DNA of 64,000 nucleotides from Myxococcus stipitatus (lineage in GTDB: Bacteria > Myxococcota > Myxococcia > Myxococcales > Myxococcaceae): assembly GCF_038561935.1 (NCBI RefSeq), contig NZ_CP102770.1, positions 2,356,001 to 2,420,000 on the forward strand, written 5' to 3'. Shown piece after piece: positions 1 to 64,000 of the stretch. The notes beneath the pieces were generated by a model, which saw nothing but the letters and a program-made list of their open reading frames with translations, had not been told where the DNA came from and did not search any database. The position numbers were made by a program, and so were the translations under genes. How positions within the stretch are numbered: position 1 is the first letter of the stretch; each line of letters begins with the position of its first letter.

Positions 1-178
1 CGCTGGTGCGTCGAGCGGCGGCGGAGTCGATGGGGTTGCCTGCGGGAGGCCAGGTCATCGACGACGAGCCGTTGATGGCGCAGGGGCTGGACTCGCTGGG
101 GGCGGTGGGACTGGCGCAGCGGTTGAGTCGGGAGCTCGGGCAGACGGTGGGGGCGGTGTTCGTGCTGAACCACCCGAC
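1..178 (+). repeat. Near-identical direct repeat, copy 1 (ACP-coding)
   Basis: These 178 bases match 3736-3913 at a constant offset of 3735. The single difference is at 110 (a) versus 3845 (c), a silent third-position change. Both copies encode the ACP of the synthase. The copy may extend beyond the left edge. Confidence 0.9.
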
Positions 179-3100
179 CCTGAACGACCTGGCGAAGGCA
201 CTGGCTGCTCGAGTCGAGAGCACGCCCGAGGTGTCGGCACCGGCCCGTCCACGGTTGCAGCGCTCCGAGGAGCCCATCGCCATCGTGGGAACGGCGTGCC
301 GCATGCCGGGCGACGTTCGTTCCCCGTCGGATTTGTGGCGGATGCTGCAAGAGGGGCGCGACTGCGTGACCGAGATTCCCTCGTCGCGCTTCGACATCGA
401 CGAGGTCTTCAGCGCCGACCCGGACGTGGCGGGCTGCAGCTACACCCGACGTGGTGCCTTCATGCGCGAGGTCGAGAGCTTCGACCACGACTTCTTCGGC
501 ATCCCCGTGGTGGAAGCACGGGTCATGGACCCGCATCAGCGCCTGCTGATTGAAGTGGCCTACGAGGCGTTCCATGACGCGGGATTCGACAAGAAGAGCC
601 TGCGCGGCTCCTCGACGGGCGTCTTCGTGGGCGTCGCCAACCAGGACTGGATGGTCGTCAGTGGCGAGAGCGAGGCGAAGAACCCCTACTTCGGGGTCGG
701 CGTCTCGTCTTCCATCATGTCGAACCGCATCTCGTACCTGCTCGGCCTGACGGGCCCGAGCATGACGCTGGACACGGCGTGTTCATCGTCGCTGGTGGCG
801 GTGGACCTGGCGGTGGAGAAGCTGCGCAGCGGCGTGTGCTCGACGGCGCTCGTGGGGGGCGTCAACGTCATGCTGCACCACCGGACCTTCGTGGGGTGCT
901 GCGCCGCGAAGATGCTGTCCTCGGAAGGGCGCTGCGCGACATTCGACGCCTCGGCGGATGGCTACTGCCGTGGCGAGGGCGTGGGCGCGGTCGTCCTCAA
1001 GCGGCTCAGTGATGCGCTCGCGTCGGGTGACCCGGTGCTGGCGGTGATTCGTGGCACGGCGGTGAACCAGGATGGACGGAGTGCCTCGCTGACGGCGCCG
1101 AACGGACTGGCGCAGGAAGCGGTCATCCGGCAGGCGCTGGAGGTCGCGGGGCTCGAAGGCCGCGACGTGGACTACGTGGAATGCCACGGCACGGGGACGT
1201 CGCTGGGAGACCCCATCGAGGTCGAAGCGCTCAAGAACGTGCTGGGCGAGCGGCGTGATAAGCCGGTGGTGCTGGGCGCCATCAAGAGCAACATCGGCCA
1301 CCTGGAGGGGGCCGCGGGCATCGCCGGGCTCATCAAGACGGTGGAGGTGCTGCGGCAGCGCGAGGCTCCGGGCAACGTGCACTTCAAGACCCTGAACCCG
1401 AAGATCGACCTGCAGGGTTTTGCCGCTGTCATCCCGAACACCTCGGTTCCCCTGGGACGTCAAGGAGACAGGAAGCCGCTCGTCGCGGGTGTCTCGTCGT
1501 TCGGCTTCGGCGGAACCAACGCGCACGTGGTGCTGGAGTCCTACGAGGGCGTGGGCGCGGTCGTGGAGCGCCGGGCGCGGATGGCGTATGCGCCTCGGTT
1601 CCTGCCGTGGCGGCGCCTGCCGCATCCGTTCCTGAGTCGCAAGGACGCGTCTGGCTTCGTGGTGGCATTGGAGGGCGAGCAGTCGCAGCGGTGGAATGAC
1701 CATCGCTTCGGCGAGCAGGTGCTGGTGCCCGCCGCGAGCCACCTGACGTTGCTGGGCGGCGCGGCCCTGCTGGCGCAAGGCAGTGACGGCATCAAGTCGC
1801 CGGGCGTCGAGATCGAAGAGGTGGTGATGCCCCGTCCGCTGGTCGCGAGCGGCGAGGCTGGCCTCGTTCGCTGCGTCGGCAGCGGTGGCCAGTGGACCGT
1901 GGAGAGCGAGCGAAAGGGCGTCAAGGAAGTGGTGGCGAGCTGCCAGTCGACGCGAGTCCTCGGGGCCATCGATGGAGTCCAGAGCGACGTGGATGTCGAC
2001 GCGGTGCGCGGACGCTGCCCCTCGCTGGATGTGGCGGAGCTGTACGAGTCGATGTCGCGGCTCGGCGCCCGATTCGGGAGTGGCTATCGCAACCTGAAGG
2101 CGGTGTGGCTCGGCGACGATGAGGCGCTCGCGAGGGTCGAGGTCTCGCACGAGTCCGTGGTGGACCGGGGTCTGACGCTCGTGCACCCGGCGACGCTGGA
2201 TGCGGGCATTCAGCTGCTGGGCATGTGGGGGATGAAGACCTGCGGCGTGTGCCTGCCGTTCAGCGTGCAGCGGGCGCGGCTGTTCACCCTGGAGGAGCAG
2301 CCTCGGAAGTTGTGGGCCCATGCACGGATGAGCGCGAGCAGCGCGCGGAGCGTGGAAGGAACAGTGACGCTCTTCAGCGACGCTGGAGAGGTGTACGCGG
2401 TGCTGGAGGGGCTGGTGTGCCGGCAGGCGAGCGCCGAGACGCGAGTCCAGGAGAGCGTGTTCGAGACGGAGTGGGTGACGGCGGGGTCGGAGTCGCGGCC
2501 GTCCATGTCTCGGACGGGCCCGTGCTTGCTGCTCTCGCGAGTGCGTCCGGAGGGAGCGCTGCCCGAGGGGTGGAGCGAGGCCGGGGCATGGACGGAAGAG
2601 CTGGCGAAGCAGCGCTGGGCGACAGTGGTGCTGTGGGGGAGTGGCAGCGAGGAGGACGTGGCGCTGGGACTCGAGCTCCTCCAGGGAGCGAACGCCGAGC
2701 GGGTGGTGTTCGTGACGGGGAAGGGAAGTGCAGGCGACGCGGGCCTGTGGGGCCTGGCGAGGACGGCGCGGCTGGAGCAGTCGGAGCTGCGAGTCCGGTG
2801 CATCGAGCAGTCCGTGAGCACGGTGGGGAAGGTGCTGGAGCTCGCGGCGAGCGATGCGGTGGAAGACGAGGTATCGGTGGGCGGGGACGGCGTGGTGAAG
2901 GTGCCTCGCCTGAGGAGGAGCAGTGAGGTCGGAGTCGCGGGCCGCCTGGAAGTGAAGGGCGGGACGTATGTCATCAGTGGAGGCCAGGGCGCGCTGGGGC
3001 AGGTGGCGGCGAAGCTGCTGGTGGAGCGGGGAGCGACGCACATCCTCCTGCTGTCGAGGAAGGGCGAGGCCGCATCCGGCGAGCTGAAGGCGAAGGTGAA

Positions 3101-5351
3101 GGGACTCGCGTGCGATGTGTCGCTGCTGGAGAGCGTGCGGGAGGCGCGGGAGTGGTTGGCGAGGGAGGGCTGGCCGGAGGTGGCGGGCGTGGTGCACGCA
3201 GCCGGCGTGTTGACGGACGCGACGCTGGCGAATCAGTCGAGCGAGAAGCTGAGGGGCGCCTACGGAGCGAAGGTGGATGGCGCGAGGAACCTTCGGGAGG
3301 TGTTTGCCCCGAAGGACTTCCTGGTGCTGTTCTCCTCGGCGGCGGCGACGTTCGGCTCGGCGGGACAGGGCAGCTACGCGGCGGCGAACGCGACGCTGGA
3401 TGCACTGGCGAGCAAGTGGGCCGAGGCTGGAGAGCCGGTGCTGTCGGTGCAGTGGGGCGCCTGGTCCGAAGGAGGAATGGCCGCGACGAAGGAGGCCTAC
3501 AAGCGCGCGGAAGCGGAAGGCTTCGGGAGCATCAGCAACGAGCTGGGCACGGACGTCCTGGAGCAGTTGCTGGCGTCCGGGAAGCGGGGGACGGTGTGCG
3601 TCTCGCCGATTGACTGGAGTCGCCTGACGCTGGAGCTGCCGCTGGTGTCGCGCTTCCGTCCGAAGCGGAGCGCGGAGAAGGCGCAGGCGTCGCGTGTGGA
3701 GGGCCGAGGCGGCCCGACGGCGGCGGAGCTCGCGGCGCTGGTGCGTCGAGCGGCGGCGGAGTCGATGGGGTTGCCTGCGGGAGGCCAGGTCATCGACGAC
3801 GAGCCGTTGATGGCGCAGGGGCTGGACTCGCTGGGGGCGGTGGGCCTGGCGCAGCGGTTGAGTCGGGAGCTCGGGCAGACGGTGGGGGCGGTGTTCGTGC
3901 TGAACCACCCGACGCTGAAGGAGCTCGCGGCGGCGCTCGCCGAGCGCATCGAGAGCGCGGCCCCGGCCGCCGCGCCGGTCCGTGCTCAACCTCGGAAGCA
4001 GCCGCAGCGCTCCGAGGAGCCCATCGCCATCGTGGCCACGGCGTGTCGCCTGCCTGGCGACGTCATGTCCCCGGATGAGATGTGGGGGATGTTGCTGGCG
4101 GGACAGGACTGCGTGACGGACGTCCCGGTGGCGCGCTTCGACATCAGCGAGGTCTACGACCCCAACCCGAACATCCTGGGCCGCAGCTACACGCGTCGCG
4201 GTGCCTTCATGAGCGAGGTCGAGAGCTTCGACCACGACTTCTTCGGCATCCCTGTCGCGGAAGCGCGGGCCATGGACCCGCAGCAGCGCCTGTTGCTCGA
4301 GGTGGCGTATGAAGCCTTCCACCACGCGGGCTACGACAAGGCGAGCCTGCGCTCGTCGCGCATCGGCGTGTTCGTGGGGCAGATGAACCACGACTGGGCC
4401 CACATGAATGGCGAGGAGCAGCTCTCCGACCCGTTCTTCGGCGCGGGGTCGTCCGCGTCCATCACGTCGAACCGCATCTCGTACCTGCTCGGCCTGACGG
4501 GCCCGAGCATGACGCTGGACACGGCGTGCTCATCGTCGCTGGTGGCGGTGGACCTGGCCGTGGAGAAGCTGCGCGGCGGGATGTGTTCCGCGGCGCTCGT
4601 GGGGGGCGTCAACGTCATGCTCCACCACCGGTCCTTCGTGGGGTGCTGCGCGGCGAAGATGCTCTCCGTGAAGGGACGCTGCGCGACGTTCGACGCCTCC
4701 GCGGATGGTTACTGCCGTGGCGAGGGCGTGGGCGCGGTCGTCCTCAAGCGCCTCAGCGACGCGGTGGCCGACGGAGATGAAGTGCTGGCGGTGATTCGCG
4801 GCACGGCGGTGAACCAGGACGGACGAAGCGCCTCGCTGACGGCGCCGAACGGACTGGCGCAGGAGGCGGTCATCCGGCAGGCGCTGGAGAGCGCGGGGCT
4901 CGAAGGCCGGGACGTGGACTACGTGGAGTGCCACGGCACGGGCACGTCGCTGGGAGACCCCATCGAAGTCGAGGCGCTCAAGAACGTGCTGGGGGCTCGG
5001 CGCGAGAAGCCGGTGGTGCTGGGAGCCATCAAGAGCAACATCGGGCATCTGGAGGGTGCGGCCGGAGTGGTGGGGCTCATCAAGGCGGTGGAGGTGCTGC
5101 GCCGCCGCGAGGCTCCGGGCAACGTGCACTTCAAGACGCTGAACCCGAAGATCGACCTGGAGGGCTTCTCGGCGGTCATCCCGACGCGCCCGACAGTGCT
5201 GGGCCGCAAGGGCGAGAAGCGGCCGCTCGTCGCGGGTGTCTCATCGTTCGGCTTCGGCGGCACGAACGCTCACGTCGTACTCGAATCCTGGGACGCGCCC
5301 GAGTCGGGCACGACGAACTCTTCTGCAACGGAAGTCGGGGGCTGGAAATGA
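1..5351 (+). CDS. Modular type I polyketide synthase, 5'-truncated: ACP-KS-DH-KR-ACP-KS
   Basis: Extends a polyketide chain in the cytoplasm. The reading frame is open through the window edge, so the N-terminus is missing. Counting from the codon at 6: ACP (GLDSL, Ser30); KS about 88-512 (DTACSSS with Cys259, VECHGTGT with His394, NIGHLEG with His432); DH about 538-815 (His566, with Glu where HxxxGxxxxP has Gly, and Asp732 in HPATLDAGIQ); KR about 815-1200 (SGGQGALG cofactor loop, catalytic Ser/Tyr region GSAGQGSY); ACP (GLDSL, Ser1275); KS about 1335-1765 (Cys1508). Only about 25 residues separate the first KS from the DH, so this module has no AT. The protein ends just after the second KS, and its AT is the start of the next protein. 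The LTD motif of the KR retains the Asp typical of B-type reductases (tentative). The product is unknown. Confidence 0.96.
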   Translation, partial: LVRRAAAESMGLPAGGQVIDDEPLMAQGLDSLGAVGLAQRLSRELGQTVGAVFVLNHPTLNDLAKALAARVESTPEVSAPARPRLQRSEEPIAIVGTACRMPGDVRSPSDLWRMLQEGRDCVTEIPSSRFDIDEVFSADPDVAGCSYTRRGAFMREVESFDHDFFGIPVVEARVMDPHQRLLIEVAYEAFHDAGFDKKSLRGSSTGVFVGVANQDWMVVSGESEAKNPYFGVGVSSSIMSNRISYLLGLTGPSMTLDTACSSSLVAVDLAVEKLRSGVCSTALVGGVNVMLHHRTFVGCCAAKMLSSEGRCATFDASADGYCRGEGVGAVVLKRLSDALASGDPVLAVIRGTAVNQDGRSASLTAPNGLAQEAVIRQALEVAGLEGRDVDYVECHGTGTSLGDPIEVEALKNVLGERRDKPVVLGAIKSNIGHLEGAAGIAGLIKTVEVLRQREAPGNVHFKTLNPKIDLQGFAAVIPNTSVPLGRQGDRKPLVAGVSSFGFGGTNAHVVLESYEGVGAVVERRARMAYAPRFLPWRRLPHPFLSRKDASGFVVALEGEQSQRWNDHRFGEQVLVPAASHLTLLGGAALLAQGSDGIKSPGVEIEEVVMPRPLVASGEAGLVRCVGSGGQWTVESERKGVKEVVASCQSTRVLGAIDGVQSDVDVDAVRGRCPSLDVAELYESMSRLGARFGSGYRNLKAVWLGDDEALARVEVSHESVVDRGLTLVHPATLDAGIQLLGMWGMKTCGVCLPFSVQRARLFTLEEQPRKLWAHARMSASSARSVEGTVTLFSDAGEVYAVLEGLVCRQASAETRVQESVFETEWVTAGSESRPSMSRTGPCLLLSRVRPEGALPEGWSEAGAWTEELAKQRWATVVLWGSGSEEDVALGLELLQGANAERVVFVTGKGSAGDAGLWGLARTARLEQSELRVRCIEQSVSTVGKVLELAASDAVEDEVSVGGDGVVKVPRLRRSSEVGVAGRLEVKGGTYVISGGQGALGQVAAKLLVERGATHILLLSRKGEAASGELKAKVKGLACDVSLLESVREAREWLAREGWPEVAGVVHAAGVLTDATLANQSSEKLRGAYGAKVDGARNLREVFAPKDFLVLFSSAAATFGSAGQGSYAAANATLDALASKWAEAGEPVLSVQWGAWSEGGMAATKEAYKRAEAEGFGSISNELGTDVLEQLLASGKRGTVCVSPIDWSRLTLELPLVSRFRPKRSAEKAQASRVEGRGGPTAAELAALVRRAAAESMGLPAGGQVIDDEPLMAQGLDSLGAVGLAQRLSRELGQTVGAVFVLNHPTLKELAAALAERIESAAPAAAPVRAQPRKQPQRSEEPIAIVATACRLPGDVMSPDEMWGMLLAGQDCVTDVPVARFDISEVYDPNPNILGRSYTRRGAFMSEVESFDHDFFGIPVAEARAMDPQQRLLLEVAYEAFHHAGYDKASLRSSRIGVFVGQMNHDWAHMNGEEQLSDPFFGAGSSASITSNRISYLLGLTGPSMTLDTACSSSLVAVDLAVEKLRGGMCSAALVGGVNVMLHHRSFVGCCAAKMLSVKGRCATFDASADGYCRGEGVGAVVLKRLSDAVADGDEVLAVIRGTAVNQDGRSASLTAPNGLAQEAVIRQALESAGLEGRDVDYVECHGTGTSLGDPIEVEALKNVLGARREKPVVLGAIKSNIGHLEGAAGVVGLIKAVEVLRRREAPGNVHFKTLNPKIDLEGFSAVIPTRPTVLGRKGEKRPLVAGVSSFGFGGTNAHVVLESWDAPESGTTNSSATEVGGWK
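3736..3913 (+). repeat. Near-identical direct repeat, copy 2 (ACP-coding)
   Basis: Second copy of the 178-base ACP-coding repeat at 1-178, with one mismatch. The flanking linkers on the 3' side diverge immediately (codons after the HPT of the ACP end differ), which is typical of recent duplication or gene conversion limited to the domain. Confidence 0.9.
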
Positions 5352-8300
5352 CGGTTCTGTGGATGTTCACGGGTCAGGGGTCGCTGGTCCCGGGCGCGGC
5401 GCGCGGATTGTACGAGGCCAATCCGGTCTTCAAGGAGGCGTTGGACCGGTACGCGGCGGTGCTGGAGTCGAAGGTGGAGGTGCCGCTGCTGAAGCTGCTG
5501 GTCTCGGATGAGAAGGACGTCGCGCAGTGGGTGACGGAGACGCAGTACCAGCAGCCCGCCATCGTGGCGTTGCAGCTGGCGCAGCTCGCGATGTGGCAGG
5601 CGCGCGGGATGCGTCCGGAGGCGGTGCTGGGTCACTCGGTGGGCGAGTTCGCGGCGGCGGTGGCGGTCGGTGTGATGACGCCGGAGGTGGCGCTGGAGCT
5701 GGCCGCGCTCCGAGGCCGCCTCATGTCCGAGTGTCCACGTGGCGGCATGGCCGCGGTGCGGGTGCCGATGGAGAAGGTCCAGCCGCTGCTCCCCGCCGGG
5801 CTGGTGGTGGCCGCGGAGAACGAGCGGAACACCACGGTGGTGGCGGGCCCGAAGGACGTGCTCCAGCAGTTCGTCACCGAGGCCTTCAGCGGAACGCACG
5901 TGATGCTGCCCGTCTCACATGCGTTCCATTCCCCGATGATGGACCCCGCCGCGGTGGCGTTCCGGTGGAAGCTGGACGGGATGACCTTGAGCGAGCCTCG
6001 AGGCGCGCGCTTCATCTCGACGCTGACGGGGCAGGTGGAGACGGCCCGACTGCGGACAGCGGACTACTGGGCCGAGCAGATTCTCAGGCCCGTGCGCTTC
6101 CTGCGCGCGGTGGAGACCGCATGGTCGGAGGGTGTGCCCAAGACGGTCGTGGAGCTGGGGCCGGGGACGACGCTCATCAAGATGGCGCAGCGGATTGCCG
6201 GTGAGACCGGGCCGCAATGGGTCGCATCGAATCAGGCCCTCCGGTGGGGGCGGGGTGCGGGCCTGTTCCGCCATGTCCCGCTGGGCTGGGCTCGTCCAGG
6301 TGCGAAGCAGGGGACCGCGAAGTCCGTGCCCACGGAGCAGGCGACGCCCTCGACCTGTGTCTACGAGGTGGCGTGGACGCCCGCCGCGCCTGTCGAGAAG
6401 CGTTCAACGGCCCGAGGCCCGTGCTTGCTGCTGTCGCGAGAGCGTCCGGAAGGCGCGCTGCCCGAGGGATGGAGCGAAGCCAGTGCCTGGACGGAGGCGC
6501 TGGCGAAGCAGCGCTGGACGACGGTGGTGCTGTGGGGGCGCGGCGTTGAGGAGGAGGTGGCGCTGGGGCTCCAACTGCTCCAGGGCGCGAGCGCCGAGCG
6601 AGTGGTGTTCGTGACGAAGAAGGGGAGCGCCTGCGACGCGGGCCTGTGGGGCCTGGCGAGGACGGCGCGCCTGGAGCAGTCGGGAGCTCGAGTCCGGTGC
6701 ATCGAGCAGTCCGGCTGCGCGGTGGGGAAGGTGCTGGAGCTCGCGGTGAGCGAGGAGGTGGAGGACGAGCTGTCGGTGGATGGGGACGGCATGATGAAGG
6801 TGCCGCGTTTGAGGCGGAGCAGCGAGGTCGGCGGCTCGGGGCCCTGGGAGGCGAAGCAGGGCGGGACGTACGTCATCAGCGGAGGTCAGGGCGCGCTGGG
6901 GCAGGTGGCGGCGAAACTGCTGGTGGAGCGAGGCGCGACCCACATCCTCCTGCTGTCGAGGAAGGGAGAGGCCGCAGCCGGCGAGCTCAAGGCGAAGGTG
7001 GCGGGGCTCGCGTGCGACGTGTCGCGGCTGGAGAGCGTGCGAGAGGCTCGGGCGTGGGTGGAGCGGGAGGGATGGCCGGTGGTCGCGGGCGTGGTGCATG
7101 CGGCCGGCGTGTTGAGTGACGGGACGCTGGCGAATCAGTCGGGCGAGAAGCTGAGGGCCGCGTACGCAGCGAAGGTGGAGGGCGCGAGGAACCTGCGGGA
7201 GGTATTCGCCCCGAGGGACTTCCTGGTGCTGTTCTCCTCCATGGCGGCGGCGTTCGGCTCCGCGGGACAGGGGAGCTACGCGGCGGCGAACGCGACGCTG
7301 GATGCGTTGGCGAACACGTGGGCCGCGGCCGGAGAGCCGGTGCTGTCTGTGCAGTGGGGTGCCTGGTCCGACGGAGGCATGGCGGCGAAGCAGGAGGCAT
7401 ACAAGCGCACGGAGGAGGCGGGCTTCGGGAGCATCAGCAACGAGCTGGGCCGGGAGGTCCTGGAGCAGCTGCTCTCATCCGGGAAGCGGGGGACGGTGTT
7501 CGTCTCTCCGCTGGACTGGAGCCGGCTCCAGCTGGAGTCGCCGCTGCTGTCGCGCCTGCGCCCCAAGCAAGGCGCGAGCACCTCGCAGTCGCAGACCGAG
7601 TCCACCGTCACGCAGGTCTCCACGGAAGACCTGCTCGCGATGGTCCGGCAGGCCGCCGCCGAGGTGATTGGCAAGCCCGTCCCGGACGACGCGTCCCTCC
7701 TGGACAGCGGGCTGGATTCCCTCGGCAGCGTGTCGCTGCGAAACCGCCTCGCCTCACGCCTGAAGGTCGAGCTGTCCGCGGCCTTCGTCTTCGAGTACCC
7801 GAGCATCACCGCGATGGTGCGTCACCTGGCGACGCTGGCCCCGAGGGCGGCGACTCGCCCCGTCGTCACGCAGCCTCGGCCGCAGCTTCCGGTGCTCGTG
7901 ATTGGCGCGGGCATCGGCGGGCTCAGCTTCGCCCGGCAGTTGGAGAAGGCCGGCACCTCCGTGGTCGTGATGGACGCGGCGGCGCGGGTCGGCGGCGTCT
8001 GGGGCTCGCACGCCAATGCCTCCTCGAAGCTCCAGATTGACTCACCCGCCTACGACTTCGACAGCACGTCGATGCCGTCCCCGGGCGGCCACCAGTGGAA
8101 GACGAGCTTTCCCTCGCAGCAGGAGATCCTGACGGGCTGTCAGGGCGCGGCGGATGGATTGCTCGGCCCCGTCTACCTCGAGTCGCGCGTCCAGGGTGTC
8201 AGCAAGGTCGGCGACTCCGAATACGAGGTCACCTATCAGCGCGTCGGGCGGGTGCATCGGATGCGCGTCTCCGGCGTGGCCGCGATGACCGGTGGCCTGC

Positions 8301-10162
8301 ACCATCCTCGCCGCTACACCTTCCAGGGCGAGGACGTGTTTGGCGGACACATCGGGCTGGGCATCGCCAACGACACGCCGCTGGAGTCCTTCCGGGATGC
8401 CTCGGTGGTCATCGTGGGACATGGCGCCTTCGCGGTGGAGAACATGCGCACCGCGCTGGAGAACGGCGCCCGGCACGTGACGCTCCTGTGCCGCCAGCGG
8501 CACCTGGTGCTCTCCACGTTCTGCAACTGGCTGCTCAACTCGAGCCGCGGCGTGATGTCGGTGTCCGACGTGGTCGACGTGATGCGCCCCTTCTATGCGG
8601 CGTGTGGCGTCAACGTGGAGGACATCCACTCGGTGGCGCGCGATGCGCTGGGCGAGTGGACGCTGGACCAGGCCACGGTGCCCCCGGGCTCGGACATCTA
8701 CTTCCTGGCCCAGATGATGGGGAAGCTGAAGATTGTCGTCGGCGAAGCGGCCCACCTCACCGCCGACTCCGTGGTGACGCGGGATGGCCAGACACTCCAG
8801 GCCGACATCTTCCTCAAGTGCCTGGGGTTCCACACGGACGACTCGGTCCTGATGAACCTCTTCGGCGAGGGCAGCCGGGTGGAGGGGCTGTGGATCAACG
8901 GCGACCCCAACCTCATCACGTACAACGACGGGGCGCAGGTGCCACGCAAGGTCAAATCCTTGATGTGCGCCAGCTATGCGTTCTTCGTGCAGACCTTCGC
9001 GTCGGCCTACCTGCACTTCCGGGAGGACCGCGCGGCGCATGCGCGCTCCCTGGCCCGGCTCACCGCGCCCTCTTCGACGACGACGGACGCGGAGCGGGTC
9101 CTCCTGGAGCTGTGGGACTTCGTGGAGCCCGCCAAGCGCACCTTGTCCGAGCGGACCCAGGAGCTGCTCCCCTTCGAGCGCTTCCTGGTCGAGCGTGAGG
9201 CGGAGTGGGGTCGCTACTGCCGGCAGCTCGGCGGGACGGAGAAGGAGGGCCTCGCGCTGTGGGCGCTGCTGCGTCCGGCGCTCTCGCTCGTGCACCGCCG
9301 CAACCCGCGTGCGCCCGTCGAGATGCGCACCGAGCACCCGGTCCTGGGCACCGTGTCCGTGTTCGTGCCGCGCAGGCCCCGGGTGTTGTTCCTGCCGGGA
9401 CAGGGCACCAATGCGCGGCTGGCTCGGACGTTGTTGGAGCGCACGGGGTGGATCGACCGCTCGCACCTGGACTTCGTCGTGCCGGATGCGCCGTATGAAA
9501 TGCCGGCCTTCACCAACGAGCTCCAGCTGGAGCAGATTGGCCTGAGCCAGCTGGTGAGCGTCGGGCTCTACGACAAGACCGCGCGCTATCGCGAGTGGCG
9601 CGCCGGCTTCGAGGCGCTCTACCAGCAGCACCACTACGGCACGCCGTTCCAGGCGACGGCGGAGATTCGCGAGCAGTGGCGCGTGACGCTGGGCTACCTG
9701 CGAGACTTGGTGCGCAGCCATGGCCCGTTCGACGGCATCGCGGGCTTCTGCGAGGGCGCGGCGGTGGCGTCCGTGGCGCTGCACCTCCAGGCGCGCGGCG
9801 AGGACCACGGGCTGGGGTCGGTGCGCTTCTTCATCGCGATGTCGCCGTGGCGCTCGCCCATGCACCAGCAGGAGGGGATGTTCCGACCGGAGCAGCCGCT
9901 CACGCTGCCCATGCTTCAAATCGTGGGCGAGAACGACATGAGCGTGTTCCTGGAGGCGGCCCCGCATTTCCACGGGGACTACGCGGGGGCCATGGAGTTC
10001 CGGCACGCGGGGCAGCACGTGTATCCCCCGCTGACGCCAGGACTGGAGGTCAAGCTGCGGCAGTTGCTCGACTCGAGCAGCGAGCCGTGGGGCCGGGTGG
10101 GGGCGCGGCGCTCAGCGGGCGAAGAGCTCGCGCACCCGGGCCGGTTGAGTGCTGCCCTCTAG
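5348..10162 (+). CDS. Terminal polyketide synthase: AT-KR-ACP-flavin monooxygenase-FSH1-like hydrolase
   Basis: Starts at the ATG of an ATGA overlap with the upstream synthase, so the two are translationally coupled; 1604 aa. AT about 1-285 has FTGQGS, active-site GHSVGE (Ser97) and HAFH (191-194), the signature of malonyl-CoA selection. KR about 340-720 has SGGQGALG and Tyr644. ACP Ser791 lies in GLDSL. A flavin monooxygenase-like region about 845-1300 has the FAD motif GAGIGG (from 853), GGVW and a second nucleotide site VGHGAFAVEN; this suggests a hydroxylation or Baeyer-Villiger step late in assembly. The C-terminal 240 residues resemble FSH1-family serine hydrolases and probably release the product. 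The nucleophile elbow reads GFCEG (Cys1468), with Asp1530 and His1553 or His1557 as partners. The last 17 codons overlap the convergent MepB-like gene. This is the final enzyme of the line: no other release domain follows. Confidence 0.95.
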   Translation: MTVLWMFTGQGSLVPGAARGLYEANPVFKEALDRYAAVLESKVEVPLLKLLVSDEKDVAQWVTETQYQQPAIVALQLAQLAMWQARGMRPEAVLGHSVGEFAAAVAVGVMTPEVALELAALRGRLMSECPRGGMAAVRVPMEKVQPLLPAGLVVAAENERNTTVVAGPKDVLQQFVTEAFSGTHVMLPVSHAFHSPMMDPAAVAFRWKLDGMTLSEPRGARFISTLTGQVETARLRTADYWAEQILRPVRFLRAVETAWSEGVPKTVVELGPGTTLIKMAQRIAGETGPQWVASNQALRWGRGAGLFRHVPLGWARPGAKQGTAKSVPTEQATPSTCVYEVAWTPAAPVEKRSTARGPCLLLSRERPEGALPEGWSEASAWTEALAKQRWTTVVLWGRGVEEEVALGLQLLQGASAERVVFVTKKGSACDAGLWGLARTARLEQSGARVRCIEQSGCAVGKVLELAVSEEVEDELSVDGDGMMKVPRLRRSSEVGGSGPWEAKQGGTYVISGGQGALGQVAAKLLVERGATHILLLSRKGEAAAGELKAKVAGLACDVSRLESVREARAWVEREGWPVVAGVVHAAGVLSDGTLANQSGEKLRAAYAAKVEGARNLREVFAPRDFLVLFSSMAAAFGSAGQGSYAAANATLDALANTWAAAGEPVLSVQWGAWSDGGMAAKQEAYKRTEEAGFGSISNELGREVLEQLLSSGKRGTVFVSPLDWSRLQLESPLLSRLRPKQGASTSQSQTESTVTQVSTEDLLAMVRQAAAEVIGKPVPDDASLLDSGLDSLGSVSLRNRLASRLKVELSAAFVFEYPSITAMVRHLATLAPRAATRPVVTQPRPQLPVLVIGAGIGGLSFARQLEKAGTSVVVMDAAARVGGVWGSHANASSKLQIDSPAYDFDSTSMPSPGGHQWKTSFPSQQEILTGCQGAADGLLGPVYLESRVQGVSKVGDSEYEVTYQRVGRVHRMRVSGVAAMTGGLHHPRRYTFQGEDVFGGHIGLGIANDTPLESFRDASVVIVGHGAFAVENMRTALENGARHVTLLCRQRHLVLSTFCNWLLNSSRGVMSVSDVVDVMRPFYAACGVNVEDIHSVARDALGEWTLDQATVPPGSDIYFLAQMMGKLKIVVGEAAHLTADSVVTRDGQTLQADIFLKCLGFHTDDSVLMNLFGEGSRVEGLWINGDPNLITYNDGAQVPRKVKSLMCASYAFFVQTFASAYLHFREDRAAHARSLARLTAPSSTTTDAERVLLELWDFVEPAKRTLSERTQELLPFERFLVEREAEWGRYCRQLGGTEKEGLALWALLRPALSLVHRRNPRAPVEMRTEHPVLGTVSVFVPRRPRVLFLPGQGTNARLARTLLERTGWIDRSHLDFVVPDAPYEMPAFTNELQLEQIGLSQLVSVGLYDKTARYREWRAGFEALYQQHHYGTPFQATAEIREQWRVTLGYLRDLVRSHGPFDGIAGFCEGAAVASVALHLQARGEDHGLGSVRFFIAMSPWRSPMHQQEGMFRPEQPLTLPMLQIVGENDMSVFLEAAPHFHGDYAGAMEFRHAGQHVYPPLTPGLEVKLRQLLDSSSEPWGRVGARRSAGEELAHPGRLSAAL

Positions 10163-10651
10163 TGGGAGCGGGAGGAAGTAGGTGAGCTGCCATTTCTGCG
10201 TCCGGATGGCCTCCGCCACCACGGGCTTGGACCAGGGGGGATAGACGCGGATGGCGCGCTTGCCGCCCTGGTGGGCTCGGGACATGACGCCCTTGTCCAC
10301 CAGGGTCTGCTGCGGGAATACGAACTGACCCCGGTGGTCCGCGTCCGCCACGCTCACGACGACCAGGTCCACGCCATCACCGCTGTCGAGCGGCGCAATC
10401 TCCGCGTCGGGGGTGGGGCGCTTCCAGAGCGTCACGAACTGACCGACCTTGGTCGGGGTCGTCTTGGCCACGCGGAAGACCACGGTGCGGCCGTCGAGCG
10501 CGAGGCGGCAGGCCCCGTACTCGGCGCTCTCCACTTCGCGGGACGCCGGCGTCGTGACGGCGAGTCCCGCGGGCGTATAGGCATCCCGGATGGCGGCGAG
10601 CAGGTCGTGCGGGAGTGGCCCCGAAGCGGGGTCCACCAGATGCGTACTCAT
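10112..10651 (-). CDS. MepB-like family protein
   Basis: A 179-residue cytoplasmic protein resembling the MepB family, whose biochemical role is not established. Recognisable stretches are the central VGQFVTLWKR, the QFVFPQQTL segment and KRAIRVYPPW near the C-terminus, in the order expected for the family. The start chosen is ATG at 10651 (MSTHLVD), with a GAGGTG stretch about 10 bases upstream. A longer in-frame start at 10759 is possible, but its extra residues are Arg/Ser-rich and look like untranslated leader. The gene is convergent with the polyketide synthase and overlaps its end by 51 bases, so transcription of the two may interfere. It is probably not part of the biosynthetic cluster. 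Confidence 0.8.
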   Translation of the reverse strand: MSTHLVDPASGPLPHDLLAAIRDAYTPAGLAVTTPASREVESAEYGACRLALDGRTVVFRVAKTTPTKVGQFVTLWKRPTPDAEIAPLDSGDGVDLVVVSVADADHRGQFVFPQQTLVDKGVMSRAHQGGKRAIRVYPPWSKPVVAEAIRTQKWQLTYFLPLPLEGSTQPARVRELFAR

Positions 10652-11040
10652 GCGGGAGGCACCTCTGACGGCGGAAGGAGTCCGCGCGCAGTTAAGAGGA
10701 GACGGGGACTGGAGTGTCAACCCGTTTCGGGCGCGAGCTTCTTCGAATCCCCGCTTCAAGGCGGATGGTGAAGTCGAAGTCCTCGGCGGGCAGGTGGGCC
10801 GGGAGCCGCATCACGGGATGAAGCCGCGGCGCGTCGCCGTGTGCATGCATTGGTTTGGGCAGACCGCTGATGCCGCTGATGTCAGCCAGCCATCGGCCCG
10901 GTGATACATCCAGGTCATGGAGGGCCCTGTTGGCGACGGCCTTCCTGGGCCGCACGTCTGGTTCGGAATATTCAGGGAACTGGTGCTTTCATAGGCCCGC
11001 AGCCTGAAACGATGTGACAACTCCGGGACGGGTTCAACCC
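10652..11040. other. Intergenic region between MepB-like gene and S33 peptidase gene
   Basis: 389 bases between divergent genes, so both promoters should lie here. There is a palindromic gaatattc at about 10965 but no convincing -35/-10 pair. A minus-strand reading over 10692-10900 has protein-like composition without a recognised family. It could be a decayed gene, but I cannot support that. Confidence 0.3.
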
Positions 11041-12561
11041 ATGCGCACGTTCTTGCTCTCTCTGTTGTTGGCCCTGCCGTCAGGGGCCCTGGCTGAACAG
11101 CCGCACAAGTCGGGGGAGGTGGTCATCGAGCGAGGCTCCGTCGAGCTCGAGCCGGGCACTCGGGTGAACTACGAGGTCGGGACGCTCTACGTCCCCGAGA
11201 GTCGTCGGAATCCGAAGAGCCGCCTCATCGGCGTGGGGTTCGCGCGGCTCAAGGCGCCTCGGCCCACGGGGGCGCCGCCGGTGTTCTGGCTGCCAGGGGG
11301 ACCGGGGCTGAGTGTGTTGGGCTCGCTCCTCGACGACGATGCGGCGGGGAAGGGGCGGCTGCGCTCCTGGCTCAACTTCGGGGCGGTGGGGGACCTGGTG
11401 GTCGTGGAGCAGCGTGGGTACACGCGGCGGGGCGAGATGTTGGAGGCCTCGACAGTGGCGTCGCCCTTGGACCGGCCGCTCACGGTGAAGGAGGATGCCG
11501 AGGCCATGCGTGCGTTGGCTCGGCGGGCCGTGGCGGAGAATCCGGACAAGGATTTGTCGGGCTATGACATCTCGGAGCTGGCCGCGGATGTGGACGCGGT
11601 GCGGCGTGCGCTGGGCTATTCGAAGATCAGCCTGTTTGGTGGGAGCTTCGGGTCGCAGTGGAGCCTGGCCTTGATGCGATTGCATCCGGAGACGGTGGTG
11701 CGCGCGGTGCTGTCCGGGGTGGAGCCGCTGAACAATGGCTATGACATGCCATCCCATGTCTTCGGGGCGCTCCAGCGCATCGCCTACGACGCGGACCGGG
11801 ACGCGGGCCTTGCGCCCTATCGTCCCGAGGGCGGCTTGATGGAGGCCGTGCGCGTGTTGCACCGCCGCTTCGCTGCGGGGCCGGTGCGTGTGCAGGTTCG
11901 GGACAGCGCGGGACGGAGTCAGACGGTGGTCCTGGGGGCGGAGGACCTTCAGCTCGCGATGAACAGCCACACGCAGGAGGGCGAGCAGTGGCCGGCCTTC
12001 ATCCTGTCGCTCTATCACGGGCACTACGAGGACTGGGCGCGCGACGTCATGGCCGAGCGGGCGGCGGGCAAGTCGAAGCTCATCGGTCCGCTGATTGACA
12101 GCAGCCTGGGTGTCACGGCGGAGCGTGAGCACCAGCTGCGGACGGATGCCGCGGTGGCGATGCTGGGGACGTGGAACTTCGAGGCGAACATCGCGTCCGC
12201 GTCCGACTGGCCGACGCGAGACATGGGGGATGCGCTGCGAAAGCCCGTGTCGAGCGCGATTCCCGTCCTGTTCGTGCATGGGGATTGGGACACGTCGACG
12301 CCCATCGACAACACGCTGGGGTTGTTGCCGTACTTCCCGAACGGGCACGTCATCCAGGTCCACCGAGGTGGCCACGACGGCCCGTTCTATCTGCTCCGGA
12401 ACGAGCCGGCCGTGAAGAGCGCGGTCTACGAGTTCCTCAAGACGGGCAAGACGGCGGGGCTGCCGAACGAGGTGACCTTGCCGGTGCCGTCCTTCCCCCT
12501 GCCGTCCTTCGCGCCTCCGGGGGCCGCGACGAAGGCGAGCGCGGGCACGCCCACGCCGTGA
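11041..12561 (+). CDS. Secreted alpha/beta-hydrolase, proline iminopeptidase (S33)-like
   Basis: Predicted exported peptidase or esterase of 506 residues. A classical signal peptide occupies about residues 1-18 (MRTFLLSLLLALPSGALA), which is why ATG 11041 is preferred over the in-frame start at 11014. The oxyanion motif PGGPGLS is present, the nucleophile elbow is GGSFGSQ with Ser202, and the other triad members are visible as Asp in HGDWDTSTP and His in HRGGHDGPF. This combination with a long cap is typical of S33 aminopeptidases (proline iminopeptidase / tripeptidyl aminopeptidase type). The C-terminus is a Pro/Ala-rich tail. The gene is monocistronic, with nothing nearby to specify the substrate. 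The family is secure; the substrate is not. Confidence 0.9.
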   Translation: MRTFLLSLLLALPSGALAEQPHKSGEVVIERGSVELEPGTRVNYEVGTLYVPESRRNPKSRLIGVGFARLKAPRPTGAPPVFWLPGGPGLSVLGSLLDDDAAGKGRLRSWLNFGAVGDLVVVEQRGYTRRGEMLEASTVASPLDRPLTVKEDAEAMRALARRAVAENPDKDLSGYDISELAADVDAVRRALGYSKISLFGGSFGSQWSLALMRLHPETVVRAVLSGVEPLNNGYDMPSHVFGALQRIAYDADRDAGLAPYRPEGGLMEAVRVLHRRFAAGPVRVQVRDSAGRSQTVVLGAEDLQLAMNSHTQEGEQWPAFILSLYHGHYEDWARDVMAERAAGKSKLIGPLIDSSLGVTAEREHQLRTDAAVAMLGTWNFEANIASASDWPTRDMGDALRKPVSSAIPVLFVHGDWDTSTPIDNTLGLLPYFPNGHVIQVHRGGHDGPFYLLRNEPAVKSAVYEFLKTGKTAGLPNEVTLPVPSFPLPSFAPPGAATKASAGTPTP

Positions 12562-12634
12562 GTCGGGTTGGCTGGTTCCTGGGGGGAACGGAATTCATGT
12601 CGTCGATGTCGGGTGGTGGTGCGTCCCGGAGTCG

Positions 12635-12654
12635 CTCGCTTCCGGAGGAGCGAG
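12635..12654 (+). terminator. Weak hairpin after the S33 peptidase gene
   Basis: Arms ctcgct (12635-12640) and agcgag (12649-12654) with an 8-base loop, 74 bases beyond the stop codon. There is no T-tract. This is only a candidate terminator. Confidence 0.3.
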
Positions 12655-12739
12655 TGGCCTCGGGCCGCGGTGCGGGGTCCCACAGGGCCTGCTTCGTGGA
12701 GCACAGCGAGGGGGCTCGCCCGGACTGACGGGAGCTGAC

Positions 12740-13033
12740 ATGAACGATGTGATGGCGGAGCTGCTGGAGTACCTGACCTCCGAAGTGGAGCCGGGCTGGC
12801 AGTGGCAGGAGGAAGCCCAGGAGGACCGCTCGGAGGGAGCGCTGCGCGAATGGATTCTCGCCCCGGAAGGGGCGAACGACGCGCTGCGGGTCTCCCTGCT
12901 GCCCTCCGGATGGCGAATCGCGGCCCTCATGGAGCACGGCGATGCGGCGATGCTCGGAGCGGGCCTCGATGAGGAAGAAGCCCTCGAAGTCGCGCAGATG
13001 GCCGTGACGATGCGGCTGGCGCTGTGCGGGTGA
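12740..13033 (+). CDS. Small hypothetical protein, 97 aa
   Basis: Not recognised. Soluble, acidic and Glu/Leu/Trp-rich, with no signal peptide, no membrane segment and no cysteine pair. The start MNDVMAEL is supported by gggagc 4 bases upstream of the ATG. Its central part (EWILAPEGANDALRVSLLP) alternates like beta-strands, and the C-terminal third (LDEEEALEVAQMAVTMRLAL) is a probable helix, so a small alpha/beta domain is likely. It sits alone between the S33 peptidase and the first toxin locus and shows no sign of cotranscription with either. Confidence 0.65.
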   Translation: MNDVMAELLEYLTSEVEPGWQWQEEAQEDRSEGALREWILAPEGANDALRVSLLPSGWRIAALMEHGDAAMLGAGLDEEEALEVAQMAVTMRLALCG

Positions 13034-13173
13034 TGTGGCGGTAGGGCCTGGACATGGGTCGGGGGTTCGCGACGCCCCCAATGTCATACATCTGCTCGGG
13101 GAATTCCTCCCTGTCGGACCCATTGGGGACTCTCTGGAGATGTGCCCCCGCAGGGCATGCACAGGAGGAGTCG

Positions 13174-14326
13174 ATGTTCATGCATCCGAGCGGACTCAGC
13201 TTCGTGTGGGCTATCGCGCTCCTTGCTTCAGGGTGCGCTTCATTGCCCGTGGAACCACCTCCAGGAAGAACCCTCTCCTTTCGGCGCGGCCTCCTGGTGG
13301 ATGCCGTCCACAAGAGGGGCTCGACTGATTCCGGCGACGCGGGCGGCGCGTTCGTCTGTGGTGGCGGGAAGAGACCTGCTCTCCAGCAGCCCTACGAGTG
13401 ATGGGGCACGATTCCAGGACCTCTGGAGGAAGCGGAGCGAACTTCCTCCTCCGTATCAGGCCGCGCTCGACGAAGTTCAGACGGCGCTATCCGTGCGGCA
13501 CTATTCGCCGGGAAGTATCTCGACAGGAGCATTCGACCAACTGACGTTTGGTGTGCCGCTGGGCTTCTACGCCTTGCTGGCTGGGGCGGGGCAGGGGGCG
13601 CACTCACTGCTCGAGGGCAGGTACGAACAAGCCACCCGGGAGCTGGCACCGGCCGCGCTGGTCGTGGCGCTGTATGCCGGAGGGAAGGGCGCTCGATCGC
13701 TGGCGGAAACGCGCGGAGGGCCTCGGCGTTTCCATGTGCCAATGCAGGACCTGGAGGGATTGAAGGCGCTGATAGGGCGAATGGAAGAGCAGCTCGGCGG
13801 TAACGCCGCGCGTGACCTGTTGCGCTATCTGCGGGCGAGTCGAGAAGGGGCGTTGTTGGTTGCCGAGTGGGGCGAGGCGGGGACTCTGGCGCTGTACGAG
13901 GCCCGAGGAAGCCCCGCGAAGGCCCAGGCACTGCTTGCCGAGGCGAGTCGCGAGTCAGCTCGCCGTGTGGCAGGGGGCACGAGACAGGGTGGAGGAGAGA
14001 GCACCCCGAGAGGAACGCTTTCGGGAGATATCCCCATCAGGAACGTGCATCTGGCGGGGAAGCAGCACCCCGTGACGGGTGTGCCCTTCGACATGGATGG
14101 CTATCCGGACTTCAGGGCCGCCGGAGTCGTCAAGGCCGAGGTGCGGATTGCGTATACTGGCTCGCGTGCCGGGGACTTCGCCGCCGCGAACCGGGCCGCT
14201 GGGCTTCAAGGGACACCGAAGGGAATGACGTGGCATCACCATCAGGACCGAATGACCATGCAGCTCGTCCCCACTGAAGTTCATGCCCGAACGGGCCACA
14301 CCGGCGGATTCGCGGGAGGCCCGTGA
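13174..14326 (+). pseudogene. Lipoprotein toxin gene with WHH-type nuclease tip, disrupted by internal deletion and frameshift
   Basis: The start is a textbook one: AGGAGGAG then ATG 13174. The first frame encodes a lipoprotein signal with lipobox LASGC and runs to FVCGGG, then stops at 13401. From about 13361 the homology continues in another frame ([34 protein letters not shown]) to the stop at 14326. Compared with the intact paralogue at 31689, about 160 residues (between its Cys96 and Gly256) are missing at the junction, and the two halves are out of frame. The C-terminal tip has HPVTGVPFD, WHHHQDRMTMQLVP and HTGG, the pattern of WHH-family HNH/endonuclease VII-like toxin domains. As read, no full-length toxin can be made. 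A sequencing error alone would not restore the missing segment. Its immunity gene follows directly. Confidence 0.75.
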
Positions 14327-14802
14327 TGAGACACCTCGTGCAGACGATTGAAGCAGGGCCTTCACTGAGTGAAGACGAAGTCCGGCGCTTCGAGACCGGG
14401 CACGGTCTCGTGCTTCCCGGCGCCTTCCGTGAGTTCCTGCTGGCGATGAACGGGGGACGCCCGGTGCGCGATGTGTTCCGGCTCGAAGGGCTTCCGGGAA
14501 ACCCCTTCGGCCGGATCCACCTCTTCTTCGGACTCAATGACCCCATCGAGTCCTGCAATCTCGATTGGAATCTCCAGGTCTTCGGAGAGCGCATCCCCGC
14601 AGGACTCCTCCCGATTGCGACCACGGAGGGCGCGGACAAGGTCTGCCTGGCGATGGCCGGCGATGACTCGGGGAGCGTCTTCTACTGGGATGCCCACGCT
14701 CAGGCTGGCGCGAAGAGGACCTACCTCCTGTCACGCGACTTCGGAGCCTTCGTGTCATCCCTTCACGCCGACGAGCTCTCTCCTCGGCTTCCCAGAGCGT
14801 GA
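14326..14802 (+). CDS. SUKH/SMI1-KNR4-type immunity protein
   Basis: Predicted cytoplasmic immunity protein that would bind and block the WHH nuclease encoded just upstream. Features of the SMI1/KNR4 (SUKH) fold are an N-terminal helix with LSEDEVRRFE, then LPGAFREFLLAMNGG, and the hallmark VCLAMAGDDSGSVFYWD near residue 105. ATG 14326 is chosen (158 aa) because gggagg lies 6 bases upstream; a GTG one codon earlier is the alternative. The ATG overlaps the toxin stop by one base (TGATG), so the genes were translationally coupled. It is intact although the toxin gene is broken, so the cell may keep protection without the weapon. Confidence 0.85.
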   Translation: MRHLVQTIEAGPSLSEDEVRRFETGHGLVLPGAFREFLLAMNGGRPVRDVFRLEGLPGNPFGRIHLFFGLNDPIESCNLDWNLQVFGERIPAGLLPIATTEGADKVCLAMAGDDSGSVFYWDAHAQAGAKRTYLLSRDFGAFVSSLHADELSPRLPRA

Positions 14803-14821
14803 GCCGTTCGCCGGCTCACGC
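14797..14821. terminator. Bidirectional hairpin terminator between convergent genes
   Basis: Perfect 10-base arms gcgtgagccg (14797-14806) and cggctcacgc (14812-14821) around the 5-base loop ttcgc. The stem contains the stop codons of both the immunity gene (+) and the small membrane protein gene (-). There is no clear T-tract on either strand. Confidence 0.6.
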
Positions 14822-15028
14822 CGCTCGACGACCGGCGCGCCACTTCGCCACATAGGGCACCGCGAACAGGTACAGGCCGGAGAACAGGAGCAGGAAGAGC
14901 GGGGGCAGCGGCGAGTAGACGATCCACGGCGGGGGCGGCTGCTGGCTCATGACCGCGAAGTTCGCGAGCACGGTGACGGTGAAGACGATGGAGACCCAGC
15001 GGTGGAACTGTCGAATCCAGTTGTTCAT
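14816..15028 (-). CDS. Small two-span membrane protein, 70 aa
   Basis: Not assigned to a named family. The first half, MNNWIRQFHRW followed by a hydrophobic stretch to about residue 28, and a second hydrophobic segment (about 38-58, PPLFLLLFSGLYLFAVPYVA) give two likely inner-membrane helices joined by a Pro-rich loop, with a basic C-terminus KWRAGRRAA in the cytoplasm. The N-terminal IRQFHRWVS pattern resembles the start of PepSY-type membrane proteins, but the match is short. The start is supported by GAGG about 9 bases upstream. It is convergent with the immunity gene and otherwise alone. Confidence 0.7.
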   Translation of the reverse strand: MNNWIRQFHRWVSIVFTVTVLANFAVMSQQPPPPWIVYSPLPPLFLLLFSGLYLFAVPYVAKWRAGRRAA

Positions 15029-15364
15029 GATGAAATCCTCGTAAAGGCAGACACAGTGTGAATCAGGAAGGGGCGCTCCCCTCCGCGACGCAGATGCCGG
15101 TAGACACCCTGCGGTCTCGGGTGGCGCGCGAGAACCTCAGCGGCGATGTCGGCACTGTGTCGTTTCCCGCCCAGGCGTGCTTCTCGATTCCTGCTCGATT
15201 GCCGCCCGGCCCTTCTTCCTGGATGTAGGTGCCCTGCACACGACCCCGTGCGGCGGCCCCTCACTCGCGGCTGCACCCTCGCTCCCGCGTGTTAATCAAG
15301 GGGCTTCCTGACTCACCGTTCCCATCACCGGGCCCGAAGTCCGTGCCCGACCTGGAGTCCCCCC
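15029..15364. other. Intergenic region, divergent promoters expected
   Basis: 336 bases between the small membrane protein gene (-) and the dienelactone hydrolase gene (+). No protein-like reading, strong repeat or clear promoter box was seen; gttaatcaagg near 15290 is the most AT-rich spot. Confidence 0.4.
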
Positions 15365-16105
15365 ATGCAGGATGTCGACATCAAGACCGCGGATGGCGTG
15401 ATGGACGCGAAGCTGGCCCGCCCCGAGGGCCCCGGCGCCTGGCCCGCGGTCATTATGCTTCCAGACGGCTTTGGCGTCCGCCCCGCCTTCGAGTCCATGG
15501 CCCGGAAGCTGTCGTCCCAGGGCTTCGTCGTGCTGCTGCCCAACGTCTTCTACCGCGACGGACACGCGTCGAAGCTGCGACTCGCCGATGGCTCCTTCGC
15601 GGACGAGGCCTTCCGCAACCGCCTCTACGCCCTCATCGGCGGACTCACGCCGGCACGCCAGAAGGTGGACGCGGCCGCGGAGCTGGACTTCCTGGCCGGG
15701 CTGCCCTTCGTGAAGGGCCCGAAGGCGGGCGTGGCGGGCTACTGCTTCAGCGGCGGCCTGGCCGTGCGCATTGCGGCGGACTTCCCGGACCGCATCGCCG
15801 CGGCGGCGTCCTCGCACGGCGGCCGGCTGGCCACGGATTCCCCGGACAGCCCCCACCTCCTCCTCGGCGACGTGAAGGCGGAGCTGTACTTCGGCCACGC
15901 GGACCAGGACGGCAGCATGCCCCTGGCCGACATCCAGAAGCTGGAGGCGGCACTGAAGGCCTCGGGCCTGAAGTTCCGCTCGGAGCTCTACCCCGGCGCC
16001 CTGCATGGCTACTCGGTGGAAGGCCGCCCCGCCTTCAACACGCAGGTGGCCCAGACCCACTGGGAGCGGCTGTTCGACCTGTTCGGCCGCGCACTGTCCC
16101 GGTGA
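15365..16105 (+). CDS. Dienelactone hydrolase family protein
   Basis: A 246-residue soluble alpha/beta-hydrolase with a cysteine nucleophile. The elbow GYCFSGG (Cys127), Asp in GHADQDGSMP and His in ALHGYSV form the Cys-Asp-His triad of dienelactone hydrolases. The early Glu/Asp-containing segment MLPDGFGV and the SHGG motif also fit. The family opens lactone rings, as in chlorocatechol breakdown, but myxobacterial members usually have unknown substrates. No signal peptide, so it is cytoplasmic. The start ATG 15365 has tggag about 8 bases upstream. No catabolic neighbours are present. Confidence 0.92.
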   Translation: MQDVDIKTADGVMDAKLARPEGPGAWPAVIMLPDGFGVRPAFESMARKLSSQGFVVLLPNVFYRDGHASKLRLADGSFADEAFRNRLYALIGGLTPARQKVDAAAELDFLAGLPFVKGPKAGVAGYCFSGGLAVRIAADFPDRIAAAASSHGGRLATDSPDSPHLLLGDVKAELYFGHADQDGSMPLADIQKLEAALKASGLKFRSELYPGALHGYSVEGRPAFNTQVAQTHWERLFDLFGRALSR

Positions 16106-16266
16106 AGCGGGCCCCCACGGGTTGCCCACACAACTGTCGGTGAAGCCGTGGGGCTGAAAGGCCCTGGAAGGAGACGAGGACTACAACCGGGCCCCCGAGC
16201 ACGGTATGTCGCCCACGGCCGGTGAAGACTCCGGTCCAGCCACAGGCACAGCAGTCAGGAGCCCGA

Positions 16267-18606
16267 GTGCACTCCACGGAACGGCAGACCCGCTATCGCT
16301 GGACCTATCTCTGGGTGGGGGCGCTCGTCGCCCTCGCGGGCTTCGTCCTGCTCGGGGTGGCGCTCGCGTCCGCGCAGGCGTGGGCGGAGGCCAGCTCCCT
16401 GCTGGGGCTCTGCCTGCTGGGCTGGGGCAGCCTGGCCCAGGCCCTCAACGCGGTCATGCTGGTGTCGCAGCCGTCCGCCGAGACGCCGCTCCACACGGGG
16501 CTGTTGCTCGCGGGCACGCTGGTGTGGCTCGCCGGCTGGGGACTCATCGCCGCTGGCATCCGCCGCGCCCCCGCGTCCACGGAGGGCCCGAGCCCGGCCG
16601 CCGGGGCCCCGCTGTATCCACGCCTGGCGCGCTACCAGGACTTCTACTGGGGCACGCTGCTGGCCTACGGCGGGGGCTTCCTCGTGGCGGAGGCCGTCAT
16701 CCTCCTCCTGCAGACGGTGCTGGCCGGGGGCGCTTCGCCCTCGGACCTGGTGGCGGGCGCGTCGAAGCGGGGCGGGGGCATGGAGCCTCCTGGCGCCTTC
16801 GTCATCGCGCTGGCGGCGGGCTCGATGGTGGCCTTCCTCTCCGGCTTCATCGGTGCCTCCCGGGCGCGGCGGCTGTCCCTGCCCGAGGCCACCATCGGCG
16901 TGCTGTACCTGGGCCTGCCCATCCCCATCGTCCTCACGCTGATGGAGCGGATTCCGGAGCTCCAGCGCGCGCTGGGCTATCACCTGCATCAAGTGACGTA
17001 CGCGGCGGGGCTGCTCGGCCGGCCGGAGCTGGGGTACTGGCTGGTCTTCGCGTTCCTGGTGCTGGCGCTGGTGCTGGGCGTCAACACGGGCTTCGTCGCC
17101 GCGGGCAGTGGCCGCGTGGACGTGAAGATGGGCTTCGAGCTCTTCGTCGCGCGCCGGCACGTGGAGGTGTTCCGCCCGTCGCTGCTGCTGGGCACGCTGG
17201 CCGTGCTGATGCTCGGCATCATCCCGCCGCTGCTCATCTACTTCATCATCCGCTCGGCGGAGGCCTCCGTGGAGCGCACCCGCATCCGCAAGCTCGGGCT
17301 GGCGGACCCGCTGGCGGCCGCGTCCGACCTCAACCGGCTCAAGCAGCACGAGCAGTCCCCCACGATGATGATGACCGCCCTGTCGGTGGGCGGCGTGGGC
17401 GTGGGCGTCATGGCGCTCATCATCACCTTGTCGGTGATGAGCGGCTTCGAGGCGGAGCTCCAGCGGAAGATCTTGGGCACCAACGCCCACGCCGTGGTGT
17501 CCAAGTACGCGGGCGACATGACCGAGTTCCATCAGGTCATGGAGGACGTCCGCAAGGTGCCGGGCGTCATCGGACAGACGCCCTTCATCATCAACCAGGT
17601 GATGATTGTCTCCGAGGGCAACGTCAACGGCGTCGTCATCAAGGGCATCGACCCGGACACGGTGGGCGAGGTGGCGGACCTGCCCAAGAACCTCCAGGAC
17701 GGCGCGACGCTCGATGTCCTCTCCCATCCGGAGAAGGTGGCGCCTCGGAGCCACGCGGAGGAGGGCGCGGAGGAAGGCCCTCCTCCCGCCGAGACGCCCA
17801 AGGCGTCCGGGGTGCTGCCCGGCATCATCCTGGGCCGGGAGCTGGCGGCGTCGCTGCGCGTGAAGGTGGGGGACCCCGTCAGCATCGTCTCCCCCATGGG
17901 CACCGAGGTGGGCGTCTCCATGCCGACGCCCAAGAGCCGAGGCTTCCGCGTGGTGGCCATCTTCTACGCGGGGATGAACGAGTACGACTCCAAGTTCGTC
18001 TACATCGACCTCAAGGAAGCGCAGGACTTCTTCGACGTGAAGGGCGCCACGGGCATCGAGCTCAAGGTGGCGGACATCGACGAGGCGCGGAACGTCTCCT
18101 CCCAGGTGACGAAGGCGCTGGGCGGCTATCCCTACCGTGCAAGGGATTGGGGCGCGATGAACAGGACGCTCTTCTCCGCGCTGCGCCTGCAGAAGCTGGT
18201 GATGGGCATCATCCTCTCCATCATCATCATCGTGGCCGCGGGGCTCATCGTCGCCACGGTGGTCATGCTGGTGCTGGAGAAGCGCAAGGAGATCTCCGTC
18301 CTCAAGGCCCTGGGGGTCTCCGATGGCGGCATCGTGAAGATATTCCTGGCGGAGGGGCTCCAGATTGGAGTCGCGGGGGGCTTCCTCGGCCTGCTGTCTG
18401 GCCTCTCGTGGTGTGTCTTCATCGAGAAGGTCGGCATCAAGCTGGACGCGGCGGTGTACTTCATGCCGGAGCTGCCGGTGCGCATCGAGCCGGTGCAGAC
18501 CGTGCTCGCCGTCGTCATCGCGGTGCTCGTCACGTACCTCGCCTCCATCTACCCGGCCCTCAAGGCGAGCAGCGTGGAGCCCGTGGAGGGCCTCAAGGCG
18601 GAGTAG
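16267..18606 (+). CDS. LolC/LolE-like ABC transporter permease with long membrane N-terminal extension
   Basis: Inner-membrane permease, 779 aa. GTG 16267 is chosen because AGGAG lies 5 bases upstream (16257-16261); an in-frame GTG at 16222 lacks such a site. The C-terminal 410 residues have the LolCE/MacB layout: a membrane helix at about 370 (ALSVGGVGVGVMALI), a large periplasmic domain of about 240 residues, then three helices with the FtsX signature KRKEISVLKALGVSDGG. This family releases lipoproteins from the inner membrane or drives mechanotransmission with a cytosolic ATPase. The first 345 residues add about eight further hydrophobic helices not found in LolC/E. No ATPase gene is adjacent, so its partner must be elsewhere. 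Lipoprotein sorting is possible; another export role cannot be excluded. Confidence 0.88.
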   Translation: MHSTERQTRYRWTYLWVGALVALAGFVLLGVALASAQAWAEASSLLGLCLLGWGSLAQALNAVMLVSQPSAETPLHTGLLLAGTLVWLAGWGLIAAGIRRAPASTEGPSPAAGAPLYPRLARYQDFYWGTLLAYGGGFLVAEAVILLLQTVLAGGASPSDLVAGASKRGGGMEPPGAFVIALAAGSMVAFLSGFIGASRARRLSLPEATIGVLYLGLPIPIVLTLMERIPELQRALGYHLHQVTYAAGLLGRPELGYWLVFAFLVLALVLGVNTGFVAAGSGRVDVKMGFELFVARRHVEVFRPSLLLGTLAVLMLGIIPPLLIYFIIRSAEASVERTRIRKLGLADPLAAASDLNRLKQHEQSPTMMMTALSVGGVGVGVMALIITLSVMSGFEAELQRKILGTNAHAVVSKYAGDMTEFHQVMEDVRKVPGVIGQTPFIINQVMIVSEGNVNGVVIKGIDPDTVGEVADLPKNLQDGATLDVLSHPEKVAPRSHAEEGAEEGPPPAETPKASGVLPGIILGRELAASLRVKVGDPVSIVSPMGTEVGVSMPTPKSRGFRVVAIFYAGMNEYDSKFVYIDLKEAQDFFDVKGATGIELKVADIDEARNVSSQVTKALGGYPYRARDWGAMNRTLFSALRLQKLVMGIILSIIIIVAAGLIVATVVMLVLEKRKEISVLKALGVSDGGIVKIFLAEGLQIGVAGGFLGLLSGLSWCVFIEKVGIKLDAAVYFMPELPVRIEPVQTVLAVVIAVLVTYLASIYPALKASSVEPVEGLKAE

Positions 18607-18840
18607 CCACGGCGCCTGTCATTGCGCCAGGGATTGGATGGGGCCGTCCACCGGGGCGCGCCCGAGAGTGAACGGTCACTTCCCCGAAGCGGTGCGCTCG
18701 GTTGACGCCGAGGTGCGGGCCGACAAATCATGGTCAGCGCCTGGGGGGCGGATGGACGGGTCGACGGCTTCGTGGACGTGTCTCTCCGCGCCGCCAGGCT
18801 CGGCCTCGAATGACCTCTCGCGGTGAGTGGAGCCCTGGCC

Positions 18841-20076
18841 ATGCTTCGATGTCTCTGTCTGGTGTGGGTCCTCGGTTTCACCGCCTGCTCGGGACCGTCG
18901 GGCCGCGTCCGAGCGGACCCTCCGAGGCTGCTGAGCGAGCGCACGGGAGGCTGGCGTCCGGAGGTGCGGGAGCGGCTGGACGCGCTGTTGACGGCGCAGG
19001 GGCGCTCCAGTCCCTCGTACAACCCCCGCCGCCGTCCGGTGGCAGTCTTCGACCTGGACAACACGCTCATCAAGAACGACGTCGGCGACGCGCTGATGGT
19101 GTGGATGGTGGAGCATGAGGAGCTCCACGCGCCCCCCTCGGGAGACTGGCGGCGGACCAGCAGCCATCTGACGGACGCGGCGGTCCAGGCGCTCTCGACG
19201 ACGTGTGGGGGCGCGGTCAGCCCGGAGGGACGGCTGCTCACGCGTCTGCATGCGCGCTGCGCCTCCGCGATTCTGGGCATCTATCTGGAGGGGAAGACGC
19301 CGGAGGGCACCCCGGCATGGCGGCAGGCCACCACGGCCACGCTCAATGCCTCCTATGCGTGGGCGGCCCAGCTGCTCGCGGGGCACACGCCCTCTCGACT
19401 CCGAGAGCTGGCGTCGGAGGCCCTCGCCGTGGCGCTGGTGGAGCCGGTCGGCGCGAAGCGTCGCGTCGCCGGGTACGAGCTGGCTTCGTCCATCCGGGTC
19501 TACGACGCCCAGCGCGACTTGATTGAAGCGATGCAAGCCAATGGGTTCGAGGTGTGGGTGGTCAGCGCCTCGCCGCAGCCCGCCGTCGAGGTGATGGCGG
19601 CCCAGCTGGGGGTTCCCTCGCACCAGGTCATCGGCATCCGCAATGTCTATGGGGAAGGGCGCGCGCAGCCGGTGTTCGAGGGCTGTGGTCCTGTCCCCGA
19701 CGGGAAGGACACGCTGATGACGTATGACGAGGGCAAGCGCTGCTGGGTCAACAAGCGCATCTTCGGGCTGCCCGTCGAGGCGCAGCTGCGGCGCGCGGAG
19801 GACCCCGCGTCGAGGCCGGTGTTCGCCGCGGGTGACTCGGATACGGATGTGTCCATGCTCCAGGATGCCGTCGGCCTCAAGCTGGTCATCCGGCGCAACA
19901 AGCGGCGCCTCATGTGCAACGCCTTGGCGAACTGGAAGGGGACCTGGCTGATCCAGCCCATGTTCCTGGAGCCCGTCGCGCCCATGGGCCCGGTGCCGTG
20001 TGCCTCACACTCGGAGGGGCCCGTGCTGGACGAGCAGGGGCAACGCATCCCGGACCAGTACGACTCCGGCCCCTGA
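18841..20076 (+). CDS. HAD-superfamily phosphatase, lipoprotein
   Basis: Predicted membrane-anchored phosphatase of 411 residues facing the periplasm. The lipoprotein signal ends at lipobox GFTAC (Cys16). HAD motif I is FDLDNTLIKND (nucleophile first Asp), motif II Ser is in VVSASPQP, and motif IV is AAGDSDTDVSM. The lysine of motif III is probably in the DGKDTLM or later KR segment. The layout resembles SerB-like (HAD-IB) phosphatases with a large helical cap (about residues 95-210). ATG 18841 is chosen for the gtggag 9 bases upstream and because it places the signal peptide at the N-terminus. It converges on the cold-shock gene with only 26 bases between them. The substrate is unknown. Confidence 0.9.
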   Translation: MLRCLCLVWVLGFTACSGPSGRVRADPPRLLSERTGGWRPEVRERLDALLTAQGRSSPSYNPRRRPVAVFDLDNTLIKNDVGDALMVWMVEHEELHAPPSGDWRRTSSHLTDAAVQALSTTCGGAVSPEGRLLTRLHARCASAILGIYLEGKTPEGTPAWRQATTATLNASYAWAAQLLAGHTPSRLRELASEALAVALVEPVGAKRRVAGYELASSIRVYDAQRDLIEAMQANGFEVWVVSASPQPAVEVMAAQLGVPSHQVIGIRNVYGEGRAQPVFEGCGPVPDGKDTLMTYDEGKRCWVNKRIFGLPVEAQLRRAEDPASRPVFAAGDSDTDVSMLQDAVGLKLVIRRNKRRLMCNALANWKGTWLIQPMFLEPVAPMGPVPCASHSEGPVLDEQGQRIPDQYDSGP

Positions 20077-20102
20077 GCCAACCCGGGCATGAGGGCAGCC
20101 GC

Positions 20103-20312
20103 TCAGTCTTCGGCGCGGACCTTGTCCGCTTGCAGGCCCTTCTGGCCTTGCACGGCCTCGAAGGTGACGGCCTGTCCTTCCTTCAAGCTCTTGAAGCCAT
20201 TGCCTTCAATGGCCCTGAAGTGGACGAAGAGATCCGAACCACTCTCCGGAGTGATGAAGCCATAGCCCTTCTCATCGTTGAACCACTTCACGGTTCCTCT
20301 TTGGCGCTCCAT
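20103..20312 (-). CDS. CspA-family cold-shock protein
   Basis: A 69-residue single-stranded nucleic-acid-binding protein with an OB fold, acting as an RNA chaperone. RNP1 (KGYGFIT, residues 16-22) and RNP2 (DLFVHF, 27-32) are both present, as is the leading GTVKWFN. The start is set by AGGAG a few bases upstream of ATG 20312; a longer upstream reading adds only Ser/Arg-rich leader. About 290 bases of leader separate it from the divergent toxin gene, room for the long 5' untranslated region typical of this family. Confidence 0.95.
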
Positions 20313-20602
20313 CTTCACTCCTGGGCAGATGCGGTGCCGACGACGGCCCCAGCGGAGATTGTGAGGGGACGCCGAGGAGGCCGCACTGACCCTTGGGCGC
20401 CGGTGCGGCGTGTTGTGCTCGACGGTCCCCGCGGCCCCTGAGTCGCGTTGCTCCATGACATGTCCGCAGGGCGTCTCGCGCGACCAGACTGTCGCCGATT
20501 CGTCAGAAGCAATGCATTTCCATCGGATTCGCGTGCTGTCGGACCCAACGGGGAATCTCAGTCTCTTGCTGCCCCTATCGGGGCCGCTCACGGGAGGCTT
20601 CG

Positions 20603-22825
20603 GTGCTCATTCATGAGGGTTGGGCCACTGTCAGGCGGGTGTTGCCGCTTGTGAAAACCGAGCGTCTGCCGCGCATCGGCGTCGGCTGGGTGTGCGTGGT
20701 GGCGATGTTCCATGCCGCGTGTGCCGCGCAGTCCCCGTGGGCCGGGCGCGATTCCTCCGTCCCGTCCGTTTCGCGGCGGACGCTCATGTCTGAAGTGGGA
20801 AGTGTCGTCACCGCGAGTGCTCAGGAGGAAGACTCGCGCGAGGTTGCCTCGGACGAGGACGATGGAGCGGGGCCGCTGGGGCTTCGTCACGGGCCGATGC
20901 ACTCCATGGGCGCTGGCCGGGAGGAGACCGCGCCGCTGCACGTCGTCGGCTCGATGTCGTCAGCCTGTGGGGAGGTGCCCCCTGGCTGGCCGAACCTGGA
21001 TTCGGACGAGACCGTGCTGTCGCCCTTCCTGGAGTGCACCACTCCAGCCGCTTTCCTGGCCTTGCAGCGTCAAGCGGACATGCCTCGGCTGGTGGATGCC
21101 CTTTCGGACTGGAATGCCGTCCGGCTGGGGGCCTTGGGGCCGCTGAAGGCCGATGCGGCGCGCGTCCTGCTCGAGAAGCGCGTGGCCTTCCTCTCCAGCG
21201 CCGTCGAGAAGTACGGCCTGGCGAAGGCGGAGGTCCTGGCCCTCTTCGTTCTCCATACCACCCACGACGATGAAGTGCGGCAGCTGCTCCGCCGGCTGGC
21301 GGAAGACAAGCAGTTGAAGCGCGCCCTGGGGGCGATGGAGGTGGTTCGCGAGGAGCTGACGCAGCGAGGCCTGGCCCCTGCTGGCTTCCCAGAGCGGGGG
21401 TTCCGTGCGGGCGATATCGCGCGCGGACTGGGAAGGGCCGCGGATGATGTCGCCGCCTCCATTCCTCTCATCGGCGGAAGCCGGAGCATCGACGCGTCGG
21501 TACTGCCCTCTCGGCTTCCACCGCCCTATCGGGCTGCGTACCAGGAGGTGGAGACGGCGCAGTATCTGGGCGCTTTCGCGCCAGGCAATGTGGCGCTGGC
21601 CTCCTTCGACCAGCTCACCTTCGGTGTGCCGCTGGGCTTCTACCACCTGATGGCAGGGGCGGCGCGGGGCGGGGAGTCCCTCGCCTTGGGGGAGTACGAG
21701 GAGGCAACGCGGCAGTTGGCGCCCGCGGCCCTCCTGGTGGGCTTGTACGCGGGCGGGAAGGGGGTGCGTGCGTTCCGCGACACCGGGCTCCCACGCGAGG
21801 ACGCCGTGCGGCTCCAGGCGGTCATTCCACGCGTGGAGGCGCTGAAGGCCGTGCTGGAGAGGTTGGAGGCACGGCTGGGAGAGAGCGCGGTGGGGGACAT
21901 GGCCCGCTACCTCCAGCGGGACCGGGACGCGGCCATCTTCGTGGGGGAGTGGGGCGAGGCCGGGGCCCTGGCTCTACACGAAGCACGAGGCAACGTCGCC
22001 CAAGCTCAAGTCTTGCTGGCGGTGAGGCATCGAGAGCGCCCGGGGGCCCTCGTCACCACGGGGGGCAGGGCCGCCACGGCTCCCACGGCCGCCGGACTCC
22101 AGGCCGAGGTGGCGGAGGCGAAGTTCAAGCAGTGGGAGGCGGAGTTCCCAGGAGAGCGCCTGTCGGTGGACGTGGCGGAGCTGACGAGTCATCGCCAGGC
22201 CTTGGAGAAGGCCGCGCCCGCCGGGGTGACTTCGCGGCCGCTCTGGTCCGAATATGTGGCGTACCTGGAGACGCGGACCGCTGAAATCAAGCAAGGGCTC
22301 GCGGCGCAGGGGCCGCTGAAGTGGGCTGGCTACCAGCTGGTGCGTGACAGATATGCCCGGGGCCTGGCCTTCGAGAGGAAGATGGTCGCGTTGCTGGAAG
22401 CGGATGCGGCCCTGCCGAGGGCACAGCGGCGGTGGCTCAATGACTTCGTTCGGCCTCGCATCGAGACCCATGTGGGGGTGACGAAGGCGGACCTCCGCTT
22501 CGCGGACGTGCTCGTCATCGAGGAAGGCCCAGCGGCCGGCTCGTTGCCTCGCGTGGAGACGTTCAGCTTCAAGAGTCGGGACCTTTCGCGCCTCGGGTTC
22601 GAGGCGCTCACCGCCCAGATGATCGAGGACGCAAGCGCGGCCTGGCTGTACTACGGGGAGACCTTGAACATCCGCCGCCCGGGAATCGAGCAGACGGCAC
22701 GGATTCAAAGGGTCCGCCTGATATACGAGGGCGGAAGCCTGAAGCCCGCCGACCCGAAAGCAGCACGAGCGGCCGTGCGAGAGGCTCAGCATGAGGTCGA
22801 GGGAGTGGAGGTCTCGATTCAATGA
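20603..22825 (+). CDS. Lipoprotein toxin with shared delivery region and REase-fold-like C-terminal domain
   Basis: 740 residues. GTG 20603 is chosen because GGGAGG (20592-20597) sits 5 bases upstream. A long basic leader precedes the hydrophobic core and lipobox FHAAC (Cys40). Residues about 110-470 match the paralogue at 31689 and, in part, the broken gene at 13174 ([29 protein letters not shown]-type segments). This shared part probably serves delivery; it contains glycine-rich hydrophobic stretches that could cross a membrane. The C-terminal 190 residues contain [10 protein letters not shown] and VETFSFKSR, an Asp...Glu-x-x-x-x-Lys-like pattern suggesting a restriction-endonuclease-fold nuclease (inference). 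The stop overlaps the immunity gene start (ATGA). Architecture fits SitA-like kin-discrimination toxins moved by outer-membrane exchange. Confidence 0.82.
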
Positions 22826-24114
22826 ATGACGCAGAGAATCCCGAGCCCGGCACCGACGACCGGCTTCGCCTCTCCCTCGAAGCCACCTTCGACCAGGCCG
22901 TGGACTTGAAGCGGACCTTGGAGCCCTTCCTCGAGGTGCTCGAGGCGCATGCCGGCGTGTGGATGCCGGACGTTGTCGAGGGCCGCCGGCGGCATGCCTA
23001 TTCGCGTGAGGCTGTCCTGAGGGCCTTGGACGAGAAGCGCGGAAAGAAAGGCATGTCCGCCGGCTTCTCGCGGGCGACGTGGCCCGCCTTGGACATGTCG
23101 CTGCGGCTCTGGCTGCCGCCCGCCGAACCCAGATTGCATGTCTGGGTCTCGGTTCAGCCGCTCTCGCTCTTCAGCGACGCAGGCCGCTGTGGCGAGTTCG
23201 TGGACATGGTGCGTGCTTGGGCGTCTCTCTTTCCCGTGACGGACGCCGCCGCCAACAGCCTCGCCGAGGACCAGCTGGCGGAACCAGCCCCCATGAGCGA
23301 AGGCGTGTCCTGGTTGAACGTCTTCGGGCCTCGGTTCGTGGAACGAGTGGGGCTCGAGCGGGTGCTTTCGACGCCGGCGCACCGCGTGGAGCAGCTCCCC
23401 CATGGCTCCGTTCTCCTGGTACTGCGGCCCACCGCCGCGGACTCCGCGAGCGACGACGCGCGAATCGCTCAGGCCCGCGCGCAGGTCCACCTGCGGCCGG
23501 AACTCCACTTCGACACCGTCCTGCACGCGCTGAGGGCGCGCAGTGCCGCGCTCGCTCCCGTAGCGCCTCGCTTCCCTCCAGACCTGGCGCCGCTCCTCTC
23601 GCGACTGCCGGACGCGCTCCCCATCAGCGAGCGGCCACGGAGGATCTCCGAGCTCAATGCCTTCCGCCCACCCGCTCCGGAAGAGTGGCTCCCGGCCGTC
23701 CTCCCGCTGGACGTGGAGGACCCCGAGCGAATCCGCCGCGACTATGGCGAGCTGTCCGAAAGCCTCGTGGCCGCGCTGCATTCCCACGTTCCATCCCTCG
23801 CGGAAGCAACACCCGAGTCACTCACGGACCTCGACGTCTACTTCTGGAAGGAGAACTTTCCGGAGCGATACACGCGAGAGCTCATCGACGAGCACACGGT
23901 CCCAGCCGTGGGCGCCTATCTGGGCCTCATGCTCGTGCGGCGGTTGGGGGGGACGTGGCTGCCTCGCAAGGCGATGGAGGAGTCCCAGGTGCGCATCGGC
24001 GAGCGTGTCTGGCTGCCCTTCCTCCGTGCCCGGCGGTATCTGCGGTCCCGCCAGTCACTGCTGGACTGCTCGCTCACCCAGTTCTTCAAGGAGGCGGAGC
24101 GGCACCGGCCCTGA
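22822..24114 (+). CDS. Immunity protein for the upstream toxin (Imm52-like, tentative)
   Basis: 430 residues, soluble, no signal peptide. It starts inside the toxin stop (ATGA), so synthesis is coupled. It resembles its paralogue at 33893 over the full length; the strongest stretches are [39 protein letters not shown] and the tail [16 protein letters not shown] with [14 protein letters not shown] associate this pattern with Imm52-type immunity proteins of polymorphic toxin systems, from memory and not verified. Immunity function is inferred from position and coupling. A strong prediction is that it neutralises the REase-fold tip in the cytoplasm. Confidence 0.78.
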
Positions 24115-24181
24115 GTGCGCCCCCTTCGACGAGCCCACTCGCTCGTGTATATGCCTCCGCACCCCCTCTCCAGGAGCCGAC

Positions 24182-24526
24182 ATGAGCGCCCTTCCTCCCT
24201 GCCCGAAGTGCAACTCCGCCTACACGTACGAGGACGGCAGTCTCTTCGTCTGCCCGGAGTGCGCGCATGAGTGGTCGGCCGCCACCGCCGCCGCCGAGCC
24301 CACCGAAGGCAAGCGCGAGGTGCGCGACGCTTACGGCAACCTGCTCCAGGACGGCGACAGCGTCACCGTCATCAAGGACCTGAAGGTCAAGGGCTCGTCG
24401 ACGGTGGTGAAGGTCGGCACCAAGGTCCGGAGCATCCGCCTGGTCGATGGCGACCATGACATCGACTGCAAGATCGACGGCATCGGCGCCATGGGGCTCA
24501 AGTCGGAGTTCGTGAAGAAGGCGTAG
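24182..24526 (+). CDS. PhnA/YjdM-family zinc-ribbon protein
   Basis: 114 residues. The N-terminal zinc ribbon has [13 protein letters not shown] and CPECAHEW (two CxxC pairs), followed by the characteristic basic beta domain with [17 protein letters not shown] and [12 protein letters not shown]. The family is named for a gene beside the Escherichia coli phosphonate operon, but it has no proven role in phosphonate breakdown, and no phosphonate genes lie here. The start is ATG 24182 with aggag 5 bases upstream. It follows the immunity gene by 67 bases on the same strand and could share its transcript. Confidence 0.93.
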
Positions 24527-24538
24527 CCGGACCCGGCA

Positions 24539-24559
24539 AGGCGCTCAGGTGGGGCGCCT
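24539..24559 (+). terminator. Hairpin downstream of the PhnA-like gene
   Basis: Arms aggcgc (24539-24544) and gcgcct (24554-24559) with a 9-base loop, 13 bases after the stop; no T-tract. Candidate terminator only. Confidence 0.4.
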
Positions 24560-24781
24560 GTTGCCCGGAGGGACCGCCTCGCTCGTCTCCTGACTTCTTC
24601 CAGTTGAGCCGCGCGATGAGGTCCCGTGGCTTCACCGCGACGACACTGGGCGAGCCCCTCCCGGACATGTCAATCGTGGAACTCGCACGGCGTCTCCAGG
24701 GGTTGCGAGCCATCCTGGCCTGAGCACGTGCCGGCTTCCCACTGTCTGGCTGTCGTGCTACTTATCAAGTGAAGTCGAATT

Positions 24782-24794
24782 CACCTGAAAGGTG
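24782..24794. promoter_or_regulatory. Operator-like palindrome CACCTGAAAGGTG, copy 1
   Basis: Arms cacct and aggtg around gaa, extended here by tcacct/aggtga and preceded by gaat. The identical 13-mer occurs at 29910-29922. It lies 117 bases before the start of the degenerate kinase gene. A shared protein-binding site is inferred from repetition, symmetry and intergenic position. Confidence 0.5.
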
Positions 24795-24911
24795 AGTCGG
24801 CGCGGCCCCGCCTTCACCCGTGTCTGATGCCTCTCGTGCTGTCTCCACGTGAGCCGTGGTCGCTCGAGGTGCGTGACGAAGTCCCATTCGTTGCTTGGAG
24901 GCGCGCAGCCC

Positions 24912-26060
24912 ATGTCCATTTCCACCGATGACGTCAGCACGGATGACCCCCGCTCTTCACGGGCGCGGCCCTTCAGACCTCACTTCCTCTTCAAGGCGGG
25001 GGAGGTCCGCTACGAGGCCGTGGAGGAGCTGGAGCGGCGTCAGTCCGGAGAGGTGCTGCTGCTGGCTCACCGCCAGGTGGGCAAGGAGGCGTTGACGAGC
25101 CGCTGCTTCGTCCGGCGGCTGCCCAGCCCCAGCACCCACCTGCGCAGACGGAGGCTGGTGGAGGAGGTCCAGCTGGCCATGCGCCTCAACCACCCGGCCC
25201 TGGCCCAGGTGCACCACGTGGGGATTTGTGACGACGCGCTCCATGTCGTCATGGAGTACGTGCCCGGGCCCTCGCTGGAGACGCTGGTGTCGGCGGCGGT
25301 GGTGCGCGGGCGGCCCATGACCGAGTCCTTCGCGCTCTACGTGGGCACGGAGCTGGCGGAGGTGCTGCACCACGCGCACACGGTGGTGGACGAGGAGGGT
25401 CGGTCCCTCGGCGTCGTCCACCGGGACGTGAACCCGCGGCACGTCGTGGTGGGCATGCACGGTGAGGTGAAGCTGATGAACTTCGGCGCGGCCTACTCGC
25501 TGCTCATCGGGCGGGAGGAGTCGCCGCGGAGCCTGGTCCGAGGCGATGTGGCGTATGCCTCGCCGGAGTACATCCGCCGTGGGGCGCTGAGCCCGCGCTC
25601 GGATGTCTTCAGCCTGGGCGTGGTGCTGGTGGAGCTGCTGACGGGCACGCACCTGTTCGATGTCTCGGATGTGCCCCCGGGCTTCGCGGGGCGCGCGCTG
25701 CGCGTGGAGACCCTTCCGTCGCTGCCCCTGCACCAGATGCAGGTGATGCTCGCCCGCTTCGGTCCGGACTTCGTGGAGGCGGCGGTGGCGCCGCTGGCGA
25801 ACGACGTGAAGGCCGTGCTGCACAAGGCCCTGCGCGCCCACCCCGAGGAGCGCTTCGCCTCGGCCGGGGAGCTCCGAGACGCGCTGCGCAAGGTCCAGGA
25901 GACCCGCGGCGAGAACTACGGGCGGGCGAACGTGCGGGAGGAGGTGGCGCGGGTGCTGTCCGAAGGCGGCGCGATGCGCGCCCAGGTGGAGTTCGGCGAG
26001 GCGGGCCTCTACCCGGAAGGCCTGGATGCGCACGAGCTGCCCGAGCCCGAGCAGGACTAG
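24912..26060 (+). CDS. Serine/threonine kinase-like protein, probable pseudokinase
   Basis: 382 residues, cytoplasmic, no membrane segment. The kinase fold is clear: MEYVPGPSLE hinge, HRDVNPRHVVV catalytic loop (His170-Asp172, Asn174), SPEYIRRGALSPRSDVFSLGVVL of the C-lobe. Key positions are missing. There is no glycine-rich loop, the beta-3 strand reads CFVRRLP with Arg where Lys is expected, and the metal-binding DFG is MNFG (Asn190). It is therefore probably unable to transfer phosphate normally and may act as a scaffold or as a kinase regulator. ATG 24912 is chosen for GGAGG 11 bases upstream; an in-frame GTG at 24849 is less likely. It ends 22 bases before the convergent XRE gene. Function unknown. 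Confidence 0.85.
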   Translation: MSISTDDVSTDDPRSSRARPFRPHFLFKAGEVRYEAVEELERRQSGEVLLLAHRQVGKEALTSRCFVRRLPSPSTHLRRRRLVEEVQLAMRLNHPALAQVHHVGICDDALHVVMEYVPGPSLETLVSAAVVRGRPMTESFALYVGTELAEVLHHAHTVVDEEGRSLGVVHRDVNPRHVVVGMHGEVKLMNFGAAYSLLIGREESPRSLVRGDVAYASPEYIRRGALSPRSDVFSLGVVLVELLTGTHLFDVSDVPPGFAGRALRVETLPSLPLHQMQVMLARFGPDFVEAAVAPLANDVKAVLHKALRAHPEERFASAGELRDALRKVQETRGENYGRANVREEVARVLSEGGAMRAQVEFGEAGLYPEGLDAHELPEPEQD

Positions 26061-26082
26061 GCCCAGGGGGACACGCCTGGAC

Positions 26083-26436
26083 CTAGCGGGCCAGCTCCGT
26101 GGCGACGTGGACGAGCGCGTCCAGCTTGCCCTCGTCCAGCTTGCGCGCGAGGTGGAGCAGCCGGCGCAGGGAGGGCGCATCGTCCTCCTTGGCGCGCGGC
26201 CCGGTCCCGCTCCGGCCAGACGCCTCGAGGCCGAGCAGCTCCTCGGAGGAGACCTTCAGCTCGGTGCAGAGCCGGTAGAGGGTGGGGACACTGGGCAGCA
26301 TCTGCCCGCGCTCGAGTCGGCTGTACACGGGGGGCACCAGGCCCACGCGCTCCGCGACTTCGGCCTGGGTGAGCCCCATCTGCTCCCGGGCGGCACGGGC
26401 CGTCGCGCCAATGGTGATTGCCAGGTCCTGGTCCAT
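26083..26436 (-). CDS. XRE-family transcriptional regulator, second of a tandem pair
   Basis: 117 residues. The helix-turn-helix of the Cro/C1 type covers about residues 10-65 (MGLTQAEVAERVGLVPPVYSR then LERGQMLPS and TLYRLC). The C-terminal 50 residues are Leu/Arg-rich helices, possibly for dimerisation. It is a paralogue of the next gene upstream (26489-26857), separated by 52 bases in which attgta (-10 TACAAT on the minus strand, 26452-26457) may provide an extra promoter. Target genes are unknown; the nearby kinases are candidates. Confidence 0.92.
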   Translation of the reverse strand: MDQDLAITIGATARAAREQMGLTQAEVAERVGLVPPVYSRLERGQMLPSVPTLYRLCTELKVSSEELLGLEASGRSGTGPRAKEDDAPSLRRLLHLARKLDEGKLDALVHVATELAR

Positions 26437-26488
26437 GAGGTGCGCGGGATTGTACCTGAGAAGTCACCTTCCCGAGCGCCCACGGGAC

Positions 26489-26857
26489 TCATCGCATCGA
26501 GAGCACCAGGTGCAGGACGGCCTTGACCCGGCGCGGATGCAGCCGGCGGACCTGCTGGACCAGGAGCCGCACGGAGGGCGAGTCCGCGGGGGGCTCGGGG
26601 CGGAAGGGATGACCCATCAAGGAGTCCGGAGAGGTGCCGAGCGCGGTGGCGAGGCGGTGGAGGGTGCGGACGCTGGGCAGCATCCGTCCTCGCTCCAGGC
26701 GGCCATAGACGGCGGGGACCAACCCCACCCGCTGGGCGACATCCGCCTGCGTGAGCAGCAGGCGCATCCGCGCGGCGCGTGCCTGGGTGCCAATGGTGCT
26801 GGCGAGGTTGTCGAGGAGCTGTTCGTCCTCGGGGGCTTCTGGAAGGTGAGCAGACAT
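26489..26857 (-). CDS. XRE-family transcriptional regulator, first of a tandem pair
   Basis: 122 residues. Helix-turn-helix about 22-78 (LLLTQADVAQRVGLVPAVYG, LERGRMLPSVRTLHRL). A C-terminal helical region with QQVRRLHPRRVKAVLHLVLSMR parallels the paralogue at 26083. The start ATG 26857 follows a leader carrying a good sigma-70-type promoter and an inverted repeat inside its spacer, which suggests that this protein represses its own gene. It is divergent from the membrane kinase gene at 27036, so one operator region may control both. Confidence 0.92.
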   Translation of the reverse strand: MSAHLPEAPEDEQLLDNLASTIGTQARAARMRLLLTQADVAQRVGLVPAVYGRLERGRMLPSVRTLHRLATALGTSPDSLMGHPFRPEPPADSPSVRLLVQQVRRLHPRRVKAVLHLVLSMR

Positions 26858-26890
26858 GGGGTGACCGGAAGCGAGGGAGTGTCAGCCCAA

Positions 26891-26918
26891 TGTATAGAGT
26901 CTCCCGTGTTTCTTGCAA
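26891..26918 (-). promoter_or_regulatory. Sigma-70-like promoter of the XRE regulator pair
   Basis: On the minus strand: -35 TTGCAA (26918-26913), 16-base spacer, -10 TATACA (26896-26891). It lies 34 bases upstream of ATG 26857. It is the best promoter match I found in the window. The left operator arm falls inside the spacer. Confidence 0.55.
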
Positions 26919-26952
26919 TCCGCTGGGTAGTTTGTCCTACTGCACGGGAGAC
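26899..26952. promoter_or_regulatory. Inverted repeat, probable operator in the XRE-kinase intergenic region
   Basis: Perfect 10-base arms gtctcccgtg (26899-26908) and cacgggagac (26943-26952), 34 bases apart, flanking a smaller dyad gtag-N6-ctac at 26927-26940. The left arm lies between -35 and -10 of the regulator promoter. A partial match (cacggga) lies at 26481, just before the second XRE gene. The XRE proteins are the obvious candidates for binding. Confidence 0.5.
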
Positions 26953-27035
26953 ATGACCCTCCAGGTTCAGTTAGCGTCGCGGCGCTGCCTGGAGGGAGAC
27001 GCCGTGTGGTCCGCATCGCTCGAGTGGGAGGCGTC

Positions 27036-28835
27036 ATGAGGGACGACGGCCCCCCAGCGGTGCTGTGCCCTGGGGACATGGTGGTGGGGTACAGGGTGGG
27101 GGCGCAGCTGGGGCGGGGCGGTTTCGGCACCGTGTACCGTGCGACCTGTGAGGGGCAGCCCGCGGCGTTGAAGCTGCTGCACCTGCCTCGGGTGATGGGG
27201 CGCGTGGAGCGGGAGGTGTCCATCCTCCTGCGCTTGCGGCATCCCAACGTCGTGGGCATCCGGGCGTTCGGGTACTGGCCCCCGGCGTCGCCGGAGTTCG
27301 CGGTCATCGCGATGGAGTACGTGGAGGGGCGGCAGCTCGACGAGTGGGCTCGGGAGGAGAACCCCTCCGCGCGGCAGGTGCTCGGGGCGGTGCTGGGTGT
27401 GGCGCGGGCGCTGGCGGCCACCCATGAGGCGGGCGTCGTCCACCGGGACGTGAAGGAGGCCAACGTCATGGTGCGGGCCTCCGACGGGCTGGCGGTGCTG
27501 GTGGACTATGGCGTCGGGGACTACGAGGGGGCTCCAGGGGTGACGCTCTCCATCCTGCCTCCCGGAACGCCGGAGTACCGGCCCCCCGAGGCGTGGCTGT
27601 TCTTGGAGGAGCACTCCGGTGTGCGCGGCGCCCGGTATGTCCCGGGGCCTTCGGATGACCTGTGGGCGCTGGGGGTGGTCCTCTACCGGCTGCTGACCGC
27701 GCGGGTCCCGTTCGAGGCGGAGGATGACCAGGCCTTCATCCAGGCCGTCATCTCCGGCGCGCCGGTGGCGCCTCGGGCGGCGAACGGGCGGGTGCCCCAG
27801 GCGCTGAGCGAGGTGTGCCTGCGCTTGCTGGAGAAGGAGGCTCGGGCCCGCTTCCCGGATGCGAAGGCGGTGTGCGAGGCGCTGGAGGTGGCGCTGGCCT
27901 CGGCGGATGCGGACTGGGAGGTGCCGCTGTGTGACGCCTATGGGCCGGCCACCGCCACGACGGAGGGGGCCGTCGACCCGATGGTGCGGTGGATGAATGA
28001 GCCCTTGCACCGGCCTCGCCGGGGCAGGCGCCCCGAGCCGGCGGTGGAGGTCGAGGTGCCTGGGGCTGATGAGGCGCCTCCGCTGGACGATGCGACGCCG
28101 GCGGGGCGGCGCAAGGGGTGGAGGGCGCTCGGGCTGGGGCTTCTCGGCCTTGCCACGGCGTTGGTTCTCCTCTGGGGAGGAGGGCGCGGTGACGAGCATC
28201 GCCCGGTCCATGAAGAAGTAGCGCTCGCCGCCAAGAAACCTCAAGCTGCCCGAGCCGCAGCTCCCACCGGGCCGGAGGCAATCCCTGCGGCCGCCGCGCG
28301 TCCCGCGACGAATCCCGAGGTGACTGCCACCGTGACGACAACGAAGAGCGACACTCCTCCCACGCGGGTGCCCGCCAGGAAGAGCTCGAAGGGCGTGCGC
28401 ACCGCGCTCGCGACGACGGCCCTGTGTGGCGCGTTGGCCTGTACCGGCCCGCAGGTTCGCTCCCCTCCGGAGCCTGAACCGTGTCCCGAAGGTTCGGCTG
28501 AGGGAATGAAGAAGCTGGGCATGGACATTGGGGAGTACAACGACGGGACGCTCCTTCTCGATGAGCCGTCCAGGTTCTTGATGGTCACGGAAGGGCCTGC
28601 ACGGGTCACCTTGGGGGCGCAGGGGGCCACGTTGACCGGACGGTTCATCGTGGGCGACCGCCTCTATGGCCGGCTGACGCGGGCGCGCATGGGGAAGGGA
28701 AGCGTCCCCGTGTGCTTGGAGGTGCTGGACTCTTCTGGGAATCGCGGTCTGGAGATTTCGGGAGGCGGAGGGGATTCCGGCAAGGTTCGCGTGTTCTCCG
28801 CCTTCTTGGTCAAGGCGGTGAGCGAGTTTGAATGA
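27036..28835 (+). CDS. Membrane Ser/Thr protein kinase with C-terminal exported domain
   Basis: 599 residues. The kinase domain is about 14-290 with all catalytic parts: GRGGFGTVY (26-34), Lys46 in ALKLL, HRDVKEAN (136-143) and PPEAWLF. The metal-binding motif is DYG (157-159) instead of DFG, a conservative change. One membrane helix lies at about 365-380 (LGLGLLGLATALVLLW). The outer part begins with a second hydrophobic stretch ATTALCGALAC that looks like a lipoprotein signal, followed by CPEGSAEGMKKLGMD and a beta-rich domain ending VFSAFLVKAV. I know such tails as a recurrent myxobacterial family. ATG 27036 has GGGAGG 5 bases upstream. The DUF2381 gene follows by 61 bases, a common pairing, so the two may form a sensor unit. 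Confidence 0.92.
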   Translation: MRDDGPPAVLCPGDMVVGYRVGAQLGRGGFGTVYRATCEGQPAALKLLHLPRVMGRVEREVSILLRLRHPNVVGIRAFGYWPPASPEFAVIAMEYVEGRQLDEWAREENPSARQVLGAVLGVARALAATHEAGVVHRDVKEANVMVRASDGLAVLVDYGVGDYEGAPGVTLSILPPGTPEYRPPEAWLFLEEHSGVRGARYVPGPSDDLWALGVVLYRLLTARVPFEAEDDQAFIQAVISGAPVAPRAANGRVPQALSEVCLRLLEKEARARFPDAKAVCEALEVALASADADWEVPLCDAYGPATATTEGAVDPMVRWMNEPLHRPRRGRRPEPAVEVEVPGADEAPPLDDATPAGRRKGWRALGLGLLGLATALVLLWGGGRGDEHRPVHEEVALAAKKPQAARAAAPTGPEAIPAAAARPATNPEVTATVTTTKSDTPPTRVPARKSSKGVRTALATTALCGALACTGPQVRSPPEPEPCPEGSAEGMKKLGMDIGEYNDGTLLLDEPSRFLMVTEGPARVTLGAQGATLTGRFIVGDRLYGRLTRARMGKGSVPVCLEVLDSSGNRGLEISGGGGDSGKVRVFSAFLVKAVSEFE

Positions 28836-28896
28836 CCGCAGGTGATCGTGAATCGCCAGCGCGGGCATAGCAGGCAGGGGCCAGGAGTCGCGTCGC

Positions 28897-29817
28897 GTGC
28901 ATCGTTCTATGTTGGCCGTTCTGCTGGTCCTTCTCAGATGGGGTGAGGGGGAAGCTTGGGCGCAGTCGCCTTCATCGCCTGCGGGATGGGGCATTCGCCG
29001 GATAGAGCTGTCCCCGGATGCCGTGCAGCCGGCCGCGGAAGTGGTGGTGAGTCCAGGCCTCTCGACCGTGTTCATCTTTGACTCGGAGGTGAGTCGAGAA
29101 AGCGTGGCGCTCGAGGGGCGTGAGCGCTTCTCGGTGCTCGACACGGGCCTCAGCACGCTGCGCTTCGTTCCTTCGGAGAGAATCTCCTCAGGGGAGCGGC
29201 TGCGGCTGACGGTGCGCTTTCAAGATGGTGCGGCCCCAGCGAGTGCGACGTTCATCCTGGTAGCGCATCCGGCGAGGTCGGAAGCACTTGTTGAAGTCTA
29301 TCGACGCAAGAGGGGCGCGGAGACCTACCAGGAGGAGATTCGTCAGGTGCGGATCGAGGCCCAGCAGTGTCGCGACGAGATTGTGCGCCTGCGTGCCGAA
29401 AGAACGGCGCCCGACGGGTTGACGGGACTCATCTCGACGGGCGTTCTTGAATGGCGCGGAGTGGAGTTCCTGGATGTGACTCGATTGGTGACGCAGAGCC
29501 CGGGCGGCGCCGTGACCAAACGACGTGTCTATTCCTATCGAGCGGCGCGCAGAGTGGCTGTCGCGCTCATTCTTGCTCCCGTGGGGGATGCCCAACCGTG
29601 GACCGCGGAAGGGGCAACCCTCCGAGGGAAGGCCAACGAGGAGCTGAGGGTGCTTCAAGTGTGGCAAGCAGGTCCGGTAGCCCCAGGGTCGCTGACCCAG
29701 CGTGTGGTCGTGGAGGCTGAATCCGCAACCGAATCCCCAGAGGGCAGCTACACGCTCAAGCTCTGGGACGCGGACGGGCGCCGGACCATCACCCTCGACA
29801 ACATCGTCTTCCCATAG
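28897..29817 (+). CDS. DUF2381 (TIGR02268) family exported protein
   Basis: 306 residues with a signal peptide (about 1-23, ending AWA). The family is a myxobacterial paralogous group of unknown function that repeatedly lies beside Ser/Thr kinase genes, as here. The N-terminal half is beta-rich (VSPGLSTVFIFDSEV, TLRFVPSERISSGERL), then a helical segment with many charged residues (about 140-180), then a second beta region and the typical end GRRTITLDNIVFP. GTG 28897 is chosen for AGGAG 9 bases upstream; ATG 28909 is an alternative that keeps the signal. It probably works in the periplasm with the exported part of the kinase. Confidence 0.9.
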   Translation: MHRSMLAVLLVLLRWGEGEAWAQSPSSPAGWGIRRIELSPDAVQPAAEVVVSPGLSTVFIFDSEVSRESVALEGRERFSVLDTGLSTLRFVPSERISSGERLRLTVRFQDGAAPASATFILVAHPARSEALVEVYRRKRGAETYQEEIRQVRIEAQQCRDEIVRLRAERTAPDGLTGLISTGVLEWRGVEFLDVTRLVTQSPGGAVTKRRVYSYRAARRVAVALILAPVGDAQPWTAEGATLRGKANEELRVLQVWQAGPVAPGSLTQRVVVEAESATESPEGSYTLKLWDADGRRTITLDNIVFP

Positions 29818-30247
29818 GCGCGCTCGAGGGCGCGAGGACTACGGGGGGCGAAAGACAGCTCGCACCAGGAGGCCTTGTCGGGGCTGTCCTTTTAGGGTTC
29901 AATGGAATGCACCTGAAAGGTGCATCGCTGTTGATGCCCAGGGGACCCTATGAACATCTTGGTGCGGGAGTGTGCGCGAGTGCCGGCGCAGCTCCCAGAC
30001 GGCGGTAGTGCCGGATGCAGCGCCGCTGAACCGCCTTCGTGATGTCCCATCCTCCTTTGGGTCATGCCCACTCGCCATCTTGATGGGTGAGGAGGGCGTC
30101 CCTTGCGCTTCGGGGCGCGGTCGCTCGCCACGTCTGCCCGCTGTCGACTCCTTCAAATCCACACAGGGTCCCACGGCCCGGCGTCCTGCCGGCTCGCACG
30201 GGAGACCTCTGTCTTTGCCCCGGCCGGGGCGGTTTCGTGAGGCATTG
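29818..30247. other. Intergenic leader of the outer-membrane protein/toxin/immunity operon
   Basis: 430 bases without a convincing gene. It contains the palindrome at 29910. A 30-codon reading from ATG 29950 has no family match and probably is not translated. An in-frame extension of the downstream gene back to 29972 is possible, but it lacks a signal peptide at its start. Confidence 0.45.
29910..29922. promoter_or_regulatory. Operator-like palindrome CACCTGAAAGGTG, copy 2
   Basis: Same 13-mer as 24782-24794, here extended to tgcacct/aggtgca (7-base arms), also preceded by gaat and followed by two bases then tcg. It is 326 bases before the outer-membrane protein start. Presumed binding site for one regulator acting on both regions. 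Confidence 0.5.
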
Positions 30248-31699
30248 ATGTGCCTGCTTCGGAGTGGAGCCGTGGTGCTGTTGCTTGTGTCTGGCGTTGG
30301 GAGGGCGGAGGAGCCGCCGGAACCCTCCGAGTTCGAGGCACTGGAGGAGGACATCACCCTCGAGTCGGGCGATGAAGAACTGCTCGAGCCCGACATCGAA
30401 GACGAGGAGGACGAGGGCGAGGTGGAGGACGCCTCGCCTCCATCCTCGTCCAACACGCAGTCGCGCTGGGCGAACCGCCTGAGCCTGGAAGCCTCGACCT
30501 GGGCGTTGCTGCCCCGTCGAGGAACAGGGCCGGATGAACGCTTCCTGCTCGTGGAGCCTCGACTCGAGGTTCATCACCCCGGTCTGCTCAGCCTCAACCT
30601 GGTCGCCCCGGTGCGGCTGCGCATCCGGGGCGACAGCGCGCGCGAGGGGCTGGTCCGCAAGGAGGACTGGGACGAGCTGTCCGACTGGGGCCAGGTGGTG
30701 TGTGCGCTGACGGTGGGGGGAGATGCGCCGAACTTCATCTGGGTGGGGACCCTGGACTCCTACACGATGCTGTCCGGGCACCTCGTGCGCCGCTACAACA
30801 ACCACGGCAACCCGGACTACCACCCCGCGGGGGTGGTGCTGTCGGGCCTGCTGAAGCCGCTCTACGTGGAGGCCTTCGCCTCGGATGTGCTGGGCGCGCG
30901 GTTGATGGGGGCGGAGGTCTCCCTGGACGTGGAGCACCTCTTCGTGGGCTCCCATCCGCATCCCCTGCGTTACAGGGTCGCGCTGTCCGCGGTGCATGAC
31001 TGGGGCAGGGCGGGCGGAACAGCGGAGCCGATGACGCTGGCCCACCTGGATGGAACAGCTGTCCTCGTGAGCCACCGCGAAGGGCGAGGGGGTTTCGAGT
31101 TCCAGGCGCACGCGGGCTGGGGTGGACGTCCCGGGACCGGCGGCGCCTGGGGTGTCGTCGCGGGGTTGGGGGCGGAGTACATGTCCTCGCGAACGGACCT
31201 CCGGGCACGGCTGGAGGGACGCCTCCAACGCGGAGGCTTTCGTCAGGGCGCTGTCGGCCCGGACTACGAGCTGGCGCGCTTCCAGGTCGCGGGTCCGAAC
31301 GCGGTGCCTCAGTCAGAGGACTCCTTTCCGGAAGGGGCATCGGTCCATGGCGAACTGATCGTCAACTGGGACGCGGAGCGCCTGGGCGTGCTGGGGCAGC
31401 GCCACCTTCGTTTGACGATAGGAACAGAGGTCTTCTCCTGGGGCCGGGTGGACGTGGATGGCCATGTGGAGACGCAGCTCTTCCACCGGAACCTCAAGGT
31501 GAGGGCGGGCGGATTGGCGGTCGGGGTGGGGCAGCGGGGGGCTCGCTATGTCACGTCGGGGGAGGTGCGGTGGCGCTTCCTGGGAGGGAAGCTGTACGCG
31601 GTGGGGCAGGGGGGAACGCGGCTCTTTCCGACGGCGGAAGGGACACTGAGGCCCGGTGCCTTCGCGTCCCTGGGGCTGGGGGTGGACAATGCGCGCTGA
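30248..31699 (+). CDS. Exported, probably outer-membrane beta-barrel protein, in operon with the third toxin
   Basis: 483 residues. Signal peptide about 1-20 (MCLLRSGAVVLLLVSGVGRA), then a strongly acidic stretch (about 21-60, Glu/Asp-rich), then about 400 residues of alternating beta-strand pattern with many aromatic and glycine residues (RFLLVEPRLEVHH, LSLNLVAPVRLRIRG, HLRLTIGTEVFSWG) ending FASLGLGVDNAR, which suggests a barrel. ATG 30248 has gagg 6 bases upstream. Its last 11 bases overlap the toxin start at 31689, so the genes are coupled. The other two toxin loci lack such a partner. Role in toxin export or display is an inference only; the family was not recognised. Confidence 0.8.
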   Translation: MCLLRSGAVVLLLVSGVGRAEEPPEPSEFEALEEDITLESGDEELLEPDIEDEEDEGEVEDASPPSSSNTQSRWANRLSLEASTWALLPRRGTGPDERFLLVEPRLEVHHPGLLSLNLVAPVRLRIRGDSAREGLVRKEDWDELSDWGQVVCALTVGGDAPNFIWVGTLDSYTMLSGHLVRRYNNHGNPDYHPAGVVLSGLLKPLYVEAFASDVLGARLMGAEVSLDVEHLFVGSHPHPLRYRVALSAVHDWGRAGGTAEPMTLAHLDGTAVLVSHREGRGGFEFQAHAGWGGRPGTGGAWGVVAGLGAEYMSSRTDLRARLEGRLQRGGFRQGAVGPDYELARFQVAGPNAVPQSEDSFPEGASVHGELIVNWDAERLGVLGQRHLRLTIGTEVFSWGRVDVDGHVETQLFHRNLKVRAGGLAVGVGQRGARYVTSGEVRWRFLGGKLYAVGQGGTRLFPTAEGTLRPGAFASLGLGVDNAR

Positions 31700-33896
31700 G
31701 AGGCTTTGGCGCGGCGGCCCAGGTCTCCTGCTGATGGCGGTGCTCCTGGTTTCTGGCTGTGCCTCGCTTCCGGCGAGGTCTGGTCAGGAGCGCGTGGGTC
31801 CCACTCTGGCCTTCACGCCTTTCTCTGTGTCCGCACAGGCGGCGCCGGAGGTGGCGGTCTCCGTGGATGCATCAGGTGCGGACGTTCCGATGTCCGCGCG
31901 GTTCGGGCTCACGGGGTGGGGCTTCGACGACGGGGCGTCGGGCTCGGACGCGCAGCTCGGTGGCGACTTCTTCTGTGGGCGCGAAGCTCTGCCCTCGGGT
32001 TGGCCTCGCCTGGACTCCAGTCGCGAGGTGGTGGAGCCCTTCCTGGCGTGTGCTTCGCCCGCGGCATTCGTGGCCATGCAGCGTCGAGTGGATATGGCCG
32101 CCTTCGTGGCGTCTCTCGAAGACTGGGACGCCGTCCGCTTGGGGGCGTTGGGTCCGATGGATGCGCGGGCCTCGGCGGTACTCGGACGCAAGCGTGCGGC
32201 CTTTCTCGTCACCTCCGTCGAGAAGTACGGCGTGCCGTATGCGGAGGTGCTCGGCCTCTTCGTGCTGCACACGGCGTTCGACGATGAGCTGCGCGAGGTG
32301 GTGCAGCGGCTCGCTCGTGACAAGCAGTTGGAGGAGACGCTGGGGAGCATGCCGGTCGTCCGCGAGGAGCTGCGGCGGCGGGGCTTGGCACTGGAGGAGT
32401 TCGCTGAGCGAGGTGAGCAGGCGGGCGATGTGCTGCGCGGGTTGGGGCGCGTGGGCAGGGACCTGCTCTCCAGCAGTCCGGCGAGTGTCGAGGCCCGGTA
32501 CTCGGACCTCATGGTGGCCAAGCGTGGCCAGCTTCCACCGCCCTATCAGGACGCGCTCGATGAAGTGCGGAGGGCGCTGACGGAGAGGCACTACGCGCCC
32601 GGAAGCATCGCGGCGGGGGCCTTCGACCACCTCACGTTCGGTGTGCCCCTGGGCTTCTACGCGCTGGCGGCGGGGGTGGGGCAGGGGGCGGAGTCGCTGG
32701 CGCGGGGCAAGTACGAGCAGGCCTCTCGTGAGTTGGCTCCAGCCGCGCTGGTGGTGGCGCTGTACGCGAGTGGGAAGGGGGCGAGGGCGTTCGAGTCGCG
32801 AGGACCGATGCGGCTCCAGATGCCCGCGCTCGACGCGGACGCGCTGAAGCTCCTGGTGGCACGCCTGGAGAATGAGCTGGGCATCTCCAACGCGCGGGTC
32901 GCGTTGCGCCACATCCAGGCAACGCGTGAGGGCGCCATGGTGGGTGCCCGATGGGGCGAAGCCGGAGTCAAGGCGCTGTACGAGGCCCACGGAGATCCAG
33001 CCAAGGCCCAGGCGACTCTGGCGGTGGCGAGCCGGGAGTCCGCGGGAGGAGCACCGACGCGGGGCGGCGGCAGCGCTTCCGAGACCTCGACTCCTCGGGG
33101 CACGGCTGGGACGCCCGTTGCGAGGCGCCGAGGTGGCACGGGTCGCTTTTCGCAGAGTGCGGAGATCTCCGCTGTCGAGGCCGCGAAGGCCAAGCTGCTC
33201 CAGGCGGAGCGCGAGGCCTCGGGTTCACGCCTCCCGAAGGACGTGAAGCTGCTGAAGAAGGTGGCTCCCAAGCTGGATGAGCCGCCTCCAGGTGTCGAAC
33301 AGGGTGCCCCGCTCTGGCGCGACTACGTGGCGTACCGCAAGAGGCGGCTGAAGGAGATTCGCGCTGGCGAGGCCGTCAAGGGCCCCTTGGTGTGGGAGGG
33401 CTACCAGGGGATGCGTGCGTACTATGCACGTGGGATGGCATTCGAGAGGGCCATGGTGGCCATCCTCGAAGCCGACGCCGCCTTGCCGCGTGCGATGCGG
33501 AAGTGGCTGGGAGACTTCGAGCAGCCGCGCATCGAGACTCATGTGGGAGTCGCGAAGGCGGACTTTCGCTACGCGGATGTGCTCGTCATTGAAGAACGGC
33601 CCGTTCCGGGGCAGCCCCCTCGCGTGGAGACGTTCAGCTTCAAGAGCCGAAACCTGAGTCCGCTGAAGCGGGAGGAGTTGACCGTGCAGGTGAATACGGA
33701 TGCGAGCAACGCGATGAAGTACTACGGTGGGTCGTTGAGGATTCTCCGGGAAGGCATGCGGCAGCCAGCGGATGTTCAGCGGGTGCGTGTTGTCTATGAA
33801 GGGCAGGAGCTTCTTCCTAAAGATCGGAAGATACTGAACGGCGCGGCAAGAGCGGCAGAGAAGAAAATCAAGGGCGTGGAGGTCGTGTTTCGATGA
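31689..33896 (+). CDS. Lipoprotein toxin, most complete paralogue of the three, REase-fold-like tip
   Basis: 735 residues. Lipoprotein signal with lipobox VSGC (Cys24). The shared region runs about 95-460: [95 protein letters not shown] low-complexity linker (about 465-510, Gly/Ser/Thr/Arg) marks the start of the variable tip. The tip ends the protein with [22 protein letters not shown] and [11 protein letters not shown] (about 614-665), nearly matching the tip of the toxin at 20603, so both belong to one nuclease family. ATG 31689 is preceded by gggggtgg. The stop overlaps the immunity ATG at 33893. Predicted to be carried in the outer membrane and passed to neighbours like SitA toxins. Confidence 0.83.
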   Translation: MRAERLWRGGPGLLLMAVLLVSGCASLPARSGQERVGPTLAFTPFSVSAQAAPEVAVSVDASGADVPMSARFGLTGWGFDDGASGSDAQLGGDFFCGREALPSGWPRLDSSREVVEPFLACASPAAFVAMQRRVDMAAFVASLEDWDAVRLGALGPMDARASAVLGRKRAAFLVTSVEKYGVPYAEVLGLFVLHTAFDDELREVVQRLARDKQLEETLGSMPVVREELRRRGLALEEFAERGEQAGDVLRGLGRVGRDLLSSSPASVEARYSDLMVAKRGQLPPPYQDALDEVRRALTERHYAPGSIAAGAFDHLTFGVPLGFYALAAGVGQGAESLARGKYEQASRELAPAALVVALYASGKGARAFESRGPMRLQMPALDADALKLLVARLENELGISNARVALRHIQATREGAMVGARWGEAGVKALYEAHGDPAKAQATLAVASRESAGGAPTRGGGSASETSTPRGTAGTPVARRRGGTGRFSQSAEISAVEAAKAKLLQAEREASGSRLPKDVKLLKKVAPKLDEPPPGVEQGAPLWRDYVAYRKRRLKEIRAGEAVKGPLVWEGYQGMRAYYARGMAFERAMVAILEADAALPRAMRKWLGDFEQPRIETHVGVAKADFRYADVLVIEERPVPGQPPRVETFSFKSRNLSPLKREELTVQVNTDASNAMKYYGGSLRILREGMRQPADVQRVRVVYEGQELLPKDRKILNGAARAAEKKIKGVEVVFR

Positions 33897-35227
33897 AGCT
33901 GCTGACGCTGCATGACCTGAACAGAGTGGACAGTCTCAGCTTCACCTTCGAGGGGGAGTTGGACGCGACCGAAGGGGTCGAGCGCGCTTTGACTCCGCTG
34001 CTTGCTGCGCTCGAAACGCATGCCGAAGGTTGGATGCCAACCATCGTCAAGAGTGGGCGGAGGCGAAAGTACTCCCGTGAGGCCGTATGGCGTGCGCTGG
34101 AGGAGCGCCGCGATGAGCATGGCTCCATCATCGGGCTGTTTCGTTCCGAGAATCCCGCAGTGTCGCTGACACTCAACCTCATTCTTGTCCCGGGGGAGTC
34201 CAGCCTGCACGCCAGCCTCGACGTACAGCCGCTCCACTACTTCTCGGGACAAGATGCCAGCCGCACTCTTGTCGACGTAGCCCGTGCCTGGGCAGCGCAA
34301 TACCCGGTTGCCTATGCATCAGCTCACAGCATTGCGGATGAGCAGTTGGCAGACGCTCCCAACTTTGGCCGCGATGACCGAGAGACGCGACGAGACGGAT
34401 TCGACAAGATCTACGAGCTGTGCTGGCTGAACATCTTCGGCCCGGAGCTGGTGGAGTCCGTCGGTCGGGAGCGGATGCTCTCGACGCCCGCGCATCTCGT
34501 GGAGGAGCTCCCCAATGGTTCCGTCCTCCTGGTCCTGCGACCCACCGCCGCCGACTTCGACAGTGACGAGGCGCGTGTCGCGCAGGCCCGTGCGCATGTC
34601 CACCTGCGGCCAGACCTCGACTTCGACACCGTCCTGCGCACGCTGAGAGAGCGCAGCGCCGCGCTCGTGCCCGTCGAGCCACGCTTCCACCCCGACGTTG
34701 CCCCGTTCCTCTCGCGGCTGCCAGACGAGTTCGCCATCAGCACGCGACAGGGGCAGATCGCCGAGCTCAACGCCTTCCGACCGCCCGACCCGGAGGAGTG
34801 GCTGCCCGTCGCATTCCCATCCGACGTGGAGAACCCGGAGCGCCTCCGCGACCACTACGACGACCTGTCCGAGGGACTCGTGGCGGCGCTGCACACCCAC
34901 GTGCCCTCCATCATGGACGAGACGCCGGAGTCCCTCACGGACCTGGACTTCTACTTCTGGAGGGAGAACTTCCCGAAGCGCTACACGCGCGAGCTCATCG
35001 ACAGTCACACGGCTCCCGCCCTGGGCGCCTATCTTGGCGATGTGCTGGTGCGCAGGTTGGGCGGGACCTGGGTGCTGCGTGAGAAGAAGGAGGAGTCCCA
35101 GGTGCGCGTGGGCACGCGCGTCTGGCTGCCCTTCCTCCGCGCCCGCCGCTACCTGGAGTCGCGCCAGTCCCTGCTGGAGTACTCGCTCACCCAGTTCTTC
35201 AAGGTGGCGGAGCGACACCGCTCCTGA
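33893..35227 (+). CDS. Immunity protein for the third toxin (Imm52-like, tentative)
   Basis: 444 residues, soluble. Coupled to the toxin by an ATGA overlap. Full-length paralogue of the immunity protein at 22822; the shared core includes [40 protein letters not shown] and LTDLDFYFWRENFPKRY, while the first 150 residues differ more (an insert near DDRETRRDGFDKIYEL). That is where specificity for the cognate toxin may lie. Base composition around 33800-34150 is visibly less GC-rich than the neighbours, common at the exchangeable end of such loci. Function inferred from context. Confidence 0.78.
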   Translation: MKLLTLHDLNRVDSLSFTFEGELDATEGVERALTPLLAALETHAEGWMPTIVKSGRRRKYSREAVWRALEERRDEHGSIIGLFRSENPAVSLTLNLILVPGESSLHASLDVQPLHYFSGQDASRTLVDVARAWAAQYPVAYASAHSIADEQLADAPNFGRDDRETRRDGFDKIYELCWLNIFGPELVESVGRERMLSTPAHLVEELPNGSVLLVLRPTAADFDSDEARVAQARAHVHLRPDLDFDTVLRTLRERSAALVPVEPRFHPDVAPFLSRLPDEFAISTRQGQIAELNAFRPPDPEEWLPVAFPSDVENPERLRDHYDDLSEGLVAALHTHVPSIMDETPESLTDLDFYFWRENFPKRYTRELIDSHTAPALGAYLGDVLVRRLGGTWVLREKKEESQVRVGTRVWLPFLRARRYLESRQSLLEYSLTQFFKVAERHRS

Positions 35228-35475
35228 CCCGGGCGGCAGGCCCGTCTTCCGACGCGGCCTCCCTCGATGTCTGTGTCAGGGGTTCGGGTCTGCTGTGGGA
35301 TTGGACGAAGGTCCCGGGTGCACGCATACCCAGCACACCCGATTGTTTCTCAATGAATGACATGAACCTCTTGTGTTGCGCGCAGATCCGTCGGAAGTGA
35401 GGAGTAGTGTCGTTCATTCCACGAGGGGGACAGTCCATTCCGGGCTTCATTCCGCTCCTCGGGGGGAGTCACTCC

Positions 35476-37866
35476 ATGCAGAGCCGTTCGGGTTTGTTGT
35501 GGTCTTGGGGACTGGGCCTGACGCTGGCCTTGTCGTTGAGCGCGTGTGGCATTGCGTCCGAGGGCGGGACGCCGCAAGCGGATGAAGGGGCGCTGGAGCA
35601 TCAGGGCGCCGCGCTGACGTGGGACCCGTATGCGGACGCGGTGGCGCCCGGCACCACGGCGACGGTGCTCAACGCGGGCGCGGCGGTGGGCGCTCCGAAT
35701 GGTCAGGCCGCGACCCTGTTGAGCCTGCTCAACTCGGCGCTGGTGCTGGACCTGGGCCAGGGCGAGGAAGGGACGGGCGACCTCCGCGTCTACTATCAGG
35801 GGCTCTCGCTGGCGCTGGTGGCCCAGGTGGACTTCCTGAAGGCGGATGGGACGTACATCGGCTCCAGCTCGTTGCACCTGGTGGAGCTGGGGGTGGGCAC
35901 CCATGTGGCGGTGGCGACCTACTCAGGGAACGTGCCCTATCGCTATGTGCGCCTGAAGGGCTCGCTGCTCGCCGTCTACCTGGTGGATGCGGTGGAGACC
36001 TCGCTGCGGCCCATCTGTGGCGACGGGAAGCTGGGTGGCGCTGAGATATGCGACGACGGCAACCAGCTCTCGGGTGACGGCTGCAACAGCGTCTGTCAGG
36101 TGGAGCCGGGCTACACCTGCACCGGCGAGCCGAGCGTCTGTGACAACAACCGCGCGCCCACGGTCGACCCCGCCCAGGCCACCACGCCCGAGGACACGCC
36201 GGTCGTCATCTCCATCACCGCGACGGACCCGGACGGCGACACGCTGACCTACTCCTACACCACGCCGGCCCACGGCACGCTCGCGCTCGCGGGGGCGTCG
36301 GTGACGTACACCCCGAACGCGAACTACCACGGCGCGGACTCCTTCCAGGTCACCGTCTCCGACGGCAAGAAGCAGGCGACGGCCACCGTCTCCGTCACGG
36401 TGACGCCGGTCAACGATGCGCCGGTGGCGGCCTCCGCCTCGGTGACGGTGAGCTTCAACACGTCCACGCCCATCACGCTGGTGGCCACGGATATCGAAGG
36501 GGATGCGCTCACGTACACCGCGACGGCGCCCGCGCACGGGACTCTGTCGGGGACGGGCGCCCAACTGCTCTACACGCCGGAGGCCGACTTCCAGGGTGCG
36601 GACCAGTTCACCTTCGTGGCGAACGACGGCGCGGCGGACTCCAACACCGCCACCATCACCATCACCGTCCGGGGGCCGCCGGTCTGTGGCGACGGCTACC
36701 TCGACTCGGGGGAGGTGTGTGACGACGGCAACCGCACCGCGGGCGATGGCTGCCGCGCGGACTGCCGGGGCGTGGAGGTCTGTGGCGACGGTCTGGTCGA
36801 CAGCGCGGCGGGCGAGCAGTGCGATGATGGCGGCACGACGCCCGGGGATGGCTGTGATGAGTCGTGCCAGCTGGATGCCTTCACGAACATTCCCCCCACG
36901 CTCATCAGCGGGACGCTGAACTGCTCCACGGGCAACTCGAACACGGGGCGCAAGTCGGCCGTGGATGCGCTGGGGCGTTTCTACGTCGTCATGAACTGTG
37001 GAGGCGCGGTCCATGTCAGCGTGAGCGTGGACCGAGGCCACACCTGGGTGGGCCCCACGCCGCTGGGCATCACCAACGCGGCGGAGGTCGCCATCGAAGG
37101 TGGCCCCACCGGAGTCGCCTACGTCGCGGCCACCAGCGCCGGCGCGCTCATCTTCACCCGGACCGTTGACGCGGGGGCGACCTGGGAGGCGCCGCGAAAC
37201 CTCAGCGCGGCGGGCAATCCCACCGTCAGCCTGGATTCGAATGGCGACGCGCTCTACATCTCCGTCTCGCGAGGCTCCGCGGGTGTCCGCGTCCTCCGCA
37301 ACTTCGCGCGAGGCGCGAACGACTTCACCGTGACGGACGTGGACCAGAACAACGCCTACTTCGACGTCCTCGTGGACAAGATCAGCGGCGATGTCTTCTC
37401 GGTGAGCGATGACCCCTCGTTCCGCATCCGCCGCAGCAGCGACCAGGGGGCCACCTTCGGTCCGCAGAGCTCGCCTCCCGGGCAGGCCTTCTTCTCGGAC
37501 TGGACGGGCTCCAACGGCTTCATCTACACCACGGGCACCTTCGGGGATGACAACATCGATGTCATCCCGGTGTCCGCGCCGGGGACGAGCACCCAGGTGC
37601 CGGGGCTCCCCACGGACGTCGGTCCCGGTCCCCTCCGTGCCATCGACTCGGACGCGCTCGGCAACGCCTACGTCGTCAGCCAGCGTGGGACGGGCAACGT
37701 CCAACTGGACCGGATGCTCGTGGGGGCCACGAGCATCCTGGCCGCCGATGCGAGGACGGTGGGGGCGGGCGTCGCTCCCGTGGTCGCCGCGCTCCCGTCG
37801 AACGGCGGTGCGCTGGTGGCCTTCACCAACGGCACCAGCGTCTACGGCTCGGTGGTCGTGTACTGA
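35476..37866 (+). CDS. Large surface lipoprotein with Myxo disulfide repeats, Big/cadherin-like domains and propeller
   Basis: 796 residues. ATG 35476 has a ggggggag site 8 bases upstream and starts the lipoprotein signal (lipobox LSAC, Cys24); the upstream in-frame extension is discarded. Order of parts: N-terminal beta domain (25-175); one Myxo cysteine-rich repeat (about 179-225, [16 protein letters not shown]); two tandem Ig/cadherin-like domains (about 230-395) with [16 protein letters not shown] and [19 protein letters not shown]; two more cysteine repeats (about 400-470); and a C-terminal sialidase/BNR-like beta-propeller region with repeats such as [24 protein letters not shown] and [12 protein letters not shown]. 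Likely exposed on the cell surface, for adhesion or binding. No catalytic residues can be assigned. Confidence 0.9.
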
Positions 37867-38232
37867 GCTGAGGTCCTGACGTCGCCGATGCGCGCCTCCT
37901 GGATGGCTCGGGAGGCGCGCGTCGGTGTCTCTGCTGGCACACCGGTCTGCGACGTGGATGCGGCTTCAGGACGCTGGGGGGCGGGCGCTCCTGGTCGGGC
38001 TTGGTGCGCTGGGAAGAGCAGGCCGCGGCTCCATGTCCTTTGCGCGCGACCTCCTGTTCCTGTTCGAGCGCATGCTGAGAGGCGGCAGGGCGCCCCGCTG
38101 CTCGGGGATTCGGAGCGACTGGCGCGGAAGGCGATGCGGGCCGCGAGCGTGGAGGACGCGTGGAAGCACCTGAGGGTCTTCCATGTGCCCGGACGCGCTC
38201 CTTGACTCACACAGGCCGCCACCGGAGGCTGT
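37867..38232. other. Intergenic stretch with a possible decayed small gene
   Basis: 366 bases. Two overlapping plus-strand readings join into one protein-like sequence only with a frame change near 38085; see the separate entry. No terminator hairpin or promoter was identified. Confidence 0.35.
37925..38205 (+). pseudogene. Possible frameshifted small gene
   Basis: The first reading gives ALLVGLGALGRAGRGSMSF then RDLLFLFERMLRGGR. A second reading continues with APLLGDSERLARKAMRAASV and EDAWKHLRVFHVPGRAP, ending at the tga 38203-38205. Together they look like one short alpha-helical protein broken by a one-base change near 38085. No family was recognised and no start is well supported, so this may be chance. 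Confidence 0.25.
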
Positions 38233-38532
38233 ATGACCATGCGAATCCGATGGATGGCCTGGGGTGTGATGATGGTGCTGCACTTCCTCGCGCTCTGGGG
38301 GCTTCCGGATGAGCTGGCGCCCGCGCTCGCGGGCTCCGTCTACCTGCCGCTGATGCCCTTGCGCGCCCTGGGGCTCCCAGTCCTCTCGGCCGCGCCGTCC
38401 GGTGGTTGGGCGGGGCCGTCGGTGCTCGGCTGGGCCGTGGTCGCCATGGTCTGGGCGCTCATCTGGTGGGGTGTGGCGTCCCTCATCGCCCGCGTCACGG
38501 GGCCGAGGCGCCGCGTGTCTCCCTTGGCCTGA
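38233..38532 (+). CDS. Small hydrophobic membrane protein, 99 aa
   Basis: Not recognised. Three hydrophobic segments: about 6-24 (WMAWGVMMVLHFLALWGL), 29-50 and 62-86 (VLGWAVVAMVWALIWWGVAS), with a basic C-terminal tail GPRRR. Inner-membrane location is likely. Ribosome site GGAGG 4 bases before ATG 38233 is strong, so the gene is probably real. It stands between the two large surface lipoproteins with no sign of coupling to either. Confidence 0.7.
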   Translation: MTMRIRWMAWGVMMVLHFLALWGLPDELAPALAGSVYLPLMPLRALGLPVLSAAPSGGWAGPSVLGWAVVAMVWALIWWGVASLIARVTGPRRRVSPLA

Positions 38533-38696
38533 CCTCTGTCTGTGTATGTCTTGGGCGCAGGTGGAAAACCACTACGCCGAGGTGCCCTCGTGGACCTCAA
38601 CCCCAGACATCGTCGACAGCGGTCATGCGGTGTCTTTCTCGGTTTCTTGAGAGAATACGCAAGATTCGGAGCGAGCTGCGTTGAGAGGGGAACGTC

Positions 38697-41600
38697 ATGC
38701 CAACCTCTCTCATGCGCCTTCCCCGCACCCTGGCCCTGCTCTTGGGCATCTGGGTGCTCTCCGGCTGCACCTCCACGAGCGAGCCCGAGGGCTCCTGTCC
38801 CTGCGCCGCGGGGTGGACGTGCTGCCCCGACAGCAACCTGTGCGTGACGGAGGCCTCGCGCTGCGAGCAGCTCCAGCCGAAGCCACCCGAGCTCACGGCG
38901 CCCTCGGTGCCGCGCCGGTTGACTGCCTCACCCGCACCAGGTCGCGTGGTGCTCACCTGGTTCGAGCCGGAGGACGACGGCGACAGCGCCCTCACCGGCT
39001 ACGGCGTCGGAGTCGAGCCGCGCGAGGACGGTCAGCAGGTTCAGGTGGAAGGCGACTCCGCGAGCGTGACGGGCCTGCGCGCGGGCGGCACCTACCGGTT
39101 CACCGTGGTCGCACGCAACGCGGTGGGAGTGAGCCCCGCGGCCGTGGTGGAGTCCGTGAAGCTCCCGGACGTGCCGGGTGCCCCCAGGCTGCTCTCCGTC
39201 CAGCAGGGAGACCGGCAGCTGGGGGTCGAGTGGGAGGCCCCGTCGTCCGATGGGGGCAGTGCCATCCTTCACTACGTGGTGACGGCCCGGCCGATGGGCC
39301 GGAGCATCACGGTGAGCAGCACCGAGCGTTCGGCGGTCCTCGAAGGACTGACCAATGGCGTGCTCACCACCTTCACGGTGCGCGCCGTCAACGCGGTGGG
39401 CGAGGGCCCTGATTCGGTTCCCTCCAAGGAGATGGTGTCCGCCAAGGCGCCCGGGGCGCCCGTCGCGGTGTCGGCCATACCGAACGTTCGTGGAGCATCC
39501 ATCTCGTGGAGCGCGCCGGAGGACACCGGGGGCCTGGAGGTCAGCGCCTATGTGGTGACCGCCTCGCCTGGAGGCACCGTCATGGAGGTGTATGGCCCGG
39601 AGACTCACGCCACCTTCACGCGTTTGTGGGATGGCACCGAGTACACCTTCACCGTGGCCGCGCGGAACGCGAGGGGGCAGGGGCCCGTTGCCACCTCGGC
39701 GGCCGTGCGCACGCCCTCGCACCCCGGTGCGCCCGCCTCCGTCCGTGTGGAGCCTGGGGAGCGTTCGCTCGCCATCTCGTGGGCGCCGCCTGTTTCCGAC
39801 AATGGCTCGGCCCTCACGGGCTTCACCGTGCTCGCTCAACCCTCCGGCACACGCATGGAGGTGGGAGCCGATGCGCGAGAGGTCGTGATGAAGGCGGTTC
39901 CCAGCACGCACTTGCAGGTCATCAGCGTGACCGCCCACAACGCCGTGGGCCCGGGCGACGTGGCGGTGGCTTCATCACCGGTGAGGTCTCTCCCCGCGCC
40001 CCCGGAGGTGCTCTGGTTGGAAGCCCCCGCCGAGCCGACGGGCTGTCTTTCCATCAAGTACGGCCTGATGCAGGAAGATGCGGCGCGCGTCGATATCCTG
40101 GTGGAAGTAGACCCAGAGGGAGATGGCGTCTTCCAGCGGGCCACCCAGGCTGGCGAATACCGAGCCCTGTGGTCTGGATTTCCGCCGACCGACGGGCTGG
40201 AGTCCCTCTCGACGTGGCCCTGGGGGCAGGCGCATGCCTTTCGCTGGAACCGCTCCCGGGATGTGCCCGGCGCCGCGCCGTTGGCCCAGGTGCGCGTCAC
40301 CGCCACGGTTCCAGGTGCTCGACCTGTTTCGCGCACGCTTGCGGTGCCGCTGGAGGCCGCCCAGCGCCGCTGCGACATGGAGCTGGATGCTCCTCCGGCG
40401 TTGGCTCTGCCTTATGACTCGCCAGACTTCCAGGCCCCCCTGACGAGCGGTGACTTCGACCAGGACGGAAGGCCAGACCTCATCATCGGCACCGACTACC
40501 CCTCCGGGTTCAGCTACTTGTGGGGGCGTGGCAACGGCGGCTTCGAGCTGTTCGCGGACTTCGAAACCTCCTCGACGCGCGAACATCTCGTCGCCACGGA
40601 CATGGATGGGGATGGGGTCCTGGACCTCATCGCCGCCGACCCCAGACGCTTCTGGGGCGAGTCCGTCTCCGTCTACCTGGGGCGCGGCAATGGCGACTTC
40701 CGGGAGGCCGTGGCGAGCCGGGTCCTGGACCCGGATGACGCCGCCTACCTCACGGCTCCCGTTGCCACGGACCTGGATGGAGATGAACGCCCCGAGTTCG
40801 TGGTGTCCCAGGCCAACCGCCTCGTCGTCCTTCGCCACACGGGAGAGGGGAAGATGGCCGTGGCCTTCGAGAGTCTCTTCACCTCGCGGGGGGCTGTCGT
40901 CACCGGAGACTTCGACGAGGATGGACGGCCGGACATGGTGGTGGTGGGCTCCTCCCTCGAGGTCTTCCGTGGGCGGGGCCGCCTCGAATTCACCCGCGAG
41001 CACCTGGGCTTCCTCGAGGGACGGCTCTCCGTCGCGCACGCCGCCGACTTCGACAGGGACGGCCACCTCGACATCGCCGCTCTTTCCGTCGGGACCCAGG
41101 AGTCCTCCATCCTCCTCCTGCGAGGTGACGGCGAGGGGCGCTTCGGAACCCCCTCGGTCCTGCACCACCACGCGTGGAAGCCCTCTTCCTGGCAGGCGCA
41201 CATGAGCGACCTCGCCGCGCATGACTTGGACGCTGACGGAGTCATGGACCTCGCATACGTCCATGTCGAGCGGAGCGCCGTCACCGTGCTGAGAGGGGTG
41301 GGGGATGGCACCTTCGCGCCACACGTCATCCCCACGACGGAGTCCCCCATCCGCCTCGCGGTGGCGGACTTCGACGGCAGCGGTCGGCTGGACATCGCCG
41401 TGTTCAGTCAACAGCGCCGGGTCGTGAGCGTGATTCGGGACCAGTCGTCCCCCCTCCCACCGCCGCCCATCAGCCCCGAGTTCGCGACCGGAGACTTCGA
41501 CGGCGATGGCTGGAAGGACGTGGCCTCCTGGTCGGCTGGCAATGTGCAGGTCCACCTCACCCGGAAGGGGGAAGGACTCGTGCCTCGGGGGCCTTCCCCC

Positions 41601-42515
41601 GCGCCACCGCGCGCCGGGGACCTGCTGGCAGGTCGCTTCGACGCGGGCCCCACCGAGGATTTGCTCATGAGGACCGTCTCAGGCACGCCAGCCGTCTATG
41701 GGTTGGCGCTGATGCGGGGGATGGGGGACGGAACCTTCTCGGCCGCCGAGCAGCTCCCCCTGGATGAGGTCTCCGAGGGGCGCGTCGGGTACCTGTTCGC
41801 CGCGGGGGATGTGGACGGTGATGGCGACCTCGATGTGGTCTTCCAGGCCGAGCGTGCCTCGACCGGGTATCAGACCTACTTCGTGCACCTGCTTCGCAAC
41901 CGGGGCGATGGCACTTTCGAGGATGGTGGACTGGTCGCCACCACCTCCACCCTGAATCGGCTCGTGCTGACGGACTTGAACAAGGACGGTCGAGCGGACC
42001 TGGTGGTCCTCCGTCGAGTCGGTGGGAGCTTCGAGCTCATCCTGTTCGAAGGGCGAGTGGACGGCACGCTGCGGAAGGTGCGCGAGTACACCCCTGATGT
42101 CGAGTCCTGCGATGCATCGGCACTGCTCCCCATGGACCTCAATCGTGACGACTGGGTGGACCTGTTGGTCTCGTGTGGGCAGCCCGGGGTGTTGCCGCTC
42201 ATCGGCCGGAGCGGAGTCGACTTCGCCTTCTTCGATATCGATATCCAGCCCGCCGGTGTTTCCAACCTGGTCACCGCCGCAGAGGACCTGAGCGGTGACG
42301 GGATGCCAGAGTTGCTCTCCTCAGACCTGGGTCGCCAGACCGTCTGTATCGCGCCGTCTCGGGGGGGCGGGTTCTTGTTGCCGACGATGTGCTTCGCAAG
42401 CGGCGTGTACTCCCATCGCCTGGCCGTGCTGGACGTCGACCATGACGGAGTCTCCGAGGTATTGGTGGGTGACGCCTTCGATGGTGGAGCGACCTCCCTG
42501 CTTCGTTTGAAGTGA
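38697..42515 (+). CDS. Giant lipoprotein with four fibronectin III domains and an FG-GAP/VCBS repeat array
   Basis: 1272 residues. Lipobox LSGC (Cys24), then a short Cys-rich segment CPCAAGWTCCPDSNLC. Four fibronectin type III domains follow at about 65-440, each opening with Pro-Gly-Ala-Pro or a variant (VPRRLTASPAPG, GAPRLLSVQQG, GAPVAVSAIPN, GAPASVRVEPG). After a spacer domain, about 13 FG-GAP/VCBS repeats fill about 580-1272, each with a calcium-loop motif such as DFDQDGRPDLIIG, DMDGDGVLDLIAAD and DVDGDGDLDVVFQ. They form integrin-like propellers. Expected on the outer surface, binding protein or carbohydrate in a calcium-dependent way. A strong hairpin terminator follows at 42551. Confidence 0.92.
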   Translation: MPTSLMRLPRTLALLLGIWVLSGCTSTSEPEGSCPCAAGWTCCPDSNLCVTEASRCEQLQPKPPELTAPSVPRRLTASPAPGRVVLTWFEPEDDGDSALTGYGVGVEPREDGQQVQVEGDSASVTGLRAGGTYRFTVVARNAVGVSPAAVVESVKLPDVPGAPRLLSVQQGDRQLGVEWEAPSSDGGSAILHYVVTARPMGRSITVSSTERSAVLEGLTNGVLTTFTVRAVNAVGEGPDSVPSKEMVSAKAPGAPVAVSAIPNVRGASISWSAPEDTGGLEVSAYVVTASPGGTVMEVYGPETHATFTRLWDGTEYTFTVAARNARGQGPVATSAAVRTPSHPGAPASVRVEPGERSLAISWAPPVSDNGSALTGFTVLAQPSGTRMEVGADAREVVMKAVPSTHLQVISVTAHNAVGPGDVAVASSPVRSLPAPPEVLWLEAPAEPTGCLSIKYGLMQEDAARVDILVEVDPEGDGVFQRATQAGEYRALWSGFPPTDGLESLSTWPWGQAHAFRWNRSRDVPGAAPLAQVRVTATVPGARPVSRTLAVPLEAAQRRCDMELDAPPALALPYDSPDFQAPLTSGDFDQDGRPDLIIGTDYPSGFSYLWGRGNGGFELFADFETSSTREHLVATDMDGDGVLDLIAADPRRFWGESVSVYLGRGNGDFREAVASRVLDPDDAAYLTAPVATDLDGDERPEFVVSQANRLVVLRHTGEGKMAVAFESLFTSRGAVVTGDFDEDGRPDMVVVGSSLEVFRGRGRLEFTREHLGFLEGRLSVAHAADFDRDGHLDIAALSVGTQESSILLLRGDGEGRFGTPSVLHHHAWKPSSWQAHMSDLAAHDLDADGVMDLAYVHVERSAVTVLRGVGDGTFAPHVIPTTESPIRLAVADFDGSGRLDIAVFSQQRRVVSVIRDQSSPLPPPPISPEFATGDFDGDGWKDVASWSAGNVQVHLTRKGEGLVPRGPSPAPPRAGDLLAGRFDAGPTEDLLMRTVSGTPAVYGLALMRGMGDGTFSAAEQLPLDEVSEGRVGYLFAAGDVDGDGDLDVVFQAERASTGYQTYFVHLLRNRGDGTFEDGGLVATTSTLNRLVLTDLNKDGRADLVVLRRVGGSFELILFEGRVDGTLRKVREYTPDVESCDASALLPMDLNRDDWVDLLVSCGQPGVLPLIGRSGVDFAFFDIDIQPAGVSNLVTAAEDLSGDGMPELLSSDLGRQTVCIAPSRGGGFLLPTMCFASGVYSHRLAVLDVDHDGVSEVLVGDAFDGGATSLLRLK

Positions 42516-42832
42516 TGAAACACACGAGGCTCACCTCAGGGTGATGCACGGGGGCACGGGAAACATCCGCTGAGTGTGGCGGAGGCCCGTGCCCCTTCTT
42601 GCCCTGGAGGGTGAGGACACCCGCCCGCAGGTGAGAGGAATTGCGGGCCGCTGTCGGATTCACGCAGGTAAGGGATTGGACGTAGAGGGGGATGTGGCTG
42701 GCGTCCGTGTGACAGTTGTTGTCGTCGAGCTGGAAGGAATGGCAGCGAACTGTCTGCGTTGATCTCGTTGAATGAAACACCACCCCATCTCCTGGGTGGG
42801 CAGGGGTTCCGCGCCGGCACGGGCCCGAGGGC
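42516..42832. other. Intergenic region with terminator, upstream of the sigma-54 activator
   Basis: 317 bases. The first third is the terminator at 42551. The remainder must contain the promoter of the activator gene; no GG-N10-GC sigma-54 element and no clear sigma-70 element was found. Confidence 0.4.
42551..42600 (+). terminator. Strong stem-loop terminator after the giant lipoprotein gene
   Basis: Perfect 10-base outer stem ggggcacggg (42551-42560) with cccgtgcccc (42586-42595), plus an inner 5-base stem tccgc (42566-42570) with gcgga (42579-42583) closing an 8-base loop, followed by ttctt. It starts 36 bases after the stop codon. Confidence 0.7.
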
Positions 42833-44187
<1,355 letters not shown>

Positions 44188-44191
<4 letters not shown>

Positions 44192-45132
44192 CGAAGCGAC
44201 GTGCCCCTCAGCGCCTGGGCGGCCTGGCGTCCCCAGGTGCTGAGCGGGAACAGGCCGGGGAGGGTGGACAGGTCGTCACCAGGTCCTTCCTCGGCGAAGC
44301 CCGGGTTGCGCAGGGCCCCGGTGCGCACGACCCCCGCGCGCGGCAGGGCCCGGCAGAGGGCGCGCTGCACCTGCCTGCGTGCGCGCGGCGTGTTGGGCTG
44401 GAGCCGCGCGAACCAGAGCGTGAGCGGCTGGAGCAGCCGTCCTCCCCGGCGCGTGAAGCCCATCTGGTAGAGCGAGGACAGCCGCTCCCGCCAGTGCTCC
44501 TGGAAGTGGGGCGTCTCACCCACGAAGAGCGGGCGTCCCTCCTCCTCCACGACATACACCCCGCCCCCGTCGGGGAAGCGGGTGAACGGATAGCGCTCCA
44601 CCGTCACCTTCGACCACGAGAGTCGCGGCCCGGACGTGAGGAGCTCCTCCTGCGTATCGGGCTCGGTGGGCTCCTCCACGGGCTCCTCGGGCAGGTCGTC
44701 CACCGGGGCGTCATCGGACGCAGGTGGCTCGGGCGGAGGCGCGGAGCCTCCGGACGCGCTGGTCCTCGGCGGTGGCGGTGGAGGAGGTGGGGGCGGCGGG
44801 GGTGGGCTCGCCTCGGGCGGAGGCTCGAGAGGTGGCTCGATGACGAGCGGTGGCCGGTAGCCCACGCCCAGGAACCGCCAGGGGCGGTGCCGAGGCCAAC
44901 GCCGCTTGGGATTCGGCTTCCACAATCCCCGGCCCGCCTTCGTCGCGACGCGCTTCTTGGCGCCCGCGCGCTGGGTGGTGGTGACCCGAACTCCTCCCGG
45001 TCGCCGGCTGCTGCTCGCGGCCCGCGTGTTGCCCCGAGGCTTGCGCTGGGGCGCGGCGCGAGGCCGCTGGACGAAGGACTCCTCCGCCCCCTCGTGCTCT
45101 CGCAGGTCTTCACCTTCATGCCACTCGTTCAT
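44188..45132 (-). CDS. Proline-rich protein with GIY-YIG-like C-terminal domain
   Basis: 314 residues, last gene of the five-gene operon, overlapping the PLP enzyme gene by 17 bases. The first 105 residues are Arg/Lys/Pro-rich, with an FLGVGYRPP motif at about 88. A run of about a dozen prolines (around residue 110) and an acidic segment link to the C-terminal 150 residues. There GGGVYVVEEEGRPLFVGET followed by HFQEHWRERLSSLY resembles the two strands and the helix of GIY-YIG nucleases, but the second motif is FVG and the catalytic set is not complete, so nuclease activity is doubtful. Exact role unknown. Confidence 0.75.
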
Positions 45133-46207
45133 GACGTGTCCTCTCGTGGTGTTCGTCGTGGAGCGCCTCGGCCAGGAGGTCCACGGCTTGGGTCAGCTCC
45201 GGCGCGCCGTGCCGGGTGGTGAGGATGAAGCTCACCGAAACCTCCGGCCCGCAGCGCGAGCGCTGGAGCACGGTGCGAACGCCCTTGTGGCGCAGCCGCT
45301 CATGGACCCGGCGCGGGTCCACCCCCGAGGGCAGCACCACCCGCTGCACGGGGAACTGCCCGCCCATGGCGCTCAGCCCCGCCAGCCGCAACCGCTCGCG
45401 GAAGTGCGCCACGCGCTGGGCCAGCGCGCGGCGAAGCGAGTCGCCCTCCCGATGATTGATGGTGAGGGCCCGCTGCGCCGCATGGAGGTCCGCGACGGAC
45501 GGCGGACTGCAATGCACCCGCGTCTCGCCGCGTGCCTCGATTCGAGCCAACACCCGGGCATCTCCCGCCACGGCCGCCATGGGCACCCCCAGCGCCTTCG
45601 CCAGCGAGCCGCACCACAAGAGGTCCGGCCCTCGAAGCCCCTCCCACCGCAGCGAGCCCCCTCCCCCCACGCCCAGCGGCAATCCCCTGTGCCGTCGCCC
45701 CAGCACGCCCACGGCCTGCGTGTCATCGACGATGAGCAGCCCCCCATGCGCGCGGACCAGGTCCAGGTACGCATCGAGGGGCGCCAGCTCCCCGCACCCC
45801 GGGCACCAGCCATCGCAGACCACCACTGGCAGACGCCCCGGCTCCAACGAGAGGATCCTCCGCGCCAGGCTCTCGGGCGAGTGGTGCTGGAACCCGCGCG
45901 CGGGGACACCTCGCGCGGCCATGGTCTCGATGCCCCACTTCGCTATCGGATAGGCGCCGTCGTCCCAGAACAAGGAGACACGGCGCCCCTCCAGCCCGCT
46001 GAACACATCCCAGAACACATGCAGCGTGGACCGGGAGAGCAGCGCGCGTTCACAGCCCACCAGCTCCGCCAGGTCTTGCTCCGTCCTGGCCACGGAGGCG
46101 GGTTCCTCCAGGATGGCGGGCGCGCCCAGGGTGAGCTGCTCCCAGGGCTCGAGCGTCCGGCTGGCGTGCACCAGCCCCAGGTAGAGCGAGGAGGTGAAGT
46201 CGAGCAC
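45116..46207 (-). CDS. PLP-dependent alpha-oxoamine synthase-like enzyme
   Basis: 363 residues of fold type I. The cofactor lysine lies in CGSLAKALGVPM, the pyridine-binding Asp in VDDTQAVGVLG, and the order of motifs matches the family of 8-amino-7-oxononanoate synthase and 2-amino-3-ketobutyrate ligase. That family joins an amino acid to an acyl thioester with loss of carbon dioxide. No biotin or heme genes are nearby, so it may modify a product of this operon. The start is GTG 46207 with gggagc about 9 bases upstream, 14 bases after the 604-aa gene. The N-terminus seems short for the family (starts MLDFTSSLYLG). Confidence 0.85.
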   Translation of the reverse strand: MLDFTSSLYLGLVHASRTLEPWEQLTLGAPAILEEPASVARTEQDLAELVGCERALLSRSTLHVFWDVFSGLEGRRVSLFWDDGAYPIAKWGIETMAARGVPARGFQHHSPESLARRILSLEPGRLPVVVCDGWCPGCGELAPLDAYLDLVRAHGGLLIVDDTQAVGVLGRRHRGLPLGVGGGGSLRWEGLRGPDLLWCGSLAKALGVPMAAVAGDARVLARIEARGETRVHCSPPSVADLHAAQRALTINHREGDSLRRALAQRVAHFRERLRLAGLSAMGGQFPVQRVVLPSGVDPRRVHERLRHKGVRTVLQRSRCGPEVSVSFILTTRHGAPELTQAVDLLAEALHDEHHERTRHERVA

Positions 46208-46221
46208 GGGCGTCGAGCTCC

Positions 46222-48036
46222 CTACCGCCGGCGCTGGCTCGCGAGCCGATTGCGCAGGTGGACCGAGGGTGGCACATCGCGCTCGGACAGCCGCTGCGGG
46301 TCGGTGAGCTCCACGGTCAGGTCCACGCCGGTGACGGCGCGATACGCGTGGATGTAGCCCTGAATCTCGGGCCGCCAGTAGCGCGCCCAGTTCGCGGCCT
46401 GGGCCGGGTCATTGGAGATGCTCCAGGCGCCGTAGCGCACCGACAGCAGCACCTGCTCGCCGAAGACGCCCAGCTCGTGGAAGTGCACGGAGCTGATGTC
46501 CGTCCAGCCCTGGAGCGTCTTCATCGCATCCACCCGGTCCATCCACGGCTCGGGGTAGGGGACCATCACCCGGCCGCCGAGGAACTCGCGCATCTCCGGG
46601 CGCGCCAGCAGCCACTGCTGGATGAGCATCTCCTGCCGCGCGGTGGACGGCAGGTCGCCGAACTGGTTGTGGGCGCCCTGCGCCAGCAGGTAGTGCGTCT
46701 CCTTGAGCGCGTTGAGCACCGGGAAGCCGTCCGACACCACGGTGGTGTCGTCGTCCTTGCGGAAGAACTGCACGCAGAGGTGGAGCAGGTTGTGGAAGGC
46801 CTCCAGGAACTTGGAGCGCCGGTCCGCGGTGCGAATCCCCGCCACCGCCTTGCCGTGCAGCGTGATGCCGTATTCGTGGTCGTACTCGTACGCGCGGCGC
46901 ACGACGCTCAAGCGGCGCTGCTCGTCCTGGAAGTACCCCCACAGCACGCTGTTGAGCGGCCGCAGCGGGTCGATCTCCAGGTTCGCCAGCGGGTCCCGCA
47001 GGCCCGGGCCGCGCACGTTCTGGAAGCGCTGGCTGATGGCGTTCACCGCCTGGACCAGCATTCCCTCCTCGTGCCAGTAGTTCCAGATGAGCTCGAGGAG
47101 GAGCGGCTGGCTCAGCTTCTTCTGGAGGATGTCGTAGCAGTTCGTGACGTCGTCATCGCTCAGGGACGACAGCCCGGAGAGCGGCACCTCGGGGAACTTG
47201 TTCCGGATGAGCGCCAGGTACGGAAGCGCCGCGTCCACGCTTCCGTTCACGTCCACCAGGTAGTCCTTGTAGAGCTGGTTGAAGTCCTTGTCGTTGGGAA
47301 GGGGCCGCCCCAGCCGGCCGCTCTCCTCGGCACCATCCAGCTTCTCGAGCAGCTTCGAGAAGTCCACCAACACACCGGTGTTCAGCACGAGGAAGCTCTC
47401 GGTCAGGGCCCGCAGCTTCCGGTAGATGTCCACCCCGGAGAGGCGAGGCCGGGACGTCGAGGAGACCGTGGGGTTCGGCGGAGGGGTCGAGTGGAAGAGC
47501 CTGTCGTCGATGAACTCGCTGAACTTGGTGAACGACAGCTCGTTGGACGTCTTCCGGATGACCATCCAGAGGATGGCGTCGGTGGTGTACGGGTGCTGCG
47601 TGCGCTGCAGCCCCACGCGGACGAAGCTGTCGGAGCTGTCATTCAGCGCGAGCGGCTTGAGCTCGTTGATGGCCTCGCGGACCGCCTGCCGGACATCGGG
47701 GACTCCGCCAGCGAGCGCGAGCACCCGCTGCTTGGCCTCCGCGATGGACACGGGGTCCTCGTTGAGGTCCCGGGTGTATTCGCGCAGCGTGACGCGCACG
47801 GAGAGCTCGCGCTCCTGCGCCATGGGCGGCAGCGTCCAGGTCGTGGAGGCCTCGACGTCGGTGCCTCGGAGCTGGGCCTGGCGGGGCGTGACGGTGCCTT
47901 CGTCCACGCTCCATTCGAAGACCCGATGCGCGGCCTCGGGGTTGGGGGTATCGGCGGTGGCGGTGAGCGTCACCTGGGCGCCGGACGGTCCTGGGGTGAC
48001 GGTGGTGCGAGAGACGACGAGTGTGACGCGAGGCAT
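46222..48036 (-). CDS. Uncharacterised 604-aa protein of the five-gene operon
   Basis: No family recognised. The first 100 residues form a beta-sandwich-like domain (VTLVVSRTTVTPGPSGAQVT, FEWSVDEGTV, WTLPPM) similar to Ig-type modules. The rest is mostly helical with many aromatic residues (FLEAFHNLLHLCVQFFRKDD, ALKETHYLLAQGAHNQFGDL, WARYWRPEIQGYIHAYRA). The C-terminus is basic (RNRLASQRRR). No signal peptide or membrane helix. Strong site GGAGGAAG upstream of ATG 48036; 15 bases after the HExxH gene. By size and position it could be a structural or carrier protein of the system. Confidence 0.82.
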   Translation of the reverse strand: MPRVTLVVSRTTVTPGPSGAQVTLTATADTPNPEAAHRVFEWSVDEGTVTPRQAQLRGTDVEASTTWTLPPMAQERELSVRVTLREYTRDLNEDPVSIAEAKQRVLALAGGVPDVRQAVREAINELKPLALNDSSDSFVRVGLQRTQHPYTTDAILWMVIRKTSNELSFTKFSEFIDDRLFHSTPPPNPTVSSTSRPRLSGVDIYRKLRALTESFLVLNTGVLVDFSKLLEKLDGAEESGRLGRPLPNDKDFNQLYKDYLVDVNGSVDAALPYLALIRNKFPEVPLSGLSSLSDDDVTNCYDILQKKLSQPLLLELIWNYWHEEGMLVQAVNAISQRFQNVRGPGLRDPLANLEIDPLRPLNSVLWGYFQDEQRRLSVVRRAYEYDHEYGITLHGKAVAGIRTADRRSKFLEAFHNLLHLCVQFFRKDDDTTVVSDGFPVLNALKETHYLLAQGAHNQFGDLPSTARQEMLIQQWLLARPEMREFLGGRVMVPYPEPWMDRVDAMKTLQGWTDISSVHFHELGVFGEQVLLSVRYGAWSISNDPAQAANWARYWRPEIQGYIHAYRAVTGVDLTVELTDPQRLSERDVPPSVHLRNRLASQRRR

Positions 48037-48051
48037 GTTCTTCCTCCAAAG

Positions 48052-49395
48052 CTAGATGACGGAGTTGCGCGGCAGCGCGGGCGCCTGGAGCGCCGACGCG
48101 AGAGCCCGTGACTTGGGGAGCGAGGCGCAGGTCTCGGACGCGTCGAGCGTGCTGCGCAGCGCCCAGTACTTGAGAAGCTCGGCCAGGACCTGGCTCTCCT
48201 CCTCGGGGGAGAGCACGCCATCGGCCCTGGCCTGACCGATGACCGCGAACACCAACGACGGCGGCGACTCCTGGATGCCGGAGCGCTTGCGGCGCCACTG
48301 CCGGTAGAGCGCGCCGAGCCGCGCCGGCTGCCGCTCCTGTGTCTTCAACACCTCCGCGAGCGTGTGGCCGCGCAAGGCCGCGGGGCGGTGCTCCAGGAGG
48401 AACCGCACGAAGCGAGGCAGGCTGGCCTCGAGCAGCGCCAGCGTCTCCCGTGAGCGCTCGGAGGCCCCGCGCACGGGATAGAGCTCCTCCCACAGCCGCG
48501 CCAGCCGCGCCCACTGCGGATGGGGAAACAGCTGCGCGCCCAGCTCGCAGCTCAGCTTCACGCGAATCCACGGGATGGGGTGCGGGTCCTCCGGGGTGAG
48601 CCGGAACACGAACGGCCTGGGCAGGCTCACCACGCCCATCAGTCCCACCGTGGACGTGACACCCACGCGGGCCACCGACCAGACATCGGCGATGACCTCC
48701 GAAATCCACCGCTCCCACAGGCCGAAGGCGAAGGCCTCCTCGAGCGTGTCGTGCGTCAGCGCGTGCAATGCGGTGCGCATCGACGCGACCAGGTCGAGCA
48801 GGGCCGCGCCCTGGTGGCCCACCTCGTGGAAGAGCGAGGAGGCGAGGCTGCTGCCAATCATCCGCTCACGTGGGATGCGGATGAGGGCGGCGGGGTTGGC
48901 GCCTCCGCCGGGCAGTCGGGTGCGTGCGCGCCGGATGGCGGCGCCGGGGCCTCGGGCCAGGTAGCAGATGACGGGCGGGACGTCGTAGTAGCCGGGCAGC
49001 TCCAGCGCGTCGCGAGAGAGCACGTCCAGTCCCGCCAGCCACACGCCGCTCTCCGCCTCGCTGCGCTGGCTGAGGGCCTCGCTGAAGATGTCGAAGTGCG
49101 ACAGCACGACGTTGAAGCGCAGTCGCAGGAACGTGAAGCGCCGCTGGGCTTCCGCGGGTGGTGCCCAGCGGCCTTCTGGGCCTTCCACCCAGGCGATGTA
49201 CTGGTGGAGTTGGGTCCGCAGCTCCCGGCGCCCCTGGACCAGGTAGCGCTCCACCGCGGCCTGAGCCTCCATGGAGAGCGTGGCGGCGGGCACCATGGTC
49301 TCCGACATGGCGAAGGACTTGATGCGCTCCAGCCGGGTGAGCAGGGCGCGAGCCTCCTGCGACAACATCCAGGAGGCGAAGGAGCTGGCGGCCAT
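48052..49395 (-). CDS. HExxH-containing putative zinc metallopeptidase
   Basis: 447 residues. The segment LASSLFHEVGHQGAALLD carries HExxH (His190, Glu191, His194), and about 40 residues on, WISEVIADVWS gives Glu233 and Asp237 as third-ligand candidates, the spacing seen in gluzincin-type zincins. The surroundings are helical; there is no signal peptide. The C-terminal region contains AVIGQARADGVLSPEEESQVL, an EF-hand-like or TerB-like helical pair. It starts 6 bases after the end of the glycine-zipper gene, so the two are coupled. A natural hypothesis is that it cleaves the protein encoded just before it. Confidence 0.8.
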   Translation of the reverse strand: MAASSFASWMLSQEARALLTRLERIKSFAMSETMVPAATLSMEAQAAVERYLVQGRRELRTQLHQYIAWVEGPEGRWAPPAEAQRRFTFLRLRFNVVLSHFDIFSEALSQRSEAESGVWLAGLDVLSRDALELPGYYDVPPVICYLARGPGAAIRRARTRLPGGGANPAALIRIPRERMIGSSLASSLFHEVGHQGAALLDLVASMRTALHALTHDTLEEAFAFGLWERWISEVIADVWSVARVGVTSTVGLMGVVSLPRPFVFRLTPEDPHPIPWIRVKLSCELGAQLFPHPQWARLARLWEELYPVRGASERSRETLALLEASLPRFVRFLLEHRPAALRGHTLAEVLKTQERQPARLGALYRQWRRKRSGIQESPPSLVFAVIGQARADGVLSPEEESQVLAELLKYWALRSTLDASETCASLPKSRALASALQAPALPRNSVI

Positions 49396-49401
49396 GGCGG
49401 G

Positions 49402-50031
49402 CTAGACTCCGTGGAGGATGATCTTGTTGCCCTTGCGCACCCAGCGGCCGCTGGTCGCCGTGCCCGCGCGCGCAGGCGTGGCGGCGCCCGCGAGCCCGGG
49501 GGCATAGCGCTGGATGGCCTGCTGCATGGCGGCGCCCACCGCCTGCTGTGGCGAGGCCCCTTCCCCCGCGGAGAGCGCCGCGCGAGAGGCATTGCCGGCC
49601 AGGCGCACGAACTGCTTGGCGACCTCGAACTCGCGGTCCTCCTGGCTCAGCCCCTCCAGCTCCAGCCCGAAGGCCTGGCCCACGCGCTGGCCCAGCTTGC
49701 CGCCGACAGCGCCGCCCAGGCCCGGGAGCACCATGTTGCCGACCGCGCGGCCCCCGGCGACGAGGCCCGCCTTGGCCAGGCTCTTGAGCTTCGCGCCCAG
49801 CGCCTGCCCCGTGGGGCTGGACACCACCTTGCGGATGGCGGAGCCCGCCCTCTTGATGAGGTTGCCCAGGAACTGCTCGAGCTCCTGGTCATTGCCCACC
49901 TCCAACAACTCCATGGCGAGCTCGTTCAGCTCGCTCTCGTTGAACACCTCCCCCCATTCCTCCTCGGCGTTGAACTCGAACTCGAACGACTCGTCTTCCT
50001 GCTCCTGATACGTACGATCCACGTCATGCAT
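49402..50031 (-). CDS. Acidic, glycine-zipper small protein, first gene of the operon
   Basis: 209 residues with four zones. An acidic start with alternating Phe/Glu (SFEFEFNAEEEW, 15-26) and an amphipathic helix (ESELNELAMELLEV). A basic segment (LIKRAGSAIRKVV, 58-70). A glycine-zipper hydrophobic core (about 88-122, GLVAGGRAVGNMVLPGLGGA then VGGKLGQRVGQAFGL). A tail ending GRWVRKGNKIILHGV. Glycine-zipper segments often insert in membranes or oligomerise. No signal peptide, so any export must be by another route. It is the promoter-proximal gene of the minus-strand unit and divergent from the radical SAM gene, which would fit a substrate or precursor protein. I do not recognise a named family. 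Confidence 0.82.
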   Translation of the reverse strand: MHDVDRTYQEQEDESFEFEFNAEEEWGEVFNESELNELAMELLEVGNDQELEQFLGNLIKRAGSAIRKVVSSPTGQALGAKLKSLAKAGLVAGGRAVGNMVLPGLGGAVGGKLGQRVGQAFGLELEGLSQEDREFEVAKQFVRLAGNASRAALSAGEGASPQQAVGAAMQQAIQRYAPGLAGAATPARAGTATSGRWVRKGNKIILHGV

Positions 50032-50205
50032 GGGTCAGGTCCTCGTGTGGTGGCCCGGCAGATGTGGCCGCCGGTTGAGGAGGGCCGTAGCAGCGCGTGT
50101 GCCAGCCCCCAGGACGCGGTGTTCCCCCTGGGCAGGAGGGCCCCGGCGCGAAGCACGCTTCGGTGGCGTGGGGGGGCGGGGATATCCAGCGAAGGGGGCT
50201 TCGGT

Positions 50206-50228
50206 GCCTGCTCCCGCGGGAGGCAGGC
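50206..50228. other. GC-rich hairpin in the divergent intergenic region
   Basis: gcctgc (50206-50211) pairs with gcaggc (50223-50228); inside, tccc pairs with ggga, leaving one bulged g. Two gggccc palindromes follow at 50229 and 50241. It lies 90 bases before the radical SAM start, within its likely leader, so attenuation or transcript protection is possible. The whole 286-base gap (50032-50317) holds no gene. Confidence 0.4.
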
Positions 50229-50317
50229 GGGCCCTGGCCCGGGCCCTCAACCCATTCCGTCGTCGCGGCCGCGAATCGTCTACTGTGGGCGGCCTCGGAA
50301 AGGTCGGTGTTCAGTCC

Positions 50318-52036
50318 ATGGGTGGTGGTCGTGTGCTCTCGCCAGTGCTTCTCGTCGGTGCCGGAACGGGGGAGGCCACGTGCGGCATCCTCTACCTGGC
50401 GAGCTACCTGCGCCGAGGAGGCATCGAGGCCTTCGTCCGCCTCTGGGACGGAGACGAGACGCCCGCCGAGGTCGTGCGCTCGCTCGAGGGCCTGGTCCGC
50501 CGGGTGCGCCCGAAGCTGGTGGGCATCAGCCTCAAGTGGTTCCACCACGTGGACCGCGCGCTGCTCATCGCCCGGACGCTGCGGAAGATAGACCCGTCGA
50601 TTCGCATCGTCGTCGGCGGCAACTCCGCGTCGTACTGGTGGCGAGAGCTGAGCGCCTATGACTGCATCGACCACGTCGTCCGGGGCGACGGCGAGGTGCC
50701 GCTCCTGTCCATCTGCCAGGGCAACGCTGCGCCGCCCAACTGCGTGACGCGGACTCCGGATGGACGGCCCACCCGGCTGCCCCTGGGCTACGTGCAGGGC
50801 GCGACCAACAGCGAGGACATCTACTACTCACACTTCGACGAGCTCTTCCTGAGCCAGCTGGACCTGAACTCCTTCTCGGGCTGGGTCGCGCCGGGCAAGG
50901 GCTGCGGAGAGAACTGCCTGTATTGCGGCGGAGCCCGTGGCAACCAGAAGGCCGCCTTCGGCCGCGCGAAGCCGTTCCTGCGCGCCGAGGAGAGCGTGCG
51001 CAAGGACCACCAGGAGATTGCCTCCCGGACGTGGCAGATGCGCTACGACTTCGCGGGCAGCTCGGCGGAGTTCCTCGGGAGCACCTGGGCCGGCGTGGAC
51101 CTGTCGCGCCACTGCTGCACGTACTTCCTCTGGGGCGTGCCGCGCATCGAGCTGGTCGACGCGCTGGCCCGCACCTTCGAGCGCGTCTACATGGTCGTGG
51201 ACATCGGCTGCTTCTCCGAGCAGCAGCGCCTGGAGCAGATGAAGCGCGGCCTGCTCAAGCCCTGCGCGAAGGACTCGGAGCTCATCGAGCTCATCGAGGG
51301 CAGCCGCCGCCACCCGAACCTGGCCGTCGAAATCTCCGGCATCGGAGGACTGCCCTTCGCCAGCCAGGCCACGCTCGCCGAGGAGGTGAAGCTGGTGGAG
51401 CGCATCATCGACCTCGACTGCGTGATTGGCTATCAGCGGCTCGAAGCGCAGCCGGGCGCCCTCGTCACCGAACACCCCGCGCGCTTCGACATGGTGAGCG
51501 AGGCGAAGACCTTCACCGAGTTCCTCGACTACTTCGAGCGGCGCGAGCCTGGGGACGTGTCCGTGCCCATGATTCGCTTCAAGGACGCGAAGCTGGAGGC
51601 CGCGGTGCAGCGCACCTCCGACCAGGTGGACGCGATGGCCTGGAAGCACCGCGATGCCCGGCGGCAGGTCAGCGTCAACGGACGCACCCGCCTGGTGAAC
51701 ACCGCCGCTCCCGCGCGGCGCTTCACGCTGGGGGATTGGCTGGGCAGTCACCGCGCGCCCGCGCGATTCGCCGGAGAACAGGTGACGGTCGTCCGCTCCG
51801 TGGATGGCATCACCCTGAGCTGTGCGCCCACGCTGCAACCTCGCAAGTTCTCCGACCCGGCCCTGGTGCAAGGCGAGGATGGCGCCATCCTGCTCGCGGC
51901 GCTCAGCACCTTCGAGCGACCCACCACGGTGTCCAGCGCGGTGAGCCAGCTCGGCGCCAAGGCGCGGTTGGACCCGCATTCCGCTCAGGAAGTGATTGAC
52001 CATCTGGTGGATGGAAGATTCCTCCAGCCCGCGTGA
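50318..52036 (+). CDS. B12-binding domain/radical SAM protein with C-terminal winged-helix-like tail
   Basis: 572 residues. N-terminal cobalamin-binding-like Rossmann domain about 8-135 (VLLVGAGTGEATCGILYLAS, VGISLKWFHH, IRIVVGGNSA), although the usual DxHxxG is not obvious. Radical SAM core about 185-450 with the cluster motif GCGENCLYCGG (Cys196, Cys200, Cys203), which holds [4Fe-4S] and cleaves S-adenosylmethionine. The last 60 residues (STFERPTTVSSAV, EVIDHLVDGRFLQP) look like a winged helix, similar to peptide-recognition or PqqD-like tails in peptide-modifying enzymes. ATG 50318 starts the Rossmann strand; the longer upstream reading is low-complexity. It is divergent from the glycine-zipper operon, which suggests a joint task. 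Confidence 0.9.
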   Translation: MGGGRVLSPVLLVGAGTGEATCGILYLASYLRRGGIEAFVRLWDGDETPAEVVRSLEGLVRRVRPKLVGISLKWFHHVDRALLIARTLRKIDPSIRIVVGGNSASYWWRELSAYDCIDHVVRGDGEVPLLSICQGNAAPPNCVTRTPDGRPTRLPLGYVQGATNSEDIYYSHFDELFLSQLDLNSFSGWVAPGKGCGENCLYCGGARGNQKAAFGRAKPFLRAEESVRKDHQEIASRTWQMRYDFAGSSAEFLGSTWAGVDLSRHCCTYFLWGVPRIELVDALARTFERVYMVVDIGCFSEQQRLEQMKRGLLKPCAKDSELIELIEGSRRHPNLAVEISGIGGLPFASQATLAEEVKLVERIIDLDCVIGYQRLEAQPGALVTEHPARFDMVSEAKTFTEFLDYFERREPGDVSVPMIRFKDAKLEAAVQRTSDQVDAMAWKHRDARRQVSVNGRTRLVNTAAPARRFTLGDWLGSHRAPARFAGEQVTVVRSVDGITLSCAPTLQPRKFSDPALVQGEDGAILLAALSTFERPTTVSSAVSQLGAKARLDPHSAQEVIDHLVDGRFLQPA

Positions 52037-52085
52037 CCTGATGTGTCATTGACGTTCGCCCGCACCCGGCGCGCAAGATGAGGGC

Positions 52086-55000
52086 ATGAAGACATTCATG
52101 TCGGGCTGGGTTGCCCTCCTCGCCGTGGCGGTGGTGTCGTCGCCAGGGGACGCGGAGGCCGTCAGTCGAAGCTCCGCGTCGTCCACCGTCTCCACGCTCC
52201 CCAACGGCTCTTTCGAGACCCCCGCGCTGCCCGCCTCGCCTGGGTATCAGATCGCGCCCGCGGGGTCGGGCTGGACGTTTGTGAATGGCGCGGGCTTCTC
52301 GCGCAACAACACGGCCTTCACCTCGGGCAACCCGGTGGCGCCGCAAGGCGCCCAGGTGCTCCTCCTCCAGGGGGTGGCTTCGGCTTCCCAGACGTTGAGC
52401 CTGCCCGCGGGCTCGTATGTCTTCAGCTTCATGGCGGCGCAGCGAGGCAACCTCCCCAGCACCCAGGTGCTGGAGCTGCGCGTCGACGGCAGCCCGCGCC
52501 AGTCCTTCACGCCCACGGGAGCCTCGTATCAGCGCTTCACCACGGCCCCCATCTCCCTGGCGTCCGGCGCGCACACGGTCGCCCTGCACGGGCTCAATCC
52601 CCAAGGCACGGACAGCACCGCCTTCGTGGATGACTTCACCGTGACGCGCGTGCGGGACGTCTCCCTCTCCGGCTTCGAGTCCCCCGCGCTCCCCGCCTCT
52701 CCGGGCTATGTCTATGCGCCCGCCGGAGGGCCTTGGACCTTCGAGCCCGGGGCGGGGTTGAGCCGCAATGCCACGGCCTTCACCGTCGGCAATCCCGTGG
52801 CGCCGGAGGGAGGGCAGGTGCTGTTCCTCCAGGGGGCCTCCTCGGCCTCCCTCAACGTGGCGGTGCCGCGCGGCTATCACCGCTTCCGCCTCAAGGCGGC
52901 GCTCCGGGGAACGGACCCGACGCAGCCTCCGGCGAAGGACATCGTCATCGCCGTCAACGGGACGAAGGTGGGGCACTTCCGCCCGGCCAGCACGCAGTAC
53001 GTGGAGCAGGTCTCCACCGTGCTGTGGTTGGAGGCGGGCACCGTCACCGTCCGATTGACGGGCGTGGACACCGCGCCGGGCGACCACACGGGCCTGGTGG
53101 ATGACCTGCGGCTGGAGTCCGTGCACGACTGGAAGGACCCGCTCGTCTGGGGAGGCGCGGTGCCCGGGCCCAGCGACGACGCCACCGTGGTCCTGGGCAG
53201 CGCCGTCTGCATCGACGGTGTCCTCAACCCCCGGAGCATCACGGTGCGCGGGGAGCTGCTGGGCGTGCAGAACCGGAACGTCGACGTCACCACGCAGTAT
53301 GTGATGGTGATGGGCGTCGACTCGCTCCTGGAAGTGGGGCAGGAGCGCACGCCCTATCTCTCCAAGGCGACGTTCACCCTCAACGCCACGGACACCCAGC
53401 TGGACCTCATGGGCATGGGCAACAACTTCCTGGGCGCCATGGGGAGTGGAACCCTCCACCTGCACGGAGAGGAACGGGTGAGCTGGACGCGGCTCGCGCA
53501 GAACGTGGCGGTGGGCGCCACGGACCTCTACCTGGCGCAGCCCGTGAACTGGCGGGCCGGTGACAGCATCGTGGTCGTGTCCAGTCACCTCGACTGGAAC
53601 GAGGCCGAGCAGCGCACCATCGCCAGCGTGGACCCGGGCGGCACGCGGGTGACCTTGTCGAGCGCGCTCTCGTTCGCGCACTCCGGGGTGGTGAAGACGT
53701 TTGCTTCACCCACGCGGAGCTGGACGGTGGACCTTCGCGCCGAGGTGGGCCTGCTCACCCACAACATCGTGGTGAAGGGGCACGCCACCCTCGCCAACGC
53801 CTCGGGGTACGGCGGCCACATCATGGTCATGGACAAGTCCCGCGCGTACGTCAGCGGCGTGGAGCTGGCCAACATGGGGCAGAAGGCGGCCCGTGGCCGC
53901 TATCCCTTCCACTGGCACATGCTCGCGGAGCTGGGCGAGGGGCAGTACTTCCGGAGCTCCAGCGTCCACCACTCCTACAACCGGGCCATCACCATCCATG
54001 GCACGGAGAGCACCCGGGTGGAGAACAACTTCTTCTACGACCACATTGGCCACGGGGTGTTCCTGGAGGACGGCAGCGAGCGCTTCAACGTCATCAAGGG
54101 CAACGTGACGCTGCTCACGCGCAGGCCCAAGCCGCTGGAGGCCGTCACCCCGTCCGACAACGAGCTGGATGTCATCCAGAACCGCACGCCTGCGAGCTAT
54201 TGGATCACGAACCCCGAGAACACCTTCGAGGACAACGTCGCGGCGGGCACCCAGGGGACAGGCTTCTGGTTCGCGTTCCCCACGAAGCCCATGGGCGCCT
54301 CCGAGACCCACCCGCGCTTCAAGGACCTGAAGCCCGACTCGCGGCCGCTCATCTCCTTCAAGGGCAACAGTGCCCACAGCACCATGTCCGGGTTCGACAT
54401 CTTCGACCGGTTGTCCCCAGACCACTCCATCATCCCCAACCATGGCTGGAACGACGACAGCCTTCACCTCATCGAGAACAGCACCTGGTACGCGAACGCG
54501 CTGGGCATCTACACCGGCATCGGCGTGGGCGGTCCGACGGACAACCTCATCTTCCGGAACAACATCCTGGTCGACAACGTGTGGAACTCGATGCTGGCCA
54601 GCTACAGCGTCATCGAGCAGAGCGTGTTCGTGGCGGACTCGGGGGCGAACCTCCTCCCGAGCGGCCTCGAGCGCTTCGCCTACCGCGTGTATGACGGCGC
54701 GGGCCAGGTGCGCGACTCGCACTTCATCGGCTGGAATGCCCCCAACGCGAACTTCCTCATCAACACGGGCGCGGCCGTCAAGCACCCCAACCACCTGTTC
54801 ACGAACAACACGGTGTCGCCCGCGGGTCCGCCGCGCATCCGCCTGGAGGACTTCGACATCCCGCCGACGAAGAACACCGGCGTGGGAGACCCCGGGCATC
54901 CGCGCTACTGGTCCATCGCGGTGCGAGACACCACGGGTGGCATCACCGGCAAGCCCAACACGACGATTGTCTCCAGCCAGCCGTTCATGCGCGTGGGGGA

Positions 55001-56006
55001 TGAGTACCGCCCGCCCAACTGGACGAACGCGTACCGCAGCGACCACCGGTTCGTGATGTCCCGGCTCACCTACCTGGAGGACTTCCCGGACACGCCCAAC
55101 ATCGCCTGCACGCGCGAGAAGGCGGGGACGCCCACGGCCTCCGTCTTCTACATCGACAACGACGGGTATCGCGAATGGCACCAGCTCCCGTTCATCGTCA
55201 ACGAGGGCTTCGAGTACACCTACGCCTATCAGTCGCTCCCGCCGGGCAAGCGGGTGACGATGACGATGGAGGATGCCTCGGTGGGCGACTTCTACGTCGC
55301 GCGCTTCAAGGACTTCGGGAAGCTGGGGAACCTGCGGTTCTTCTCCAACCAGTCGAGCTTCACGCCGCACACTTCGCTCGCGAATCTCCGCGCCGCCACG
55401 AGCTCGGGGTACTTCGTCCAACCAGGGGGCGACGTGTACGTGAAGGCCGTCGCCACGGGAAGGACGCAGGGCTACATCCTCTACTGGGACACGCCCTTCG
55501 TGGTGCCGCCGCTCGACACGGACGGCGACCAGGTGACGGATGCGGTGGAGATCAGCAGGAGCCGCCACCCGTTCGACGCCTCGGACCTGCTGGCGGGATT
55601 CGACACCGCGGGTGACTTCGAGGACTGGACGGTCTTCTCCAACGTGAGCGGGCAGGCCGTGGCGGGAGGCGTGTTGACGGGCACCTCCACCGGCAACGGA
55701 GACGCGCTGGTCGTCAACAGCGCCTTCAACTTCGCCGCGAGCCGCGTCCCGACCATCCAGGTCCGCATGAAGGCGACCCAGAGCACCGGGGTCCAGGTCT
55801 TCTTCGCCACGGACACGCAGCCGGGCTTCTCCGCCGCGCGTGTGGCCAATGGCTGGTACAGCGGCGGCGGCGCCTATCAGGTGGTGACGTTGGACATGGC
55901 GGGAGTGCCCGGCTGGTCGGGCACCATCACGGACCTCCGCCTGGACCCGGTGTCGGGCGCGGGCATCCAGTTCGACATCGACTCGATTCGCGGACTCGGG
56001 CCGTAG
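52086..56006 (+). CDS. Secreted G8-domain/right-handed beta-helix protein (CEMIP-like)
   Basis: 1306 residues. Signal peptide about 1-24. Two related beta-sandwich modules (about 36-190 and 196-345) both start with FE(T/S)PALPASPGY and are probably carbohydrate-binding. A G8 domain follows (about 348-470: WGGAVPGPSDDATVVLGSAV, ITVRGELLG), then a right-handed parallel beta-helix (about 560-900) with RYPFHWHMLAELGEGQYF at about 605 and ITIHGTESTRVENNFFYDH. This G8-plus-helix order is that of CEMIP/TMEM2, linked to hyaluronan breakdown in animals. A calcium-binding type 3 motif LDTDGDQVTDAVEIS (about 1140) leads to a C-terminal beta domain. Likely acts outside the cell on polysaccharide. Confidence 0.9.
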   Translation: MKTFMSGWVALLAVAVVSSPGDAEAVSRSSASSTVSTLPNGSFETPALPASPGYQIAPAGSGWTFVNGAGFSRNNTAFTSGNPVAPQGAQVLLLQGVASASQTLSLPAGSYVFSFMAAQRGNLPSTQVLELRVDGSPRQSFTPTGASYQRFTTAPISLASGAHTVALHGLNPQGTDSTAFVDDFTVTRVRDVSLSGFESPALPASPGYVYAPAGGPWTFEPGAGLSRNATAFTVGNPVAPEGGQVLFLQGASSASLNVAVPRGYHRFRLKAALRGTDPTQPPAKDIVIAVNGTKVGHFRPASTQYVEQVSTVLWLEAGTVTVRLTGVDTAPGDHTGLVDDLRLESVHDWKDPLVWGGAVPGPSDDATVVLGSAVCIDGVLNPRSITVRGELLGVQNRNVDVTTQYVMVMGVDSLLEVGQERTPYLSKATFTLNATDTQLDLMGMGNNFLGAMGSGTLHLHGEERVSWTRLAQNVAVGATDLYLAQPVNWRAGDSIVVVSSHLDWNEAEQRTIASVDPGGTRVTLSSALSFAHSGVVKTFASPTRSWTVDLRAEVGLLTHNIVVKGHATLANASGYGGHIMVMDKSRAYVSGVELANMGQKAARGRYPFHWHMLAELGEGQYFRSSSVHHSYNRAITIHGTESTRVENNFFYDHIGHGVFLEDGSERFNVIKGNVTLLTRRPKPLEAVTPSDNELDVIQNRTPASYWITNPENTFEDNVAAGTQGTGFWFAFPTKPMGASETHPRFKDLKPDSRPLISFKGNSAHSTMSGFDIFDRLSPDHSIIPNHGWNDDSLHLIENSTWYANALGIYTGIGVGGPTDNLIFRNNILVDNVWNSMLASYSVIEQSVFVADSGANLLPSGLERFAYRVYDGAGQVRDSHFIGWNAPNANFLINTGAAVKHPNHLFTNNTVSPAGPPRIRLEDFDIPPTKNTGVGDPGHPRYWSIAVRDTTGGITGKPNTTIVSSQPFMRVGDEYRPPNWTNAYRSDHRFVMSRLTYLEDFPDTPNIACTREKAGTPTASVFYIDNDGYREWHQLPFIVNEGFEYTYAYQSLPPGKRVTMTMEDASVGDFYVARFKDFGKLGNLRFFSNQSSFTPHTSLANLRAATSSGYFVQPGGDVYVKAVATGRTQGYILYWDTPFVVPPLDTDGDQVTDAVEISRSRHPFDASDLLAGFDTAGDFEDWTVFSNVSGQAVAGGVLTGTSTGNGDALVVNSAFNFAASRVPTIQVRMKATQSTGVQVFFATDTQPGFSAARVANGWYSGGGAYQVVTLDMAGVPGWSGTITDLRLDPVSGAGIQFDIDSIRGLGP

Positions 56007-56009
56007 CGC

Positions 56010-57143
56010 TCAGGGGGCGGGTCTGCACTCCGTGCCGGCCTTCACCGCGGCGCGGAGCAGGTCCCGCATGCCCGTCCCCAGCTGGGTCGTCTCCAGGCCC
56101 GCGATGGCCACGCTGACGTCGAGCTCCGGGCACACCAGGGCGGTGATGCCCCAGAAGCCCTCGTGCAGGTAGCATGGCTGGGCGCCCGCGCGCTCCAGCC
56201 GGAAGATGCCCATGCCGCCGCCGTCGTCGGTGTTGGTGGGCGGCACTCGCGTCATCCGCTCCAGCGTGGACGCGCGGGTGAACACCTCGCCCGAGAACAG
56301 GGCCTGGAAGAAGCGGGAGACGTCGGGCGTGGTGGACACGAGCCCACCTCCGCCGAAGAGGTCCGCGGTGGCGTCGATGTTCGCGAGCGGGAAGCCGTCA
56401 TAGCTCTGGGGCGCGCGGGACGGTGTCTCCCGTGTCTCCAGCCAGGTGTCGCGAAGCCCCAGCCGCTCGAAGCCGAGCAGGCGCCGGTAGGCCTCCCCGA
56501 GCCCCAGGCCCGTCTTCTCCTCGAGGAGGGCGCCGAGCAGCAGATAGCCCGTGTCCGAGTACACGTAGCGTTCGCCCGGTGTTCCCTCGGGCCGCCCGTG
56601 CTCCATCGCGAAGCGCACCTGGGCTTCGCGGGTCCACACGCGCTCCGGCGCAGCGAGGACCGTCGCGAGGTAGTCCTCGCTCTGCGCGTAGTCGTAGAGG
56701 CCGCTGGTGTGCGTGAGGAGCTGCGCCACCGTCATCTGCTCGGGGCGGTAGCCTCCGGCCCGCAGCAGCTCCGGGTAGGGCGCGGGCACCACCGGGTCCA
56801 CCGTGTCGTCGAGCGACAGCTTTCCGTCCTCTACCAGCCGCAGGAGCGCCGCCGCCAGGTACGTCTTGGTGACGCTGGCGATGCGGAACGGCGTGCGCGC
56901 GTCCAGGGCGTCCACCTTCGCGGAGTGGACCGCCTCCGAGAACTCGAGCCCCGCCGAGGGGATGCGCACGCTCATCAGCCAGCCCGCGTTGCCGGGATGG
57001 GTCTCCAGTGCCTCCCGCATCGCCTGCCGGAGTGACGCGCGGACCGCGTCCGGCTCACACGGGAGGACGTCCGGCTCATGGGAGCGGCAGGACAGCGCGA
57101 AGACACAGAGGAGGACGGAGGTTGAGATGCCGCGTGAAGCCAT
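56010..57143 (-). CDS. Class C beta-lactamase-like serine hydrolase, lipoprotein
   Basis: 377 residues. Lipobox ALSC (Cys19). The active-site motif is SVTK (Ser90, Lys93), the YxN position reads YSD (in YVYSDTGYLLLG), and HEGFWG near the C-terminus replaces the usual KTG/HTG. The fold is that of serine beta-lactamase-like D-aminopeptidases and esterases; clinical-type resistance is not implied. ATG 57143 is chosen for a GGGAG site 5 bases upstream and because it begins the lipoprotein signal; the upstream in-frame extension is part of the divergent AraC gene region. The 72-base gap to the AraC regulator gene suggests joint control. Confidence 0.9.
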   Translation of the reverse strand: MASRGISTSVLLCVFALSCRSHEPDVLPCEPDAVRASLRQAMREALETHPGNAGWLMSVRIPSAGLEFSEAVHSAKVDALDARTPFRIASVTKTYLAAALLRLVEDGKLSLDDTVDPVVPAPYPELLRAGGYRPEQMTVAQLLTHTSGLYDYAQSEDYLATVLAAPERVWTREAQVRFAMEHGRPEGTPGERYVYSDTGYLLLGALLEEKTGLGLGEAYRRLLGFERLGLRDTWLETRETPSRAPQSYDGFPLANIDATADLFGGGGLVSTTPDVSRFFQALFSGEVFTRASTLERMTRVPPTNTDDGGGMGIFRLERAGAQPCYLHEGFWGITALVCPELDVSVAIAGLETTQLGTGMRDLLRAAVKAGTECRPAP

Positions 57144-57215
57144 GGAGACTCCCGGAGGTGGAGTCTCCACGGTGACGTGGCCAGGGCCGGCGGCGCTTGA
57201 ACGCTTTTCGGACGA

Positions 57216-57944
57216 ATGAACCTCCCTCCGCTTTTTGTCCTCGCACCCGAGTCGGGACTCTTCGTTCTGCGCTCGAACGACGCACACTCGGCGCCGCACC
57301 GGCAGTGGGGCACCGCAATCCTGTTCGGCCTGGAGGGGCCCGTGACGGTGCTGCACGCCTCCGGGAGCACGCAGGGGCGCATCGTGGTGGTCCCAGGTGA
57401 CGTTCCTCATGAGACGCACTCGCGAGGGCCGCTGGCGAGTGTGGTGCTGGACGCGGACGTCCATCGCGCCACCTTCCTGGCCCTCCGTGGGCGGCAGCCC
57501 TTCCCGGTGGCGCCGGCCCGTGTCCTGGCGCGCATGACGGCCCTGGTGGAGCCCGGCCAGGCCGAGGTCGTGAGTGGTGTCCAGCGTGTCGTGGAGGACA
57601 TGTTCCAGACAGGCGCGGCGCCGTGGGGAGATGGCCGCATCGCTCGCTTACTCGACATGCTGGAGGCCGATGCCCCGCTTCCGCTGCCGGTGCTCGCCGC
57701 GCGGCTGAAGTTGTCCGCGGGGCATGTCTCCACGTTGTTCCATTCGAAGGTGGGCCTCCCCCTGCGGCGCTGGCTCCTGTGGCGGCGCCTGGTGCGCTCG
57801 ATGCCCCTGTTGCGCGCGGGGAGCCTCGCCGAGACGGCCGCCCTGGCGGGCTTCGCGGATCAGGCGCACCTGACGCGCACCTGCGTCCGCTTCGCGGGCT
57901 ACACGCCCAGTCACCTGGCGAAGGCCCTGTGCCCGGCGGCGTGA
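57216..57944 (+). CDS. AraC-family transcriptional regulator
   Basis: 242 residues. C-terminal double helix-turn-helix about 150-240, with LPVLAARLKLSAGHVSTLF (first) and SLAETAALAGFADQAHLTRT then FRFAGYTPS-like CVRFAGYTPSHLAKAL (second, with the family signature). The N-terminal part is a cupin-like sensing domain (GTAILFGLEGPVTVLHASG, GDVPHETHSRGPL). The start ATG 57216 has no strong ribosome site. It is divergent from the beta-lactamase-like gene, its most likely target. Confidence 0.92.
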   Translation: MNLPPLFVLAPESGLFVLRSNDAHSAPHRQWGTAILFGLEGPVTVLHASGSTQGRIVVVPGDVPHETHSRGPLASVVLDADVHRATFLALRGRQPFPVAPARVLARMTALVEPGQAEVVSGVQRVVEDMFQTGAAPWGDGRIARLLDMLEADAPLPLPVLAARLKLSAGHVSTLFHSKVGLPLRRWLLWRRLVRSMPLLRAGSLAETAALAGFADQAHLTRTCVRFAGYTPSHLAKALCPAA

Positions 57945-57947
57945 GAC

Positions 57948-57967
57948 CCGCCACGTCAGGGGCGGGA
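57948..57967 (+). terminator. Hairpin after the AraC regulator gene
   Basis: cccgcc (57948-57953) pairs with ggcggg (57962-57967) around 8 bases, immediately after the stop codon. No T-tract. Weak candidate. Confidence 0.35.
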
Positions 57968-58043
57968 GCGATACTTCCGAGGGAGCAGGGGGAGCCCATT
58001 CTCCGCTCTGGAAAACGGCGGTCGGAAGGTATGAGGAACACCC

Positions 58044-58526
58044 ATGAGTGACGAGCGCACACCTGCCGAGCCCGAAGTGATGGAGCCCACGTTCTGGAGG
58101 AAGAACGGCTGGGCGGCCCGGGTCATCAAGAACGAGGAGGACGACGGCTGGGCCGTGGAGATCCGCAAGCAGGGGATTCCCGAGCCCGTCCTCATCAGCC
58201 CGTGGGTGATGGGCCGCGACAAGAAGAACCCCAAGCCCTTTGATGCACCCGCGTTCGCGACCTTCGTGAAGACGGCCTCGGAGGTCCTCGACCGCTCCGC
58301 GCGGCAGCGCGACCAGGCCCTGACGAAGAAGCTCTCCATCGCCTGGGAGGGCCGCTGGTACGAGGTCCGGCTGGAAATCGTGGCGGATGAGTACGAGCCC
58401 CACGCGCTGCTCTCGGCCATCGACGACGCGGGGGCGACGGTCGCGAAGCATCGCGTGGCCATGAACTTCAAGTTCACCCGGGACGTCGCCAACGCGTGGG
58501 CCCGGAACGGCTTCCCGGAGCCCTGA
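58044..58526 (+). CDS. Conserved-looking hypothetical protein, 160 aa
   Basis: Not recognised. Soluble, no signal peptide, mixed charge. The first half has WRKNGWAARVIKNEEDDGW and ISPWVMGRDKKNPKP, and the second half has strands such as LSIAWEGRWYEVRLEIVADE followed by MNFKFTRDVANAWARNGF, so an alpha/beta fold is likely. The composition and codon use match neighbouring genes, supporting a real gene. Start ATG 58044; ggaacaccc precedes it without a strong ribosome site. Stands alone between AraC and the aldolase-like gene. Confidence 0.7.
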   Translation: MSDERTPAEPEVMEPTFWRKNGWAARVIKNEEDDGWAVEIRKQGIPEPVLISPWVMGRDKKNPKPFDAPAFATFVKTASEVLDRSARQRDQALTKKLSIAWEGRWYEVRLEIVADEYEPHALLSAIDDAGATVAKHRVAMNFKFTRDVANAWARNGFPEP

Positions 58527-58642
58527 GCCGGTTGTCCGCATCTGGGACGTGCCTGTACTGGAGGCGGGAATCGCCCGAGCGACTTCGGACACGAGACTAG
58601 ACTGGGTGGCACGACTGCCATCCGTGCCCGAAGGAGTGGTCG

Positions 58643-59866
58643 ATGTCCCAGCCTCGCTTCAGCCGCAGTGAGTTCCTCTCGTTGACCCGCATGCTCGCGG
58701 GGACCGCGTTGCTGTCGACGGTGTCGCGAGCGGCGACACCCCCGCCCCCGAAGGCCGGCAAGTCCGCTCCCACCGGGCCGACGCGCTCGGAGTTCGAAGC
58801 AATCCGGCGCGCCTGCCGCGGCTCCCTGGCGGGAAAGGCTGCCCGGGACCCCGCCGAGGAGCTCATCGCCGTCGGCGAATGGATGCGGGGGCAGGGCGTC
58901 GGTGGCGACTTCTACGGGCAAGGGGCGCTGATGGAGTCCTTCGAGAAGAAGCTCGCCACGATGCTGGGCTTCCCCGCGGGTTGCTACATGCCCACGGGCA
59001 CCATGGCCCAGCTCATCGCCCTCCGAATCTACGCGGACGCGCGCGGCAATCGGAACGTCGGCCTCCATCCGTCCTCGCACCATGTGCTGCACGAAGACAG
59101 CAGCCATGTCGTCCTGCACGGCCTGCGAGACGTCATCCTCTCGCCCTGGACGCGGCCCGTGCTCGCCGCCGATGTGCGGGACTCGCCGGATGCCCTCGGG
59201 AGCGTCAGCGTCGAGCTGCCGGTGCGCTGGCTGGGAGGGCAGCTCCAGACATGGGAGCAGCTCGAGGAGCTCAAGCGCACCTGCCGCGACCAGGGCGTGA
59301 AGCTGCACATGGACGGGGCGCGCCTCTGGGAGTGCCAGCCCTTCTACGGCCGCCCGCTCGCGGACATCTGCCGGGGGTTCGACTCCGTCTACGTGTCCCT
59401 CTACAAGCGCATCGACGCACTGGGCGGCGCGATGCTCGTGGGGAGCGAGGACTTCATCCGCGAGGCGCGCGTGTGGCGCCACCGACACGGCGGCAACCTC
59501 TTCCACCACTATCCCTATGTCGCCTCGGCGGCGATGCGCCTGGACGGCGCGCTCACGGGCCTGCCCGCGCTGGTCCGCCGCGCGAAGACGTTGAGCGAGG
59601 CCCTGGCCGCGGAACCCCGGCTGACGGTGAACCCGCGGCCCGCCCAGACGAACATGTTCCGCCTCTTCCTTCGAGGCGATGCGCAGGCGCTCACGCTGCG
59701 CGCCTTGTCCCAGGCGAAGGAATCGCGCGTCTGGCTCGGGCACTTCGGGCCCACCCGCGTGCCCGGCATCGTCGACGCCGAACTCGAGGTCACCGAAGGA
59801 CTGGGCGACGTCACCGACGCGGAGGTCGTCCAGGCCTTCCGGCGACTCCTGGACGAGGCCGCCTGA
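58643..59866 (+). CDS. Threonine aldolase/beta-eliminating lyase-like PLP enzyme, possibly exported
   Basis: 407 residues. Fold type I PLP enzyme. HMDGARLWECQ is the strongest threonine aldolase signature (Asp binds the pyridine nitrogen); the cofactor lysine is in YVSLYKRIDALGG, and PTGTMAQLIAL binds phosphate. Threonine aldolases split L-threonine or allo-threonine to glycine and acetaldehyde. Unusual is the N-terminal stretch RSEFLSLTRMLAGTALLSTVSRA, about 30 residues longer than normal, which looks like an export signal (a single Arg, so not a classical Tat motif). A periplasmic role is therefore possible. ATG 58643 has gaaggag 8 bases upstream. Convergent with the next gene through a shared terminator. 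Confidence 0.9.
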   Translation: MSQPRFSRSEFLSLTRMLAGTALLSTVSRAATPPPPKAGKSAPTGPTRSEFEAIRRACRGSLAGKAARDPAEELIAVGEWMRGQGVGGDFYGQGALMESFEKKLATMLGFPAGCYMPTGTMAQLIALRIYADARGNRNVGLHPSSHHVLHEDSSHVVLHGLRDVILSPWTRPVLAADVRDSPDALGSVSVELPVRWLGGQLQTWEQLEELKRTCRDQGVKLHMDGARLWECQPFYGRPLADICRGFDSVYVSLYKRIDALGGAMLVGSEDFIREARVWRHRHGGNLFHHYPYVASAAMRLDGALTGLPALVRRAKTLSEALAAEPRLTVNPRPAQTNMFRLFLRGDAQALTLRALSQAKESRVWLGHFGPTRVPGIVDAELEVTEGLGDVTDAEVVQAFRRLLDEAA

Positions 59867-59871
59867 AGCGA

Positions 59872-59911
59872 CACGCCCAGGCACGTGGCAAAGGCCTCGT
59901 GCCTGGGCGCG
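59872..59911. terminator. Bidirectional terminator between convergent genes
   Basis: Left arm cacgcccaggcacg (59872-59885) and right arm cgtgcctgggcgcg (59898-59911) pair over 12 continuous bases at the loop side, with one mismatch near the base. The 12-base loop is tggcaaaggcct. It sits 5 bases after the aldolase-like stop and 9 bases before the end of the opposing gene. Confidence 0.7.
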
Positions 59912-59920
59912 TGACGCTGG

Positions 59921-60973
59921 CTACTCGACGGAGACGACCTTGTCCTCGTCGTTGAACTTCACCTGCACCTTGGTGAACTTGCCCTTCCAGTAGAACCAGG
60001 TGTTGGAGTTGTACGTCGGCGTCTCATGCGGAGGCGGCGGGCCCCACGCCATGCGCACGGCGGCGCGGGACATGCCGGGCACCACCTCCGACGCGGAGAC
60101 CTTCTTGCGGTCCTCGGCGGACAGCGCCTCGAGCTTGGAGGCCTGGTCCTGCTCGGAGAAGGACGCCTTGAACAGGAACCAGGTGTCCGCGCCGGAGCGG
60201 GAGTCGTTCTCGAACGTGAACTCCTTGCCCGTCTCCACGATGCGGAACTTCACCTTGGAGGAGCCCTTGTCCAGCACCTCGATGCGGGTGTTGAACGGGA
60301 TGATGGGACCCTTGCGGTAGTTCACCCAGGACAGCGTCGCGTCGTCGAAGTGGAAGTTCGCCGTGGAGTAGAAGAACGTCGGCTCCGGGGCCGGCGGCGG
60401 AGCGGCCGGCGCGGCGGCGGGCGGCGGCGGGGCGGGCTCGTCACCGTAGGAGATGACCTTGCCATCCGCGTCGAACACCACCTCGAAGGTGACGAACTTC
60501 GAGCTCCAGTAGGTCCACTTGCTGCTGGCGAACGTGGGCGTGCGGTGCGGCGGCGGCGGGCCCACCGTCAACAGCACGGCCTCGCGCGACATGCCCTTGG
60601 CCAGCTCGCCGGCCTTCACCTGCTTCTGCTCCTCCGGCGTCAGCGCGGCGATGCGCTCGGCGGGGTCCTTGGGGCCGAAGAACGCGGGGAACATCTCCTC
60701 GGCGTCTTTTCCCAGGCTCTTATGCGATACGAAACTGAACTTGGCGCCCGTCTCGACGATGCGGCACTCCACCTCGTCGTCGTCCTTGTCCAGGACCTCG
60801 ACCTTGGTGCCGACCGGAATCACCAGGCCCTTGTTCCGGTAGTTCACCCCGGAGACCTGCTTCTTGTTGAGCACGAAGTTGGCCTGGGCGTAGACCACCT
60901 CGGCTTGAGCACTCAACGCCATCAGCAGCCCCACGCTCAGCAGGGTGCCGAGAACGTTCCTTCGAAACATCAT
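59921..60973 (-). CDS. Exported protein with two tandem BamE/SmpA-like repeats
   Basis: 350 residues. Signal peptide about 1-24 (FRRNVLGTLLSVGLLMALSAQA). Two homologous halves, about 25-180 and 215-350, separated by a Pro/Ala linker. Each half opens with a beta region (NYRNKGLVIPVGTKVEVLDK and NYRKGPIIPFNTRIEVLDKG) and closes with MSREAVLLTVGPPPPHRTPT or MSRAAVRMAWGPPPPHETPT followed by a Trp-Tyr-Trp strand. The MxxxxVxxxxGPP pattern resembles small outer-membrane assembly lipoproteins of the SmpA/OmlA type, but no lipobox is present. Periplasmic location is likely. Function unknown. ATGATG at 60973 is taken as the start. Confidence 0.82.
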   Translation of the reverse strand: MMFRRNVLGTLLSVGLLMALSAQAEVVYAQANFVLNKKQVSGVNYRNKGLVIPVGTKVEVLDKDDDEVECRIVETGAKFSFVSHKSLGKDAEEMFPAFFGPKDPAERIAALTPEEQKQVKAGELAKGMSREAVLLTVGPPPPHRTPTFASSKWTYWSSKFVTFEVVFDADGKVISYGDEPAPPPPAAAPAAPPPAPEPTFFYSTANFHFDDATLSWVNYRKGPIIPFNTRIEVLDKGSSKVKFRIVETGKEFTFENDSRSGADTWFLFKASFSEQDQASKLEALSAEDRKKVSASEVVPGMSRAAVRMAWGPPPPHETPTYNSNTWFYWKGKFTKVQVKFNDEDKVVSVE

Positions 60974-61162
60974 GTAGACCCTCGGATGTTCAGCAACTGG
61001 GTTGTAGGTGTCCTGTCGGAATACTCGCAAGGACCCCGTGCGCGCTCAAGACGATGGGCGCCCGCCCGGAGCACGGAGGCTTCGGGCGGGCAGCGCGCTA
61101 CCCACGCCGCGCTGAGAACGCAGGCGCGGCGCGGGTATTCACCCACGTGCTGCTGTTCCTCG

Positions 61163-64000
<2,838 letters not shown>

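What the first reader, a model, noticed from the sequence alone, without database searches (positions are those of the whole stretch)
44188..52036. Candidate undescribed system: glycine-zipper protein, zinc peptidase, unknown 604-aa protein, PLP enzyme and GIY-YIG-like protein divergent from a radical SAM enzyme
Five minus-strand genes are packed with 6-15 base gaps or overlaps, and a B12/radical SAM protein with a winged-helix-like tail starts divergently. Radical SAM plus peptidase plus a small membrane-active-looking protein is the logic of a peptide modification and release system; the PLP enzyme could add an acyl-derived group. No member of the set gives a known pathway by itself.
Basis: inference. 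Interest (0 to 1): 0.75.

Follow-up and report, generated by a model that had tools for sequence, protein, structure and literature searches.

The report
Travelling gene cassette with own switch
A block of unstudied genes, probably for attacking or dissolving cells, appears to move between distant bacterial phyla together with its own tight on-switch, and in actinobacteria it even brings along the special sigma factor (sigma-54) that those bacteria normally lack.

Summary
The radical SAM gene is not part of the unit (4 of 18 loci, one genus). The missed partner is a convergent AAA+ sigma-54 activator (42833-44191). Across Myxococcota, Geotalea, Rhizobium, Ensifer, Paraburkholderia and Actinomycetia, the glycine-zipper protein, HExxH peptidase, 604-aa-type protein and activator occur together in all 16 loci not cut by a contig end; PLP enzyme in 12, amidohydrolase in 8. 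Upstream lies a sigma-54 control unit (two CGAA-N6-TTCG dyads, then TGGCAC-N6-TGC) in strict form in 16 of 18 loci; the tandem dyad occurs once in the 10.2-Mb genome. In Actinomycetia, whose phylum is held to lack sigma-54, the five cassettes found each carry rpoN; four genomes tested have one strong activator each, the cassette's. The gene in the fifth slot varies: GIY-YIG, glucosaminidase, amidase. Best reading: a mobile, tightly switched effector cassette (antibacterial or self-lytic). The regulatory architecture is well supported by sequence; the killing function is inference. The RiPP-like reading is not supported.

The parts
49402..50031 (-). GZ: 209-aa glycine-zipper protein (acidic N-terminus, helical bundle, three GxxxG pairs, C-terminal GRWVRxGxxIILxGV hairpin)
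   Evidence: first gene of the row, in tandem copies in several other loci
48052..49395 (-). PEP: 447-aa HExxH zinc peptidase-like protein
   Evidence: no Pfam or NCBIfam family over cut-off
46222..48036 (-). U604: 604-aa protein of unknown family; low-confidence model with N-terminal beta sandwich and helical remainder
45116..46207 (-). PLP enzyme of the alpha-oxoamine synthase (8-amino-7-oxononanoate synthase) family
44188..45132 (-). variable slot: here a GIY-YIG-like protein with acidic N-terminus
42833..44191 (+). convergent AAA+ sigma-54 activator (enhancer-binding protein) with GAFTGA loop, Fis-type HTH and a receiver-like (by eye) unclassified N-terminus
50089..50104 (-). sigma-54 promoter, TGGCACACGCGCTGCT, at -73 to -58 from the GZ start codon
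50149..50162 (.). proximal dyad CGAA-N6-TTCG (candidate activator site)
50190..50203 (.). distal dyad CGAA-N6-TTCG (candidate activator site)
50318..52036 (+). B12-binding/radical SAM gene: flanking gene, NOT part of the conserved unit (start moved from 50030)

Best explanation
The locus is a horizontally mobile, self-switched effector cassette. Shown by sequence: a packed row GZ - zinc peptidase - U604 - (PLP enzyme) - variable protein - (amidohydrolase), a convergent dedicated sigma-54 activator, and a -24/-12 promoter with two upstream dyads in front of GZ. In Actinomycetia the cassette also holds its own rpoN, so it is complete as one sigma factor, one activator, one operon. Inferred: the activator binds the dyads and, on an unknown signal sensed by its N-terminal domain (probably not by phosphorylation), opens the sigma-54 promoter, which has almost no basal activity. 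This suits genes that are harmful when leaky. The GZ proteins then act on a membrane through their glycine zipper, the enzyme in the variable slot (nuclease or peptidoglycan hydrolase) is the damaging payload, the peptidase processes GZ or payload, and the PLP enzyme and amidohydrolase make an accessory small molecule or modification. Whether the target is a competitor or the producing cell is open.
For: Co-conservation: GZ, PEP, U604 and activator together in 16 of 16 loci not cut by a contig end, plus the Agromyces cassette when its second contig is read. G[AS]FTGA loop in 13 of 13 activators tested. Strict dyad-dyad-promoter unit in 16 of 18 loci and 0 in 100 mononucleotide shuffles of the window. 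The tandem dyad is found once, at the cassette, in 11 of 16 genomes or records including the window's; the backwards control pattern gave 0 in 16. rpoN beside the cassette in 5 of 5 Actinomycetia cassettes and absent from 9 of 9 genomes that have only a distant peptidase paralogue; over cut-off in 3 of 296 class genomes, the same three that hold the cassette (one of them is the seed of the sample). One activator at E < 1e-50 in each of the four cassette genomes tested, none in the other 9. Variable slot: PG_binding_1+DUF2272+Glucosaminidase, PG_binding_1+GIY-YIG, Amidase_2 (over cut-off), GIY-YIG in Geotalea (just under). GxxxG pairs near-invariant in GZ; glycine zippers serve membrane attack or translocation in EsxX, TelE and Tde1 (titles and abstract starts in a search listing).
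Against: No experiment. No immunity gene: in the window the slot gene and the activator gene overlap by 4 bp. No secretion system was recognised beside the cassettes, no hydrophobic N-terminus, and no strong transmembrane segment in the window GZ (highest 19-residue hydropathy 1.04). The window's own slot protein has no Pfam match; the L063 nuclease match is weak (0.0042, under cut-off); the slots of L005, L020, L021, L022, L114 and the second Agromyces contig were not scanned. Acidic N-terminus of slot proteins holds in 6 of 8, not in L027 and L063. PLP enzyme and amidohydrolase do not fit a plain toxin cassette. In L064 no dyad matches, L141 has one, L114 one strict and one degenerate. The activator-interacting domain of the cassette RpoNs scores below Pfam's cut-off in 4 of 4. 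GZ has no structural match at E 0.001.
Confidence: 0.5

Rival explanations
1. Altruistic or developmental self-lysis: GZ acts like a holin, the peptidoglycan hydrolase or nuclease in the variable slot dismantles the own cell, and no immunity gene is needed.
For: No immunity gene in the window and no secretion system recognised; two slot proteins match phage endolysin families (L026 E 2e-54, L064 1.8e-10); sigma-54 control avoids leak (recalled).
Against: Window, Corallococcus and Geotalea slots hold GIY-YIG-like proteins, not lysins; the window GZ lacks a clear transmembrane segment; PLP enzyme and amidohydrolase unexplained.
Confidence: 0.25
2. Protein or peptide maturation system: the peptidase and PLP enzyme process GZ, whose conserved C-terminal GRWVRxGxxIILxGV is the recognition element.
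For: PEP follows GZ directly in most loci and occurs in 17 of 18, the eighteenth being cut by a contig end; Gly195, Trp197, Arg199, Gly201 and Gly208 of the C-terminal motif are invariant in 16 of 16 rows.
Against: Radical SAM in 4 of 18 loci only; PLP enzyme absent from 4 of 16 uncut loci; no transporter recognised; GZ is a family of over 200 residues modelled as a helical bundle rather than a short precursor.
Confidence: 0.15
3. Small-molecule signalling unit: the alpha-oxoamine synthase and amidohydrolase make an aminoketone-type signal sensed by the activator's N-terminal domain.
For: PLP enzyme is an alpha-oxoamine synthase relative; CAI-1 autoinducer synthase is among its PDB matches (4.8e-18).
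Against: PLP enzyme missing from 4 and amidohydrolase from 8 of 16 uncut loci; 8-amino-7-oxononanoate synthases match far better than CAI-1 synthase (5.2e-34).
Confidence: 0.1

Closest known systems
sigma-54 / enhancer-binding protein (bacterial EBP) regulation
   Same: AAA+ activator with G[AS]FTGA loop and Fis-type HTH, upstream dyads, -24/-12 promoter, RpoN
   Different: one activator appears to serve one operon, and in Actinomycetia the sigma factor itself lies in the cassette
Polymorphic toxin systems (PMC3482391; seen in a search listing only)
   Same: fixed front part of the locus with an exchangeable nuclease or wall-hydrolase gene
   Different: no immunity gene in the window, no known trafficking domain or secretion machine recognised, dedicated sigma-54 switch
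Glycine-zipper antibacterial effectors: EsxX and TelE (type VII), Tde1 (type VI); search listing only
   Same: GxxxG series in a small toxin-associated region
   Different: no LXG or type VI context seen, tandem GZ copies in several loci
Radical SAM RiPP pathways
   Same: a B12/radical SAM gene lies next door in one genus
   Different: radical SAM not conserved with the unit; no short precursor

Membership tests
sigma-54/EBP regulatory system | AAA+ activator with GAFTGA-type loop and Walker A | tested here: met
   G[AS]FTGA 13 of 13; Walker A by pattern 12 of 13, and the thirteenth, L114, reads GPTGTGKE
sigma-54/EBP regulatory system | -24/-12 promoter with upstream activator sites | tested here: met
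   strict unit in 16 of 18 loci, 0 in 100 shuffles of the window
sigma-54/EBP regulatory system | RpoN present | tested here: met
   window genome, Geotalea, Nocardioides and Agromyces yes; the Rhizobium and Ensifer plasmid records themselves no, their chromosomes were not searched. Cassette RpoN passes Pfam DBD and CBD in 4 of 4, AID below cut-off in 4 of 4; RpoN box in 4 of 4
sigma-54/EBP regulatory system | promoter activity depends on activator and RpoN | not testable with these tools
   needs a reporter assay
polymorphic toxin system | exchangeable toxin or enzyme domain in a fixed context | tested here: met
   GIY-YIG, Glucosaminidase, Amidase_2 in the same slot; toxicity untested
polymorphic toxin system | immunity gene next to the toxin | tested here: not met
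   window slot gene 44188-45132 overlaps activator 42833-44191
polymorphic toxin system | dedicated export or trafficking module | tested here: inconclusive
   none recognised; acidic N-termini in 20 of 20 GZ and 6 of 8 slot proteins may be a tag
radical SAM RiPP pathway | radical SAM enzyme conserved with the precursor | tested here: not met
   4 of 18 loci, one genus
alpha-oxoamine synthase family | fold-type I PLP enzyme with catalytic Lys and Asp | tested here: met
   Lys204 and Asp161/162 invariant in 8 of 8 (roles recalled from AONS); profile match to AONS structures 5.2e-34
8-amino-7-oxononanoate synthase (bioF equivalog) | score over the curated cut-off | tested here: not met
   76.7 bits against 426.45
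gluzincin zinc peptidases | HExxH with downstream Glu ligand | tested here: met
   HE.GHQ and [SG]E..[ASP]D in 13 of 13; fold not predicted, ligand role of the Glu inferred
GIY-YIG nucleases (window protein) | profile match over cut-off | tested here: not met
   no Pfam match up to E 1; one slot protein elsewhere is over cut-off (L027) and one just under (L003)

The most novel reading that the evidence does not exclude
A complete sigma-54 transcription system (sigma factor, activator, enhancer sites, promoter) has been packaged into a single mobile operon that imports a new mode of non-leaky gene control into a class of bacteria that otherwise lacks it, solely to keep an unknown, possibly lethal, glycine-zipper effector device silent until needed. 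The divergent actinobacterial RpoN hits that a 2025 survey set aside as non-functional would then be working cassette sigma factors.
Probability: 0.45. Interest if true: 0.9.

Novelty: new variant of a known kind. Interest (0 to 1): 0.75.

Why it matters
A 2025 survey concludes that Actinomycetota effectively lack a functional RpoN (PMC12316311, section 14 read). Here the sigma factor sits, in the five Actinomycetia cassettes seen, with one operon whose promoter has the sigma-54 consensus. That makes two questions directly testable: can sigma-54 work with actinobacterial core polymerase, and why would a mobile element need it. It also opens a gene cassette conserved across phyla, with three protein families that have no match over cut-off in Pfam or NCBIfam and none in PADLOC, and a payload slot that suggests attack on DNA or cell wall.

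Tried and rejected
Radical SAM as member: dropped, 4 of 18 loci. Defence system: PADLOC gave only a 0.054 match to the PLP enzyme. Phage origin: no match to GZ in phages and none to PEP in viral contigs; PHROG hits of GZ are weak matches to tape-measure, tail-lysin and unknown proteins. Solved relatives by profile: PEP none up to E 1; U604 one at E 1; GZ three at E 0.11 or worse. Structures: U604 model mean pLDDT 57, matches led by fibronectin-type beta sandwiches for its N-terminus (best E 0.033), so nothing more is claimed; GZ model pLDDT 70.6, no match at E 0.001, best VIA Z 6.1, which the tool calls common for helical bundles. Kinship with the neighbours of the distant peptidase paralogues: peptidase clear (E 6e-30), GZ suggestive (54.8%, 1.2e-4), U604 not shown. 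Correlation of pairwise distances between PEP, U604 and activator (r 0.73-0.85) is not used as proof, since shared species history gives the same. Phylum-wide Actinomycetota are not devoid of sigma-54: 18 of 396 genomes are over cut-off, 15 of them strongly; the claim is limited to the class sample. In the RpoN tree two of ten fetched chromosomal stretches (L132, L133) were dropped because no RpoN-box frame was found, and L064 is a long branch. My early note that GAFTGA was in 10 of 10 activators was wrong: L002 and L064 read GSFTGA. GZ and PEP searches have a first-look filter, so absences are at that sensitivity; the Paraburkholderia phymatum cassette was missed with GZ and found with PEP. 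Papers: in the listings of searches no title or abstract start describes this cassette; that library lacks most subscription journals. Read: section 14 of PMC12316311; passages of PMC12316311, PMC3162934 and PMC3372290; all others listing only. The hydropathy and acidity figures are simple counts, not trained predictors.
Full report
WHAT IS THERE. The window is part of a 10.2-Mb genome that the tool places in the same family as Corallococcus carmarthensis (its 27,344-base contig reappears as G076, 'same family'). The five reported genes stand as described. The 209-aa (GZ), 447-aa (PEP) and 604-aa (U604) proteins match no Pfam, NCBIfam or PADLOC family over cut-off (PEP has a 0.017 PAS_4 match under cut-off). 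The 363-aa protein is an alpha-oxoamine-synthase-family PLP enzyme.

BOUNDARY. tblastn of all neighbours against relatives gives a different unit. Of 18 loci, GZ is in 18, PEP 17, U604 16, activator 16, PLP 12, amidohydrolase 8, GIY-like 6 by similarity to the window protein, radical SAM 4, rpoN 4. L004 and L024 are cut by contig ends; the 16 others all have GZ, PEP, U604 and activator. The missing half of L004 (Agromyces) was found on another contig with a second GZ, PEP, U604, PLP, amidohydrolase and activator. A nineteenth, G1083, is cut after PEP but has GZ, PEP, activator and rpoN. The amidohydrolase (PF04909) was not found in the window. The radical SAM gene occurs only in the window and three same-genus genomes; L023 has only 317 bp upstream and cannot speak, and G123, also the same genus, lacks it. 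These loci were found through GZ or PEP, so their joint presence is partly by selection. Less biased figures: 10 of 11 Myxococcota genomes with a GZ hit also have PEP (9 strong, one cut at a contig end), all 9 strong PEP genomes have GZ, and U604 and the activator were never used to find loci.

DISTRIBUTION. Patchy: strong PEP in 9 of 189 Myxococcota, 1 of 128 in the phylum of Geotalea, namely Geotalea itself, 3 of 394 Actinomycetia, 3 of 342 genomes in the order of Agromyces, one of them in the previous sample too, and 4 of 5 plasmid records with a match (Rhizobium twice, Ensifer, Paraburkholderia). Location on large plasmids and patchiness suggest horizontal movement; this is inference.

SWITCH. 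The convergent gene is an AAA+ sigma-54 activator. Its N-terminus looks receiver-like by eye (GAxDVLxW) but has no Pfam receiver match up to E 1, and no acidic residue is kept where I would place the phosphorylation site (by eye). Upstream of GZ sits TGGCAC-N6-TGC or a near form preceded by two CGAA-N6-TTCG dyads, 41-43 bp apart except in L022 (32) and L063 (20). With one definition the whole unit is found in 16 of 18 loci, once in the window, and 0 times in 100 mononucleotide shuffles of the window. The other two: L064 has promoter-like sites before PEP and GZ but no dyad, L114 a weaker promoter with one strict and one degenerate dyad. G1083 has a promoter-like site and one dyad. In whole genomes the tandem dyad occurs exactly once, at the cassette, in 11 of 16 genomes or records; G062 has two, both in the cassette (one before each GZ copy); G196 has one and G127 three further matches elsewhere; G836 has one that is not at its cassette, whose dyads are 20 bp apart and outside the pattern; G778 has none. 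Assigning the dyads to this activator is inference from position and co-occurrence.

SIGMA FACTOR IN THE CASSETTE. Searching for PF04552 showed rpoN directly upstream of GZ in Nocardioides and Agromyces. G836 and G778, found through PEP, also have it. G1083, found later in a fresh sample, was a test of the prediction and has it too. So 5 of 5 Actinomycetia cassettes carry rpoN. The 9 genomes with only a distant PEP paralogue have none. In a sample of 296 genomes of the class, 3 are over the cut-off: G195, G778 and G836, the cassette carriers; G195 was the seed of that sample. Four cassette RpoN proteins (410-437 aa) pass Pfam's DNA-binding and core-binding domains; the activator-interacting domain scores 14.7-17.1 bits, under its 23.8 cut-off. 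The RpoN box is [AS]RRTVxKYR in these 4. In a tree with 8 chromosomal RpoNs the four form one side of a branch (99/98), with a long-branch warning. Each of four cassette genomes has one activator match at E < 1e-50, lying in the cassette; the best in the other nine is 3.6e-8, the level of general AAA+ proteins, which the family also finds in all 14 control genomes. A 2025 survey (PMC12316311, section 14 read) concludes that Actinomycetota effectively lack functional RpoN, having set aside divergent hits in Alloactinosynnema, Modestobacter and Citricoccus. Whether those lie in such cassettes I could not check. Sigma-54 is not absent from the phylum as a whole: 18 of 396 genomes are over cut-off.

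PAYLOAD. The gene after the PLP enzyme changes: GIY-YIG-like in the window, three same-genus genomes, G127, Corallococcus and Geotalea; PG_binding_1+GIY-YIG in Ensifer; PG_binding_1+DUF2272+Glucosaminidase in Rhizobium; Amidase_2 in G778; a weak Tox-REase-9 match in G836. Over Pfam's cut-off are only the Ensifer, Rhizobium and G778 proteins. The slots of L005, L020, L021, L022, L114 and of the second Agromyces contig were not scanned. GZ has an acidic N-terminal stretch in 20 of 20 copies (D/E 0.19-0.39 against 0.06-0.18 in the rest), slot proteins in 6 of 8, by eye often as E-aromatic repeats. GZ carries GxxxG pairs at 75/79, 94/98 and 106/110; AlphaFold gives a helical bundle with a low-confidence stretch at 92-113 and a C-terminal hairpin.

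READING. Fact ends with architecture. The rest is inference: sigma-54 promoters have nearly no basal output (recalled), which fits a harmful payload and would explain why the element takes rpoN along when it enters bacteria without it. Membrane action of GZ follows only from analogy with glycine-zipper effectors (listing). Roles of U604, PLP enzyme and amidohydrolase remain unassigned; PEP most likely cleaves GZ or payload.

CONFIDENCE. Regulatory unit 0.9; own sigma factor in Actinomycetia cassettes 0.9; harmful-effector function 0.5; target unknown.

Noticed in passing
L109 2437-9034, L069 3670-11281, L066 4610-13538: A second kind of locus around distant PEP paralogues: a large protein with a GZ-like stretch, the peptidase, a gene in the place of U604, and proteins with repetitive N-termini carrying tyrosinase+PG_binding_1 (L069) or NlpC/P60 (L066). 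The genomes of L066 and L069 have no rpoN; that of L109 was not searched.
   Followed up: partly
G000:C1:8980306-8981097 (loci L104, L108): The window's own genome holds a distant PEP paralogue (E 1.7e-19) far from the cassette, as do many genomes of the Corallococcus carmarthensis genus.
   Followed up: no
window 52086-56006: 1306-aa protein with G8 and CEMIP beta-helix domains, next to the radical SAM gene and conserved with it in the same-genus loci L017 and L018 (only fragments in L019).
   Followed up: no
window 38697-42515: 1272-aa putative lipoprotein with repeats that look like fibronectin III and FG-GAP by eye.
   Followed up: no
L064 3268-11340: In G778 the cassette is rearranged (PEP, rpoN, fused double GZ, U604, amidase) with a sigma-54 promoter-like site before both PEP and GZ and no dyads found.
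   Followed up: partly
L115 5661-14889 (Paraburkholderia sp. PGU19 plasmid): GZ-like match, a protein with E-W repeats, a distant PEP paralogue and a cassette-type amidohydrolase (61% identity) lie together; no activator match in the 16.8 kb read.
   Followed up: no
L028-L042 (unnamed Actinomycetota genomes): Strong rpoN genes in 15 of 396 phylum-wide genomes, presumably of other classes, show that sigma-54 is not absent from the phylum.
   Followed up: partly
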